A DNA stretch of 47,515 nt, from NCBI GenBank assembly GCA_009380075.1, contig WHSO01000020.1:1-47515 (forward strand), read 5' to 3'. This DNA is from Alphaproteobacteria bacterium. GTDB taxonomy: Bacteria > Pseudomonadota > Alphaproteobacteria > SMXQ01. Below, piece after piece: positions 1-47,515 of this stretch. The number at the start of each line of letters is the position of its first letter. The stretch's first letter is position 1. The notes under the pieces are model-generated. The model searched no databases. It was not told the origin of the DNA and was given only the letters and a program-made list of their open reading frames with translations. Both the position numbers and the translations under genes were made by a program.

Positions 1-471
1 CTTGGTGGCGCCGGACCCCTTGGCACGCGCCGTGGCGATGTCGACGACCTCGACCGCGTCGGGATCGAGCCTGAGCGGCTCCACGTCCACGCGGCGCACC
101 GGCATGCGCGGGTCGAAGGCGGCCATCTGCAGCAGCTCGAGGTCCTCGCCCTCGCTCGCGCTCTCGAACCAGTATTGCTCGCCCGCCGGCAAGAGGATGC
201 CCTCGTGCGGGCCGAACTCGCCGATCACCGCGTCGCCGGGGCCGTAGAACCGCACCCGGCCCTTGAGCACCATCCAGAAGCCGTCCATGCCGTCATGGGA
301 ATGGAGGTTGTTCTCGCCGCCCGAACGCACCACCTGGATGCGGCCACGGATGAGCCGGCTCTTGGCCAGCTCGATGATCATCTTGTCGCCCGACAGCGTA
401 TCGGGCTTCCTGTAGCTGAACGTGACGTAGCCGGACGCGGTGCCCGGCTTGCCGGAAGGGGCAGCCGTCAT
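1..471 (-). CDS. Cupin-domain protein (partial, runs off left edge)
   Basis: This frame is open to the left edge, so the C-terminus is missing. It starts at an ATG preceded by AGGAG. The visible 157 residues contain a single cupin beta-barrel: a stretch with HSHDGMDGFW, then a Gly-rich turn and GPHEGILLPAG, ending in a region rich in acidic and Val residues. The two His and the following residues resemble a cupin metal site. The substrate cannot be told; small cupins of this kind include dioxygenases, isomerases and sugar- or sensor-binding proteins. It lies downstream of the EF-G-like gene on the same strand, about 200 bp away. Confidence 0.75.
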   Translation of the reverse strand, partial: MTAAPSGKPGTASGYVTFSYRKPDTLSGDKMIIELAKSRLIRGRIQVVRSGGENNLHSHDGMDGFWMVLKGRVRFYGPGDAVIGEFGPHEGILLPAGEQYWFESASEGEDLELLQMAAFDPRMPVRRVDVEPLRLDPDAVEVVDIATARAKGSGATK

Positions 472-668
472 GGGCGATCTCCTGTTCGATGAGCTGAGCG
501 ATTATCCTGGTGCCGAAGGTCCCTGGTACATGGCCGTCCCGCACCCAAAAGGCATGGTGGAGGCCGATCTGCGCCTCCCGCGGGAGCGCCCGCACTATAG
601 CGTTTCGCCTCCGGGGCGCCACAAAAAAGAGGCCGCGTTTTTGGTGCCGGACGGTGTGCGCCTGGGCC

Positions 669-2708
669 CTATTGCGCGGCGACGGCGCCGCCGCCACGGG
701 CCTGGATGATGCGCTCGGCCTCCTTGCCGCTGATCTCCACCAGGTGGTCGAAGGCCATGGTGAAGCTGCCGAGCCCGAGCGTCGCCGAACGCAGTTCGAT
801 GATCAGGTCGGACAGCTCCGCCTGGGGCATATGGGCCGTCACCTCGTCCCAGCCGGGCCAGCCCGGCCTGGCGTCGAAGCCGAGGATGCGGCCGCGGCGG
901 CTGGAGACGATGGTGTTCGCCTTGCTGGTGAATTCCGACGGCACCGAGATCGTCACTGCGCAGATCGGCTCCAGAAGGACCGGATCGCACTTCGGCAGGC
1001 CCTCGCTCATGGCGATGCGGGCGGCCTGCTTGAACGCCGCTTCCGACGAATCGACCGAATGGTAGGTGCCGTCGGTGAGCGTCACCGCGATGTCCACCAC
1101 CGGGAAACCCAGCGGGCCGCGCACGAGGTAGTCCTTTACGCCATCCTCCACCGCCGGGATGTACTGGCGCGGGATATGGCCGCCGAAGATCTTGTCCTCG
1201 AAGACGAAGCCCTTGCCGCGCGGCAGAGGGCGGATCTCGACGTGGATGTCGCCGAACTGCCCGTGGCCGCCGGTCTGGCGCTTGAAGCGGCCGTGCTCGG
1301 CGACCGACTTGCGGATGGTTTCCTTGTAGGGCACGTCGGGGCGCCCGCGCGTGGTCTTGAGGTTGTATTTGCTGGCCAGCCGGTCGAAGGCGAGGGAGAG
1401 ATGCATCTCGCCCTGGCCCTGGAGCAGCATCTGCTGGGTATCGGCGACGTGGACGACCGACAAAGCGCGGTCCTCCTCGCACAGCTTGTGCAGCGCGCCG
1501 GACAGCTTGACGTCGTCGGCCCGGTTCTCGGTGCCGATGACCTGGGCGAAGACCGGCGACAGCGGATCGGGCCAGCCGAGGATCTCGACCGCCGCTCCCG
1601 ACGGCGTCAGCACCGCGCCGGCATGGACCTCCTCCATGCGGCCGAAGGCGACCACGTCGCCGGCCCCGGCAGCGGCGAGCTTCGACGTCTCCACCCCCTG
1701 CACCCGCAGCACGCCCGACACGCGCACCCCGCCCAGCGTTTCGCCGTCCTTGATGGTGCCGCGGAAGACGCGGGCCAGCGCCAGCTTGCCGACATGGGGC
1801 ACGAAGGCGGTCTTGAATACCTGGGCCAGCGCCTCGCCCTCCGCGTCGATCCCCTTGCGCGCGGCGGTGACGGAAACGTCGGGAGTCTCGTGGCGCAGGA
1901 GCTTGAGAAGGCGGCGCACGCCGTGGTCGTGCTGCGCCGCGCCGAGGACCACCGGCACGATCAGGTTCTGGGCGAGGTCGTGGGCGAGGTCGGCGTAGAC
2001 CTCGCTCTTTTCCGGCGTCGTGTCCTCGATCAGCTTTTCCAGCAGCTTGTCGTCGAAGTCGGCCAGCGATTCGAGCATCTCCGCCCGCGCCTCGCCGGTG
2101 CGCGCCGTCATGTCGTCGGGCAGCGGGATGAGATCCGACGCCTCGCCCTCCTTGTAGTGGTAGGCACGCTCGCTCACGAGGTCATAGTAGCCGGTGACGC
2201 CGTCGCCTTCGCGAATCGGCACCTGGCGCAGCACCAACGGCAGCTTGGACCGGTTCTGCAGTTCGGACAGCACGTCGCGAACGCGGTTTTCGGTATTGTC
2301 GATCTTGTTGATGAACAGCACGTGGGGCACGCCGATGTCTTCGAGATAGCGCAGAACAGGTGCGACCACCGCGGCGCGGTCGATCTCCGGCTCGCACACC
2401 ACCACCGCGGCATCGGCCACGCTGAGCGCATCCATCGCTTCCTGGAGCAGTTCCACCGAGCCGGGGCAGTCCAGGAAACGCCACTGATCGCCCATGAATT
2501 CGCCGTGGGCGACGTTGACTTCGACCCCCATCTGGCGCGCCCTGGCCTCGGCCGAGGTATCGCCGACGGTGGTGCCGTCCTTGACCGTGCCCTTGCGGTG
2601 GCGCGTGCCGGAGACGTAGAGAAGACTTTCGAGCAGCGTCGTCTTGCCGCTGAGGTAGGGTCCAACCAGGGCGACACATCTTGGCGCCGTGGATTGCGCT
2701 TCGCTCAT
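669..2708 (-). CDS. Elongation factor G-like translational GTPase
   Basis: The product has 679 residues. The ATG at 2708 is chosen over upstream in-frame codons because GGGAGAG precedes it and the protein fold begins there. The N-terminal G domain has a P-loop GPYLSGKT, DCPGS in place of the usual DTPGH, and NKID for guanine recognition. EF-G-type domains II to V follow, with domain IV (KQTGGHGQFG) and domain V intact to the end. Canonical EF-G has a catalytic His after DTPG; here it is Ser. This fits a divergent EF-G-like family found beside the true FusA, whose role is unsettled. True fusA normally sits with rpsL-rpsG-tuf, which are absent here, so this is very likely the paralogue. Confidence 0.9.
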   Translation of the reverse strand: MSEAQSTAPRCVALVGPYLSGKTTLLESLLYVSGTRHRKGTVKDGTTVGDTSAEARARQMGVEVNVAHGEFMGDQWRFLDCPGSVELLQEAMDALSVADAAVVVCEPEIDRAAVVAPVLRYLEDIGVPHVLFINKIDNTENRVRDVLSELQNRSKLPLVLRQVPIREGDGVTGYYDLVSERAYHYKEGEASDLIPLPDDMTARTGEARAEMLESLADFDDKLLEKLIEDTTPEKSEVYADLAHDLAQNLIVPVVLGAAQHDHGVRRLLKLLRHETPDVSVTAARKGIDAEGEALAQVFKTAFVPHVGKLALARVFRGTIKDGETLGGVRVSGVLRVQGVETSKLAAAGAGDVVAFGRMEEVHAGAVLTPSGAAVEILGWPDPLSPVFAQVIGTENRADDVKLSGALHKLCEEDRALSVVHVADTQQMLLQGQGEMHLSLAFDRLASKYNLKTTRGRPDVPYKETIRKSVAEHGRFKRQTGGHGQFGDIHVEIRPLPRGKGFVFEDKIFGGHIPRQYIPAVEDGVKDYLVRGPLGFPVVDIAVTLTDGTYHSVDSSEAAFKQAARIAMSEGLPKCDPVLLEPICAVTISVPSEFTSKANTIVSSRRGRILGFDARPGWPGWDEVTAHMPQAELSDLIIELRSATLGLGSFTMAFDHLVEISGKEAERIIQARGGGAVAAQ

Positions 2709-3169
2709 CAAGCTCTCCCGTTGTTGGCCGGGACCAGGCTCGCGGGCGGCTGGGGGCGCCCCTGGAACGCGACGCCCTGCGCGCGTCGGGGCTCGATCAA
2801 CCGCGCGGCCCGAAACCGACGGTTTTCTTTCGCTGATCAAGTCTCCCCCGGGTGCGGCGGTGGATGCAACCGGATTCGCCCCCTACCCGCCATCTCGCAA
2901 GGAAATTACCGGCGGCGCGGTGCGGGGCCCCCGGGTTTGCGTCAGCCAGGGAGCTGCACAGGACCGACAAGCAGGCGGTGCTTTTCGGACCACAGGCGTT
3001 CCCGTCAGAAGCGGAGAAAACGTTTGCCTGGGGAACGGGTGGCGGAACATCGGCAGCCCGCCAAAGCTCGCCACTCGATCTTGGCTCCGGGGCGCTCACC
3101 AACTGGTCACGTGCTCCCAGGTGCCAACCATGCTCTGCTGGGATTACCTGTTGGATATACGGGATCGAC
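2709..3169. other. 461-bp intergenic region without a convincing gene
   Basis: This gap separates two divergently transcribed genes, the EF-G-like gene (minus) and the PqqD-HprK gene (plus), so it should hold both promoters. Open frames cross it on both strands, but their translations are Arg/Pro/Gly-rich and lack a ribosome binding site. No tRNA, hairpin terminator or clear sigma-70 promoter was recognised. Base composition is somewhat less GC-rich than in flanking core genes. Confidence 0.5.
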
Positions 3170-4381
3170 ATGACGATGCGTCTCGTGAGGGAACGGCCGC
3201 CGTTGCTGCCCGAAGTGTCGCCTCAGGTGAGTCTGCATTTCCTGGACGATGACGGGCTCCTGTTTGATGCAGCGGAGCGGCGGCTCTATGCCCTCAACAC
3301 GGTTGCGACCTTCATCTGGTGCTGTCTTGAGGAAGCTTTCGGGCGTGACGAGACCCTGGAGCGGCTTGAGCGCAGCTTCGGCTTCTCCCTTGCCGAGGCG
3401 GACACGCACCTCGCCGGCATCCTCGCCGAGTGGCGTGAGCTTGGATTATTGGCAGAATCGGCGCCCAAGAGTGAGACCGCATCGGCCAATTCCCCGCCCC
3501 AAGGGATACCGCGCTATGTGAACAACGTGTCGGGGACGGGTCCGGTCTACCGCCTGCTCGACCTGCACTTCTCAGTTCGGGGTTCGCCGACCGCACTGGT
3601 GGATGATCTCGTGCCGCTCCTTGAACCGCTGCGGGTGGCGCCGCTTGCGGACGAAGTCCTGCTGCTCGAGCTCGTCGAAGGCGAGCAGGGGCTCGCCGTA
3701 ATAAGCGGCCAACGTACACTCGCCCGCTGCGCCCGGCGCGACGAACTCGTTCCCTTGGTCAAAGGCAGCCTGGTGCAACTCGCACTCGAGCGGAGCGGCG
3801 ACTTACTCGGGCTTCATGCAGCGAGCGCCAGTCTTGGCGGCCGGTGCGTGCTCCTACCCGGGGTCTCCGGTAGTGGCAAGAGTACGCTGGCCGGTGCACT
3901 CGCCGCGCGCGGCATACCCCTCCTCGGCGACGACAATGTCGTCCTCGCCGCCGAGACGCTTGAAGCGCGCCCCATCCCCTTCGGCATCTGCCTCAAGCAG
4001 GATGGATGGGACCTGCATCGTGCCGCGTTCCCTTTTCTCGACACATTGTCCGTGTACCGCCGTTTCGACGGCAAAAGGCTGCGCTACATCATACCGCCCG
4101 GCGACGGGGTACTGGTCGAGCCGGACCATCGCGAGCCGGTCGGCGCGATCGTCTTTCCCTGCCGCACAGGGCAGGAAACGGCCGAAATCGTCCCCATCCC
4201 CCGGACGCAGGCGCTTGCCCGTCTCTTCAGCGGTTGCTGTCCGCTCGGCCCCGCCCTCGACCACGACAAGGTGGCACGCCTCGTCGCCTGGACTCGGGGC
4301 GTTTACTGCGGCGAGTTGCACTTCGGTCCGCTCGACGCGGCGGTAGATGCGCTGCTGAGGCTACGGTCATGTTTCCCTTGA
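3170..4381 (+). CDS. PqqD-like domain fused to HPr-kinase-related kinase
   Basis: The product has 403 residues. Residues 20-100 look like a PqqD-type domain (LLFDAAERRLYALN, then a helical stretch ending WRELGLLAE), the fold that presents peptides to RiPP-modifying enzymes. After a linker, the C-terminal half resembles the catalytic core of HPr kinase/phosphorylase: P-loop GVSGSGKS at 231-238 followed by GIPLLGDDNVVL. The usual HprK N-terminal domain and PTS genes are absent, so HPr is an unlikely substrate. Related PqqD plus HprK-like pairs (called HPr-rel-A systems in family databases) are predicted to phosphorylate an unknown peptide or small molecule; here both parts are one polypeptide. 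The start follows only a weak GGGAT; an ATG two codons later is possible. It overlaps the next gene by 13 bp. Confidence 0.8.
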   Translation: MTMRLVRERPPLLPEVSPQVSLHFLDDDGLLFDAAERRLYALNTVATFIWCCLEEAFGRDETLERLERSFGFSLAEADTHLAGILAEWRELGLLAESAPKSETASANSPPQGIPRYVNNVSGTGPVYRLLDLHFSVRGSPTALVDDLVPLLEPLRVAPLADEVLLLELVEGEQGLAVISGQRTLARCARRDELVPLVKGSLVQLALERSGDLLGLHAASASLGGRCVLLPGVSGSGKSTLAGALAARGIPLLGDDNVVLAAETLEARPIPFGICLKQDGWDLHRAAFPFLDTLSVYRRFDGKRLRYIIPPGDGVLVEPDHREPVGAIVFPCRTGQETAEIVPIPRTQALARLFSGCCPLGPALDHDKVARLVAWTRGVYCGELHFGPLDAAVDALLRLRSCFP

Positions 4382-5478
4382 GCTCGGCCCAGCGCGCGGT
4401 CGTCGACGTGCTGCGGCCGAATGCCGGAGGAGCAGACGCCGCGTGGCGGCAGACGAGGATTGACTGGCACAAGGCGCTTTCCTATGCGAATGCGCATTAT
4501 CTCGTGCCAGCGCTCTATTCGTCGCTCAGAAAGGCCGGCTACCTTACTGATTTGCCGCCCGATGTCCGCGACTATCTCGCGCTGCTCCATCGCAGCAACA
4601 GCGTGCGGAACGGGCGTCTGGCGGCACAGGCGCGAGAACTCGTGACCGGACTCAACGAGGGCGGCATCAGGCCCATGCTGCTGAAGGGCGGGCTGGCGCT
4701 GGTCGACAATCATTACGATGATCCGGCCGAGCGCATGCTGAGCGACCTCGATGTTCTGATACCCGTCGGTAGCATAGAGTCGGCGCTGCGATCACTAGAC
4801 GCCCTAGGCTACGCCGTCCTCACTCTCTCTCTGCCCGGCGATCATGCCTATGCCAATTTCGGGCGCGACGGCGATGCGGGGGCTGTCGACCTCCATGTCG
4901 AACTGATCGACGCCCACTATCTGCTCGGCGCGCGCGAGGTCTGGCAGCGGGCGCGACCGGTTTCCTGGGAGGGCGCGCACCTATTCCTTCCGTCCGCGAC
5001 GGATGCCCTCCTCCATAACCTTCTGCATGCACAAGTGCATTATCTTGGGGGCTACTACCGGGGCGAGATAGAGCTGCGGCAGCTCTACGACTTTGTGGCG
5101 ATCGCTCGCCATGGCGGCGGCGACGTTGACTGGCGCTTCATCACGGAACGACTCACCTTGCATCGCCTCCTTATACCGTTGCAGTCTTACGTGTTGGCGG
5201 CAAACTGTCTTTTCGGGCTACCGTGGCCGTTCGAACAGAGGCCGCGTTGGCGCGCGCGCATGCATTTCCGCCGCTGCCTCATCCAGCAGCGCCTGCCGCG
5301 ACTGGCACAGGCAAATGTTCCTTGGGCCAATCTTCGCAACGATTTTGCCCGTCACCGCATGGACAGACTCTACGAGCCTCGGCACCCGCTCGTCCTGCGA
5401 TGGCTGCAACACGCGCTGGGAACCCTGCAAAAAGGTGGCCTCCGCCTCGCGGTCGACCGCCTTATTCGCACGCGCTGA
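4369..5478 (+). CDS. Nucleotidyltransferase-like protein (NTP_transf_5 type)
   Basis: The product has 369 residues and starts 13 bp inside the kinase gene, so the two are almost certainly translated together. Residues 104-111 (LLKGGLAL) and 125-130 (SDLDVL) match the KG and DxD signature of the uncharacterised nucleotidyltransferase family PF14907; the two Asp would bind metal. A long helical C-terminal region follows. Family members often sit beside HprK-like and PqqD-like genes. The activity (NMP or sugar transfer to a peptide, lipid or small molecule) is unknown. Codon use is less GC-biased than in neighbouring core genes. Confidence 0.75.
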   Translation: MFPLSSAQRAVVDVLRPNAGGADAAWRQTRIDWHKALSYANAHYLVPALYSSLRKAGYLTDLPPDVRDYLALLHRSNSVRNGRLAAQARELVTGLNEGGIRPMLLKGGLALVDNHYDDPAERMLSDLDVLIPVGSIESALRSLDALGYAVLTLSLPGDHAYANFGRDGDAGAVDLHVELIDAHYLLGAREVWQRARPVSWEGAHLFLPSATDALLHNLLHAQVHYLGGYYRGEIELRQLYDFVAIARHGGGDVDWRFITERLTLHRLLIPLQSYVLAANCLFGLPWPFEQRPRWRARMHFRRCLIQQRLPRLAQANVPWANLRNDFARHRMDRLYEPRHPLVLRWLQHALGTLQKGGLRLAVDRLIRTR

Positions 5479-5530
5479 GATGCCTGCCTATAACCGCCAT
5501 GCGAGGGGAAGAAGGACAGACCGGTGATGA

Positions 5531-5566
5531 CCGGAGAAAGTCCAGCAAAGCGCCGGCTTTCCCCGG
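5531..5566. terminator. Possible bidirectional terminator hairpin
   Basis: CCGGAGAAAG at 5531-5540 pairs with CTTTCCCCGG at 5557-5566, with one mismatch in ten and a 16-nt loop. It lies between the convergent nucleotidyltransferase gene and the small peptide gene. There is no clear T-run on either side, so the call rests on position and pairing only. Confidence 0.35.
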
Positions 5567-5589
5567 TTCATCAAGCCATAAAGCTTATA

Positions 5590-5835
5590 TTAACGCACTT
5601 CGTCGGCGGACTTTTGGGGGGCGTTCGGCGAAGAGTTGCTACCGGAATTGCCCGGCACGCCGTCCCCGCCACCATTGCCGAAGCCATTGTTGCTGGCCAT
5701 GGCGTAGTTTCGCTTCGCGTCGGCCAGCATCAGCGCCATCGCCGGTGGTGTCGCTACGGCAAACTTACCGCAGGCTAAGAGAAACCGTCGCCGAGCCTCG
5801 ACGACCTCGTCATTTGTTTCCGGTTTAAGAGGCAT
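5590..5835 (-). CDS. Small RR/CGKFA/TPPA peptide with Gly/Asn-rich tail (candidate substrate)
   Basis: The product has 81 residues. The ATG at 5835 has a near-perfect ribosome binding site (AGGAGGAG) directly upstream. Residues 1-14 are polar and acidic, RRRFLL at 15-20 resembles a twin-arginine motif, CGKFA is at 22-26, and a short hydrophobic stretch with TPPAM reaches about residue 39. The rest is disordered and Gly/Asn/Ser-rich (NNGFGNGGGDGVPGNSG at 49-65). I recall similar small unnamed alphaproteobacterial proteins with RR-FL-CG-FA-TPPA but no assigned function. The hydrophobic part is short for a membrane segment. It faces the kinase/nucleotidyltransferase pair convergently, 111 bp away, so it is a candidate substrate; this is inference. 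Confidence 0.65.
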   Translation of the reverse strand: MPLKPETNDEVVEARRRFLLACGKFAVATPPAMALMLADAKRNYAMASNNGFGNGGGDGVPGNSGSNSSPNAPQKSADEVR

Positions 5836-6062
5836 ATTCTCCTCCTCTTTTTGCAGTAATTGCTCCCGTCGCCTATTTAAAATTTTACCAAACATAATCT
5901 CGCATAAGCGTGATCATCCTGTGTCTTTCGGGGACAGTCCGGGAAACCAAGAAGTCCCTGAAAAGAAGTCTCTTTTAGTAGACGCGGCGCAGCAGGCAAA
6001 AACCGGCAGCCCGGGCCGGAGCCGATAACATAGCCGGGTAGTGAGTTACGGAGTGAGGCTGC

Positions 6063-7319
<1,257 letters not shown>

Positions 7320-7411
7320 CTACGCAAAGCCGCGCAACCGCGCAACCGGGTAACCGGTGGCGGCGCGATTTTGATGTAACGGACGTGCGGCGCCCGGGCC
7401 GCGCGGCCGGC

Positions 7412-8272
7412 TCAAGCCGCGGTGCCGGCCCCCGCCGCCGCGCGCGCCGCGGTGATACGGCGCCAGCCCGTGCGCGCCAGCGCCAGCACCAGCACGATCG
7501 CCGCGCCGATGGCCACGCCCCAGGCGGGACGGAAGGCGATTACGGCGAAATTGGCCTCGAGAACCATGAGCGGGTTGACGCCAAGCTTGATCGCGTAATA
7601 CCCCGCCTCCCCCAGCGCCGTCGTCACCGCCGAGGCGGCGCCGATGACCGCCAGCGCGACGCCGCCCGGCCGGCGCCGGCCGAGCCGGCGCGAGTACATC
7701 CGCGCCGCCATCAGCCACAGATAGAACCCCATCATCAGGATCGGTTCGGTGACGGTGGCCTTCGACTGCATGAAGAAATGCACGGAGGCAAGGATTGCGA
7801 TGACGTAGATGATGCGGTGCAGCTTCTGCCAGCGCGGGCCGAGGCGGTGCATCCAGCCGTCGGTCGAGGTCGCGGCGAGGACGGCGAGGCCGACCAGTCC
7901 GACAAAACCGATGGTGAGGTAGATGCGCTTGACGATTTCGGTCGCGACAAACAGCAGGGCCCACTTCTCCTGCACCACGTAGAGCGTGATATGGGCGAAG
8001 CCATAGGCGAAGGCGGCGACGCCGATCATGCGGCGCACCTCGATCAGGCGGGTCAGGCCGAGGGATTCGCGCAGCGGCGTCACCGCCAGCGACACGAACA
8101 GCAGGCGGATCATCCACCGCCCAACCTCGCGCACCGCGGCGTTGGCCGGCCGGCCGCCCAGGTTGCCCATGATGTAGTCCGCCACGAGGAAAGCCCCCGG
8201 CACGAACAGCGCCAGGAACACCGCGAGCTTGAACCACGACAGGCGTCCGCTGTAATCGTGCCACGGCCACAC
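7412..8272 (-). CDS. msrQ: MsrQ, heme-binding membrane subunit of MsrPQ (YedZ)
   Basis: The product has 286 residues with about six hydrophobic helices. MsrQ is the b-type cytochrome that passes electrons from the quinone pool or flavin to periplasmic MsrP, which repairs methionine sulfoxide. Candidate heme-ligand His residues lie in FAYGFAHITLYVV and in KLHRIIYVIAILASVHF. The C-terminus has extra hydrophobic residues and an Ala/Gly-rich tail. msrP, normally upstream in the same operon, is not adjacent here. The gene diverges from the copper cluster that starts about 200 bp away. Confidence 0.88.
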   Translation of the reverse strand: MWPWHDYSGRLSWFKLAVFLALFVPGAFLVADYIMGNLGGRPANAAVREVGRWMIRLLFVSLAVTPLRESLGLTRLIEVRRMIGVAAFAYGFAHITLYVVQEKWALLFVATEIVKRIYLTIGFVGLVGLAVLAATSTDGWMHRLGPRWQKLHRIIYVIAILASVHFFMQSKATVTEPILMMGFYLWLMAARMYSRRLGRRRPGGVALAVIGAASAVTTALGEAGYYAIKLGVNPLMVLEANFAVIAFRPAWGVAIGAAIVLVLALARTGWRRITAARAAAGAGTAA

Positions 8273-8467
8273 GGGCCCAGTCCTCCTCCTGCTTCACGTC
8301 GGCTGACGTCCACGGCGCCCTATGTAGCAGCAGAACGGGCGCCGCAGGCTTCAAAATCCCGCGAGGCGCCGTGAACGACCGCCAAGCGACGTGCCGCCGC
8401 ATCTTCCCCTGCATCGCTGGCACGCGGAGGGCAGGGCCTCGACTCCGCCTTGGCAAAGACCTAGATT

Positions 8468-8815
8468 ATGCGGGTCATGAAACTTATGGCACGGCTCCTG
8501 TTCATCGGCGTGATTATGGCCCTTGCGGCCGGAAGCGTCGTTCATGCGGCCGACATGTCCGGCATGAGTGCCAACATGGCCGCGATGACGGACGGCATGG
8601 CCCCCGACTGCAACGGCTGCAGCAGCGAAGGCGATAACGGCACGGTTGAAAAGGCCTGCCCCGATGTCTGCGTGACGCCGGCCGTCGCCGTTCTTCCCGC
8701 GGCAGCGACGATCGCCGCCCGGGATTCGGACGATGCCGGTTTTCACGTGGCAGGGCTGATCGCCGGTCCGTCCGGCCCGCCCGATCCCTACCCTCCCAAA
8801 CCAGCCCTGAACTGA
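8468..8815 (+). CDS. Exported Met/Cys-rich small protein of copper cluster
   Basis: The product has 115 residues. It begins with a Sec-type signal (hydrophobic LLFIGVIMALAAG, probable cleavage after VHA). The next part carries many Met (MSGMSANMAAMTDGM) and then Cys in CNGC and CPDVC, which suggests soft-metal binding in the periplasm. The tail is Pro-rich (GPPDPYPPKP). No named family is recognised. It leads a same-strand run with a multicopper oxidase and other copper-linked genes, so a copper role is inferred. A second ATG three codons later is equally possible; neither has a strong ribosome binding site. Confidence 0.7.
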   Translation: MRVMKLMARLLFIGVIMALAAGSVVHAADMSGMSANMAAMTDGMAPDCNGCSSEGDNGTVEKACPDVCVTPAVAVLPAAATIAARDSDDAGFHVAGLIAGPSGPPDPYPPKPALN

Positions 8816-8937
8816 CGACGCCCCCGGCGGGCGACGTTCCTCCCGCGGCCAACGCGCGGCGGGGGGCGGCGGTATGCCGGCATCCCTGCGGCACGGCCCA
8901 AGGTCGCCGGACGTTCCAACCGTTCAGGACTGCGAAT

Positions 8938-10371
8938 ATGAGCATTGTCGATCATGCCGCATGGACACGGCGCGGCTTCCTCACGGGCATGGGCACCGCC
9001 GTCCTGCTGGCAGGGCTGCCGGGCGGCACGGGTCCGACGGCGGCGGCCACGCGGGACTTCCGGCTTCGGGCCGGCGTGTCGAAGACGCGCCTTCTTCCCG
9101 AGCCCGGCGCCGAGACGGAGGTGTGGAGCTACAACGGCCGCGTTCCCGGCCCGGCCCTTCGCGTGCGGCAGGGCGAGCGCGTTCGCGTGGCGGTGGCGAA
9201 CGGCCTGGCCGAGGAAACGACCGTCCATTGGCACGGGCTGCGCCTTCCCAACCGCATGGACGGCGTTCCCCACCTGACCCAGAAACCGATCGCTCCGGGA
9301 GAAAACTTCGTTTACGAGTTCGATGCCCCCGACGCGGGGACCTTCTGGTATCACCCCCATCAGCGCAGCTTCGAGCAGGTCGGGCGCGGACTCTACGGCC
9401 CGCTGATCGTGGAGGAGCGCGAGCCGCCCGCCGTCGATCGCGACCTGACGTGGGTGCTCGACGACTGGCGCCTCCTTCCCTCCGCCCAGATCAGCGACGA
9501 CTTCGGCCATTTCCACGACGTCAGCCACAGCGGCCGCCTCGGCAACATCGCGACGATCAACGGGCGCGTTCCCGAGACCTTCGCGGTGCGGGCGGGGGAA
9601 CGCATCCGCCTGCGTCTCATCAACGCGGCCAACGCCCGCATCTTCGGGCTGGAGTTCGCGGAACACCGGCCCTGGATCATCGCCTTCGACGGCCAGCCCG
9701 TGGAGCCGCATGAGCCCGAAGGCGGTCGCATCGTCCTCGGCCCCGCCATGCGGGTGGATATCGTCCTCGACATGACCGGGCCTCCGGGAGGGCGCTTCGG
9801 CGTCACCGACTCCTTCTACCGCGGGATGGGCTACCGTCTGGTCGAGATGGTCTACGCCGATACGGCGCTCCGGCCACGGCCGCCCGATGGCCCCATCGCC
9901 CTGCCGTCGAACCCGCTGGCCGAACCCGACATCGCCGGCGCCAAGCGGCACGAGATCATCTTCGGCGGCGGCATGATGGGGATGATGCAAGGCGCCCGTG
10001 TCGACGGGAAATGGACCGATATCCGCACGATGGCGCGCCAGGGACTCCTATGGGCGATCAACGGCGTGGCGGCAGCCGGCCACGTGCTCGAGCCCTTGGC
10101 CGCACTCAGGCGCGGCAGCTCGCACGTCCTCGCCATGACCAACGATACCGCCTGGCACCACCCGATCCATCTGCACGGGCATTCGTTCCGCGTTCTCAGC
10201 CGCAACGGCGTACCCACCCGCCGCCGCGAGTGGCAGGATACGGTGCTCATGAACCCACGCGAGAGGGTCGATATCGCTTTTGTCGCCGACAACCCCGGCG
10301 ACTGGATGTTCCACTGCCATGTCCTCGAACACCAGGCCGCCGGGATGACGGGCGTCATCCGGGTCGCCTGA
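8938..10371 (+). CDS. Tat-exported multicopper oxidase (CueO/CopA-like)
   Basis: The product has 477 residues and starts with a twin-arginine signal (TRRGFLTGMG at 10-19), so it is exported folded. Three cupredoxin domains are visible. The copper ligands are HWHG at 97-100, HPH at 139-141, HLHGH, and HCHVLEHQAAGM near the C-terminus, giving both type 1 and trinuclear sites. Such enzymes oxidise Cu(I) or other substrates with O2. A Gly/Met stretch (GGGMMGMMQG) precedes the last domain, a lesser version of the Met-rich inserts of CueO. AGGA lies about 8 nt upstream of the ATG. Neighbours support copper handling. Confidence 0.92.
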   Translation: MSIVDHAAWTRRGFLTGMGTAVLLAGLPGGTGPTAAATRDFRLRAGVSKTRLLPEPGAETEVWSYNGRVPGPALRVRQGERVRVAVANGLAEETTVHWHGLRLPNRMDGVPHLTQKPIAPGENFVYEFDAPDAGTFWYHPHQRSFEQVGRGLYGPLIVEEREPPAVDRDLTWVLDDWRLLPSAQISDDFGHFHDVSHSGRLGNIATINGRVPETFAVRAGERIRLRLINAANARIFGLEFAEHRPWIIAFDGQPVEPHEPEGGRIVLGPAMRVDIVLDMTGPPGGRFGVTDSFYRGMGYRLVEMVYADTALRPRPPDGPIALPSNPLAEPDIAGAKRHEIIFGGGMMGMMQGARVDGKWTDIRTMARQGLLWAINGVAAAGHVLEPLAALRRGSSHVLAMTNDTAWHHPIHLHGHSFRVLSRNGVPTRRREWQDTVLMNPRERVDIAFVADNPGDWMFHCHVLEHQAAGMTGVIRVA

Positions 10372-10389
10372 ACAGAAGGAGTGATCGAT

Positions 10390-10830
10390 ATGAGGAAAAT
10401 TTTCGCTGTTCTCACCATTGCCATGATGCTGATCGGTTCAAACGTGACGGTCGCCGACGAGCCTTCCCGGCATGCCACGCTCTACCGGAATCCCGAGTGC
10501 GGCTGCTGCGAAGCCTACGCGGAATACCTCCGCAAGAACGGCTTCAGCGTGACCGTGAAGCTGACCCACAGCCTCCCGCTGATCAAGCGCCAGCATAACG
10601 TGCAGCGTGAACTCGAAGGCTGCCACACGACGCTGGTCGGCGGCTACGTCGTGGAAGGGCACGTCCCCGTCGGGACGATCAACCGGCTTCTTTCGGAGCG
10701 TCCCGCAATCAGGGGAATTTCCCTCCCTGGCATGCCGGAGGGATCGCCCGGCATGAGCGGACCGAAGCGCGAGCCCTTCACGATCTACGAAATTACCGAC
10801 GGTTCGCCCCGAGTTTACGCGGTCGAATGA
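10390..10830 (+). CDS. DUF411 metal-binding exported protein
   Basis: The product has 146 residues. The ATG at 10390 is preferred because AAGGAG lies 8 nt upstream; a GTG at 10381 would sit on that site. After a signal peptide (MRKIFAVLTIAMMLIGS) the thioredoxin-like DUF411 domain begins with LYRNPECGCCEAY, whose CxCC motif is the family's metal-binding signature. GCHTTLVGGYVVEGHVP follows with further ligands. DUF411 proteins are commonly found with copper-resistance genes and are thought to bind copper in the periplasm. It shares an ATGA overlap with the cytochrome gene. Confidence 0.88.
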   Translation: MRKIFAVLTIAMMLIGSNVTVADEPSRHATLYRNPECGCCEAYAEYLRKNGFSVTVKLTHSLPLIKRQHNVQRELEGCHTTLVGGYVVEGHVPVGTINRLLSERPAIRGISLPGMPEGSPGMSGPKREPFTIYEITDGSPRVYAVE

Positions 10831-11324
10831 AGAGCCCCGCCCAAAAGCGTCCGACGGGTCGCGCATATCTCTTGATTCTTGGCAGCGTCTTGATCGTCAC
10901 GGCGGCCATCGTCACATGGATAATGTGGCCGAGGGGACCGACCGGCCGCGCCGATCCCGACGACGCCGGGCAGGTCGCCCGTGGCGGCATGGTTTACCGA
11001 CAGTATTGCGCGAGCTGCCACGGCGCAAAACTCGAGGGCCAGCCCGAATGGCGCATCCGCAAGCCGGACGGGAAGCTTCCCGCGCCGCCGCACGATGAAA
11101 CCGGCCACACGTGGCATCACCCGGATGGGGATCTCTTTCTCCTGACCAGGCACGGCCTGCGGCCGCCTCTGGCGCCCAACGGCTACAAGAGCGATATGCC
11201 GGCGTTCGAGGGCACCCTCGCCGATGAGGACATCTGGGCAGTGCTGGCCTTCATCAAGAATTCCTGGCCGCCCAGGATCCGGGCCCTCCAGCGCGCCCGC
11301 GACGAAGCGGCGCGACGGCGATGA
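10827..11324 (+). CDS. Membrane-anchored c-type cytochrome
   Basis: The product has 165 residues. An N-terminal helix (YLLILGSVLIVTAAIVTWIMW) is not followed by a clear cleavage site and probably anchors it to the inner membrane. The single-heme domain has CASCH and a likely Met ligand in KSDMPAF. It is encoded within the copper cluster and translationally coupled to the DUF411 gene (ATGA). It may pass electrons to or from the multicopper oxidase or an oxidase; this is inference from position. Confidence 0.88.
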   Translation: MKSPAQKRPTGRAYLLILGSVLIVTAAIVTWIMWPRGPTGRADPDDAGQVARGGMVYRQYCASCHGAKLEGQPEWRIRKPDGKLPAPPHDETGHTWHHPDGDLFLLTRHGLRPPLAPNGYKSDMPAFEGTLADEDIWAVLAFIKNSWPPRIRALQRARDEAARRR

Positions 11325-11416
11325 CGGGACTCCGGCACATGAAGCAGTGGCTGGGGACGACCATACGCACGGTGAAGAATCCGGTGCTGGAAAACTGGAA
11401 CAGCGGAGATCAGATC

Positions 11417-12160
11417 ATGACGCTATCGACACGTGACAAGAATCCGCCCCTGCGGGCGACGGGAATGCGGCGAACGGCGCGGATGCTGTTTGCCGTCCTT
11501 GCGCTCTCGGTTTTTCCAAGCCCGTCGTTCGCGCACCACCCAGGCGAGAATCTCGACACCCTGCTGGGCAGCAAGGAAAAGTACTTCCAGGCCATCGACA
11601 GGGCGGCGCCCGATTTCGGGCTGCGAAATGCCGACGGCGGAGCGGTCGCGCTCGCCGACTTCCGGGACAAGATCGTGGTGTTGAATTTCATCTATGCCAA
11701 ATGTCCCGACGTTTGCCCTCTCCACGCGGAAAAGATCGCCGATGTCCAGGGCATGATCAACGCCACGCCCATGCGGGACGTCGTGCAGTTCATCACCGTC
11801 ACCACCGACCCCGGGAGCGATACACCCGACGTGCTGAAGACCTACGGACCGACACATGGCCTGGAACCGTCGAACTGGATGTTCCTGACGATCGGCCCGG
11901 AGCTGCGCGAGGACGCGACGAGGAAACTGGCGGAGGCCTATGGTCACAAGTTCGTCAAATCCAGGGATGGTTATCAGACTCACGGGGTGGTCACGCATAT
12001 CATCGACCGGGGCGGTCGATGGGCGGCGAATTTTCACGGCCTGCGTTTCGCCTCCGTTAACATGGTCGTTTACATCAACGGTTTGACGAATGAGACCGGG
12101 AGCTCCAGTGCGGGGGATGACGGAACCTTCTGGGACCGCGTAAGGAGATTTTTCCGGTAA
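11417..12160 (+). CDS. SCO1/SenC-type copper chaperone
   Basis: From the ATG at 11417 the product has 247 residues. That start has GGAG 8 nt upstream and leads quickly to a signal peptide ending PSFAHH. An ATG at 11321 overlaps the cytochrome stop and would add 32 unlikely residues. The thioredoxin-like domain carries CPDVC and the later His in GVVTHII, the copper site of SCO1 proteins that deliver copper to the CuA centre of cytochrome oxidase or act as thiol reductants. It closes the copper cluster. Confidence 0.88.
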   Translation: MTLSTRDKNPPLRATGMRRTARMLFAVLALSVFPSPSFAHHPGENLDTLLGSKEKYFQAIDRAAPDFGLRNADGGAVALADFRDKIVVLNFIYAKCPDVCPLHAEKIADVQGMINATPMRDVVQFITVTTDPGSDTPDVLKTYGPTHGLEPSNWMFLTIGPELREDATRKLAEAYGHKFVKSRDGYQTHGVVTHIIDRGGRWAANFHGLRFASVNMVVYINGLTNETGSSSAGDDGTFWDRVRRFFR

Positions 12161-12187
12161 CGCTGACCAAGGCGCGAAAGCGGTACG

Positions 12188-12214
12188 GGCCCGGTGCGGC
12201 TTCCGGCCTTTTTT
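12188..12214 (+). terminator. Probable rho-independent terminator after the copper cluster
   Basis: GGCCCGG at 12188-12194 pairs with CCGGCC at 12203-12208 with one bulged base, and six T residues follow at once. It lies 28 bp after the SCO1 stop. Confidence 0.5.
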
Positions 12215-12274
12215 GGTGTTCTTAACCTTTTTGGTGTTTAATCCGGCCGTTGCTTACCAATTCAGGAGGAACCC

Positions 12275-12763
12275 GTGTTCACACGGACAGCTTTGGCCCT
12301 CATGCTGACGTTGCTGGTGGTCTTGCCCGCGACGGCGCAGGACTACAAGAGCGCGCGCGCCGCCATGAAGCGCGGCGACTACGCCGCGGCGCTGAAGGAG
12401 TTGCAACCCCTCGCCGGCAAGGGGATGTCGATGGCCCAGCACGACCTCGGCACCCTGTATGCCAAGGGCCAGGGTGTCACACGGAACGACGCCGTCGCGG
12501 CGCGGTGGTTCCAAAGGGCCGCGGAAGGGGGACACACCAACGCCAAGTATCTCCTCGGCACGATGTATTACAGGGGACGTGGCGTGCCCCAGGACCTCGT
12601 CGGGGCGCATATGTGGCTCAGCCTTGCGGCCGAGCGTGGCTCGAAGCCCGCGGCGGACGAGTTGCTCCGCGTCGGCCGGCGGATGAACGCCGCGCAACTC
12701 AAGGAAGCGCAGACGAAGAAGGTCGCCTGGCAAAACAAGCACGAACGCGGAGGGCGCCGATAG
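12275..12763 (+). CDS. Sel1-repeat exported protein
   Basis: The product has 162 residues and starts at a GTG with AGGAGGA 4 nt upstream, which settles the start. A signal peptide (ALALMLTLLVVLPATAQ) is followed by Sel1-like repeats: AQHDLGTLYAKGQGV, AKYLLGTMYYRGRGV and HMWLSLAAERG. Such repeats form alpha-solenoids for protein contacts in the periplasm. The C-terminus is basic. No partner is visible; the gene stands alone after the copper cluster terminator. Confidence 0.85.
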   Translation: MFTRTALALMLTLLVVLPATAQDYKSARAAMKRGDYAAALKELQPLAGKGMSMAQHDLGTLYAKGQGVTRNDAVAARWFQRAAEGGHTNAKYLLGTMYYRGRGVPQDLVGAHMWLSLAAERGSKPAADELLRVGRRMNAAQLKEAQTKKVAWQNKHERGGRR

Positions 12764-12882
12764 ACAGGCGACGCGCTCGTCCTGTCCGCGCGGGGCCGCC
12801 CGGCGCGCCGATGGACGGCGGGGTCGCGACGCCATAGCATCTTCCCGCAATAACCGGGCCGCAATAACCGGGAGGACAAATC

Positions 12883-13571
12883 GTGGCGACCTTCGTTCTC
12901 ATCCATGGTTCGTACCAGGGCGGCTGGATCTGGAAGCCGGTGGCGGCGCGCCTGCGCCGCGACGGGCATCTGGTCTTCGCGCCGAGCCTCGACGGCTGCG
13001 GCGAGCGGGCCGCCCAGCAGAGACCCGGCATCACCACCGAAACCCAGGCGGGGGAGGTCGCGGGATTCCTCTGGGCCGAGGACCTGCGGGACGTCATCCT
13101 GGTGGGCGCGTCCTCGGGCGGCATGGTAATGGCCAAGACGGCGGAGCTTGCACGCGAGCGCGTCGCCCGGCTGGTCTTTCTCGATGCGCTGGCGCTGCGG
13201 CACGGCGAATGCATACGCGACATCGTCGCGGGCAGCATGCGGGTGCGGACCGAATACGCATCGGGGCCGACGCGCGACGAACGCCTGCAGCGGTTTCTTC
13301 TCGACATGGATCCCGACCTCGCCGAATGGGCGGCCGACCGCTCCACCCTGCACCCGATCGGCGTCTCCACCGAGCCGTGGAACTGGAGAAGTTCTGGACC
13401 CAGACGTGGGACGTGTCGGTGGTCTTCTGCCGCCGGGCCGGAAAGCCGGGGGAGGCCCACCAGCGCCGCACCGCCGAGGCGCTCGGCGCCCGCTGGCACG
13501 AGCTCGACACCGGCCACTACCCGATGCTGAGCATGCCCGACGACGTCACGCGACTCCTCGTCCACGGGTAA
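12883..13571 (+). pseudogene. Alpha/beta hydrolase with a -1 frameshift
   Basis: The first frame starts at 12883 (MATFVLIHGSYQGG) after GGGAGGA. It carries the oxyanion region HGSYQGG and the nucleophile elbow GASSGG. Near 13377 it loses homology and continues as an Arg-rich stretch. The next frame back carries on the fold from VELEKFWTQTWDV to the catalytic His region ELDTGHYPML and stops at 13571. One missing base in the CCGTGGAA stretch would restore a single protein of about 229 residues. Either this is a recently broken esterase-type gene or a base-call error; the reads would decide. Confidence 0.75.
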
Positions 13572-13626
13572 CCGCGGGAAATCCTCGTTTTGCCGACACC
13601 GACGGGAACGGACGTCGCTAGGCCCG

Positions 13627-14397
13627 TTACGGCGAAGCGGCTCCGTCGCGCGGCAGGAAGGCGCGGATCATATCCATCGGCAGCGGGAAAATGATGGTCG
13701 ACGCGTTTTCCGCGGCGATCGATGAAAGCGTGGTGAGATAGCGCAACTGCATCGCCGCCGGGTTCTGCGACAGGATTTCGCCGGCGGCGCGGAACTGCTC
13801 GGCCGCCTGCGCCTCGCCCTGGGCGTCGATGACCTTGGCCCGGCGCAGCCGCTCGGCCATGGCCTGGCGCGCGATCGCGCGGATCATGCTTTCGTCGAGG
13901 TCCACATGCTTGACCTCGACGTTGCTGACCTTGATTCCCCAGGCGTCGGTCTGCTCGTCGAGGATGCGCTGCAGGTCGGCATTCAGCCTTTCACGGTCGG
14001 CCAGCATTTCGTCCAGCTCGTGCTGGCCGAGGACGGACCGGAGTGTGGTCTGCGAGAGCTGGCTGGTCGCCATCATGAAGTCCTCGACCTGGATGATCGC
14101 CTTCTGCGCGTCGATAACGCGGAAATAGACCACCGCGTTCACCTTCACCGACACGTTGTCGCGCGAGATCACGTCCTGCTCGGGCACGTCGTGGACACGG
14201 GTCCGCAGATCGACCCGGACCATCGACTGGATGACCGGGATGACGATGATCAGTCCCGGTCCTTTCAGCTTCCAGAACCGCCCGAGCAGGAAGATGACAC
14301 CGCGTTCGTACTCGCGCAGGATCTTCAGCGACGCGGCAAGGATGATCAGCGGAACCAGGATGACGAGAATCCACAGTTCATTGGCGAGCGCTTGCAT
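13627..14397 (-). CDS. SPFH/stomatin-like membrane protein (slipin)
   Basis: The product has 256 residues. An N-terminal membrane helix (LWILVILVPLIILAASL) precedes the stomatin/prohibitin SPFH domain (REYERGVIFLLGRFWKLKGPG) and a coiled-coil region with QAMAERLRRAKVIDAQGEAQAAEQF. Proteins of this family form oligomeric membrane scaffolds. The ribosome binding site GGGAGG overlaps the end of the nfeD gene upstream. Stomatin and NfeD are partners in many bacteria and archaea, where the NfeD protease domain may cleave the stomatin C-terminus. Confidence 0.93.
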   Translation of the reverse strand: MQALANELWILVILVPLIILAASLKILREYERGVIFLLGRFWKLKGPGLIIVIPVIQSMVRVDLRTRVHDVPEQDVISRDNVSVKVNAVVYFRVIDAQKAIIQVEDFMMATSQLSQTTLRSVLGQHELDEMLADRERLNADLQRILDEQTDAWGIKVSNVEVKHVDLDESMIRAIARQAMAERLRRAKVIDAQGEAQAAEQFRAAGEILSQNPAAMQLRYLTTLSSIAAENASTIIFPLPMDMIRAFLPRDGAASP

Positions 14398-14400
14398 GGA

Positions 14401-15825
14401 TTACCTCCCGTTGGGTTGCGGCTCGACGTCGAGCGTCAAACCATCGACCTGAACGACCCTGACCGGCTGGCCGGGCTGTAATGGTGAACGGGAACGGGCG
14501 CGCCACAGTTCGCCGTGGACCCGCACGCTGCCGGCGCCGCCGGACCAGTCGACGACGGTCCCGCGGCTGCCGATCATTTCCTCCGGCCCGGAGACGACGG
14601 CCATTCGGCGCGACCGCGCCAGCATCAGGACGGTCATCAGCATGATGCCTGACCCCATGGCGGCGACCGTGCCAATCAGCCACCACGAGATGCCGAAGCC
14701 CGGCGCGTCGGTATCGAACAGGATGACCGAGCCGATGACGAACGCGACGATGCCGCCGAACCCGAGCACCCCGAAGCTCGGCAGGAAGGTCTCGGCGACG
14801 ATCAACGCGATGCCGAGGAGCGTGAGGGCGAGCCCGGCGTAGTTGACGGGCAGAAGCTGCAAGGCATAGAGCCCGAGCAGGAGGGATATGCCGCCGGTCA
14901 CGCCCGGCACGAGCGTGCCGGGGGCGTAAAATTCGAGGATCAGCCCGTAGACGCCGATCATCAGCAGGATGTAGGCGACGTTGGGGTTGGTGATAATGCT
15001 GAGGAACTCGATCCGCCAGTCTGGCGCGAAACGAACCAGCGCCAGTTCCTTTGTGTCGAGTTTCTGTTCTTTGCCGAGCACGGTGACCGCGCGCGCATCG
15101 ATCTTCGCTACAAGATCGTCGACATCGCGGACGACGAGGTCGACGACGCGCTGCTTTGCCGCTTCCTCCGCCGGAAGGCTCGCCGCTTCCGTCACTGCCC
15201 GGGCCGCCCATTCCTCGTTGCGTCCGTGCAACCGCGCGAGGCTGCGGATATAGGCGATGGCGTCGTTGAGGACCTTTTCCTCCATGCCGGGCTTTGCCTT
15301 CGCCGGCTGGGTCTTCTCTTTGTCGCTCCCGTCTTTCGCTTGCTTCCCGTCTTTCTTGTCCTTCTCGTCCTTCGCCCCGTCGCCGCCCGGAATCGGCATG
15401 GGCCCAGGCCCGCCGATGCGCACCGGGGTGGCCGAACCGAGGTTGGTCCCCGGCGCCATCGCCGCGACATGGCTGGCAAAAAGAATATAGGTGCCGGCGC
15501 TGGCCGCCCGACCGCCGCTCGGCACGAAGGTCGCCACCGGAACGGGCGACGCGATGATGTTCTTGATGATGGCCCGCATCGACGTATCGAGTCCGCCGGG
15601 TGTATCCATGCGAATGATGACCAGCGCGGCCTTCTCTTCGACGGCTTTGCTCAATCCCTGCTCGATGTATTCGCTGGTCGCGGGGCCGATGGGACCGTCC
15701 ACATCGAGCAGCAGCGCCGTCCGTGCGGACGCTGTCGTCGTCGTGCCGAGCCCGAGCAAAATCGCTGTCGCGGCAAACAACGCCGCCGCGATTTGCCTTC
15801 CCGTCAAGAAATCGATTCCGAACAA
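14401..15825 (-). CDS. nfeD: NfeD family membrane-bound ClpP-class serine protease
   Basis: The product has 474 residues. The start is TTG, supported by GGAG 7 nt upstream; the nearby ATG is out of frame. After a signal-like helix, a ClpP-type protease domain carries the probable nucleophile in GGRAASAGTYI (S109) and a candidate lysine in MEEKVLND. Between them lies an unusual charged insert of about 33 residues rich in Lys and Asp. Several membrane helices follow, and the C-terminus is an OB-fold NfeD domain (GSRGTVVDW to VVQVDGLTLDVE). It is paired with the downstream stomatin gene, with which it presumably works at the inner membrane. Confidence 0.92.
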   Translation of the reverse strand: MFGIDFLTGRQIAAALFAATAILLGLGTTTTASARTALLLDVDGPIGPATSEYIEQGLSKAVEEKAALVIIRMDTPGGLDTSMRAIIKNIIASPVPVATFVPSGGRAASAGTYILFASHVAAMAPGTNLGSATPVRIGGPGPMPIPGGDGAKDEKDKKDGKQAKDGSDKEKTQPAKAKPGMEEKVLNDAIAYIRSLARLHGRNEEWAARAVTEAASLPAEEAAKQRVVDLVVRDVDDLVAKIDARAVTVLGKEQKLDTKELALVRFAPDWRIEFLSIITNPNVAYILLMIGVYGLILEFYAPGTLVPGVTGGISLLLGLYALQLLPVNYAGLALTLLGIALIVAETFLPSFGVLGFGGIVAFVIGSVILFDTDAPGFGISWWLIGTVAAMGSGIMLMTVLMLARSRRMAVVSGPEEMIGSRGTVVDWSGGAGSVRVHGELWRARSRSPLQPGQPVRVVQVDGLTLDVEPQPNGR

Positions 15826-16120
15826 CCGGCCGCTCCATCAGGCTTGTTACGCTCGTGATGAACGCTGGTTCAAACAATCAGTTTAGCAGCATTGCCAACG
15901 GGGCGATGACCGGCGCCGGACGCATGAATCGTCGTTTCAACAATATAGTTAAAGAAAATTCATAGTTAAAATTAATTAAGCACGAAATAGATGTGTATTT
16001 GCCTCGAGCTTAATCAATTTTTCACACCCCCAAGGCAAAATTAAAAAAAACAGATACATCACCATCACGCACCACTCGCGGTTGGGGCCGACCGTGGAGT
16101 AGCACGAAGGACCCTGACTC
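15826..16120. promoter_or_regulatory. AT-rich divergent promoter region
   Basis: The 295 bp between the divergent nfeD and GH5 genes contain a strikingly AT-rich block at about 15935-16065, with TTAATTAAG, TTTTTC and A-runs, in an otherwise very GC-rich window. It should carry the GH5 promoter. I could not fix a single -35/-10 pair. No gene is seen in it. Confidence 0.5.
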
Positions 16121-18451
16121 ATGATCACATCCCTTTTCCGTCGGACGTTCCAGGCTGCAATCCTCACCCTGGCATGTCTGGCAACCCCCACGCTTGCCCA
16201 CGCTCAAAGCGTACCCTGGTTCAACGGAGTCAACATCGCCGGCGCCGAGTTCGGCGGCGGCAAGCTGCCGGGCGTTCACGGCGGTGACTATATCTATCCG
16301 AATTCCAAGGACATCGATTACTTCCTGAACAAGGGATTCAACACCATACGGCTTCCCTTCAAATGGGAACGCCTCCAGCGGAAACTGAACGGGCCCTTCG
16401 AGCCGGAGGAGTTCCTGCACATCGATCGCGTCGTCAGTCATGCCGCGGCCAGGAAAGCCTACGTCCTCCTCGACCCTCACAATTACGCCCGCTATTACGG
16501 CAACGTGATCGGCTCCGGCGCGGTACCGATCAGCGCATTCGCGTCGTTCTGGAGGGAACTGGCGTCCCGGTACAAGAACAACCCGTACGTGATTTTCGGG
16601 CTCATGAACGAGCCGTACAACATGGCGGCTGCCGATTGGCGACGGGCCGTCGAAGCCGCGATCTCCGCGATCCGCGGAACGGGTGCAAAGAACCTCATTC
16701 TCGTGCCCGGCGTGCGCTGGACCGGCGCCCACAGTTGGCTGTCGGGCGGCAGCGGATCGAATGGTGCGGTGTTTGCGTCGCTGCGGGATCCCGCCAATAA
16801 CATGATGTTCGAGGTACACCAGTACTTCGACAGCAATTATTCCGGAACGAGTCCGACCTGCCAGAATGAAAATATCGGGGTGACGACGCTGCAGAAGTTC
16901 ACCGCCTGGGCGCGTGAAAACAATCATCGCGCCATGGTGGGCGAACTGGGCGCCGCCAACAACAGCACCTGTCTTAAAGCCCTCGACCGCATGCTGTCCT
17001 ACATGGAAGACAATTCCGATGTCTGGAACGGTTGGACGTACTGGGCGGCAGGCGCCTGGTGGGGCAGCTACATGTTCAGCGTGCAACCCACGTCCTCGGG
17101 CGGTGACAAGCCGCAGATGGATGTCCTCGAGAAGCACCTAGATTTCAAGCTCGGTTCGGGATCGGGTCCGGTGGCTTCCTCGGGCTCGTCCTCGGATTCC
17201 ACATCTTCCGGTTCGGATTCCACTTCGTCCGGCTCCACGTCATCCGGCTCCACGTCGTCCGGCTCCACGTCGTCGGGTTCCACATCGTCCGGCTCCACAT
17301 CGTCCGGCTCCACGTCATCGGGCTCCACCTCGTCGGGTTCCACATCGTCCGGTTCCACATCGTCCGGTTCCACATCGTCCGGTTCCACATCGTCCGGTTC
17401 CACGTCATCGGGCTCCACCTCGTCGGGCTCGTCGACGACCCAACCGTCGGCCAGCGATCCGTCCCGGAACGACCACTGGTTCGCCGGAATCAACATCGCC
17501 GGCGCCGAATTCGGAAAGAAAATCCCTGGCACTCACGGCAGGGACTACATCTATCCGAATGCCAATGACATCGATTACTTCCTGAGCAAGGGATTCAACA
17601 CCATACGGCTTCCCTTCAAATGGGAACGCCTCCAGCCGAAACTTGGCGGCCCGCTCGAGCCCGAAGAGCTCATGCGGATCGACCGCGTCGTCGCCCACGC
17701 GGCCGCCAAGAAGGCCTATGTCATCCTGGATCCTCACAATTTCGCCCGTTACAAAGGCGAGGTGATCGGTTCCAGCTCCGTCCGAGGCAGGAAGTTCGGG
17801 GACTTCTGGAAGGCTCTGGCCGCCCATTACAAGAATCACTCTTACGTGATCTTCGGGCTGATGAACGAGCCGCACACGATCTCGGCCTACAATTGGCGGC
17901 GCGCCGTCGACGCCGCGATCCGGGGAATCCGCGGGCAGGGCGCCAAGAACCTGATCCTCGTGCCCGGCACCCACCGCTCGGGCGCCCATAGCTGGCTCTC
18001 CTCGGACGGCGGCATGTCCAACGCCGAGGCGTTGCAGTCGGTAAAGGATCCGGCCAACAACCTGCTCATCGAGGTGCACCAGTATCTCGACAGCGACTTC
18101 TCCGGCAGGAGCGGATCGTGCCAGAGCGAATCCGTCGGTGTCACCGCGCTGCAGCAGTTCACCGACTGGGCGCGTCGCAACAACCATCGTGCCTTCCTCA
18201 GCGAGTTCGCGGGCGGTGCCAACGAAACCTGCATGAAGGCCATGGAGCAGATGCTCACGTACATGGAGAACAATGCCGACGTCTGGACCGGCTGGGCCTA
18301 CTGGGCCGCGGGCGCATGGTGGGGCAACTACCGCTTCAGCGTGCAGCCCACCGCATCGGGCGGCGACAAGCCGCAGATGTCGGTGCTCAAGAAGCACCTG
18401 AACGTCAAGATCGAACTGGTGCCGGATCAGGTGGCGGACGAGTCGCCGTAA
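16121..18451 (+). CDS. Secreted tandem GH5 glycoside hydrolase with Ser/Thr/Gly linker
   Basis: The product has 776 residues. GAAGGA lies 9 nt upstream of the ATG, and the protein begins with a Sec signal ending LAHAQS. Residues about 28-345 and 448-765 are two homologous GH5 (cellulase-type) barrels. Each has the acid/base Glu in FGLMNEP, a HQY motif near strand 6, and a candidate nucleophile Glu (VGELGAA in the first, LSEFAGG in the second). They are joined by a linker of repeated TSSGS. It probably cleaves beta-1,4-glucans outside the cell; the exact substrate cannot be read. No cellulose-synthesis genes lie nearby. A strong terminator follows, so it is monocistronic. Confidence 0.92.
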   Translation: MITSLFRRTFQAAILTLACLATPTLAHAQSVPWFNGVNIAGAEFGGGKLPGVHGGDYIYPNSKDIDYFLNKGFNTIRLPFKWERLQRKLNGPFEPEEFLHIDRVVSHAAARKAYVLLDPHNYARYYGNVIGSGAVPISAFASFWRELASRYKNNPYVIFGLMNEPYNMAAADWRRAVEAAISAIRGTGAKNLILVPGVRWTGAHSWLSGGSGSNGAVFASLRDPANNMMFEVHQYFDSNYSGTSPTCQNENIGVTTLQKFTAWARENNHRAMVGELGAANNSTCLKALDRMLSYMEDNSDVWNGWTYWAAGAWWGSYMFSVQPTSSGGDKPQMDVLEKHLDFKLGSGSGPVASSGSSSDSTSSGSDSTSSGSTSSGSTSSGSTSSGSTSSGSTSSGSTSSGSTSSGSTSSGSTSSGSTSSGSTSSGSTSSGSTSSGSSTTQPSASDPSRNDHWFAGINIAGAEFGKKIPGTHGRDYIYPNANDIDYFLSKGFNTIRLPFKWERLQPKLGGPLEPEELMRIDRVVAHAAAKKAYVILDPHNFARYKGEVIGSSSVRGRKFGDFWKALAAHYKNHSYVIFGLMNEPHTISAYNWRRAVDAAIRGIRGQGAKNLILVPGTHRSGAHSWLSSDGGMSNAEALQSVKDPANNLLIEVHQYLDSDFSGRSGSCQSESVGVTALQQFTDWARRNNHRAFLSEFAGGANETCMKAMEQMLTYMENNADVWTGWAYWAAGAWWGNYRFSVQPTASGGDKPQMSVLKKHLNVKIELVPDQVADESP
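17222..17431 (+). repeat. 15-bp minisatellite encoding (TSSGS)14
   Basis: Fourteen contiguous 15-bp units of the form ACN-TCN-TCN-GGN-TCN encode TSSGS. Units differ only at third positions, and runs of identical units (four consecutive ACATCGTCCGGTTCC) point to recent slippage or unequal exchange. It forms the flexible linker between the two GH5 domains. Confidence 0.95.
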
Positions 18452-18528
18452 CCGGCTCTTGCGTCGCCACCGGGACGATCCGGAAAGGGATCATCGTCGG
18501 TAGACCCGCCACGGCGGGACCTCTCCTG

Positions 18529-18568
18529 GGCCGGCCCCCATACCATCGGGGCCGGCCTTTCCTTTTTT
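18529..18568 (+). terminator. Strong rho-independent terminator after GH5 gene
   Basis: GGCCGGCCCC at 18529-18538 pairs perfectly with GGGGCCGGCC at 18548-18557 (9-nt loop), and TTTCCTTTTTT follows. It lies 78 bp after the GH5 stop and just before the convergent LysR stop. Confidence 0.85.
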
Positions 18569-18574
18569 CCCCTG

Positions 18575-19495
18575 TCAGGAACCGCCGCGGCCCTCCTCCC
18601 GGGCCTTTCGCCGCACCACCGACACGAAATTCCGGGCGGCGGCGGAGTGATCCACCGTCCGGCAGGCGAGGCCGATCGGCGCCGTGAGGTGCGTCGCGCG
18701 GGCCAGCGGCCGGAAGGCGATGCCGGGCAGGCGCATGGCCGAGAGCGATCGGGGAACGATGCTGACGCCAAGGCCCGAGGCGACGAGGTTGAGGGTGGCG
18801 ACGATGCGCGGCGCCTCCTGCTCGATCCTGGGCACGAAGCCGGCGTCATGGCAGGCGCGGAAGATGGCATCGTAGAGCCCCGGCCCCGAGACGCGCCGGT
18901 ACAGCACGAAGGCCTCCAACGCGAGGTCGGCGAGCCGTAGCGTGCGGCCGCGCGTCCGGCGCACGAGCGCATGCCCCGCGGGCAGGGCGGCGCACATGGG
19001 CTCGCGCAGGAGCGCGTGCACCGCCACCCCCTCGCCGTCGGGAACGGGGGAGCGGATGAACGCCGCATCGAGCCGTTCCTCGCGCAGGGCGGCGACGAGG
19101 TCGGCGGTGCCTCCCTCCTCCAGCACCATCGACACACGCGGATGGCCGTCGCGGAAAACGCGCAGCACCTTGGGCACGAAGGGATGGAACGGAGCCGAAC
19201 TGGTGAAGCCGACGACGATGCGGCCCTGCTCGCCCCGCGCCGTGCGCCGGACCTTCGCCAGCGCGCCGTCGACATCGCCGAGAATCCGGCGCGCGTCGCC
19301 GAGGAGTGCCCGCGCGGCGTCGGTCAGCTCGACGCCGCGCGGCTTGCGCCGGAAGAGCTGGACGCCGAGCTCCGTTTCGAGCGCGCGGATCTGCTGGCTG
19401 AGGGGCGGCTGCTGGATGCCGAGGCGCTCCGCCGCCCGGGTGATATGGCCTTCTTCGGCGACGGTAACGAAATAGCGGAGGTGCCGAAGGTCCAT
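18575..19495 (-). CDS. LysR-family transcriptional regulator
   Basis: From the ATG at 19495 the product has 306 residues (an ATG two codons upstream is also possible). The winged-helix N-terminus is typical: MDLRHLRYFVTVAEEGHITRAA, then IQQPPLSQQIRALE. The C-terminal two-lobed effector domain is complete. The DNA-binding helix resembles the BenM/CatR group of aromatic-catabolism regulators, but the effector is unknown. It is divergent from the DUF1127 gene. No ribosome binding site is evident; an inverted repeat that could be its own operator overlaps the start region. Confidence 0.9.
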   Translation of the reverse strand: MDLRHLRYFVTVAEEGHITRAAERLGIQQPPLSQQIRALETELGVQLFRRKPRGVELTDAARALLGDARRILGDVDGALAKVRRTARGEQGRIVVGFTSSAPFHPFVPKVLRVFRDGHPRVSMVLEEGGTADLVAALREERLDAAFIRSPVPDGEGVAVHALLREPMCAALPAGHALVRRTRGRTLRLADLALEAFVLYRRVSGPGLYDAIFRACHDAGFVPRIEQEAPRIVATLNLVASGLGVSIVPRSLSAMRLPGIAFRPLARATHLTAPIGLACRTVDHSAAARNFVSVVRRKAREEGRGGS

Positions 19496-19498
19496 GGC

Positions 19499-19520
19499 CA
19501 TATCATATGTTTTTGATATG
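19499..19520. promoter_or_regulatory. Inverted repeat CATATCA-N8-TGATATG at the LysR start
   Basis: The arms at 19499-19505 and 19514-19520 are perfect inverted repeats with an AT-rich centre, and contain the T-N11-A spacing typical of LysR boxes. The element lies between the LysR start and the divergent DUF1127 gene. A role in autoregulation is inferred. Confidence 0.45.
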
Positions 19521-19610
19521 TATAATGACGTAAACATATATTGGATTAATGTCGGCCGCAATCCTACCTTCCTTCCGGCGCCTAACACGCCGTTGGAAAG
19601 GGAGGATGAG

Positions 19611-19907
19611 ATGGCGACACGCACACACACGGGGCCGGTCCGGAACCATGGCGCGGGAGCCGCCGCCCGAAGGGGGCTCGGCCAGAAGGTCCGCGCCGCC
19701 GGCCGCGCCCTCCTCGCCTTCGCCGATGCATTCTCTGGGTATTGTCGGCGAGTCCGGGCCTACAACGACCTCACGAACCTGAACCCGCAGACGCTCCATG
19801 ACATCGGACGCCGGCCGGACGAGCTCGCGCGGGTCATCGCCGGCGCGGCGCCACACCGCGAGCGGCATGAGCCACCCGCGGGCGCGAACCGGACGGACAT
19901 CCCCTGA
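19611..19907 (+). CDS. DUF1127 domain protein
   Basis: The product has 98 residues. The ATG at 19611 has GGGAGGATGAG upstream. The N-terminal half is Arg/Ala/Gly-rich. The C-terminal part carries the DUF1127 signature (YNDLTNLNPQTLHDIG, then RRPDELARVI). Small DUF1127 proteins are abundant in alphaproteobacteria, and some are linked to RNA turnover and phosphate or carbon metabolism. No direct function is known for this one. It is divergent from the LysR gene. Confidence 0.8.
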   Translation: MATRTHTGPVRNHGAGAAARRGLGQKVRAAGRALLAFADAFSGYCRRVRAYNDLTNLNPQTLHDIGRRPDELARVIAGAAPHRERHEPPAGANRTDIP

Positions 19908-19942
19908 CGCGTGTTTTCCCAGGGTTGAACAACTTACTGATT

Positions 19943-20006
19943 CGTCATCACCCGGTTTATCCGGGTGATCCACAATGTGGATGCCCCGCCTGCGCGGGGC
20001 ATGACG
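19943..20006. repeat. Palindromic intergenic repeat element (three stems)
   Basis: ATCACCCGG/CCGGGTGAT (19947-19955 and 19961-19969), CCACA/TGTGG (19970-19974 and 19976-19980) and ATGCCCCGC/GCGGGGCAT (19981-19989 and 19994-20002) form adjacent perfect stems, flanked by CGTCAT and ATGACG. The core matches the CGTCATGCCC-GCG-GCGGGCAT type of palindrome repeated between genes in many proteobacteria. It sits between convergent genes and may also stop transcription. Confidence 0.75.
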
Positions 20007-20029
20007 TTTCAATGATAGGGCAACGGGCT

Positions 20030-20728
20030 CTAGGCGAGGTCGAACAGCAGGAATTCCCCGCTTCCATCCGTCGTGAACTCGATCCGGCCGACGTCCACGA
20101 TAGCCACGCCGTCGCCTTCCACCAGCGTCTCGCCATTGACCGTGACCGTACCCTCGACCACCTGCACCCAGGCGCGGCGGCCGGGGGCGAGGTCGTGGCG
20201 TACCGCGTCGCCTTTCGCCAGCACCGAAGCGAAGATATCGGCGTCCTGGTGGATTCCGAGCGCACCGCCGAGTCCGCGGCCCGAGGCGACGGGCAGGAGC
20301 TTTCCTGCCTTGTCGGCGCGGGAATACCGCTTCTGTTCATAGCCGGGCGCGTGGCCGTCCGCGTCGGGCAGCAGCCAGATTTGCAGCAGACGCGCGTCCT
20401 CGGTCTTCGAGGCATTGAACTCCGAATGGGTGATGCCGGTGCCCGCGGTCATGCGCTGGACCTCGCCGGCGCCGATGGTTTCGCGCCCGCCGGTCGAATC
20501 CTCATGCGCCAGCGTGCCCGCCACCATGTAGGTGACAATCTCCATGTCGCGGTGGGAATGCGGCGGGAACCCGCCGCCGCCCTTGATGCGGTCGTCGTTG
20601 ATGACGCGCAGGTCGCCCCAGTGGACATGGGCGGGATCGACGTAGCCGCCGAAGGAAAAGCTGTGGCGGCTGTCGAGCCAGGGAAAGCGGGTGACGCCGC
20701 GCGCGGCGGCCTTGCGGACAGTGATCAT
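20030..20728 (-). CDS. Pirin-family protein (YhhW-like)
   Basis: The product has 232 residues, nearly the length of E. coli YhhW (231). The ATG at 20728 has GAAGGAG upstream. The N-terminal cupin carries the metal motif HSHRDMEIVTYM and the later Glu/His pair around GEVQRMTAGTGITHSEFN. The second cupin is more degenerate. Some pirins cleave quercetin or bind enzymes; the substrate here is unknown. It is divergent from the first methyltransferase, but I see no copy of the GGGAAC motif facing it. Confidence 0.9.
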   Translation of the reverse strand: MITVRKAAARGVTRFPWLDSRHSFSFGGYVDPAHVHWGDLRVINDDRIKGGGGFPPHSHRDMEIVTYMVAGTLAHEDSTGGRETIGAGEVQRMTAGTGITHSEFNASKTEDARLLQIWLLPDADGHAPGYEQKRYSRADKAGKLLPVASGRGLGGALGIHQDADIFASVLAKGDAVRHDLAPGRRAWVQVVEGTVTVNGETLVEGDGVAIVDVGRIEFTTDGSGEFLLFDLA

Positions 20729-20855
20729 GACGGCTCCTTCTCCCTCGCGCCTGGCGGAGGCCATAAGTGGGCAGCGCCCCCGCGGCGGTCAAGACTGTGG
20801 GCGACGGGCCGACGCAACCCTGGGCTGCTCCCGGCAGGCCTCTCCGGAGATTGGC

Positions 20856-20886
20856 GGGAACTTTTTCGGCCCTCCCGCGTCCTAGG
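20856..20886 (+). promoter_or_regulatory. Candidate ECF promoter, site 1 (GGGAAC-N16-CGTCCTAGG)
   Basis: GGGAAC at 20856-20861 and CGTCCTAGG at 20878-20886, separated by 16 nt, lie about 46 bp before the first methyltransferase start. The same two elements with the same spacing precede the cupin gene at 24481. An ECF sigma factor is encoded just downstream, so it is the likely user. Confidence 0.65.
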
Positions 20887-20931
20887 GTCGATCTGGCGTC
20901 CAGACACGAGCCAGACACTAAGGAGGTGGAG

Positions 20932-21723
20932 ATGACCGGGACGACGACGACGGCGACGGCGAACGTCGATACGAGGGAGCTCAAGGCCAAGGTGAAGGCG
21001 ATGTACCGCGACGTCGCCCTGGACCCTGCCGGAGACTTCCATTTCGAGATGGGGCGCGCGATGGCGGAGCGGCTGGGCTACGCGCCGGGGGACCTCGACC
21101 GGGTCCCGGCCGAGGCCATCGCCTCGTTCGCGGGCGTCGGATACTATTTTGACCTGGCCGCGCTGATCCCCGGTGAGCGGGTGCTCGACCTCGGCAGCGG
21201 ATCGGGCATGGACAGCTTCATCGCGGCGCTGCATGTGGGGCCGACGGGCGAGGTCGTCGGCGTCGACATGACCGACGAGCAGCGCGAGAAGGCCGAGCGC
21301 CTGCGCCGGCGCGACGGATTCGGCCGGGTGCGCTTCGTGCCGGGCTACATCGAGGATGTCCCCTGCCCCGACGGCGCCTTCGATGCCGTGGTCAGCAACG
21401 GCGTGATCAACCTGGCAGCGGACAAGGGCCGTGTCTTCCGCGAGGCGGCCCGCGCGCTGAGGCCGTCGGGGCGGCTCGCCCTTGCCGACATCGTGACCGA
21501 GGTCCAGTTGCCCGAGGGCGTGGTCTGCAACGCCACCCTCTGGGCCGCCTGCATCGGCGGGGCCATGCCGCAGGACGATTACCGGGCCGCGATCGAGGCG
21601 GCGGGCTTCGAACTCCTGGAGATTCGGGACAACCCGGCCTATCGTTTCATCTCGGACAGCGCCCGGCGGGCCAGCGAGAAGTTCGGTGTCAAGAGCATCT
21701 CCCTGCTTGCGCGCAAGCGTTGA
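20932..21723 (+). CDS. ArsM-like SAM-dependent methyltransferase
   Basis: The product has 263 residues with AAGGAGGT 4 nt upstream of the ATG. It has a class I SAM fold: VLDLGSGSGMD at 84-94, the acidic loop VGVDMT at 109-113, and SNGVINL at 155-161. The ALADIV and ACIGGA segments place it near arsenite methyltransferases. ArsM enzymes use several Cys to bind As(III). Here the SNC and GCGNP Cys are replaced (SNG, GVGYYF), while C207 in ACIGGA remains. Its substrate may therefore not be arsenite. It is the first gene downstream of a candidate ECF promoter and upstream of the sigma gene. Confidence 0.85.
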   Translation: MTGTTTTATANVDTRELKAKVKAMYRDVALDPAGDFHFEMGRAMAERLGYAPGDLDRVPAEAIASFAGVGYYFDLAALIPGERVLDLGSGSGMDSFIAALHVGPTGEVVGVDMTDEQREKAERLRRRDGFGRVRFVPGYIEDVPCPDGAFDAVVSNGVINLAADKGRVFREAARALRPSGRLALADIVTEVQLPEGVVCNATLWAACIGGAMPQDDYRAAIEAAGFELLEIRDNPAYRFISDSARRASEKFGVKSISLLARKR

Positions 21724-21799
21724 CCACCCGATGCCCGGGCACCATCCCCGTTCCCGCGGGATGGCGTCCCGGGCGCGGCCGGAGCCCGAGCGGTGCGCC

Positions 21800-22396
21800 A
21801 TGCCCGATGCCGATGACCGGCAGTTCTTCGAAGAGCGGATCCTGGAGGTGATGGACCGGCTGTACGCCGCGGCACTGCGCCTGACGCGCGAGCGCACCGA
21901 GGCCGAGGACCTGGTCGCCGAAACCGTCATGCGGGCCTGGGCGAAGCTGGACCAACTGGAGGACCGCCGGCGCTTCCAGGGTTGGATCTTCCGGATCCTC
22001 ACCAACGCCTTCATCAGTACGCGCCGGCGCAGCTCCAGGGCGGAAATCGCCTACGAGGAGCCCCCGGAGATATCGACCGACGAATTTTCCCTGTTCGGAC
22101 AGTTGCACCAGCCGTTCCTGCTTTGGTGGAGCTCGCCCGAACAGGCCTTCCTCAACAAGGTGCTGCGCGAGGACATCGAGGCGGCCCTCGACCGCCTCCC
22201 CGAGGTTTTCCGAACCGTGGTCGTTCTCGTGGACGTGCAGGGGTTCCCCTACGCCGAGGTCGCGGAACTGCTGCAGGTTCCGGTGGGCACGGTGCGCTCG
22301 CGCCTGAAAAGGGGACGGTCCCGCCTGCAGCGCCACCTCTGGCAGCACGCGCAGGAGCGCGGCATCGTCGCGAGTCAGGAGGTACCAGGACCATGA
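21800..22396 (+). CDS. ECF RNA polymerase sigma factor
   Basis: From the ATG at 21800 the product has 198 residues. Earlier ATGs at 21731 and 21761 are possible, as none has a good ribosome binding site. Region 2 is seen in LTRERTEAEDLVAETVMRAW and the -10-binding segment RRRFQGWIFRILTNAF. Region 4 is seen in LPEVFRTVVVLVDVQGFPYAEVAELL and VPVGTVRSRLKRGR. Its stop overlaps the anti-sigma start (ATGA). It probably drives its own operon through the GGGAAC-N16-CGTCC sites and is held inactive by the next gene's product. Confidence 0.92.
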   Translation: MPDADDRQFFEERILEVMDRLYAAALRLTRERTEAEDLVAETVMRAWAKLDQLEDRRRFQGWIFRILTNAFISTRRRSSRAEIAYEEPPEISTDEFSLFGQLHQPFLLWWSSPEQAFLNKVLREDIEAALDRLPEVFRTVVVLVDVQGFPYAEVAELLQVPVGTVRSRLKRGRSRLQRHLWQHAQERGIVASQEVPGP

Positions 22397-22635
22397 AGCC
22401 GGCCAACAAGGACATGAGTTGCGAGGACGTGCTCAAGCACCTGTTCGAGTTTCTCGACGGGGAGCTGGACCACGCCGTGGAGGGTGACATCGAGCAGCAC
22501 CTCAAGCGTTGCCGCAGTTGCTTCAGCCGTGCCGATTTCGAACGGCGGCTCAAGCAGAAGCTCGCGGAGGCGGCGGAGACGGAGGCGCCACCGTCGCTGC
22601 GCGCACGGGTGCGGAGCCTGATCACGAAGTTCTAG
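22393..22635 (+). CDS. Small zinc-type anti-sigma factor (RsrA-like)
   Basis: The product has only 80 residues and is coupled to the sigma gene by an ATGA overlap. SCEDVLKHLFEFLDGEL is followed by the zinc motif H36-x3-C40-x2-C43 (QHLKRCRSC), the mark of ZAS anti-sigma factors such as actinobacterial RsrA. There is no membrane segment, so it acts in the cytoplasm. In RsrA, oxidation of these Cys releases zinc and the sigma factor; a similar thiol switch is plausible here but not shown. Confidence 0.9.
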   Translation: MKPANKDMSCEDVLKHLFEFLDGELDHAVEGDIEQHLKRCRSCFSRADFERRLKQKLAEAAETEAPPSLRARVRSLITKF

Positions 22636-22691
22636 CGCCGGTGGGAAACGTGCTTTAGCGCCGTTGCCTCGGTGACAGGGAGGGGGAAGAC

Positions 22692-23924
22692 ATGGTTGCC
22701 GTCCTTGGATACTCGCGGGAGCAGATCGCCGCGGCGGTGAAGGAGATGTATTCCGCTGTTGCCGCCGATCCTGAAGCGGGATTTCATTTTCCCGTCGGCC
22801 GGTCCGCAAGCCGGGCCGCGGACTACGACGAGCGGCTTCTCGGCCCGGTCCCCGATCGTGCCCTGGCCGCCTTCGCCGGCGTCGGCTGTCCCTTCCGCGC
22901 CGACGTCATCCGGCCCGGCAACGTGGTTCTCGACGTCGGCTCGGGTTCGGGCGTCGACGCCGTCATCGCGAGCCGGCAGGTGGGGCCGGCGGGGAAGGTG
23001 CTGGCGCTGGACATGACCCCGGCGATGCTGGACCGGCTGCGGGATCTGGTGCGCGCCGAAGGCCTCGCCAACATCGAGGTGATCGAGGGCGACGCCGCAC
23101 GCATCCCCCTGCCCGACGCCAGCGTCGACGTGGTGACCAGCAACGGGGTGCTGAATCTCGTGCCCGACAAGCGCCGCGCCATCGCCGAGATTTTCCGGGT
23201 CCTGAGGCCCGGCGGCCGGGTCCAGATCGCCGACATCGTGATCGGGCTGCCGGTCACCCCCGACTGCCTGGCCGACCCCAAGCTGTGGGCCGAATGCGTG
23301 GTCGGCGCCACCGTCGATGAGGACTATCTCGACATGTTCCGCGACGCCGGCTTTGACGACGTGGAGGTCCTGCGCAGCCACGACTACTTCCGCCACAGCC
23401 CCAGCCCGGAGACCCGGGAGGTCGCCCAGGGCTTCGGCGCGCGGGCGATCGAGCTGCGAATGCGGCGCGGCCGGCGCGTGCCCGCGGCGCTGCAGGCTCT
23501 GCGCCGGCTCGACCCCCGGCGCATCGGGCGGCAGGTGCACCGGCGCGGCCTGTGGGGCGTCGCCGCCCTCGCGGCGGCGCTGCTCGCCTGCTATGGGACG
23601 CTGGCCGCGGTGGCAGCCTTGGCCGCGGCGGGCGTCGCGGTGGCGCTCGACGAAGGGGCCTGGGCCGCAGCCATCGTGGCCCTCGCCGTCCTCGCGGCGC
23701 TGGCCGTCCTCGCCGGCCATCGCCGGCACCGGCAAGTCGGGCCGGGGATCGTGGCCGTGCTCGGCGCGGGAGCGATCGGCTACGTGATGTTCGTGAGCTA
23801 TTCCCTCGCGCTCGAAATGATTGCCTTCACCGTCATCGCCGGCGGTGTTGCCTGGGACCAGATCTTGCGGCGGCGCAGCGTGAGCCGGCTCGCGCGCCCG
23901 GGAACGGTCGCTTCAAGCGCCTGA
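22692..23924 (+). CDS. ArsM-like methyltransferase fused to membrane domain
   Basis: The product has 410 residues with GGGAGGGGG upstream. Residues 1-260 resemble the first methyltransferase ([41 protein letters not shown]). This copy has a Cys in GVGCPF (C66) and in ECVVGA but also has SNG instead of SNC. After a basic linker, residues about 287-395 form three or four hydrophobic helices ending near [12 protein letters not shown], with GHRRHRQ between helices. The layout is reminiscent of MerC-type membrane proteins, but the paired Cys of MerC are missing. The tail probably fixes the enzyme to the inner membrane. Confidence 0.82.
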
Positions 23925-23967
23925 GCCGCGCGCCCCGCAGGAAGCCCGGCTTCAACCCAAAGGTAAG

Positions 23968-23995
23968 GGCCCCGCGACCTTGCAGTCGCGGGGCC
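23968..23995. terminator. Bidirectional terminator-like hairpin
   Basis: GGCCCCGCGAC at 23968-23978 pairs perfectly with GTCGCGGGGCC at 23985-23995 around the loop CTTGCA. It lies between the convergent methyltransferase and cupin genes. Neither side has a strong T-run. Confidence 0.6.
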
Positions 23996-24019
23996 GTGTC
24001 CAATCCGTCGCGTCCGGGG

Positions 24020-24481
24020 CTACTTCGCGGCCACGGTGGTCGGCTTGCCTTTCTCGCCGACGAAGACGACGAGGAGGCGGGCCGCTGCATTGCCCTTGTT
24101 GAAGAGCTGGTGGTTGCGATTGAGCGATTCGATATACGCCTCGCCCGAGCGATACCGGCGCGGCTCTCCGCCGTCGGTGACCAGTTCCACCTGGCCCTCG
24201 AGGATGTAGACGTAGACCGGCACCGGATGCTGGTGCCGGGGCGTCCGCCCGCCGGGAGCGATGGTGCCGATCACCGAGGTGATCTCGGGCCGGTCCGTGC
24301 GCGGAAAGGCGAAGGGCTCCCCGTCCCGGGTTTCGCTGGTCCGCAGCACCGGCCGGGTCTCGAACCCGCTGGGCAGGGCCTGATCGGCGCTCCCCGCCGC
24401 CGGCCCGCTGGCCGACGCCGATGCCGTTGCCGCCAAAAGAACGGCGAGTCCCGCCGCCGCCAAAGGGAATCTGGTCCGCAT
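24020..24481 (-). CDS. Exported cupin protein of the ECF regulon
   Basis: The product has 153 residues. The ATG at 24481 has GGAGGAG 6 nt upstream. A signal peptide ([18 protein letters not shown]) precedes a single cupin domain with [14 protein letters not shown] and a later RNHQLFN, which together supply the usual His/Glu metal ligands. It is periplasmic by prediction. Upstream lies the second GGGAAC-N16-CGTCC motif, so it probably belongs to the same ECF regulon as the methyltransferases although it is convergent to them. The ligand is unknown. Confidence 0.85.
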
Positions 24482-24546
24482 CTGTCTCTCCTCCGTGAAT
24501 TGCTCCATCCGGCCGCGGGCCGACCCCCGGTCCGCGCGCCATCCAT

Positions 24547-24577
24547 CCAAGGACGTGCGGGTCGCCGCAAAGTTCCC
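24547..24577 (-). promoter_or_regulatory. Candidate ECF promoter, site 2 (GGGAAC-N16-CGTCCTTGG)
   Basis: On the minus strand GGGAAC lies at 24577-24572 and CGTCCTTGG at 24555-24547, separated by 16 nt, exactly as at site 1. The bases after GGGAAC also begin TTT in both. It is 66 bp from the cupin start. Confidence 0.65.
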
Positions 24578-24655
24578 GACAGGCGCAAGGTTTGGCGACA
24601 GCGCGCCTGCCCGCGCCTCTGGCAAAGCCGGGCGCGGGAGGGCATATATAGCGGC

Positions 24656-26842
<2,187 letters not shown>

Positions 26843-26875
26843 GCACTCGGGAAAGATTTGAGCACCGCCATGAAA

Positions 26876-26899
26876 AAGGCCGCCCCGGAGGGCGGCCTT
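26876..26899. terminator. Bidirectional rho-independent terminator (uvrB / csp)
   Basis: AAGGCCGCCC at 26876-26885 pairs perfectly with GGGCGGCCTT at 26890-26899 around a 4-nt loop. On the minus strand it is followed by a run of five T, and it lies between the convergent uvrB and cold-shock genes. Confidence 0.88.
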
Positions 26900-26937
26900 C
26901 TCGTACTTCTACGTGCGTCCGGCGTGAACCGGCAGCG

Positions 26938-27141
26938 TTAATCCGCGCTCAGGTTCACGGCCTTGGGGCCGCGCGCGTCGGGCTGTACGTCGAAGGACAC
27001 GACCTGTCCCTCGTCGAGGCGGCCGAGGCCGGCCTGCTCCACCGCGGAGATGTGGACGAACACGTCCTTCGAGCCATCTTCCGGCGAGATGAAGCCGAAA
27101 CCCTTGGCGGAATTGAAGAATTTCACAGTACCTTTAGTCAT
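26938..27141 (-). CDS. Cold-shock domain protein (CspA family)
   Basis: The product has 67 residues, a single cold-shock domain. MTKGTVKFFNSAKGFGFISPE carries RNP1 (KGFGFI), and VFVHIS is RNP2; these aromatic residues bind single-stranded RNA or DNA. An in-frame GTG at 27150 would add three residues. About 100 bp of leader separate it from the next gene upstream. It acts as an RNA chaperone; whether it is cold-induced cannot be told. Confidence 0.95.
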   Translation of the reverse strand: MTKGTVKFFNSAKGFGFISPEDGSKDVFVHISAVEQAGLGRLDEGQVVSFDVQPDARGPKAVNLSAD

Positions 27142-27273
27142 TCCAGTCACTTTCAGTAGTCAGGAGTATCCGGCACGTTCATACGGCCGGATTGCGGTGC
27201 GGGCGAACGGGGAATCCGGACGGAACCGCCACGCGTTGGTCATATGCTCACGGAAAAGCAGAATTGCAAGGAC

Positions 27274-27546
27274 TCAATCGGCGAGTCGGCGGGTGAGGTC
27301 GGCGCGAAACGGCGAGGATTCGATAAAATCCAAGACATTTGCGCCTTCCGCGCACGCCGCGTCGAGCCGCGCCAGTTCCCCGGGCAGGCCCTGACGCAGG
27401 TCGAGGAGGTGATTGAACTGGGCATCGCAGGCCGGGATCGGGGCCGGATAAGCACGGATGTCGCGGGTCGCCTCATCGAGCAGGGCCTCGATGGCCGCCC
27501 GCAACCGGGTCCAGTCCCGCGCGCCGGTCGTTTCTCCTGCGCCCAC
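27274..27546 (-). CDS. Small conserved hypothetical protein
   Basis: From the GTG at 27546 the product has 90 residues; GGGGAG lies 8 nt upstream, and an earlier ATG would overlap the antiporter gene and add an Arg-rich stretch. The segment DIRAYPAPIPACDAQFNHLL looks strongly conserved from memory of related alphaproteobacterial proteins. The remainder is helical with acidic and basic residues. There is no signal peptide or known domain. It follows the Kef-type antiporter by 31 bp, so the two are probably cotranscribed. Confidence 0.65.
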   Translation of the reverse strand: MGAGETTGARDWTRLRAAIEALLDEATRDIRAYPAPIPACDAQFNHLLDLRQGLPGELARLDAACAEGANVLDFIESSPFRADLTRRLAD

Positions 27547-27577
27547 CTGTCGCTCTCCCCGCGGCCGCCGGGGCACG

Positions 27578-29275
27578 TCAGCCGTCCGGCGCCGCCGGCT
27601 GCGATTCAATCACGTGACCGCGTTCCTCGGCAAGGACATGGGCGATCTCCTCCTCGGCGATGCCGGCGCCGCGCAGCACCTGGGCGCCCAGCAGCAGCGA
27701 CACCTCGACGATCTCCGGCACGATTCCGGTGGCGCCGAGGCGCGCCAGCTCGTTGCAATGGGCCGCGTCCCGGGCGCGGGCAAAGATCGGCATGTCGGGG
27801 AAGCGGTTGCGCAGCACCGTCACCGTGCGCGCCGTCGCCGCGCCGTCGTTGAGGGTCACGGCCGCGAGGCGCGCGCGCTCGGCCCCCGCCGCGCGCAGCA
27901 CCAGGCGCGACGACGCATCGCCGTAATAGACCGGCAGGTCGTGGGACCGGGCCGCGGCCACCCGCGCCGGGTCGAGGTCGAGCGCGAGGAAGGGAAGGCC
28001 GCGGGCGGCGAGGAGCCGCGCCACCGTCTCCCCCACCCGGCCGTAGCCGAGGACGAGGACGTGTTCGTTCAGATCGTGGGATTCGGCAGCGAGACGGTCG
28101 AGACCCCCGGCCTCGACCTCGAACCAGTTCTCCACCCTGCGCCCGGCGACGGCGAGCAACGGCGTCGCCACCATGGTCAGCGCCACCGCGAGCACCAGCA
28201 CGCGCCCGGTTTCGCCATCGATCAGCCCCGCCGTCATGGCGAGTGCGAACAGGATGAAGGCGAACTCGCCGCTTTCGGCGAGCATCAGCCCCTGGCGCAG
28301 GGCGAGGCCGGTCGGCAGGCGGAGCGCGCGGCAGACCCCCGCGATGGTCACCGCCTTGAGCACAAGGATACCGCCGACCACCGTTGCGACGGCCCAACCT
28401 TCCCGGGCAATCAGGCTGAAATCGACCGTCATTCCCACGGTCATGAAGAACAGGCTGAGCAGGATGCCGCGGAACGGTGCGAGATCGGCCTCAACCTGAT
28501 GGCGGAATTCGGTCTCGGCGACGAGGAGTCCGGCGAGGAACGCGCCGAGTGCCAGCGACAGGCCCGCCGCTTCGGTGGCGAATCCGGCGCCCAGCACCAC
28601 CAGAAGGGCCAGGCCGACCAGCAGCTCCGGCGTGCGCCGCGCCGCAATGACGCGGAACAACGGCCGCAACACCAGCCGCCCGACGACGACGATGCCAAGC
28701 AACGCCACCGCGGCCTTGAGCAAGGCGATACCCAAGGCCGTGCCGACGGTGGTGCCGGCCGCACCCAACAACGGCACCAGCACGATCAACGGCACCACGG
28801 CGAGGTCCTGGAACAACAGGATCGACAGCGCAACGCGCCCGGCGCGGCCGACGAGCTCGCCCTTATCGGCCAGAAGCTGCAGGACCATCGCGGTCGACGA
28901 CAACGCCAGCCCGGCCCCGACGACGATGGCGGCGCGCGGCTCGATCCCCAGCGCATAGGCGGCAAGGCCGAGGGCCAGTCCGCTGGCGGCGACCTGGGCG
29001 AGACCAAGGCCGAACAGATGACCGCGCATGGTGGCGAGGCGCTGCAACGTCAGGCCGAGGCCGATGGAGAACATCAGGAAGACAACGCCGAGCTCGGCAA
29101 GACCGCGCACGGTGGCGGTATCCCCGATCAGGCCCGCCCCATGCGGCCCGATGGCGGCCCCCGCCACCAGGTAGCCGATCACCGGCGGCACGTTGATGCG
29201 CCGGAACAGCGTCACCGTGGCGACGGCGGCGGCGAGGAAGATCAGGATCTGGCCAAGGAAATGGGTGTCGGTCAT
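27578..29275 (-). CDS. CPA2-type cation/proton antiporter with TrkA-N domain (Kef-like)
   Basis: From the ATG at 29275 the product has 565 residues. Residues 1-390 form about twelve membrane helices with family landmarks (PPVIGYLVAGAAIGPHG, ALSSTAMVLQLL, FQDLAVVPL, LAESGEFAFILF). Residues about 410-530 form a TrkA-N nucleotide-binding domain (HVLVLGYGRVGE). In KefB/KefC that domain gates K+ efflux in response to glutathione adducts. Whether this member moves K+ or Na+ is not readable. It diverges from the SDR gene with 154 bp between. Confidence 0.93.
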   Translation of the reverse strand: MTDTHFLGQILIFLAAAVATVTLFRRINVPPVIGYLVAGAAIGPHGAGLIGDTATVRGLAELGVVFLMFSIGLGLTLQRLATMRGHLFGLGLAQVAASGLALGLAAYALGIEPRAAIVVGAGLALSSTAMVLQLLADKGELVGRAGRVALSILLFQDLAVVPLIVLVPLLGAAGTTVGTALGIALLKAAVALLGIVVVGRLVLRPLFRVIAARRTPELLVGLALLVVLGAGFATEAAGLSLALGAFLAGLLVAETEFRHQVEADLAPFRGILLSLFFMTVGMTVDFSLIAREGWAVATVVGGILVLKAVTIAGVCRALRLPTGLALRQGLMLAESGEFAFILFALAMTAGLIDGETGRVLVLAVALTMVATPLLAVAGRRVENWFEVEAGGLDRLAAESHDLNEHVLVLGYGRVGETVARLLAARGLPFLALDLDPARVAAARSHDLPVYYGDASSRLVLRAAGAERARLAAVTLNDGAATARTVTVLRNRFPDMPIFARARDAAHCNELARLGATGIVPEIVEVSLLLGAQVLRGAGIAEEEIAHVLAEERGHVIESQPAAPDG

Positions 29276-29429
29276 CGTTCCCCGCACGCCGCGCCGGTTC
29301 GCCGCCGCGCCGTCGCCATCATAGTCGACGCGCAACGCCTGCGCAGCCGCGGTCGCCGCCTCCGGTACGATAATCGCGCCGGCGCGCACGTCCCTTGCAC
29401 CGCGTCCGGTCCTCGGCCATCCTCCGGCG

Positions 29430-30242
29430 ATGGTCGACCCCGCCGACAGCGCATCCCCTCGAAATTCCGATCGCCCCGGTGATGGCCCGAAGGCCGCGCT
29501 GGTGACCGGCGCGGCGCGGCGCATCGGCGCCGCCATCGCGCGGGCGCTGGCGGGGGCGGGCTGGGCCGTCGCCATCCATCATCGCGACTCCGATGCGGAG
29601 GCCGAAGCGCTGGCGGACGACATCCGTGCCGCCGGCGGCACGGCGGCGACACTCGCCGCCAACCTTGCCGTCGAGGACGACGTAACGGCGCTGGTCGGGC
29701 GCGCGCGGGATGCGCTGGGACCACTCGGCCTTCTGGTCAACAACGCCTCGGTGTTCGAGCGCGACGAGGCGCTCACCGCGACGCGCGAAAGCTGGGACCA
29801 GCACATGGCGGTCAATCTGCGCGCCCCTTTCGTCCTCACACAAGCGTTCGTACGCCAGATTCCCGATGGGGCCACGGGCAACGTGGTCAACATCCTCGAC
29901 CAGCGGGTCGAGAACCTGACTCCGCATTTCACCAGCTATACGCTGTCGAAATCCGGCTTGTGGACGTTGACGCGCACCCTGGCGCTGGCGCTGGCGCCGC
30001 GTGTCCGGGTCAATGCAATAGGGCCGGGACCGGTGCTGCCGAGCCCGCGCCAGACCCGGGCCCAGTTCGACGCCCAGGCGCGGGCGACCCCGCTCGGGCG
30101 TGCGACGGCGTCCGAGGAGATCGCGCGGGCCGTGCTTTTTCTCCTTGAAGCGCCGTCGGTAACGGGCCAAATGTTAGCCCTCGACGGCGGCCAGCACCTC
30201 AACTGGTCGCCGGTATCGGGCAAGGCGCCCACCGACGAATAG
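29430..30242 (+). CDS. SDR oxidoreductase, probable pteridine reductase (FolM-like)
   Basis: The product has 270 residues, a short-chain dehydrogenase with TGAARRIG for the cofactor, NNAS, and the catalytic YTLSK motif. The TGAARRIG form with Arg suits NADPH and matches pteridine/dihydromonapterin reductases (FolM, PTR1). The adjacent folB gene strengthens a role in pterin or folate metabolism. No strong ribosome binding site is seen at the ATG. Alternatively it is a generic SDR. Confidence 0.85.
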   Translation: MVDPADSASPRNSDRPGDGPKAALVTGAARRIGAAIARALAGAGWAVAIHHRDSDAEAEALADDIRAAGGTAATLAANLAVEDDVTALVGRARDALGPLGLLVNNASVFERDEALTATRESWDQHMAVNLRAPFVLTQAFVRQIPDGATGNVVNILDQRVENLTPHFTSYTLSKSGLWTLTRTLALALAPRVRVNAIGPGPVLPSPRQTRAQFDAQARATPLGRATASEEIARAVLFLLEAPSVTGQMLALDGGQHLNWSPVSGKAPTDE

Positions 30243-30307
30243 GTGCGGCGGGCTCGGGCACCGGCCCGATGACGCGTAACGCGGTGCGGCCGCAAGGATT
30301 TCCATCC

Positions 30308-30742
30308 ATGTCCACGTCGTCCAGCTCTCCTGCCGTGCAGCCCCTGCGTCCCGGCCCGGATGTCGGCCCCGGACCCGAGGGAATCCGCCGGGTGTTCATC
30401 CGCGACCTGGTTGCCGGCTGCTATCTCGGCGTTCACAGCCATGAAAAGGGCAGCCGCCAGCGGGTCCGGGTCAACCTCGACCTCGGCGTGCGCGACGGCG
30501 GCCCGCCCGAGGGCGACTCGATCCACGAGGTGGTCTGCTATGAGGACGTGGCCGAGGGGCTGCGCCGCCTGCTGGCGGGGCCGCATGTCAATCTGGTCGA
30601 GACCCTGGCAGAAAACATCGCCCGCTTCTGTCTGGAGGACCCGCGCGTGCTCTCCGTCCGGGTCCGGCTGGAGAAACTCGACGTCTTTCCGGATGCCGCC
30701 GCGGCCGGAGTAGAGATCGAGAGGGTGCGCCGCGGCGCATGA
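30308..30742 (+). CDS. folB: Dihydroneopterin aldolase
   Basis: From the ATG at 30308 the product has 144 residues. After a disordered Ser/Pro-rich start, the T-fold domain shows RVFIRDLVAGCYLGVHSHEKG, VCYEDVAEGLRRLL, and NLVETLAENIARF with the catalytic-region Glu. It cleaves 7,8-dihydroneopterin to 6-hydroxymethyl-dihydropterin in folate synthesis. It follows the FolM-like gene by 65 bp. The first ~35 residues look non-conserved, so a later start cannot be excluded. Confidence 0.9.
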   Translation: MSTSSSSPAVQPLRPGPDVGPGPEGIRRVFIRDLVAGCYLGVHSHEKGSRQRVRVNLDLGVRDGGPPEGDSIHEVVCYEDVAEGLRRLLAGPHVNLVETLAENIARFCLEDPRVLSVRVRLEKLDVFPDAAAAGVEIERVRRGA

Positions 30743-31068
30743 TTTTTGGCTGATTCCTTGGCCGCAGCGACTATCGCTGCCCAAGTTGTGCACAGCCCCA
30801 TTCGATGGCCCGGTCCCCGATACGAACATGGTAAATTTTTTGATGTCACAGAGATGTTACGGCTTGACTTTCGTTTTCCATAGATATTTCAAATTGTTGA
30901 TAAAATTGCCTATTTTTTAGGCAACCCGTTTGCGAACCCGCATTTGTCTGGCGCGGTACAAGCGGGAAGCGGGTTTCCCACAGATTTTTCCACCATTTCA
31001 GTGGATAGAAGTTGGCGGCGATCCGGTAGCGATTGACGCCCGTACCGCCACTCACAAAATACTGCGTT
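30743..31068. promoter_or_regulatory. AT-rich intergenic region before uvrC
   Basis: These 326 bp hold no convincing gene. About 30830-30930 is markedly AT-rich. It contains TTGACT near 30862, which could be a -35 box, and a perfect inverted repeat TTGCCTA-TTTTT-TAGGCAA at 30906-30924. The repeat may be a hairpin in the leader or an operator. No LexA-type GTTC-N7-GTTC box was found. Confidence 0.5.
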
Positions 31069-32967
31069 ATGGCCGAATCCCATCCACCACCGGCGCGACA
31101 ATCCGATCCTACGCTCACGGGCGCGGCGCTGATTCGTGCCGAGCTCAGGACCCTTCCCGCCGGTCCCGGCGTCTACCGCATGGAGAACGCCAAGGGCGAA
31201 GTTCTCTATGTCGGCAAGGCCAAGAGCCTGCGCAAGCGCGTCGCCTCCTACGCCCGGCCGCAAGGGCTGGGCGCGCGCATGGCTCGCGTCGTCGCGGCTT
31301 GCGCCCGGCTCGAGATCGTCACCACCCATACCGAAGTCGAGGCGCTGCTGCTCGAAAGCAACCTGATCAAGCGCCTGAAGCCCCGCTACAATGTCCTGCT
31401 GCGCGACGACAAGTCGTTCCCCTACATCCGCCTCACTACCAGCCACGCCTGGCCGCAGATCACCAAGCATCGCGGGGCACGCGACGGGGGGGACGAATAT
31501 TTCGGTCCCTTCGCCTCCGCCGGCGCTGTCAACGCAACCCTGGCGCAGATCGGCCGCGCCTTCCCGCTGCGGTCGTGCTCGGATACGGTGTTCGAAAACC
31601 GGACGAGGCCCTGCCTGCAATACCAGATCAAGCGCTGCACCGCGCCCTGTGTCGGGCGCATCGGCCGCGACGACTACATGGCGCTGGTGGACGAGGTGCA
31701 CGCCTTCCTGCGCGGCGAAAGCCGGGCGATCCAGGCACGCCTCGCGCGCAAGATGCAGGCGGCGTCGGACGCGCTCGACTTCGAGGCGGCGGCGATCTAC
31801 CGCGACCGCATCCAGGCGCTCACCCGCATCCAGGGCCGCCAGGACATCAACCTTGAAAAGGTGGGCGACGCCGACGTGATCGCGCTGGCACGGCGCGGCA
31901 ATGCCTGCTGCATCCAGGCGTTCTTCTTCCGGGCCGGGCAGAACTTCGGCAACCGCGCCTATTTCCCGTCGGTGCCTGCGGGAACGAGCGACGCGGATGT
32001 GCTGGAGGGTTTCCTCGGCCAGTTCTACGCCGTGCACGCGCCGCCGAAGACGGTGCTGCTGTCGGATACGGTGCCCAATGCCCGCCTGATCGCTGACGCG
32101 CTGATGCTGCGGGCCGGCTTCCGGGTTCACCTGCAGGTGCCGGCGCGCGGCAATCGCCGTGCCGCCGTCGACCACGCGCGCACCAACGCCGAAACCGCGC
32201 TGGCGCGCCACCTGTCGGAAAATGCCTCCCAGCTCCGCCTGCTGGAAGGGGTGGCCGAAGCCTTCGCCCTGCCGGACGCGCCGCGGCGCATCGAGGTCTA
32301 TGACAACAGCCATATCGGCGGCAAGGGCGCGCTCGGTGCCATGATCGTCACCGGTCCCGAGGGGTTCAGCCGGTCCGCCTACCGCCGCTTCAACATCCGC
32401 GGCGCCATCGCGCCGGGTGACGACTACGCCATGCTGCGCGAGGTGCTGACCCGGCGCTTTACCCGCGCGATGGCCGAGGACGCGGCGGCGGGGAACGAGG
32501 GCGGAACGCGGGCGGACTGGCCCGACCTTGTCCTCATCGACGGTGGGCGCGGCCAGTTACGGGTCGCCGAGGACGTCTTCGCCGAACTCGGCATCACCGA
32601 CGTCGCCCTTGCCGGTATCGCCAAGGGCAAGGACCGCAACGCCGGGCGCGAACGCTTCTTCCTGCCCGGACGCGAGGCCTTCAGCCTGGAGCCGGGGCAC
32701 CCCGTGCTCTATTTCCTGCAGCGCCTGCGCGACGAGGCGCATCGCTTCGCCATCGGCGGACAGCGCGCCAAGCGCTCGCGCGGGATCGTGCGCTCCGAGC
32801 TCGACAACATCCCCGGCATCGGCAGCGCACGCAAGAAGGCGCTGCTGACCCATTTCGGCGCGGCACGCGCGGTCGGCGAAGCGGGCGTCGAGGATATCGA
32901 GAAGGTGGCCGGCATTTCGCGCACCGTGGCCAAACGCATTTATGATCACTTCCATAGCGGGGATTAG
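31069..32967 (+). CDS. uvrC: UvrABC system protein C (excision endonuclease)
   Basis: The product has 632 residues. It makes the incisions on both sides of the lesion. In order: GIY-YIG nuclease domain (GPGVYRMENAKGEVLYVGKAKS), the Cys-rich segment CLQYQIKRCTAPCVG, UVR motif (ARKMQAASDALDFEAAAIYRDRI) for UvrB contact, the RNase H-like second nuclease (EVYDNSHIGG, LVLIDGGRGQL), and the helix-hairpin-helix end (IPGIGSARKKALL). The ATG at 31069 lacks a clear ribosome binding site. It leads the uvrC-pgsA-moaD-moaE run. Confidence 0.97.
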   Translation: MAESHPPPARQSDPTLTGAALIRAELRTLPAGPGVYRMENAKGEVLYVGKAKSLRKRVASYARPQGLGARMARVVAACARLEIVTTHTEVEALLLESNLIKRLKPRYNVLLRDDKSFPYIRLTTSHAWPQITKHRGARDGGDEYFGPFASAGAVNATLAQIGRAFPLRSCSDTVFENRTRPCLQYQIKRCTAPCVGRIGRDDYMALVDEVHAFLRGESRAIQARLARKMQAASDALDFEAAAIYRDRIQALTRIQGRQDINLEKVGDADVIALARRGNACCIQAFFFRAGQNFGNRAYFPSVPAGTSDADVLEGFLGQFYAVHAPPKTVLLSDTVPNARLIADALMLRAGFRVHLQVPARGNRRAAVDHARTNAETALARHLSENASQLRLLEGVAEAFALPDAPRRIEVYDNSHIGGKGALGAMIVTGPEGFSRSAYRRFNIRGAIAPGDDYAMLREVLTRRFTRAMAEDAAAGNEGGTRADWPDLVLIDGGRGQLRVAEDVFAELGITDVALAGIAKGKDRNAGRERFFLPGREAFSLEPGHPVLYFLQRLRDEAHRFAIGGQRAKRSRGIVRSELDNIPGIGSARKKALLTHFGAARAVGEAGVEDIEKVAGISRTVAKRIYDHFHSGD

Positions 32968-32998
32968 GTCAGTACTCTGGCGGCGAGAGCCCCACGCC

Positions 32999-33583
32999 AT
33001 GCTGACGACGCTGCCCAACCTGCTGACGCTGTCCCGGATCCTCGTAATACCGGCGCTGGTCGGTGCGTTCTATCTGGAGCGCCCCCTGTCCAACTGGGTG
33101 ACGGCGGCGCTGTTCACGGCGGCCGGGCTGACCGACTATCTCGACGGCTATCTCGCGCGGTCGTGGGACCAGGTGACGCGCTTCGGCCGTTTCCTCGATC
33201 CCGTCGCCGACAAGGTGATGGTGGCGACCGCGATCTTCATGATGGTGCATTTCGGGCCGCTCACCGGCTGGCTGGTGCTGCCGGCGCTGGTCATCCTGTG
33301 CCGGGAGATCATCGTCTCGGGCCTGCGAGAATTCCTCGCCGAGATCAACGTCAGCGTGCCGGTGAGCCGCCTCGCCAAGTGGAAGACGGCGCTGCAAATG
33401 GTGGCCCTCGGCCTCTTGCTCCTGGGCGACGCGGGACAACCGTTCCTGCCAGCGCTCCTGATCGGCACCTGGGCGCTGTGGATCGCCGCCATCCTCACGC
33501 TGGTGACCGGCTATGATTACCTGCGGGCGGGACTCAGGCACATGACCGGCGCGCCCGGACCCCGCGAAGGCAGCGACCCATGA
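32999..33583 (+). CDS. pgsA: CDP-diacylglycerol-glycerol-3-phosphate phosphatidyltransferase
   Basis: The product has 194 residues, a membrane enzyme that makes phosphatidylglycerophosphate. The CDP-alcohol phosphotransferase motif is intact: DYLDGYLARSWDQVTRFG then RFLDPVADK, matching DG-x2-AR-x8-G-x3-D-x3-D. About five to six membrane helices are visible. It starts 31 bp after uvrC and overlaps moaD by ATGA. Confidence 0.95.
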   Translation: MLTTLPNLLTLSRILVIPALVGAFYLERPLSNWVTAALFTAAGLTDYLDGYLARSWDQVTRFGRFLDPVADKVMVATAIFMMVHFGPLTGWLVLPALVILCREIIVSGLREFLAEINVSVPVSRLAKWKTALQMVALGLLLLGDAGQPFLPALLIGTWALWIAAILTLVTGYDYLRAGLRHMTGAPGPREGSDP

Positions 33584-33840
33584 AGGTGCTCTATTTCGCC
33601 TGGCTGCGCGGCCGCGTCGGCACGGGAGAGGAAACCATCGCCCCGCCCGACGGCGTCGCCACCGTAGGCCAGCTTCTCGACTGGCTGGCGGCGCGCAGCC
33701 CGGGCCATGCGGAAGCGCTCAAGGACCGCGCCCTCGTACGGGTCGCGGTCAACCAGGAATTCGCCGGCCCCAACACCCCGGTGGCGGCGGACGACGAGGT
33801 CGCGCTGTTCCCGCCGATGACCGGCGGCGGTGCGCCATGA
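33580..33840 (+). CDS. moaD: Molybdopterin synthase small subunit MoaD
   Basis: The product has 86 residues with the ubiquitin-like fold (MKVLYFAWLRGRVG at the start, VAADDEVALFPPMTGG near the end). MoaD carries sulfur as a thiocarboxylate on a C-terminal Gly-Gly. Here two residues, Ala-Pro, follow the glycines (TGGGAP), so the Gly-Gly is not the terminus. It overlaps pgsA upstream and moaE downstream by ATGA. Confidence 0.92.
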   Translation: MKVLYFAWLRGRVGTGEETIAPPDGVATVGQLLDWLAARSPGHAEALKDRALVRVAVNQEFAGPNTPVAADDEVALFPPMTGGGAP

Positions 33841-34307
33841 TCCGCGTCCAGCGCGACGACTTCGACATCGGCCGCGAGCTCGACGCCCTGACCGCGGGAC
33901 GCACCGATATCGGCGGGCTCGCCTCCTTCGTCGGGCTGGTGCGCGATTTCGTCAATCCCGGCTCCGGCGCCGATACCGCGGCCATCCACGGCATGACCCT
34001 CGAGCACTACCCGGGCATGACCGAGAAGATGCTGACGGAGATCGAGGCCGAGGCGAACCGGCGCTGGCCGCTTCAGGCCAGCCTGATCATCCACCGCTAC
34101 GGCGCCCTCAGGCCGGGCGAGCGCATCGTGCTGGTGGCCTGCGCCGCCGCGCACCGCGAGGACGCGCTGCAGGCCTGCTCCTTCCTCATCGACTGGCTCA
34201 AGACCAAGGCGCCGTTCTGGAAGCTGGAAGACACCGACGCCGGACCGCGCTGGGTCGCGGCCAAGGAGTCCGACGACGATCTCGCCGCCCGCTGGGACAA
34301 GGCGTAG
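33837..34307 (+). CDS. moaE: Molybdopterin synthase large subunit MoaE
   Basis: The product has 156 residues, standard length. It converts precursor Z (cPMP) to molybdopterin with sulfur from MoaD. GGLASFVGLVRDF at the start, HRYGALRPGE in the middle and KTKAPFWK with the active-site lysines are all present. It is coupled to moaD by ATGA and closes the run, converging on ilvE. Confidence 0.96.
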   Translation: MIRVQRDDFDIGRELDALTAGRTDIGGLASFVGLVRDFVNPGSGADTAAIHGMTLEHYPGMTEKMLTEIEAEANRRWPLQASLIIHRYGALRPGERIVLVACAAAHREDALQACSFLIDWLKTKAPFWKLEDTDAGPRWVAAKESDDDLAARWDKA

Positions 34308-34343
34308 GGCTCGCCCTTTTTCTATAAGGGTATGGGGGAACCG

Positions 34344-35315
34344 TCAGGCGACCGAAGACCTGGCCGATGATTTTCCGGACGAAGAGATGGCGGACCGCGA
34401 TGGCGACCTTTCTGCCACCCCGGACGCTGACGCCGCGGCGGTCTTGCCGCGCACCAGCGTGTCGTAGTCCTCGATCAGCGCCTTGGTGACCGCCCCGGGC
34501 GTGAAGCGATGGTCGTCGATCTCGCCCACCGGAGTGACCTCGGCCGCGGTGCCGGTGAGGAACACTTCCTGGGTGCGGCCCAGTTCGTCGAGCCTGATCT
34601 GGCGCTCGATCACCTCGAACCCGCGGGCGCGGGCGAGCCCGATCACCGTCTGCCGCGTGATACCGTCGAGGAAGCAGTCGGGCACCGGCGTGTGGATCTT
34701 GCCGTCCTGCACCAGGAAGATGTTGGCGCCCGTCGCTTCCGCGATGAGGCCGCGGTAGTCGAGCATCAGCGCGTCGTGATAGCCCGCCGCCTCCGCCTCG
34801 TGCTTCGACAGGGTGCAGATCATGTACAGGCCCGCCGCCTTGGCCGTGGTTGGCGCGGTGTCGGGGGCCGGACGGCGCCATTTCGACAGCTTCAGGCGGA
34901 TGCCCTTCAGGCGCGCCTCGGGATTGAAGTAGGACGGCCATTCCCAGGCGGCGACGGCGAGGTGGATGCGGGTCTGCTGGGCGCTGACCGCCATCATCTC
35001 CGAGCCGCGCCAGGCGACCGGCCGCACGTAGGCGTCCTTGAGACCCTGCGCCGCGACCACCGCGTTGCAGGCGGCGTCGATGGCATCGGCCGAATAGGGA
35101 ATGGAAAAACCCAGCACCTTGCCGGAATTGATCAGGCGCTCGGTGTGCTGGCGCAACTGGAAGATGGTGCCGCCGTAGACCCGCTCGCCCTCGAACACGC
35201 ACGACGCATAGTGGAGGCCGTGGGACAGCACGTGCATGCGCGCGTCGCGCCACGGGACCAGCGCCCCGTCAAACCAGATGACACCGTCGCGGTCGTCGAA
35301 CGGCAGGATCGCCAT
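34344..35315 (-). CDS. ilvE: Branched-chain amino acid aminotransferase
   Basis: The product has 323 residues. It is a fold-type IV PLP enzyme for Leu, Ile and Val. Landmarks are SHGLHYASCVFEGER, the Schiff-base lysine in CTLSKHEAEAAGYHDALMLD, EATGANIFLV, and FLTGTAAEVTPV. The last ~30 residues (from about GKTAAASASG) are Ser/Ala/Arg-rich, look non-conserved and exceed the family's usual end. It is divergent from the MarR gene across 78 bp. Confidence 0.94.
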   Translation of the reverse strand: MAILPFDDRDGVIWFDGALVPWRDARMHVLSHGLHYASCVFEGERVYGGTIFQLRQHTERLINSGKVLGFSIPYSADAIDAACNAVVAAQGLKDAYVRPVAWRGSEMMAVSAQQTRIHLAVAAWEWPSYFNPEARLKGIRLKLSKWRRPAPDTAPTTAKAAGLYMICTLSKHEAEAAGYHDALMLDYRGLIAEATGANIFLVQDGKIHTPVPDCFLDGITRQTVIGLARARGFEVIERQIRLDELGRTQEVFLTGTAAEVTPVGEIDDHRFTPGAVTKALIEDYDTLVRGKTAAASASGVAERSPSRSAISSSGKSSARSSVA

Positions 35316-35360
35316 GTTATAAGTCTTTCAAAGAGTTACGCGCCTTCGCAAAGGACGTTG

Positions 35361-35394
35361 CGTTGACTAGCATTTGCCATCATATATGTCAACG
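35361..35394. promoter_or_regulatory. Inverted repeat CGTTGAC-N20-GTCAACG with possible promoter
   Basis: Perfect 7-bp arms at 35361-35367 and 35388-35394 flank an AT-rich 20-bp centre in the ilvE/marR intergenic region. TTGACT at 35363-35368 and TATGTC at 35385-35390 (16-nt spacer) could be -35 and -10. The right arm touches the GTG start of the MarR gene, so transcription would begin at or in the start codon. A MarR operator is inferred. Confidence 0.45.
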
Positions 35395-35927
35395 TGGCTG
35401 ACCTGAAACCCGGTTTCAATCCGCTGTTCCTGCGCGAGGAAGACTTGCGCGAGGGGATGGAGCTCCTGTTTTTCGCCTACCGCGATTTTGTCGCCGAGGC
35501 CGATCAGGTCCTGTCCCGCTGCGGGCTCGGCCGCGCGCATCACCGCGCGCTCTACTTCATCGGCCGTCACCCGGACATCACCGTCTCGGAATTGCTGCGG
35601 CTGCTGCGCGTCACCAAGCAGTCGCTGTCGCGCGTGCTCGGCGACCTGTCCGCCCAGGGCATGATCACCCAGAAGCCCGGCCTGCGCGACCGCCGGCGCC
35701 GCCACCTCGCCCTGACCCCCAAGGGTACCGAGATCGAGCACGAAGTGACGGAACGCCAGCGCGCCAGCCTCGCGCGCGCCTATCGCCAGGCGGGGGCCGA
35801 GGCGGTCGGCGGCTTCCGCAAGGTCCTGACCGGGCTGATCGGCGGCGACGAACGCAAGCGCTTCGCCGCCGACCGGATCGCCGAGGCGTCGCGTCCCGGG
35901 CGTCTACCCGGCGTGGCCGGACGCTGA
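35394..35927 (+). CDS. MarR-family transcriptional regulator (PetP-like)
   Basis: The product has 177 residues and starts at GTG. The winged-helix domain is clear: GLGRAHHRALYFIGRHPDITVSELL, then VTKQSLSRVLGDLSAQGMI and DRRRRHLALTPKG. MarR next to an OmpR-type regulator recalls petP-petR of Rhodobacter, which affect cytochrome bc1 and other genes; the match here is by order and family only. No ribosome binding site is seen, and the transcript may be leaderless. The next gene starts 2 nt after its stop. Confidence 0.88.
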   Translation: MADLKPGFNPLFLREEDLREGMELLFFAYRDFVAEADQVLSRCGLGRAHHRALYFIGRHPDITVSELLRLLRVTKQSLSRVLGDLSAQGMITQKPGLRDRRRRHLALTPKGTEIEHEVTERQRASLARAYRQAGAEAVGGFRKVLTGLIGGDERKRFAADRIAEASRPGRLPGVAGR

Positions 35928-35928
35928 C

Positions 35929-36657
35929 ATGGCGGCGACGGCGGCATCGCCGTCCGGTGCTCCGGCGACGGCTCCGGCGGCCGACGCGCCGCATGTCCTG
36001 GTGGTCGACGACGACCGGCGCCTGCGCGCGCTGCTGTCGCGCTATCTCGGCGATAACGGCTTTCGCGTCACCACGGCGGGCAACGCGACCGCGGCGCGCG
36101 CCCATCTGCATGGCCTCGACTTCGACCTGTTGATTGTCGACGTGATGATGCCGGGCGAAAGCGGCCTCGACCTGACCCAGTCGCTGCGCGCCAGGAGCTC
36201 GGTCCCGATCCTGATGCTGACCGCCATGGGCGACGCCGACGACCGGATCAAGGGGCTGGAGCGCGGGGCGGACGACTACCTGGCGAAGCCGTTCGAGCCG
36301 CGCGAACTGGTGCTGCGCATCCGCCGCATCCTGTCCCGTACCCGCGACGCCCGCACCGACGGCGGCGTCATCCGTTTCGGCGATTGCACCTTCGACCCCG
36401 CCCGGGCGGAGCTGACCCGCGGCGGGCGGCCCGTCCGCCTCACCACTACCGAGGCGAACCTGCTCACGGCGCTGGCGCGGCGCGCCGGCGACGTCGTCAG
36501 CCGCGAGGACCTCGGCCGCATCAGCGGGGAGCCGGGATCGGATCGCACCGTCGACGTGCAGGTGACGCGGCTTCGACGCAAGATTGAGGCCGACCCCAAG
36601 CTGCCCCGCCACATCTGCACCGTGCGCGGGCGCGGTTACGTGCTCAGGCCCGACTGA
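35929..36657 (+). CDS. OmpR-family response regulator
   Basis: The product has 242 residues. After an Ala/Pro-rich start of about 20 residues, the receiver domain shows VLVVDDD, the phospho-acceptor Asp in LLIVDVMMPG, the Thr in LMLTAMG and the Lys in YLAKPF. The C-terminal winged helix (LTTTEANLLTAL to VRGRGYVLRPD) is the OmpR/PhoB type. It is encoded between the MarR and histidine-kinase genes, and probably pairs with the kinase downstream. Confidence 0.95.
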   Translation: MAATAASPSGAPATAPAADAPHVLVVDDDRRLRALLSRYLGDNGFRVTTAGNATAARAHLHGLDFDLLIVDVMMPGESGLDLTQSLRARSSVPILMLTAMGDADDRIKGLERGADDYLAKPFEPRELVLRIRRILSRTRDARTDGGVIRFGDCTFDPARAELTRGGRPVRLTTTEANLLTALARRAGDVVSREDLGRISGEPGSDRTVDVQVTRLRRKIEADPKLPRHICTVRGRGYVLRPD

Positions 36658-36677
36658 GCCTGCGGGGGAGGACGGCG

Positions 36678-38039
36678 ATGGCACTTCTGGGGGAGCGGTT
36701 CGGCGAGCGGTTGCGCGAACGGGCACCGATCGGGGCGCTGATCAAACGGGTTTTGCCACGCACCCTGTTCGGCCGGTCGCTGCTGATCATCGTGACGCCC
36801 CTGATCCTGCTCCAGATCGTTACCGCCTGGGTGTTCTTCGAGCGCCACTGGGACACCGTGTCGGTGCGTCTCGCGCGCGGACTTGCCGGCGATATCGCCG
36901 CCACCTACGACATGATGCGCCAGAACCCGACGCCGGAGGGACGCCAGGCGGCGTTCCAGTTCGCCAATCACTATTTCACCATCACCGTCGACTACCGCGA
37001 GGGCGCGATCTTCAAGAACGAGCCGGAGCCCGACAGCGGCCGGCTCGAACGCGTGCTGCGCGAGGCCCTGGGGGAGGCGATGCGGCGGCCGATCCACCTC
37101 GACGATACGCCCGAGCGCGACGTGCTGATAGACATCCAGCTGCCCGACGGCGTGCTGCACGTCGTCGCGCCGAAGAAGCGCCTGTTCACGTCCACAACCT
37201 ACCTGTTCGTGGCGATGATGGCGGGAAGCTCGCTGATCCTGTTCGCCGTCGCGATGATCTTCATGCGCAACCAGGTGAGCCCCATACGCCGCCTCGCCGC
37301 CGCCGCCGACGCGCTGGGCAAGGGGCTCGAAGTGGCCTCCTTCCGCATCCAGGGCGCGACCGAAGTACGCCAGGCGGCGACGGCGTTCAACCTGATGCGC
37401 AACCGCCTGCAGCGCCAGGTGTCCCAGCGGACCGAGATGCTGGCCGGCGTCAGTCACGACCTGCGCACGCCGCTGACGCGCATGAAGTTGCAGCTCGCCA
37501 TGCTCGAATCGCATCCCGGGATCGACGAACTGCGCGACGACGTCAGCGAAATGGAGCGCATGGTGGAGGGCTATCTTGCCTTCGCCCGCGGCGAAGGTAC
37601 CGAGCAACCGTCCCGGACCGACCTGCGCGAGATCCTCGACGACGTGGTCAACGCGGCGCGGCGCCAGGGCACCAACATCCGTCTCGCCGCCGATGGCGCC
37701 CTCATGCTGACCATGCGCAAGGAAGGGGTGCGCCGTTGCCTGGCGAACCTCGTCGGCAATGCCGCGCGCCACGGCCGGCATGTCGAGGTTTCCGCGCGGC
37801 GCCACGCGGCGGCGGTGGAGGTCAGCATCGACGATGACGGCCCAGGCATCCCCGAGGACGCGCGCGACACCGTGTTCCGGCCCTTCTACCGGCTCGACGA
37901 GTCGCGCAACGTGGAAACCGGCGGCGTCGGCCTCGGCCTCACCATCGCCCGCGACGTGGTGCACGGCCACGGCGGTGAGATTTTCCTCGAGGACAGCCCC
38001 CTCGGCGGCCTGCGCGCCCGCATCCGCCTGCCGGTGTAG
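36678..38039 (+). CDS. EnvZ-like sensor histidine kinase
   Basis: The product has 453 residues, with GGGGGAGGA before the ATG. Two membrane helices (LLIIVTPLILLQIVTAWVFF and FVAMMAGSSLILFAVAMIFM) bracket a periplasmic sensor region of about 130 residues. HAMP, then the H-box AGVSHDLRTPLTR, N-box NLVGNAARHG, G1 DDDGPGIP and G2 VGLGLTIARD follow. It should phosphorylate the OmpR-type regulator just upstream. It converges on proC with 36 bp between. Confidence 0.95.
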   Translation: MALLGERFGERLRERAPIGALIKRVLPRTLFGRSLLIIVTPLILLQIVTAWVFFERHWDTVSVRLARGLAGDIAATYDMMRQNPTPEGRQAAFQFANHYFTITVDYREGAIFKNEPEPDSGRLERVLREALGEAMRRPIHLDDTPERDVLIDIQLPDGVLHVVAPKKRLFTSTTYLFVAMMAGSSLILFAVAMIFMRNQVSPIRRLAAAADALGKGLEVASFRIQGATEVRQAATAFNLMRNRLQRQVSQRTEMLAGVSHDLRTPLTRMKLQLAMLESHPGIDELRDDVSEMERMVEGYLAFARGEGTEQPSRTDLREILDDVVNAARRQGTNIRLAADGALMLTMRKEGVRRCLANLVGNAARHGRHVEVSARRHAAAVEVSIDDDGPGIPEDARDTVFRPFYRLDESRNVETGGVGLGLTIARDVVHGHGGEIFLEDSPLGGLRARIRLPV

Positions 38040-38075
38040 GCGCTGATCGAAGCACGCTTCGGGCGGCGATCGAAG

Positions 38076-38903
38076 CTACCCCGCGAGTTCCTTCGACCGC
38101 CGCGTGGCGGCGGCGACGGCGCGGGTCATCAGGTCGGTGAGGCCGCCCTCGGCCATCAACACCTCCAGCGCCGCTGCCGTGGTGCCGCCCGAGCTGGTCA
38201 CCTGTTCACGCAGCCGGCCGGCCGGATCGGGCGAGCGATGGGCCAGTTCGGCGGCGCCGGTGACGGTGGCGCGCGCCAGCCGGTCGGCGAGGGCATCGGG
38301 CAGTCCCTCGGCGCGGGCCGCCGCCGCCAGCGCCTCGATCAGGTGAAAGACATAGGCCGGGCCGGACCCCGAGACCGCCGTGACCGCGTCCATCTGCGCC
38401 TCATCGTCGAGCCAGACCACGTCCCCCACCGCGCCCATCAGCACCGCCGCCAAGTCCCGGCCCGCTGCGTCCACCCGCGCCGTGGCATAGAGCGCGGTGA
38501 TGCCGCGGCCGACCTGGGCCGGCGTGTTGGGCATGGCGCGGACCACGGCGGCCGCTTCACCGAGCACGCGTTCGAAGGACTGCGTGGTGCGCCCGGCGGC
38601 GATGGACAGGAACACCGTCCGCCCAGCGAAACGGGCGTAGGCCGGCATCACCGCCTCGATCACCTGGGGCTTGACCGCGACCAGGATCAGGTCCGGCGCG
38701 GCTTCCGGGGCTTCACTGGCGTCCGCCACCGCGCGGACGCCGAGGGCGGCGGCGGCGGCGCGGGCCGCAGCGGCGGGCTCGACCACGGTGACGGCATCGG
38801 CCGCAACGATGCCGCGCGCGAGGCAGCCTTGCAGCAGCGCGCCGCCCATGCGACCGCAACCCACCAGCAGCAGGCCGCGGGGAAATTTATGTGTCGGGAT
38901 CAC
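38076..38903 (-). CDS. proC: Pyrroline-5-carboxylate reductase
   Basis: The product has 275 residues and starts at a GTG that overlaps the ybjN stop (GTGA). It makes proline from pyrroline-5-carboxylate using NAD(P)H. LLLVGCGRMGGALL is the nucleotide site, VAVKPQ and RAMPNTPAQVG are family motifs, and AVSGSGPAYVFHLIEAL and EQVTSSGGTTAAAL close the C-terminal domain. It is translationally coupled to the YbjN gene. Confidence 0.96.
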   Translation of the reverse strand: MIPTHKFPRGLLLVGCGRMGGALLQGCLARGIVAADAVTVVEPAAAARAAAAALGVRAVADASEAPEAAPDLILVAVKPQVIEAVMPAYARFAGRTVFLSIAAGRTTQSFERVLGEAAAVVRAMPNTPAQVGRGITALYATARVDAAGRDLAAVLMGAVGDVVWLDDEAQMDAVTAVSGSGPAYVFHLIEALAAAARAEGLPDALADRLARATVTGAAELAHRSPDPAGRLREQVTSSGGTTAAALEVLMAEGGLTDLMTRAVAAATRRSKELAG

Positions 38904-39403
38904 GCTTCGCCGATCGGGTCGACCATGGCGCAGGCGATCGCGTCAGCGGGCGACTTGCCGCCCCAGATCACGAACTGGAACGAGGGATAGAAGCGATCGG
39001 ATTCTTCCAGCGCGATGCCCACCAGTTCGCCGACCTGTTCGGCGCTCGGCCCGTTGGTGCCACGCAGCAGGAACGCGTAGCGGTACATCGGCAGGCCGTT
39101 GTCGGACCACAGGTCGAAATGGCCGATCCACAGCTTTTCGTTGATCAGCGCGATCAGCGCGGCGACCTCGCCGCGCTTGTCGCCGGGCACGCGCATGTCG
39201 AAGGCGAGCGAGAAATGCACCGCCGCCGCCTCGGCATGCCAGGCAAAAAACAGCCGGTAGTCGCACCAGCGGCCGGCCAGTTCGACCGCGAGCTCATCCT
39301 CGCCGCAGCGTTCGAACGACCACTCGTTGGCGGACACCATCCGCTCGATGGTGTCGATGGGATGAATGAGGATGTTATCGAAGGACTGAAGGGATTCGGT
39401 CAT
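38900..39403 (-). CDS. YbjN-domain protein
   Basis: The product has 167 residues. It has the fold of YbjN/type III chaperone-like proteins (FFAWHAEAAAVHFSLAFDMRVP, INEKLWIGHFDLWSDNGLPMYRYAFLLRG). It is soluble with no signal. YbjN proteins affect motility and stress in enterics, but the alphaproteobacterial form upstream of proC has no settled role. The constant ybjN-proC pairing suggests cotranscription. Confidence 0.85.
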   Translation of the reverse strand: MTESLQSFDNILIHPIDTIERMVSANEWSFERCGEDELAVELAGRWCDYRLFFAWHAEAAAVHFSLAFDMRVPGDKRGEVAALIALINEKLWIGHFDLWSDNGLPMYRYAFLLRGTNGPSAEQVGELVGIALEESDRFYPSFQFVIWGGKSPADAIACAMVDPIGEA

Positions 39404-39646
39404 GGCCGGCTCCCTGGCGGGCGAAGATGGGTTACTACCGGGCGGGGAGCGCCGCGGCGAACCGGGGAACGGTTCGCTACGCCACGGGTCGGACTACCAC
39501 CATCTCCAGGGAAACCCGACATTTTGTGGTCTTGTGCCCCCTACCTACTACCAGATGTAGGGTGCCAGTTTCAGGGAATCGGCGCAAGGGGCGATCGAAT
39601 CCGCCACAAAATTACTTGTGGATAAGCCCACGCGGGGCCGAGACGG

Positions 39647-39946
39647 CTATTTCGGGCCCTTGCTCGTGGCGGCAGGCGCGCTTCGGCGCTTGCGCGCCGG
39701 CGCGGCACGCGCAGCTTCCAGCGCCTCGATCCGCTGGGCGAGACGCGCGTTCTCGCTGCGCGCCTTGGCCGCCATGGCCTTGACCGCGTCGAATTCCTCG
39801 CGCGTGACGAACCCCTCGGACCCGAGGATCGCGGCGAACCGCGCCTTGAGCATTTCCTCTGCTTCGCGACGCATGCCCGCGGCGACGCCGAGCGCGCCGG
39901 TGGCGACACGCGCCAGATCGTCGAGAAGGCGGTTGCGGGCCTGCAT
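39647..39946 (-). CDS. ubiK: UbiK/BMFP accessory factor (YqiC-like)
   Basis: The product has 99 residues from the ATG at 39946. MQARNRLLDDLARVATGALGV begins a helix, FVTREEFDAVKAMAAKARSENARLAQRIEALE is the coiled coil of the BMFP family, and the tail is basic. UbiK aids ubiquinone biosynthesis with UbiJ in E. coli and can bind lipids. There is no strong ribosome binding site. The lgt-midA-pgeF run on the other strand is the usual neighbour. Confidence 0.82.
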   Translation of the reverse strand: MQARNRLLDDLARVATGALGVAAGMRREAEEMLKARFAAILGSEGFVTREEFDAVKAMAAKARSENARLAQRIEALEAARAAPARKRRSAPAATSKGPK

Positions 39947-40137
39947 GGCCGCACTATGCGCCAGCGCCCGGGGAGAGGCAAGAATACGGTCGTCGTCGCA
40001 ATTCGGCCATCGCACCCAGGAACGGCCACGGACGGATAGAGGGATGGCGGGACCACCGCATACAACGCAAGACGGCGATGAACCTTTGGCGGCGTGTGAT
40101 AGCCTCCCCGGCACCCCCCACGACCACGGCACCACTG

Positions 40138-40431
40138 ATGGAACTTCTGTTTGCGCCGTTCCTTCCGCTCCTGATCTTCCCGTACCTCGCCCTGGGACCG
40201 GCGATGGTCTTTGCGGGGCTGGCGTGGTGGACGAGTTCAAGATTCTGCGCCGCGACCAGCATGACCTGGCTGCTCTACACCGCCTACGAGGCGATGATGT
40301 ATCATCGCATCCTATGCACGGGCGAGTGCAACATCCGCGTCGATCTTCTGTTGATCTTCCCGTTCCTGTTTCTCATCACGATTTTGGCGATCCTGGCCGC
40401 GGTGGTCGCACGCAGGAAAAAACCAAAATAG
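40138..40431 (+). CDS. Small membrane protein of unknown function
   Basis: From the ATG at 40138 the product has 97 residues (an ATG at 40078 would add 20). Three hydrophobic stretches are visible: FAPFLPLLIFPYLALGPAMV, SMTWLLYTAYE and LLLIFPFLFLITILAILAAV. The segment CTGECNIRVDLLLIFP, with two Cys, seems conserved from memory of similar alphaproteobacterial proteins. No domain name is known. It lies between ubiK (divergent) and lgt. Confidence 0.6.
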   Translation: MELLFAPFLPLLIFPYLALGPAMVFAGLAWWTSSRFCAATSMTWLLYTAYEAMMYHRILCTGECNIRVDLLLIFPFLFLITILAILAAVVARRKKPK

Positions 40432-40528
40432 CCGGCACCGGCGCCTGGCGTCGTTACGAAAGCATGGCAGGCCGTGGCGCAGCGGTCTGCTCCCGGCAGC
40501 GGGTGACCGCGCCACACTTGCCCACGCG

Positions 40529-41413
40529 ATGACCACCGACTACCCTCGCGCCATGCCGACCGTCTTCGTGCTGCCCTTTCCCGCCATCGATCCGGTCCTG
40601 GTCACCGTCGGTCCGTTCGCGGTGCGCTGGTATGCGCTCGCCTATATCGCCGGCCTCCTGATCGGCTGGTGGGTGGTTGCACGCATGGCCGACACGTCTC
40701 CCGCGCCGACGGGCGCGACCGCGGCGGCAACGGTGGACACGGCGGCGGAAGGGCCGCGACGGCTGACTCGCGCCCTGGTAGACGATTTCCTGCTGTGGGC
40801 GACGCTCGGGGTCATCCTCGGCGGTCGCATCGGCTACGTCGCCTTCTACAATCCCGCCCATTACGCCACCCACCCGCTCGAGATCCTCGCCGTCTGGCAG
40901 GGCGGCATGTCGTTCCACGGCGGGCTTGCCGGCGTGATTGCGGCCATCGTCCTGTTCTGCCGCCGCAAGGGCCTGCCGATCTTCGCGCTTGGCGATCCCA
41001 TCGCGCTGGTGGCGCCCATCGGCCTGTTCTTCGGGCGCATCGCCAATTTCATCAACGGCGAGCTTTACGGCCGCGTCAGCGACGTTCCCTGGGCCATGGT
41101 CTTCCCGCGCGGCGGTGACATGCCGCGCCATCCGAGCCAGCTCTACGAGGCCGGGCTCGAAGGCATCGTGCTGTTCATCGTCCTGCTGGCGCTGGTCCGT
41201 TTCGCCCGCGCGCGGGAACGGCCCGGGCTTCTCACCGGCGCGTTCATCGCCGGTTACGGCGTGGCGCGCGTCGTCGCCGAGATGTTCCGCGAGCCGGACC
41301 CCCAGCTCGGTTTCCTCGCCTTCGGGACGACCATGGGACAGGTGCTGTCGCTGCCGCTGATCGTCGCCGGCCTGTGGCTCGTCGCGCGGGCCTGCCGCAC
41401 GGCGCCACGGTGA
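40529..41413 (+). CDS. lgt: Prolipoprotein diacylglyceryl transferase
   Basis: The product has 294 residues with about seven membrane helices. It transfers diacylglycerol to the lipobox Cys of preprolipoproteins. HGGLAGV, the family signature GRIANFINGELYGR and HPSQLYEAGLEG with the essential His are present. A stretch of about 20 Ala/Thr-rich residues is inserted near residues 55-75. It overlaps the next gene by GTGA. Confidence 0.95.
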   Translation: MTTDYPRAMPTVFVLPFPAIDPVLVTVGPFAVRWYALAYIAGLLIGWWVVARMADTSPAPTGATAAATVDTAAEGPRRLTRALVDDFLLWATLGVILGGRIGYVAFYNPAHYATHPLEILAVWQGGMSFHGGLAGVIAAIVLFCRRKGLPIFALGDPIALVAPIGLFFGRIANFINGELYGRVSDVPWAMVFPRGGDMPRHPSQLYEAGLEGIVLFIVLLALVRFARARERPGLLTGAFIAGYGVARVVAEMFREPDPQLGFLAFGTTMGQVLSLPLIVAGLWLVARACRTAPR

Positions 41414-42504
41414 CCCGGCTGGAAACGCGGATCGCGGCGGAAATCGCCACTGCCGGACCGATCACCGTCGCGCGGTTCATGGAAATGGCGCTGACCGAAC
41501 CCGGGCTCGGCTATTACATGACGCGCGACCCCTTCGGCACCGGCGGCGACTTCACCACCGCGCCGGAAATCAGCCAGATGTTCGGTGAGATCATCGGCCT
41601 GTGGAGCGCGGTGACCTGGGAGGCGATGGGCCGCCCCGCCGGGTTCGTCCTGGCCGAGCTCGGCCCCGGTCGGGGCACACTGATGGCGGACGCGCTCCGC
41701 GCCGCACGCGCCCGGCCCGGATTCGTGGAAGCCGCGCGCCTGCACCTGGTCGAAAGCAGCCCTGCCCTGCGCGCCCGCCAGCAGGCCGCACTGGCGGACT
41801 GCCGACCATCCTGGCACGCGGGTTTCGCCGACCTGCCGCCGGGCCCGATGATCCTCCTCGCCAATGAATTCTTCGACGCGCTGCCAGTGCGGCAGTTTGT
41901 GCGCGTCGGCGGCACCTGGCACGAACGACGGGTCACGCATGCCGCCGCACGCGGCGACGATCCCGCCGGCGGCACGTTCCGCTTCGTGATCGGCGACGAA
42001 GCGGCGGTCCGCGAAGACCTTCCCGCCGCCGCAGACGGTGCCATCGCCGAAGTATGTGAATCGGGCATCGCGCTTGCCGCCGCCATCGGGGCACGGGTGG
42101 CGGCACAGGGCGGTGCCGCTCTGGTGATCGACTACGGTCACATCGGCGGCACCGGAGAGACGCTGCAGGCACTCCGCAACAAGGATTACGCCGATCCCCT
42201 GTCCGAACCGGGCGCCGCCGATATCACCGCCCATGTCGACTTTGCCGCCCTGGCCCGGGCCGCGCGCGGCAGCGGCGCGGCCTGCTTCGGACCGGTGTCC
42301 CAAGGATGGTTCCTGTCGTCGCTCGGTATCGTGCAGCGGGCGGAGCGTCTGGCGCGGAACGGCGACGCCGGCACCCGCGCCGACGTCGAAGCGGCGCTGA
42401 AGCGTTTGATCGCGCCGTCGGAAATGGGCAATCTGTTCAAGGTGCTCGCGATCACCGACCCGCCCATTACGCCGCCCGCCGGGTTCGCGGCACGGGTGTT
42501 GTGA
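41410..42504 (+). CDS. MidA/NDUFAF7-type SAM-dependent methyltransferase
   Basis: The product has 364 residues from the GTG at 41410, which overlaps the lgt stop. The family (DUF185) includes human NDUFAF7, which dimethylates an Arg of the NDUFS2 subunit of complex I. FMEMALTEPGLGYYM, GDFTTAPEISQMFGE, VLAELGPGRGTLM, LANEFFDALPV and LVIDYGH are all diagnostic. The lgt-midA-pgeF order is common in alphaproteobacteria. A complex I role here is inference. Confidence 0.94.
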   Translation: MTRLETRIAAEIATAGPITVARFMEMALTEPGLGYYMTRDPFGTGGDFTTAPEISQMFGEIIGLWSAVTWEAMGRPAGFVLAELGPGRGTLMADALRAARARPGFVEAARLHLVESSPALRARQQAALADCRPSWHAGFADLPPGPMILLANEFFDALPVRQFVRVGGTWHERRVTHAAARGDDPAGGTFRFVIGDEAAVREDLPAAADGAIAEVCESGIALAAAIGARVAAQGGAALVIDYGHIGGTGETLQALRNKDYADPLSEPGAADITAHVDFAALARAARGSGAACFGPVSQGWFLSSLGIVQRAERLARNGDAGTRADVEAALKRLIAPSEMGNLFKVLAITDPPITPPAGFAARVL

Positions 42505-42545
42505 AGGCGGCCCGGACGCACCTCGGGAGTGCCGGAGGAGACGAC

Positions 42546-43322
42546 ATGACCCACGTCCTGCGCGACAGCAACCTGGCCGGTGCCGAGGGCATCGTCCATG
42601 GGTTCTTCACCCGCGACGGCGGCGTCAGCGAAGGGCTGTTTTCATCGCTCAACGTCGGCTTCGGGTCCGGCGACGACGAGGACCGGGTCGCCGAAAACCG
42701 CGCCCGTGCCGCGGCTGCCCTTGGGCTTGCGGCGGACCGGCTGACCACCGCGTATCAGGTTCACTCGGCGCGGGTCGACGTGATCGATGCGCCTTTTCGT
42801 CCCGCGGATGCGCCGCGCGCCGACGGCTTCGTCACCGCCGCGCCGGGGGTGCTGATCGGCATCCTTACCGCCGATTGCGCGCCGGTGCTGTTCGCGGACC
42901 CGCGCGCGCGGGTGATCGGCGCCGCCCATGCCGGCTGGCGCGGTGCCCTCGGCGGCGTGCTCGAAGCGACGGTGCGCGCAATGGAAGGCCTGGGTGCGGC
43001 GCGGGCCGACATCCGCACCGCCATCGGCCCCTGCATCGGCGCCGCGTCCTATGAAGTGGGGCCGGAATTTCCGGCGCCGTTCCTCGACGACGATCCCGGC
43101 TCCCGACGATTCTTCGGTGCCTCCGCGCGGGCGGGGCATTTCATGTTCGACCTTGAAGGCTATGTCGCGCACCGGCTCGACGCGATGGGTCTCGCCGCCG
43201 TCGGACGTTCCAGACGCGATACCTGCCGTGAGGATGACGTGTTCTTCTCCTACCGGCGCGCCACCCTGAACGGCGAACCCGACTACGGCCGCGGGTTGTC
43301 GGCCATTGCGCTCGCGAGTTAG
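42546..43322 (+). CDS. pgeF: Laccase-domain peptidoglycan editing factor PgeF (YfiH)
   Basis: The product has 258 residues with GGAGGAG before the ATG. HGFFTRDGGVSEG starts the fold. The metal/active-site motifs YQVHSARV, TADCAPVLF and AAHAGWRG are present, as is GPCIGAASYEVG. The C-terminal CREDDVFFSYRR is typical. Members act as purine nucleosidases or editing factors for peptidoglycan precursors. Confidence 0.94.
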   Translation: MTHVLRDSNLAGAEGIVHGFFTRDGGVSEGLFSSLNVGFGSGDDEDRVAENRARAAAALGLAADRLTTAYQVHSARVDVIDAPFRPADAPRADGFVTAAPGVLIGILTADCAPVLFADPRARVIGAAHAGWRGALGGVLEATVRAMEGLGAARADIRTAIGPCIGAASYEVGPEFPAPFLDDDPGSRRFFGASARAGHFMFDLEGYVAHRLDAMGLAAVGRSRRDTCREDDVFFSYRRATLNGEPDYGRGLSAIALAS

Positions 43323-43325
43323 AAG

Positions 43326-43400
43326 ATGCCGCACCTGATCCTGTTCACGGGCGCCCTGGTGATCGGCCTGATGGTGAGCTGTGCGATCCTTGCCGTGTAA
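43326..43400 (+). CDS. Possible 24-residue membrane peptide
   Basis: A 24-codon frame starts with ATG at 43326, four bases after the pgeF stop, and ends TAA at 43400, inside the next gene's start region. It encodes a hydrophobic single-helix peptide (MPHLILFTGALVIGLMV then SCAILAV). No clear ribosome binding site is seen. It could be a translational-coupling leader or just chance; it is listed because composition and placement are suggestive. Confidence 0.3.
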   Translation: MPHLILFTGALVIGLMVSCAILAV

Positions 43401-44283
43401 TTTCAGCCGCGTGAGAGCGGCCCTCGTCGGCCTGGCCCTGCTGCTGCCGGCGGCCTGCCAACCGCCGCCGCAACCGTTCCGCAGCTTCGACCCGGCACGC
43501 GAACAGCCGCTGTCGGCCCCGGCAAGCCCGGCCGGGGTCCTGGTGCGGGCGGTGATCGGCACGCCGCAGCCGGTGGCCCTGGCCGAGGCGATGGCCCAGG
43601 CCCTGACCCGGCGCGACGTGATCGCCAACACCGGAGCCGGCAACCTGCGCAGCTGGCTTCTGACCGCAGTGGCGGAGACCGCCCCCGCGGCGAGCGCCGG
43701 CGACATACTCGAACTGCACATCCGCTGGGACCTCAACGACAACAACGGCCGTCCGCGCGGCGCCTTCGATCAACGCACGCACGTTCGGGCGGCGGAATGG
43801 GCGGCAGGCGCACCGGCGCTGATGCGTCGGCTCGCCGCTGCGGCGGCGGCGGAACTTGCCCCGCGTTTCGCCGACGCCAATGCGCCCGGCGTGACACAAC
43901 GCACCCTCACCGTGTCGTCGGTCGACGGCGCGCCCGGCGACGGTGGCGTCAGCCTGCGGCGCGCCCTCGACGGCGCGCTGCGCCGGCGCGGCTTCCACGT
44001 CAGTGACGCGGTCGTCGATAACGGCATCGTCATCGCCGGCACGGTGCGGGTGAGCCGGCTCAACGCCGCCAGCGACGAGGTCCACATCGCGTGGACCGCG
44101 CTGGCCCCCGACGGCGCGGTGCTGGGCACGGTGGAACAGCGCAACCGGGTGCCCGCGGGGAGCCTGTCGAGGCGCTGGGGCCGCGCCGCCAGCGACGTGG
44201 CGGAGGCGGCGGCACCGGGCATTGCGCGGCTGATCGCGCGGGCCCAGGTCGTGTCCTCGGACGGCGCGCGCGGGACCCGGTGA
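43381..44283 (+). CDS. Putative lipoprotein of unknown function
   Basis: The product has 300 residues starting at GTG (another GTG at 43411 is possible). A hydrophobic stretch (LVGLALLLPAACQ) ends in a lipobox-like PAAC, so it should be lipidated by Lgt, whose gene is in the same run. The rest is Ala/Arg-rich and soluble, with repeated VVDNGIVIAGTVRVSRL-like strands. No family is recognised. Confidence 0.7.
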   Translation: MRSLPCNFSRVRAALVGLALLLPAACQPPPQPFRSFDPAREQPLSAPASPAGVLVRAVIGTPQPVALAEAMAQALTRRDVIANTGAGNLRSWLLTAVAETAPAASAGDILELHIRWDLNDNNGRPRGAFDQRTHVRAAEWAAGAPALMRRLAAAAAAELAPRFADANAPGVTQRTLTVSSVDGAPGDGGVSLRRALDGALRRRGFHVSDAVVDNGIVIAGTVRVSRLNAASDEVHIAWTALAPDGAVLGTVEQRNRVPAGSLSRRWGRAASDVAEAAAPGIARLIARAQVVSSDGARGTR

Positions 44284-44341
44284 GCGCGGGATTTCAGGGT
44301 GATCCGGCGTTGCTTCCGCCCCCTCGCGGCTGGTAGAGTGC

Positions 44342-44380
44342 GCCCCGCCCGGGTGGGGGGTCAGGACCGGGCGCCGGGGC
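44342..44380. terminator. Possible hairpin before prs
   Basis: GCCCC and GCCCGG at 44342-44352 pair with CCGGGC at 44367-44372 and GGGGC at 44376-44380, with a 3-nt bulge. It is a strong GC stem between the lipoprotein gene and prs, but no T-run follows. It could also lie in the prs leader. Confidence 0.35.
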
Positions 44381-44422
44381 ATCGCCAGGCCGCCTCGCGA
44401 GCGGGGATAATCAGGGCATCCG

Positions 44423-45355
<933 letters not shown>

Positions 45356-45493
45356 CGTCCGCCGGCACGGTCGGCCGGCGCCGGACGCCGCCGGGAACCG
45401 ATTCGGGGCTACCCAAAGGCACGGTAATGCCGTATATGGTGCCGCGCAAACGGGCCGGCACCCCTGGAGGCCGGTCGTCACAAGGAGATTCCC

Positions 45494-46210
45494 ATGGCTG
45501 AATTGATTTCGCTTTCCGCGCAGCCGCGGGACCGGGTCGGGAAGGGGGCCGCCCGGGCCGCACGCCGCGCCGGAAAGGTGCCCGCCGTGCTCTACGGCGG
45601 CAAGCAACCCCCGCTTCCCCTCTCGGTCGATCCCGCCGCCGTGTCGCGCCAGCTCGCGACCGGCGCCTTCTTCACCACGATGATCGAGCTTGACGTCGGC
45701 GGTCAGACCCACCGCGCGCTCGCGCGTGACGTGCAGTTCCACCCGGTGAACGACCGGCCCGAACACGTCGACTTCCTGCGCGTGACCGCGGAAACGCTGA
45801 TCACCGTCGAAGTGCCCGTGATCTTCGATAACGAGGAAACCTGCCCGGGCCTCAAGCGCGGCGGCGTGCTCAACGTCGTGCGCCACGAGATCGAGCTGGA
45901 ATGCCGGGCCGACGCCATTCCTCATTCGCTGCATGCCGATCTGTCGACCTTCGACATCGGCGACAGCATCCACATCAGCCATATCCCGCTGCCTCCCGGG
46001 GTGACGCCGACGATCATCGATCGCGACTTCACTGTCGCCACCATCGCCGCACCCACCGTGGTCCGCGACGAGGCGATCGAGGCCGCCGCCGCCCAAGCGG
46101 CCGAGGCGGCCGAAGGCGAGGGCGAGGCCGAAGCCGAGGGCGCCGCAGAGGGCGAGGCCGGCGAAGGTTCCGCCGCCGAGAAGAAGCCCGCCGAAAAGGC
46201 GGAGAAGTAA
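45494..46210 (+). CDS. rplY: 50S ribosomal protein L25/Ctc
   Basis: The product has 238 residues, with AAGGAG 6 nt before the ATG. It is the long Ctc form: an L25 domain that binds 5S rRNA (residues ~1-95, GAARAARRAGKVPAVLYGG), then a second beta domain (ETLITVEVPVIF to LPPGVTPTI) and a low-complexity Ala/Glu tail. The constant rplY-pth-ychF order supports the call. A leader hairpin lies 30-55 bp upstream. Confidence 0.96.
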   Translation: MAELISLSAQPRDRVGKGAARAARRAGKVPAVLYGGKQPPLPLSVDPAAVSRQLATGAFFTTMIELDVGGQTHRALARDVQFHPVNDRPEHVDFLRVTAETLITVEVPVIFDNEETCPGLKRGGVLNVVRHEIELECRADAIPHSLHADLSTFDIGDSIHISHIPLPPGVTPTIIDRDFTVATIAAPTVVRDEAIEAAAAQAAEAAEGEGEAEAEGAAEGEAGEGSAAEKKPAEKAEK

Positions 46211-46255
46211 CCACCGGACGGCGTCCCCGCCGTCCTCTCGCGGGAGGCAGCGCAG

Positions 46256-46882
46256 GTGCGACTGCTCGTCGGCCTCGGCAATCCGGGCGCCAGATATGCC
46301 CGCACCCGGCACAACATCGGATTCATGGCGGTGGACGAAATCGTCCGCCGCCATGGCTTCGGCCCGTGGCGCGCGCGTTTCCAGGGTAAATGTGCCGAGG
46401 GCACGGTCGCGGGGGAGAAGATCCTCGCCCTCAAGCCCGAAACCTGGATGAACCATTCCGGCCGCGCGGTCGGCGAGGCGGTGCGCTTCTTCAAGATCGA
46501 GCCCGCCCAGGTCATCGTCCTCCACGACGAGATCGACCTCGCCGCCGGCAAGATCCGCTTCAAGATCGGCGGCGGCAACGCCGGCCATAACGGATTGCGC
46601 GACATCGACGCCCATATCGGCCGGGACTACGCGCGGGTGCGTCTCGGTGTCGGCCATCCCGGCGTGGCGGACGACGTGCACGACCACGTGCTCGACGAAT
46701 TTTCCAAGGCCGACATGGCCTGGGTGACGCCGCTGGTCGCGGCGGTCGCCGAGGCCTTTCCCCTGCTCGCCGGCGACGACGGGGCGCGCTTCCTCACCCG
46801 CGTCGCCCTGATCCTCAATCCGCCGCCGCCCAAGCCGCCCCACCCGCGCGCCACCGACGACGACGCCCCCAAGGACACCTGA
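46256..46882 (+). CDS. pth: Peptidyl-tRNA hydrolase
   Basis: The product has 208 residues and starts at GTG with GGGAGG upstream. It releases peptides from dropped-off peptidyl-tRNA. VGLGNPG and TRHNIGF carry the substrate Asn and catalytic His. The motifs [17 protein letters not shown] and [11 protein letters not shown] follow. The Pro/Lys-rich tail is longer than in E. coli. Confidence 0.96.
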
Positions 46883-46885
46883 GGT

Positions 46886-47515
46886 ATGAGCTTCAACTGC
46901 GGTATCGTCGGCCTGCCCAATGTCGGCAAGTCCACCCTGTTTAATGCCCTGACGGCGACCCAGGCGGCGGACGCGGCCAACTACCCGTTCTGCACCATCG
47001 AGCCCAACACCGGCCGCGTTGCCGTGCCGGACCCGCGTTTGGACACGCTCGCCCGTCTCGCCGAGTCGGCCAGGGTGGTGCCGGCGCAGCTTGAATTCGT
47101 CGATATCGCGGGGTTGGTCGCGGGTGCGTCGCGCGGCGAGGGCCTGGGCAACCAGTTCCTCGGCCATATCCGGGAGGTGGACGCGGTTCTTCAGGTCCTG
47201 CGCTGCTTCGAGGACGACGACATCACCCACGTCGCCGGCCGCGTCGATCCCCTGGCCGATGCCGAAATCGTGGAAACCGAGCTGATGCTGGCCGACCTCG
47301 ATAGCCTTGAACGGCGAGTCGACGGCCTGACCAAGAGGGCCCGCGGCAAGGACAAGGAGGCGGAGGCCCAACTCACCCTCGTGCAACAGCTGATCCCGGC
47401 GCTGCGGGACGGGAAACCTGCCCGCAGCGTCGCAATCGACGACAAGGACCGCGCTGCGTTCGAGCGGCTCCAACTCCTCACCGGCAAACCGGTTCTCTAC
47501 GTCTGCAACGTCGAC
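46886..47515 (+). CDS. ychF: Redox-regulated ATPase YchF (partial, runs off right edge)
   Basis: The first 210 residues are present. It is an Obg-family P-loop protein that prefers ATP and binds the ribosome. GLPNVGKSTLFNAL is the P-loop, NYPFCTIEPN is switch I, VDIAGLVAGASRGEGLGNQFL is the G3 region, and YVCNVD at the edge starts the G4 motif. The ATG follows pth by 3 nt. Confidence 0.96.
   Translation, partial: MSFNCGIVGLPNVGKSTLFNALTATQAADAANYPFCTIEPNTGRVAVPDPRLDTLARLAESARVVPAQLEFVDIAGLVAGASRGEGLGNQFLGHIREVDAVLQVLRCFEDDDITHVAGRVDPLADAEIVETELMLADLDSLERRVDGLTKRARGKDKEAEAQLTLVQQLIPALRDGKPARSVAIDDKDRAAFERLQLLTGKPVLYVCNVD

Follow-up and report, generated by a model that had tools for sequence, protein, structure and literature searches.

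The window analysed here is a 47,515-nucleotide stretch of an alphaproteobacterial contig. It contains a gene for a kinase fusion, a gene for an NTP_transf_5 protein and, convergent with both, a small peptide gene; their coordinates and those of their features are collected in Table 1.

Table 1 Features of the kinase, NTP_transf_5 and peptide genes in the window.
Feature	Position	Strand	Basis
RRE/PqqD-HprK-like kinase fusion, 403 aa	3170..4381	+	Pfam/NCBIfam matches, AlphaFold2 model, Foldseek
PqqD/RRE domain, aa 25-94, beta3-alpha3 fold	3242..3451	+	TIGR04353, PF05402, 5v1u_A superposition
HprK-like kinase domain, aa 208-397	3791..4360	+	TIGR04352, residue conservation, Foldseek
NTP_transf_5 (PF14907) protein, 369 aa	4369..5478	+	PF14907 match, AlphaFold2 model
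Precursor-like peptide gene, 81 aa, convergent with the enzyme genes, stop codon included	5590..5835	-	
Conserved leader segment, aa 14-37, ARRRFLLACGKFAVATPPAMALML, with Tat-like RRxFL motif	5725..5796	-	
Gly/Asn/Ser-rich tail, aa 48-81, from conserved Ser48 after the AxA-like site	5593..5694	-	putative cleavage site and candidate acceptor
Shine-Dalgarno sequence AGGAGGAG of the peptide gene	5839..5846	-	sequence upstream of ATG

The kinase fusion matches the relevant domain families below their cut-offs. PF05402 (PqqD) is matched over aa 31-94 with E 1.2e-4 and 22.8 bits, just under the cut-off of 23.4; TIGR04353 (PqqD_rel_X) with E 0.0012 and 19.7 bits against a cut-off of 35 bits; and TIGR04352 (HprK_rel_A) over aa 208-397 with E 1.3e-16 and 60.5 bits, below its equivalog cut-off of 200 bits. 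An AlphaFold2 model made from homologue alignments (pLDDT 86.8) gives residues 20-91 the beta3-alpha3 fold of an RRE, with an HprK/PEPCK-like domain behind it. In Foldseek comparisons, the RRE part superposes on 5v1u, a structure of the lasso RRE TbiB1 together with its leader (TMt 0.85-0.90, rmsd ~1.2 Å; for 5v1u_A, TMt 0.90 over 82 columns), and the remainder resembles HprK/P and PEP carboxykinase. The structure model thus confirms both domain calls at the level of predicted fold. His216, P-loop Lys237, Asp254, Lys276, Arg298 and Arg305 are unchanged across nine kinase homologues; judged by this conservation, the HprK-type catalytic His, P-loop Lys and Asp are intact in the window kinase. 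The presence of an RRE domain in the same chain implies a peptide as the substrate.

The NTP_transf_5 gene starts 13 bases within the kinase gene, and the two are therefore probably translated jointly. Its product matches PF14907 with E 3.8e-43 and 148.3 bits, above the gathering cut-off of 31.2 bits, and its KG (106-107) and DxD (126-128) motifs are unchanged in eight homologues. The AlphaFold2 model, again from homologue alignments (pLDDT 83.4), resembles the nucleotidyltransferase folds of ANT(2''), TglT and FKRP at fold level only. For both enzyme models these are likenesses of predicted folds, none of which proves a reaction.

The stop codon of the peptide gene lies 111 bases from that of the NTP_transf_5 gene, and its ATG is preceded by a strong ribosome-binding site, AGAGGAGGAGAAT. 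The peptide contains RRRFLLACGKFA, TPPA and a Gly/Asn/Ser tail. Compared with its homologue in genome G195 it shows a dN of 0.22 and a dS of 1.54, and dN is below dS in 10/10 pairs. By this codon comparison the gene is under purifying selection and is a real gene, which rules out an artefact of the reading frame. The gene arrangement described in an earlier note on this DNA was thus borne out: a PqqD domain fused to an HprK-like kinase (family matches and structure model), a translational overlap with an NTP_transf_5 gene (13 bases, and the PF14907 match) and an 81-residue peptide behind a ribosome binding site (a strong site, and dN/dS well below 1).

RiPP precursors typically join a conserved leader to a variable tail, and at times occur as tandem copies. 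The close members of the family, 20 in all and compared without gaps, never vary at RR, FL, G, A or the second Pro of TPP, and each has a Ser directly after its AxA-like site. Many tails share NNGxGNGxxDGxPG; those of L005 and L007 are Gly/His-rich instead, and those of the diverged G677 and G679 peptides are short and contain Cys. Features of a Tat-type signal are present in the window peptide, namely RRRFL at aa 15-19, a hydrophobic stretch and AMA at aa 45-47, and the Tat-signal model TIGR01409 gave no match to it with E up to 1. The YxxPxL motif found in lasso leaders is missing from the window leader (FAVATPPAMALML). NCBIfam, searched with these peptides, has no family for them.

The simplest alternative would make the window kinase the HPr kinase/phosphorylase of the organism, or a spare copy of it, acting in PTS regulation. 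It does have the catalytic fold and P-loop motif of HprK/P. The statement of the earlier note that PTS genes are absent holds within the window and fails genome-wide: contig C74 carries a short HprK of the canonical type, which scores over the Pfam cut-off, together with RapZ-like and EIIA-man genes (the RapZ name being given from sequence and position). This canonical hprK removes the alternative, and on its account the window kinase was rejected as the PTS enzyme that acts on HPr. Against PF07475 the window kinase reaches only 21 bits; it also bears a fused RRE and sits in another genomic context, and we regard a role in PTS regulation as extremely improbable. A scan for promoters and terminators gave no more matches than in shuffled sequences, and neither an Rfam family nor a tRNA was found when the window was scanned for them. 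Genes for a multicopper oxidase, a DUF411 protein, a cytochrome c and a SCO1/SenC protein run together at 8938-12160, in what looks like a copper-handling operon.

The earlier note had also tied the peptide to the two enzymes as their substrate, and its occurrence near PqqD-HprK and NTP_transf_5 loci was compared with that expected by chance. The window kinase alone was used to find full-length relatives, which are L005, L006, L007, G195, G097, G089 and one G241 copy. A homologue of the window peptide lies beside the enzymes in four of these seven (L005, L007, G195 and G097), and in the last three the peptide gene is convergent with the enzyme genes, as it is in the window. A profile made from the first five peptides was then run over 385 genomes of the window's class, with strong matches in nine. 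Among the peptides it found adjoining kinases are those of G355 and G377 and a tandem G097 copy, none of which had been used in building it. The fused kinase is present in seven of the nine peptide-bearing genomes and in 10/385 overall (Fisher p 2e-11), and co-occurrence persists when the training genomes are removed (p 2e-5); both values treat the genomes as independent, though they are related.

Ten further fused-kinase loci from a phylum-wide kinase search served as a held-out set. The earlier leader HMM matches a peptide at most 1 kb from the enzymes in six of them (G582, G566, G538, G626, G677 and G679). A diverged RR-leader peptide, recognised by a regular expression and by eye, brings in three more (G420, G609 and G536), for a total of 9/10; at the remaining locus, G718, no peptide was found. 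We also applied an automatic rule that accepts an ORF of at most 240 aa within 1.5 kb of the kinase if it has an RR motif and an uncharged hydrophobic stretch with Pro. Such an ORF is present at 18/20 held-out kinase loci, against 31% expected from the far parts of the loci (binomial p ~8e-8), the rule being loose enough that a few of the 18, such as L136 and L147, are probably chance. Small genes with RR leaders, in three leader types, recur as neighbours of the kinase, while the other genes nearby vary between loci, and NTP_transf_5 adjoins the kinase in nearly all fused loci examined. The peptide is thus far commoner near these loci than chance would have it, and the conclusion that it belongs to the kinase and NTP_transf_5 enzymes is well supported.

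The proposed substrate link is supported by this linkage, with the reservation that some copies of the peptide are distant from any kinase, so that the independent scatter which the earlier note named as counting against the link is seen in part. Two such copies were found in G389, others in G131 and G368 and on Sinorhizobium and Bradyrhizobium plasmids. The plasmid copies, recovered with a type-1 peptide as query, have no enzymes nearby, and a plasmid search with the window kinase gave only partial matches of ~30% identity. In G123, whose genome is 100% complete, neither enzyme was detected at the thresholds used. These orphans may indicate that the peptide has a role that needs no modification, or that it is modified in trans. 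The orphan type-1 peptides of G389:C8 and G123:C21 (L044 and L047), from one genus, share downstream neighbour genes, have no kinase near them and retain the full NNGxGNGGxDG tail.

Conversely, no recognised peptide lies beside five fused kinases: those of L006, G089 (on a short contig), G368 and G718, and a G241 copy with a degenerate P-loop. In this first G241 copy (L016 7081-9279; G241:C1:265080-267278), NTP_transf_5, PqqD and HprK parts form a single open frame of ~730 aa; it has no recognisable P-loop (GSSLSDSL) and may be a pseudokinase. A similar NTP-kinase fusion suspected in L006 from a long open frame was rejected, as its upstream portion lies across a second gene that is read in another frame. 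At L005 5854-7162, the PqqD and HprK parts occupy two successive open frames instead of one, the fusion being either split or broken by a sequencing or assembly error.

Both kinds of exception bear on a second alternative, in which the peptide goes along with the cassette as a surface or structural component exported by Tat, and the enzymes act on, say, a polysaccharide or a larger secreted protein. Peptides without enzymes would fit it, as would the fused kinase and NTP_transf_5 of G368, which adjoin polysaccharide-type genes with no peptide alongside. However, it leaves the RRE domain without the peptide substrate that such a domain implies, and RR-leader small genes of three leader types recur beside kinases while other neighbours differ by locus. 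We consider this alternative unlikely.

Precedent for the peptide as substrate comes from lasso peptide clusters with both a kinase and an N gene, pseudomycoidin psm and Bradymonas bsf; in paeninodin pade, the kinase is present without the N gene. Like the window, the kinase and N clusters combine an HprK-like kinase, a leader-recognising RRE, a nucleotidyltransferase-like N protein and an adjacent small precursor gene (PMC10368454; PMC9266682). In Bradymonas, the HprK-like kinase BsfK phosphorylates its precursor, an activity that the RRE BsfB1 greatly boosts (PMC10368454). For pseudomycoidin, the report describes phosphorylation of the C-terminal Ser of the precursor by PsmK, and hexosylation of the phospho-Ser for which PsmN, annotated as a nucleotidyltransferase, is required (PMC9266682). 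In the window, by contrast, the RRE is fused to the kinase, and the peptide combines a signal-like RR leader with an AxA-like site in place of a lasso core. Neither a leader peptidase B2 nor a cyclase C gene was found among the flanking genes scanned, roughly 1-12 kb, which rules out a lasso cluster at this locus. The window cassette would work like the kinase and N arm of lasso pathways, yet the tests made of lasso membership place it outside them.

With a probability of roughly 0.6, we read the locus as a RiPP-like cassette that decorates a peptide and has no lasso cyclase, with the 81-aa peptide as its precursor. The computed genes, domains, active-site residues, conserved peptide family and recurrent linkage are the basis from which we infer each chemical step, the order of the steps, the acceptor residue and export. 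The N-terminal half of the precursor would act both as a Tat-type signal and as a leader bound by the kinase-fused RRE. The kinase would phosphorylate a Ser (or Thr) in the Gly/Asn/Ser tail, with Ser48 as the foremost candidate. Onto the phosphorylated residue, the NTP_transf_5 protein would then add a further group, either sugar or nucleotide, as in the kinase and N lasso clusters, and the modified peptide would be exported, probably via Tat, and cut near AxA. Since RRE and kinase share one chain and the second enzyme is kept, the reading with the best support is phosphorylation and then capping. By analogy with the two lasso systems, phosphorylation, and perhaps nucleotidylation, of the peptide is plausible (PMC10368454; PMC9266682). 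For the second enzyme, the same analogy makes sugar transfer onto phospho-Ser plausible, and at least as well precedented as nucleotidylation.

A narrower variant would confine the modification to the kinase, with the peptide phosphorylated and the NTP_transf_5 protein modifying something else or working without the kinase. NTP_transf_5 was found in 27/32 kinase-bearing genomes tested, sometimes next to the kinase and sometimes far from it; in several genomes the two are tens of kb apart or on separate contigs. Its likeness to ANT(2''), TglT and FKRP, being one of fold, would also suit this variant. The 13-base overlap in the window and the adjacency in nearly all fused loci examined argue against it, as does the single NTP_transf_5-PqqD-HprK chain of the first G241 copy, degenerate though its P-loop is. 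We hold the kinase-only variant to be improbable.

Outside the lasso clusters, the same domain types make up the HPr-rel-A system of NCBIfam (TIGR04352 kinase, TIGR04353 PqqD), whose stand-alone relatives also occur with NTP_transf_5 and RR-leader small proteins; in the window's class, too, stand-alone HprK-like kinases adjoin RR-leader small proteins. The window kinase differs in being one fused chain that scores far below both equivalog cut-offs, which rules out membership of either equivalog. The literature searched contained no paper on the function of the HPr-rel-A system or on PF14907. ScmC and ScmD of the SynChlorMet cassette likewise pair an HprK-like with a PqqD-like protein (weak matches), whereas the flanking window genes scanned include no radical SAM gene.

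HprK-like kinases matching the profile are present in 122/398 sampled genomes of the phylum. At other HprK-like loci we observed a type-2 leader, RRxALxRLGL...YxxPx[LIV], followed by tails rich in Ser, Gly, Pro and Arg (SRPSRPSGPSG, for example); its Y and P agree with the YxxPxL motif of lasso leaders. This leader co-occurs with the kinase in 23/34 genomes, a figure that is partly circular because kinase neighbourhoods had supplied the profile. Leaving out the training genomes weakens the association but does not abolish it (6/17, p 0.008). The recurrence of the same trio in many distantly related bacteria points to a widespread way of decorating secreted peptides. More tentatively, and with somewhat less than even confidence, we suggest an uncharacterised RiPP-like class across Proteobacteria. 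Its precursors, with RR (Tat-type) leaders, would be recognised by an RRE that either shares a chain with an HprK-like kinase or works alongside it. They would be phosphorylated, and then capped by NTP_transf_5 before export, with one recognition logic for at least three leader types and hypervariable tails. If true, such a class would give the HPr-rel-A system a function and a substrate. The short adjacent peptide with its conserved leader is a concrete candidate substrate for HprK-like kinases, and confirmation would take precursor phosphorylation with capping outside the lasso peptides and connect RRE recognition with Tat-type export.

Several other loci carry small genes of related appearance. 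At L054 8430-9488 (G089:C61), three small genes in tandem encode an RR leader of related sequence (ERRAFLHKAAKVGVVTP) followed by Cys/acidic tails, and one of them weakly resembles TIGR04117, a Cys-Xaa-Xaa-Xaa repeat radical SAM target. Outside the window's class, the peptides at L142 8097-8279 and L143 7515-7724 adjoin fused kinases and have very short Cys-containing tails (APRSCRGNGTKKCT and PPRSGCNRNGKGCR). At L118 7310-7681, an RR-leader small protein that adjoins an HprK-like kinase weakly matches HxsA4, a His-Xaa-Ser repeat protein.

Follow-up and report, generated by a model that had tools for sequence, protein, structure and literature searches.

A candidate thiol-stress module pairing an ECF sigma factor and an RsrA-like anti-sigma factor with ArsM-fold methyltransferases in an alphaproteobacterium

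Described systems and the present locus

Autoregulated stress modules that combine an ECF sigma factor with a zinc anti-sigma factor are already known, and what sets the module described here apart is its unusual set of targets. The closest described systems are SigR-RsrA and SigH-RshA (ECF12) of Actinobacteria, in which an autoregulated operon encodes a cytoplasmic anti-sigma factor of 80 aa, the promoters are of the form GGAAT-N-GTT, and the targets are thioredoxin and thiol genes. The residues of RsrA to which roles have been assigned are C11, H37, C41, and C44. The general-stress sigma factor EcfG (ECF15) reads promoters with a GGAAC -35 box, a spacer of 16 or 17 nt, and a CGTT -10 box, and is controlled by the NepR/PhyR partner switch. 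RpoE8 of S. meliloti (ECF29) uses a GGGAAC -35 box and a -10 box of GCATCCAA, and has no anti-sigma factor (PMC6180224).

In the present study, we analyzed a stretch of 47,515 nt from an alphaproteobacterium (GCA_009380075.1, WHSO01000020.1:1-47515), hereafter the window, in which the following order was found: a pirin gene (- strand), promoter P1, a methyltransferase gene (MT1), an ECF sigma gene, a zf-HC2 anti-sigma gene, a second methyltransferase gene (MT2), a convergent cupin gene (- strand), promoter P2, and uvrB. We consider it likely, with a probability of roughly three in four, that this locus is an autoregulated sigma/anti-sigma module that responds to thiol stress and drives ArsM-fold methyltransferases and an exported cupin. 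An autoregulated operon, a cytoplasmic anti-sigma factor of the same length, and the GGAA core of the -35 box are shared with SigR-RsrA and SigH-RshA. In contrast, the -10 box is CGTCC instead of GTT, the targets are ArsM-like methyltransferases, cupins, and DsrE, and the module occurs in Proteobacteria, Nitrospirota, and Gemmatimonadota. The nearest published pair of -35 and -10 boxes that we found is that of RpoE8, which has the same -35 box, a similar spacing, and a CATCC within GCATCCAA that is close to CGTCC; however, its -10 box is different, its neighbors encode an outer membrane protein and amicyanin, and the sigma gene studied here is linked to an anti-sigma gene in nearly all loci. 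Literature searches that combined the motif with ECF factors or methyltransferases, the main ECF reclassification aside, yielded no paper on this module, which may already bear an ECF group number.

Two promoter sites and their recurrence in other bacteria

A sequence-only reading of this DNA had placed GGGAAC-N16 sites before the first methyltransferase gene and before the exported cupin gene on the opposite strand, with an ECF sigma factor and its anti-sigma factor between them, and had seen no other GGGAAC with CGTCC at that spacing. We confirmed the two sites exactly as given, domain searches agree with the gene order, and a scan of the whole window for GGGAAC-N15..17-CGTC returned P1 and P2 only. 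P1 (20856-20886, + strand) reads GGGAAC-N16-CGTCCTAGG and lies 5' of the MT1-sigma-anti-sigma-MT2 operon, the MT1 start being approximately 45 nt past its end. P2 (24577-24547, - strand) reads GGGAAC-N16-CGTCCTTGG and lies 5' of the cupin gene, the ATG of which is approximately 65 nt past its end. Since no motif was found between MT1 and the sigma gene, the sigma and anti-sigma genes are presumably transcribed from P1. A strong hairpin at 23968..23995 (11-bp stem, -31 kcal/mol, z -5.3), located between the convergent ends of MT2 and the cupin gene, is likely a bidirectional terminator, albeit without a good U-tract on the + strand. The pirin/quercetinase-like gene (20033-20728, - strand), which is divergent from MT1, was absent from 80 of 80 related loci in tblastn searches and, thus, is probably not part of the module.

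The occurrence of two sites in the window is not significant by itself, because 0.76 were expected and 18 of 100 shuffles reached two. A scan of the bacterium's own genome and a repeat in related genomes had also been put forward by the sequence-only reading, and their outcomes differed. The former, a pattern-based search for GGGAAC-N15..17-CGTCC without a matrix, revealed no enrichment (13 matches vs. 23 in the reversed control), and of the other matches, those examined lie across long open frames and were rejected as regulon members. For the latter, 80 loci from other genomes (762 kb in total) were fetched with the sigma protein, their sigma factors being 50-59% identical; the motif occurred 119 times in these loci against 4 for the reversed control. 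A strict match was present in 69 of the 80 loci (3 of 80 in the control), and the looser form GGAAC-N16/17-CGTC in 78 (15 in the control). When a scoring matrix trained on these 80 loci alone was run on the window, P2 and P1 ranked first and second with 26.5 and 26.3 bits, while the next site in the window scored 10.5 and the best of 300 dinucleotide-shuffled windows 18.2.

Because the motif recurs beside the same genes in approximately 80 other bacteria, we regard it as genuine, and it is these genomes, not the counts in the window or in its own genome, that settle its significance. The alternative that P1 and P2 match the pattern by chance, the window being rich in GC, is in keeping with the pattern being no commoner than expected in the window or in its own genome, but has almost no probability left in view of the held-out scores, both well above the maximum of the shuffles, and of the recurrence at homologous positions elsewhere. 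Kinship by DNA identity alone is also ruled out as the source of this recurrence by the divergence of the sigma proteins and by spacers that differ.

The extended consensus at the other sigma loci is cGGGAAC-(c/t)nT...tgCGTCCttG. A spacing of N17 was found at 99 sites and the minority spacing of N16 at 18, among them sites in Nitrospirota and several in alphaproteobacteria; the N16 with GGGAACTTT in the window is typical of the sites with N16. The -35 box and spacing are the same as those of EcfG promoters, and PhyR_sigma2 matches exceed the cut-off at four places in the bacterium's own genome, so that P1 and P2 might be read by EcfG rather than by the local sigma factor. We consider this to be very unlikely: the -10 box is CGTCC(t), not CGTT, with its second C being 94% conserved at N17 sites; in Halomonas, Marinobacter, Nitrospirota, and further taxa, the motif tracks this sigma factor and stands at the same genes; and PhyR_sigma2 was detected among 14 control genomes in Caulobacter and Corynebacterium only, and exceeded the cut-off in one of them. 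Moreover, the gene beside the sigma gene encodes a zinc anti-sigma factor, whereas ECF15 relies on a partner switch. The PhyR_sigma2 matches in the genome itself are on contigs C29, C138, and C26 (L142-L145), and a general stress response of the EcfG/PhyR type is probably present in this bacterium.

At most loci, a copy of the motif stands 5' of the sigma gene or of the operon that contains it. According to approximate gene calls, the first downstream gene encodes the sigma factor (44 sites), MT1 (21), a second type of exported cupin (16), DsrE (8), or an AraC-like regulator (4), while DUF302, DUF1858, MATE, an MddA homologue, and others follow at few or single sites; the DUF1858 product is a redox-disulfide protein, and an OsmC gene lies near the motif-linked genes. 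Many gammaproteobacteria carry two copies of the motif back to back between the sigma gene and a divergent MT1 or cupin gene, and an outlying member has two facing copies upstream of its sigma gene (G025). Sigma factor, anti-sigma factor, and MT2 form a constant core that is found together in nearly all loci. Scans of 20 host genomes in full gave 27 strict matches (7 in the control), with 0-3 sites per genome and nearly all of them at the sigma locus, which indicates a small regulon that is mostly local. Together with the position of the motif before the sigma gene, these results support the small autoregulated regulon proposed from the window.

Several further genes are found behind the motif. 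In Marinobacter iranensis (L128), an unlinked gene for a third type of methyltransferase lies 20 nt behind a perfect copy, and a relative of this gene also follows the motif in L070. Exported truncated globins (Bac_globin) follow the motif in unrelated genomes, namely at an unlinked site in Litchfieldella (L140) and at L014:3011-3580. A gene for an MddA-type methanethiol S-methyltransferase (L028:3-704, - strand) lies approximately 108 bp past a strict copy; its product scored 266 bits against a cut-off of 270, and the open reading frame is cut by the contig end. In Halomonas, the locus is neighbored by aldehyde dehydrogenase, BCCT, and YjbQ genes, which we attributed to synteny within the lineage and not to the regulon.

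A second sigma/anti-sigma/MT2 cluster is present in the same genome (contig C79:1708-4000, L099), with a sigma factor that is 57% identical, the site TGGAAC-N16-CGTCCT approximately 125 bp before its sigma gene, and a divergent gene for an MFS transporter. As this sigma factor belongs to the same family and has nearly the same promoter, the regulon may be shared between the two. They form separate long branches in the sigma tree and, thus, are not recent duplicates. Within the class, the system is rare, with matches at E < 1e-45 in 2 of 385 genomes, and the 80 other genomes with the sigma factor belong to Alpha-, Beta-, and Gammaproteobacteria, Nitrospirota, and Gemmatimonadota. This distribution suggests patchy and probably horizontal inheritance.

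The sigma factor and its RsrA-like partner

The sigma gene (21800..22396, + strand) encodes a protein with sigma2 and sigma4 domains only (PF04542 and PF08281) and no sigma3 domain, as in ECF sigma factors, and its TIGR02937 score was 94.8 bits against a cut-off of 42.9. The closest solved structures are those of Mtb SigH, while the SigR model TIGR02947 gave 140 bits, far below its cut-off of 251.6. The linker between the two domains (22085-22145 region of the window), which carries LHQPFLLWW, reads FSLFxxLHQPFLLWW with approximately 98% conservation in the family and may serve as a family signature. This sigma factor is assumed to read the GGGAAC-N16/17-CGTCC motif, to which it was assigned by linkage and co-conservation only.

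The anti-sigma gene (22393..22635, + strand) overlaps the stop codon of the sigma gene (ATGA) and encodes a soluble zinc-finger protein of 80 aa, in which HLKRCRSC matches the HxxxCxxC motif of the ZAS type (PF13490, 34.1 bits; cut-off, 22.2). Its best solved relative is RsrA (5frf, 4.7e-7), and the RsrA model TIGR03988 gave 60.5 bits, just below the cut-off of 62.5. C10, H36, C40, and C43 are conserved in 81 of 81 sequences and align with C11, H37, C41, and C44 of RsrA at identical spacing. By analogy with RsrA, thiol oxidation or thiophilic ligands would free the sigma factor; zinc sites in anti-sigma factors may also be structural rather than sensory (PMC7406223).

Methyltransferases, cupin, and the possible substrate

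MT1 (20932..21723, + strand; 263 aa) is preceded by the ribosome-binding site AAGGAGG just upstream of its start. MT2 (22692..23924, + strand), which accompanies the sigma factor more constantly than any other partner, carries a C-terminal four-helix MerC-like membrane domain (23550-23900 of the window; 29.9 bits against a cut-off of 27.6), which many of its relatives share and some lack, and which contains one conserved Cys (C300, 70%). ArsM enzymes are the best relatives of both proteins in fold and sequence and share their SAM motifs; this membrane domain of MT2 is a difference from ArsM. Both proteins matched the NCBIfam arsenite methyltransferase model PRK11873 at E ~1e-60, with scores of 207.5 (MT1) and 198.7 bits (MT2) that are below the curated cut-off of 263. 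The position of ArsM Cys72, a column marked by the aligned C72A mutant chain 5eg5, is occupied by V69 in MT1 and V64 in MT2, and that of the Cys in the ArsM 'SNC' motif by G157 and G152; in the family alignments, Val and Gly are found at these positions in nearly all members. The third Cys (C207 in MT1 and C202 in MT2) is the sole one of the three As(III)-binding Cys to be kept.

If MT1 and MT2 were ordinary arsenite methyltransferases and As(III) acted on the Cys residues of the anti-sigma factor, the locus would be an arsenic-resistance regulon. The close relationship with ArsM speaks for this view; however, canonical arsenite methylation is doubtful with two of the three As-binding Cys lost and, considering also the scores below the curated cut-off, we regard an arsenic-specific role as unlikely. 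The substrate of MT1 and MT2 is probably a small toxicant that resembles a thiol or a metalloid, to judge from homology and from the neighboring genes.

The sulfur-related genes that follow the motif elsewhere, namely, those for DsrE, DUF302, DUF1858, and one MddA, weakly favor a sulfur- or chalcogen-type substrate. A more specific version of our explanation is a regulon for reactive sulfur or volatile chalcogens, in which sulfide, methanethiol, or related Se or Te species are S-methylated to a volatile product by MT1, MT2, and the further methyltransferases linked to the motif. MddH, a UbiE-type H2S/MeSH methyltransferase, was found in Halomonas (PMC13360808), and mdd genes were reported to be induced by sulfide (PMC12904073). 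MddA, MddH, and MddM resemble MT1 and MT2 in being SAM-dependent, and MddH and MddM2 have been described as UbiE-type. MddA itself is a membrane enzyme that is unrelated to them and follows the motif in a single genome, and the exported globins and a MATE pump, which are not specific to sulfur, are also linked to the motif. We therefore put this version forward as a tentative possibility.

The cupin gene (24020..24481, - strand) encodes a single-domain protein with a predicted signal sequence, the location of which is expected to be outside the cytoplasm. H83 and H85, at metal-ligand positions, are invariant in its orthologues. The structural model (pLDDT 77) gave fold-level matches to many metal cupins, including TM1459, DMSP lyases, and hydroxynitrile lyase, which does not settle the function. 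Orthologues with approximately 55-58% identity adjoin MT1 in Halomonas/Billgrantia, and another is present in Chelativorans xinjiangense in the operon DsrE-cupin-MT1-sigma-anti-sigma-MT2. Since such orthologues are found in MT1 operons behind the motif, the cupin appears to belong to the regulon, either through the operon or, as in the window, through a promoter of its own, and the inclusion of this distal convergent gene by the sequence-only reading is consistent with this. Cupin and ECF genes have also been reported near chlorite dismutase, where the anti-sigma factor is of the DUF1109 type (PMC9751292); a role in the response to reactive chlorine was not supported.

Taken together, the module may operate as follows. 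At rest, the soluble anti-sigma factor would keep the sigma factor inactive through its Cys10-His36-Cys40-Cys43 zinc/thiol site. A thiol-reactive or oxidizing stress in the cytoplasm, which is the signal suggested by the analogy with RsrA, would break this site, and the freed sigma factor with RNA polymerase would read promoters of the form cGGGAAC-N16/17-(g)CGTCCt. Transcription from P1 would yield MT1, both regulators, and MT2, thereby providing positive autoregulation with a built-in negative feedback, while that from P2 would yield the cupin. The two enzymes would then methylate a toxicant of the sulfur or metalloid type, with the cupin acting outside the cytoplasm. A bolder reading, which we hold to be possible rather than probable, is that of a thiol-stress module of wide distribution and patchy inheritance, with targets unrelated to those of SigR, in which a sigma factor that has a promoter code of its own is released by the RsrA-like sensor and induces a new subfamily of ArsM-fold enzymes and exported cupins that convert reactive S, Se, Te, or related species to a methylated, probably volatile, product.

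For a stress system that is present in bacteria of soda lakes, marine habitats, and groundwater and in degraders of aromatic compounds, the present results provide a promoter code, a small set of genes, and an invariant thiol site. With so small a regulon and a motif that is close to unique in each genome, a single RNA-seq or reporter experiment could reveal the signal. ArsM-like enzymes are usually annotated as arsenite methyltransferases, and the loss of two Cys in the present subfamily raises the question of what these enzymes really methylate.
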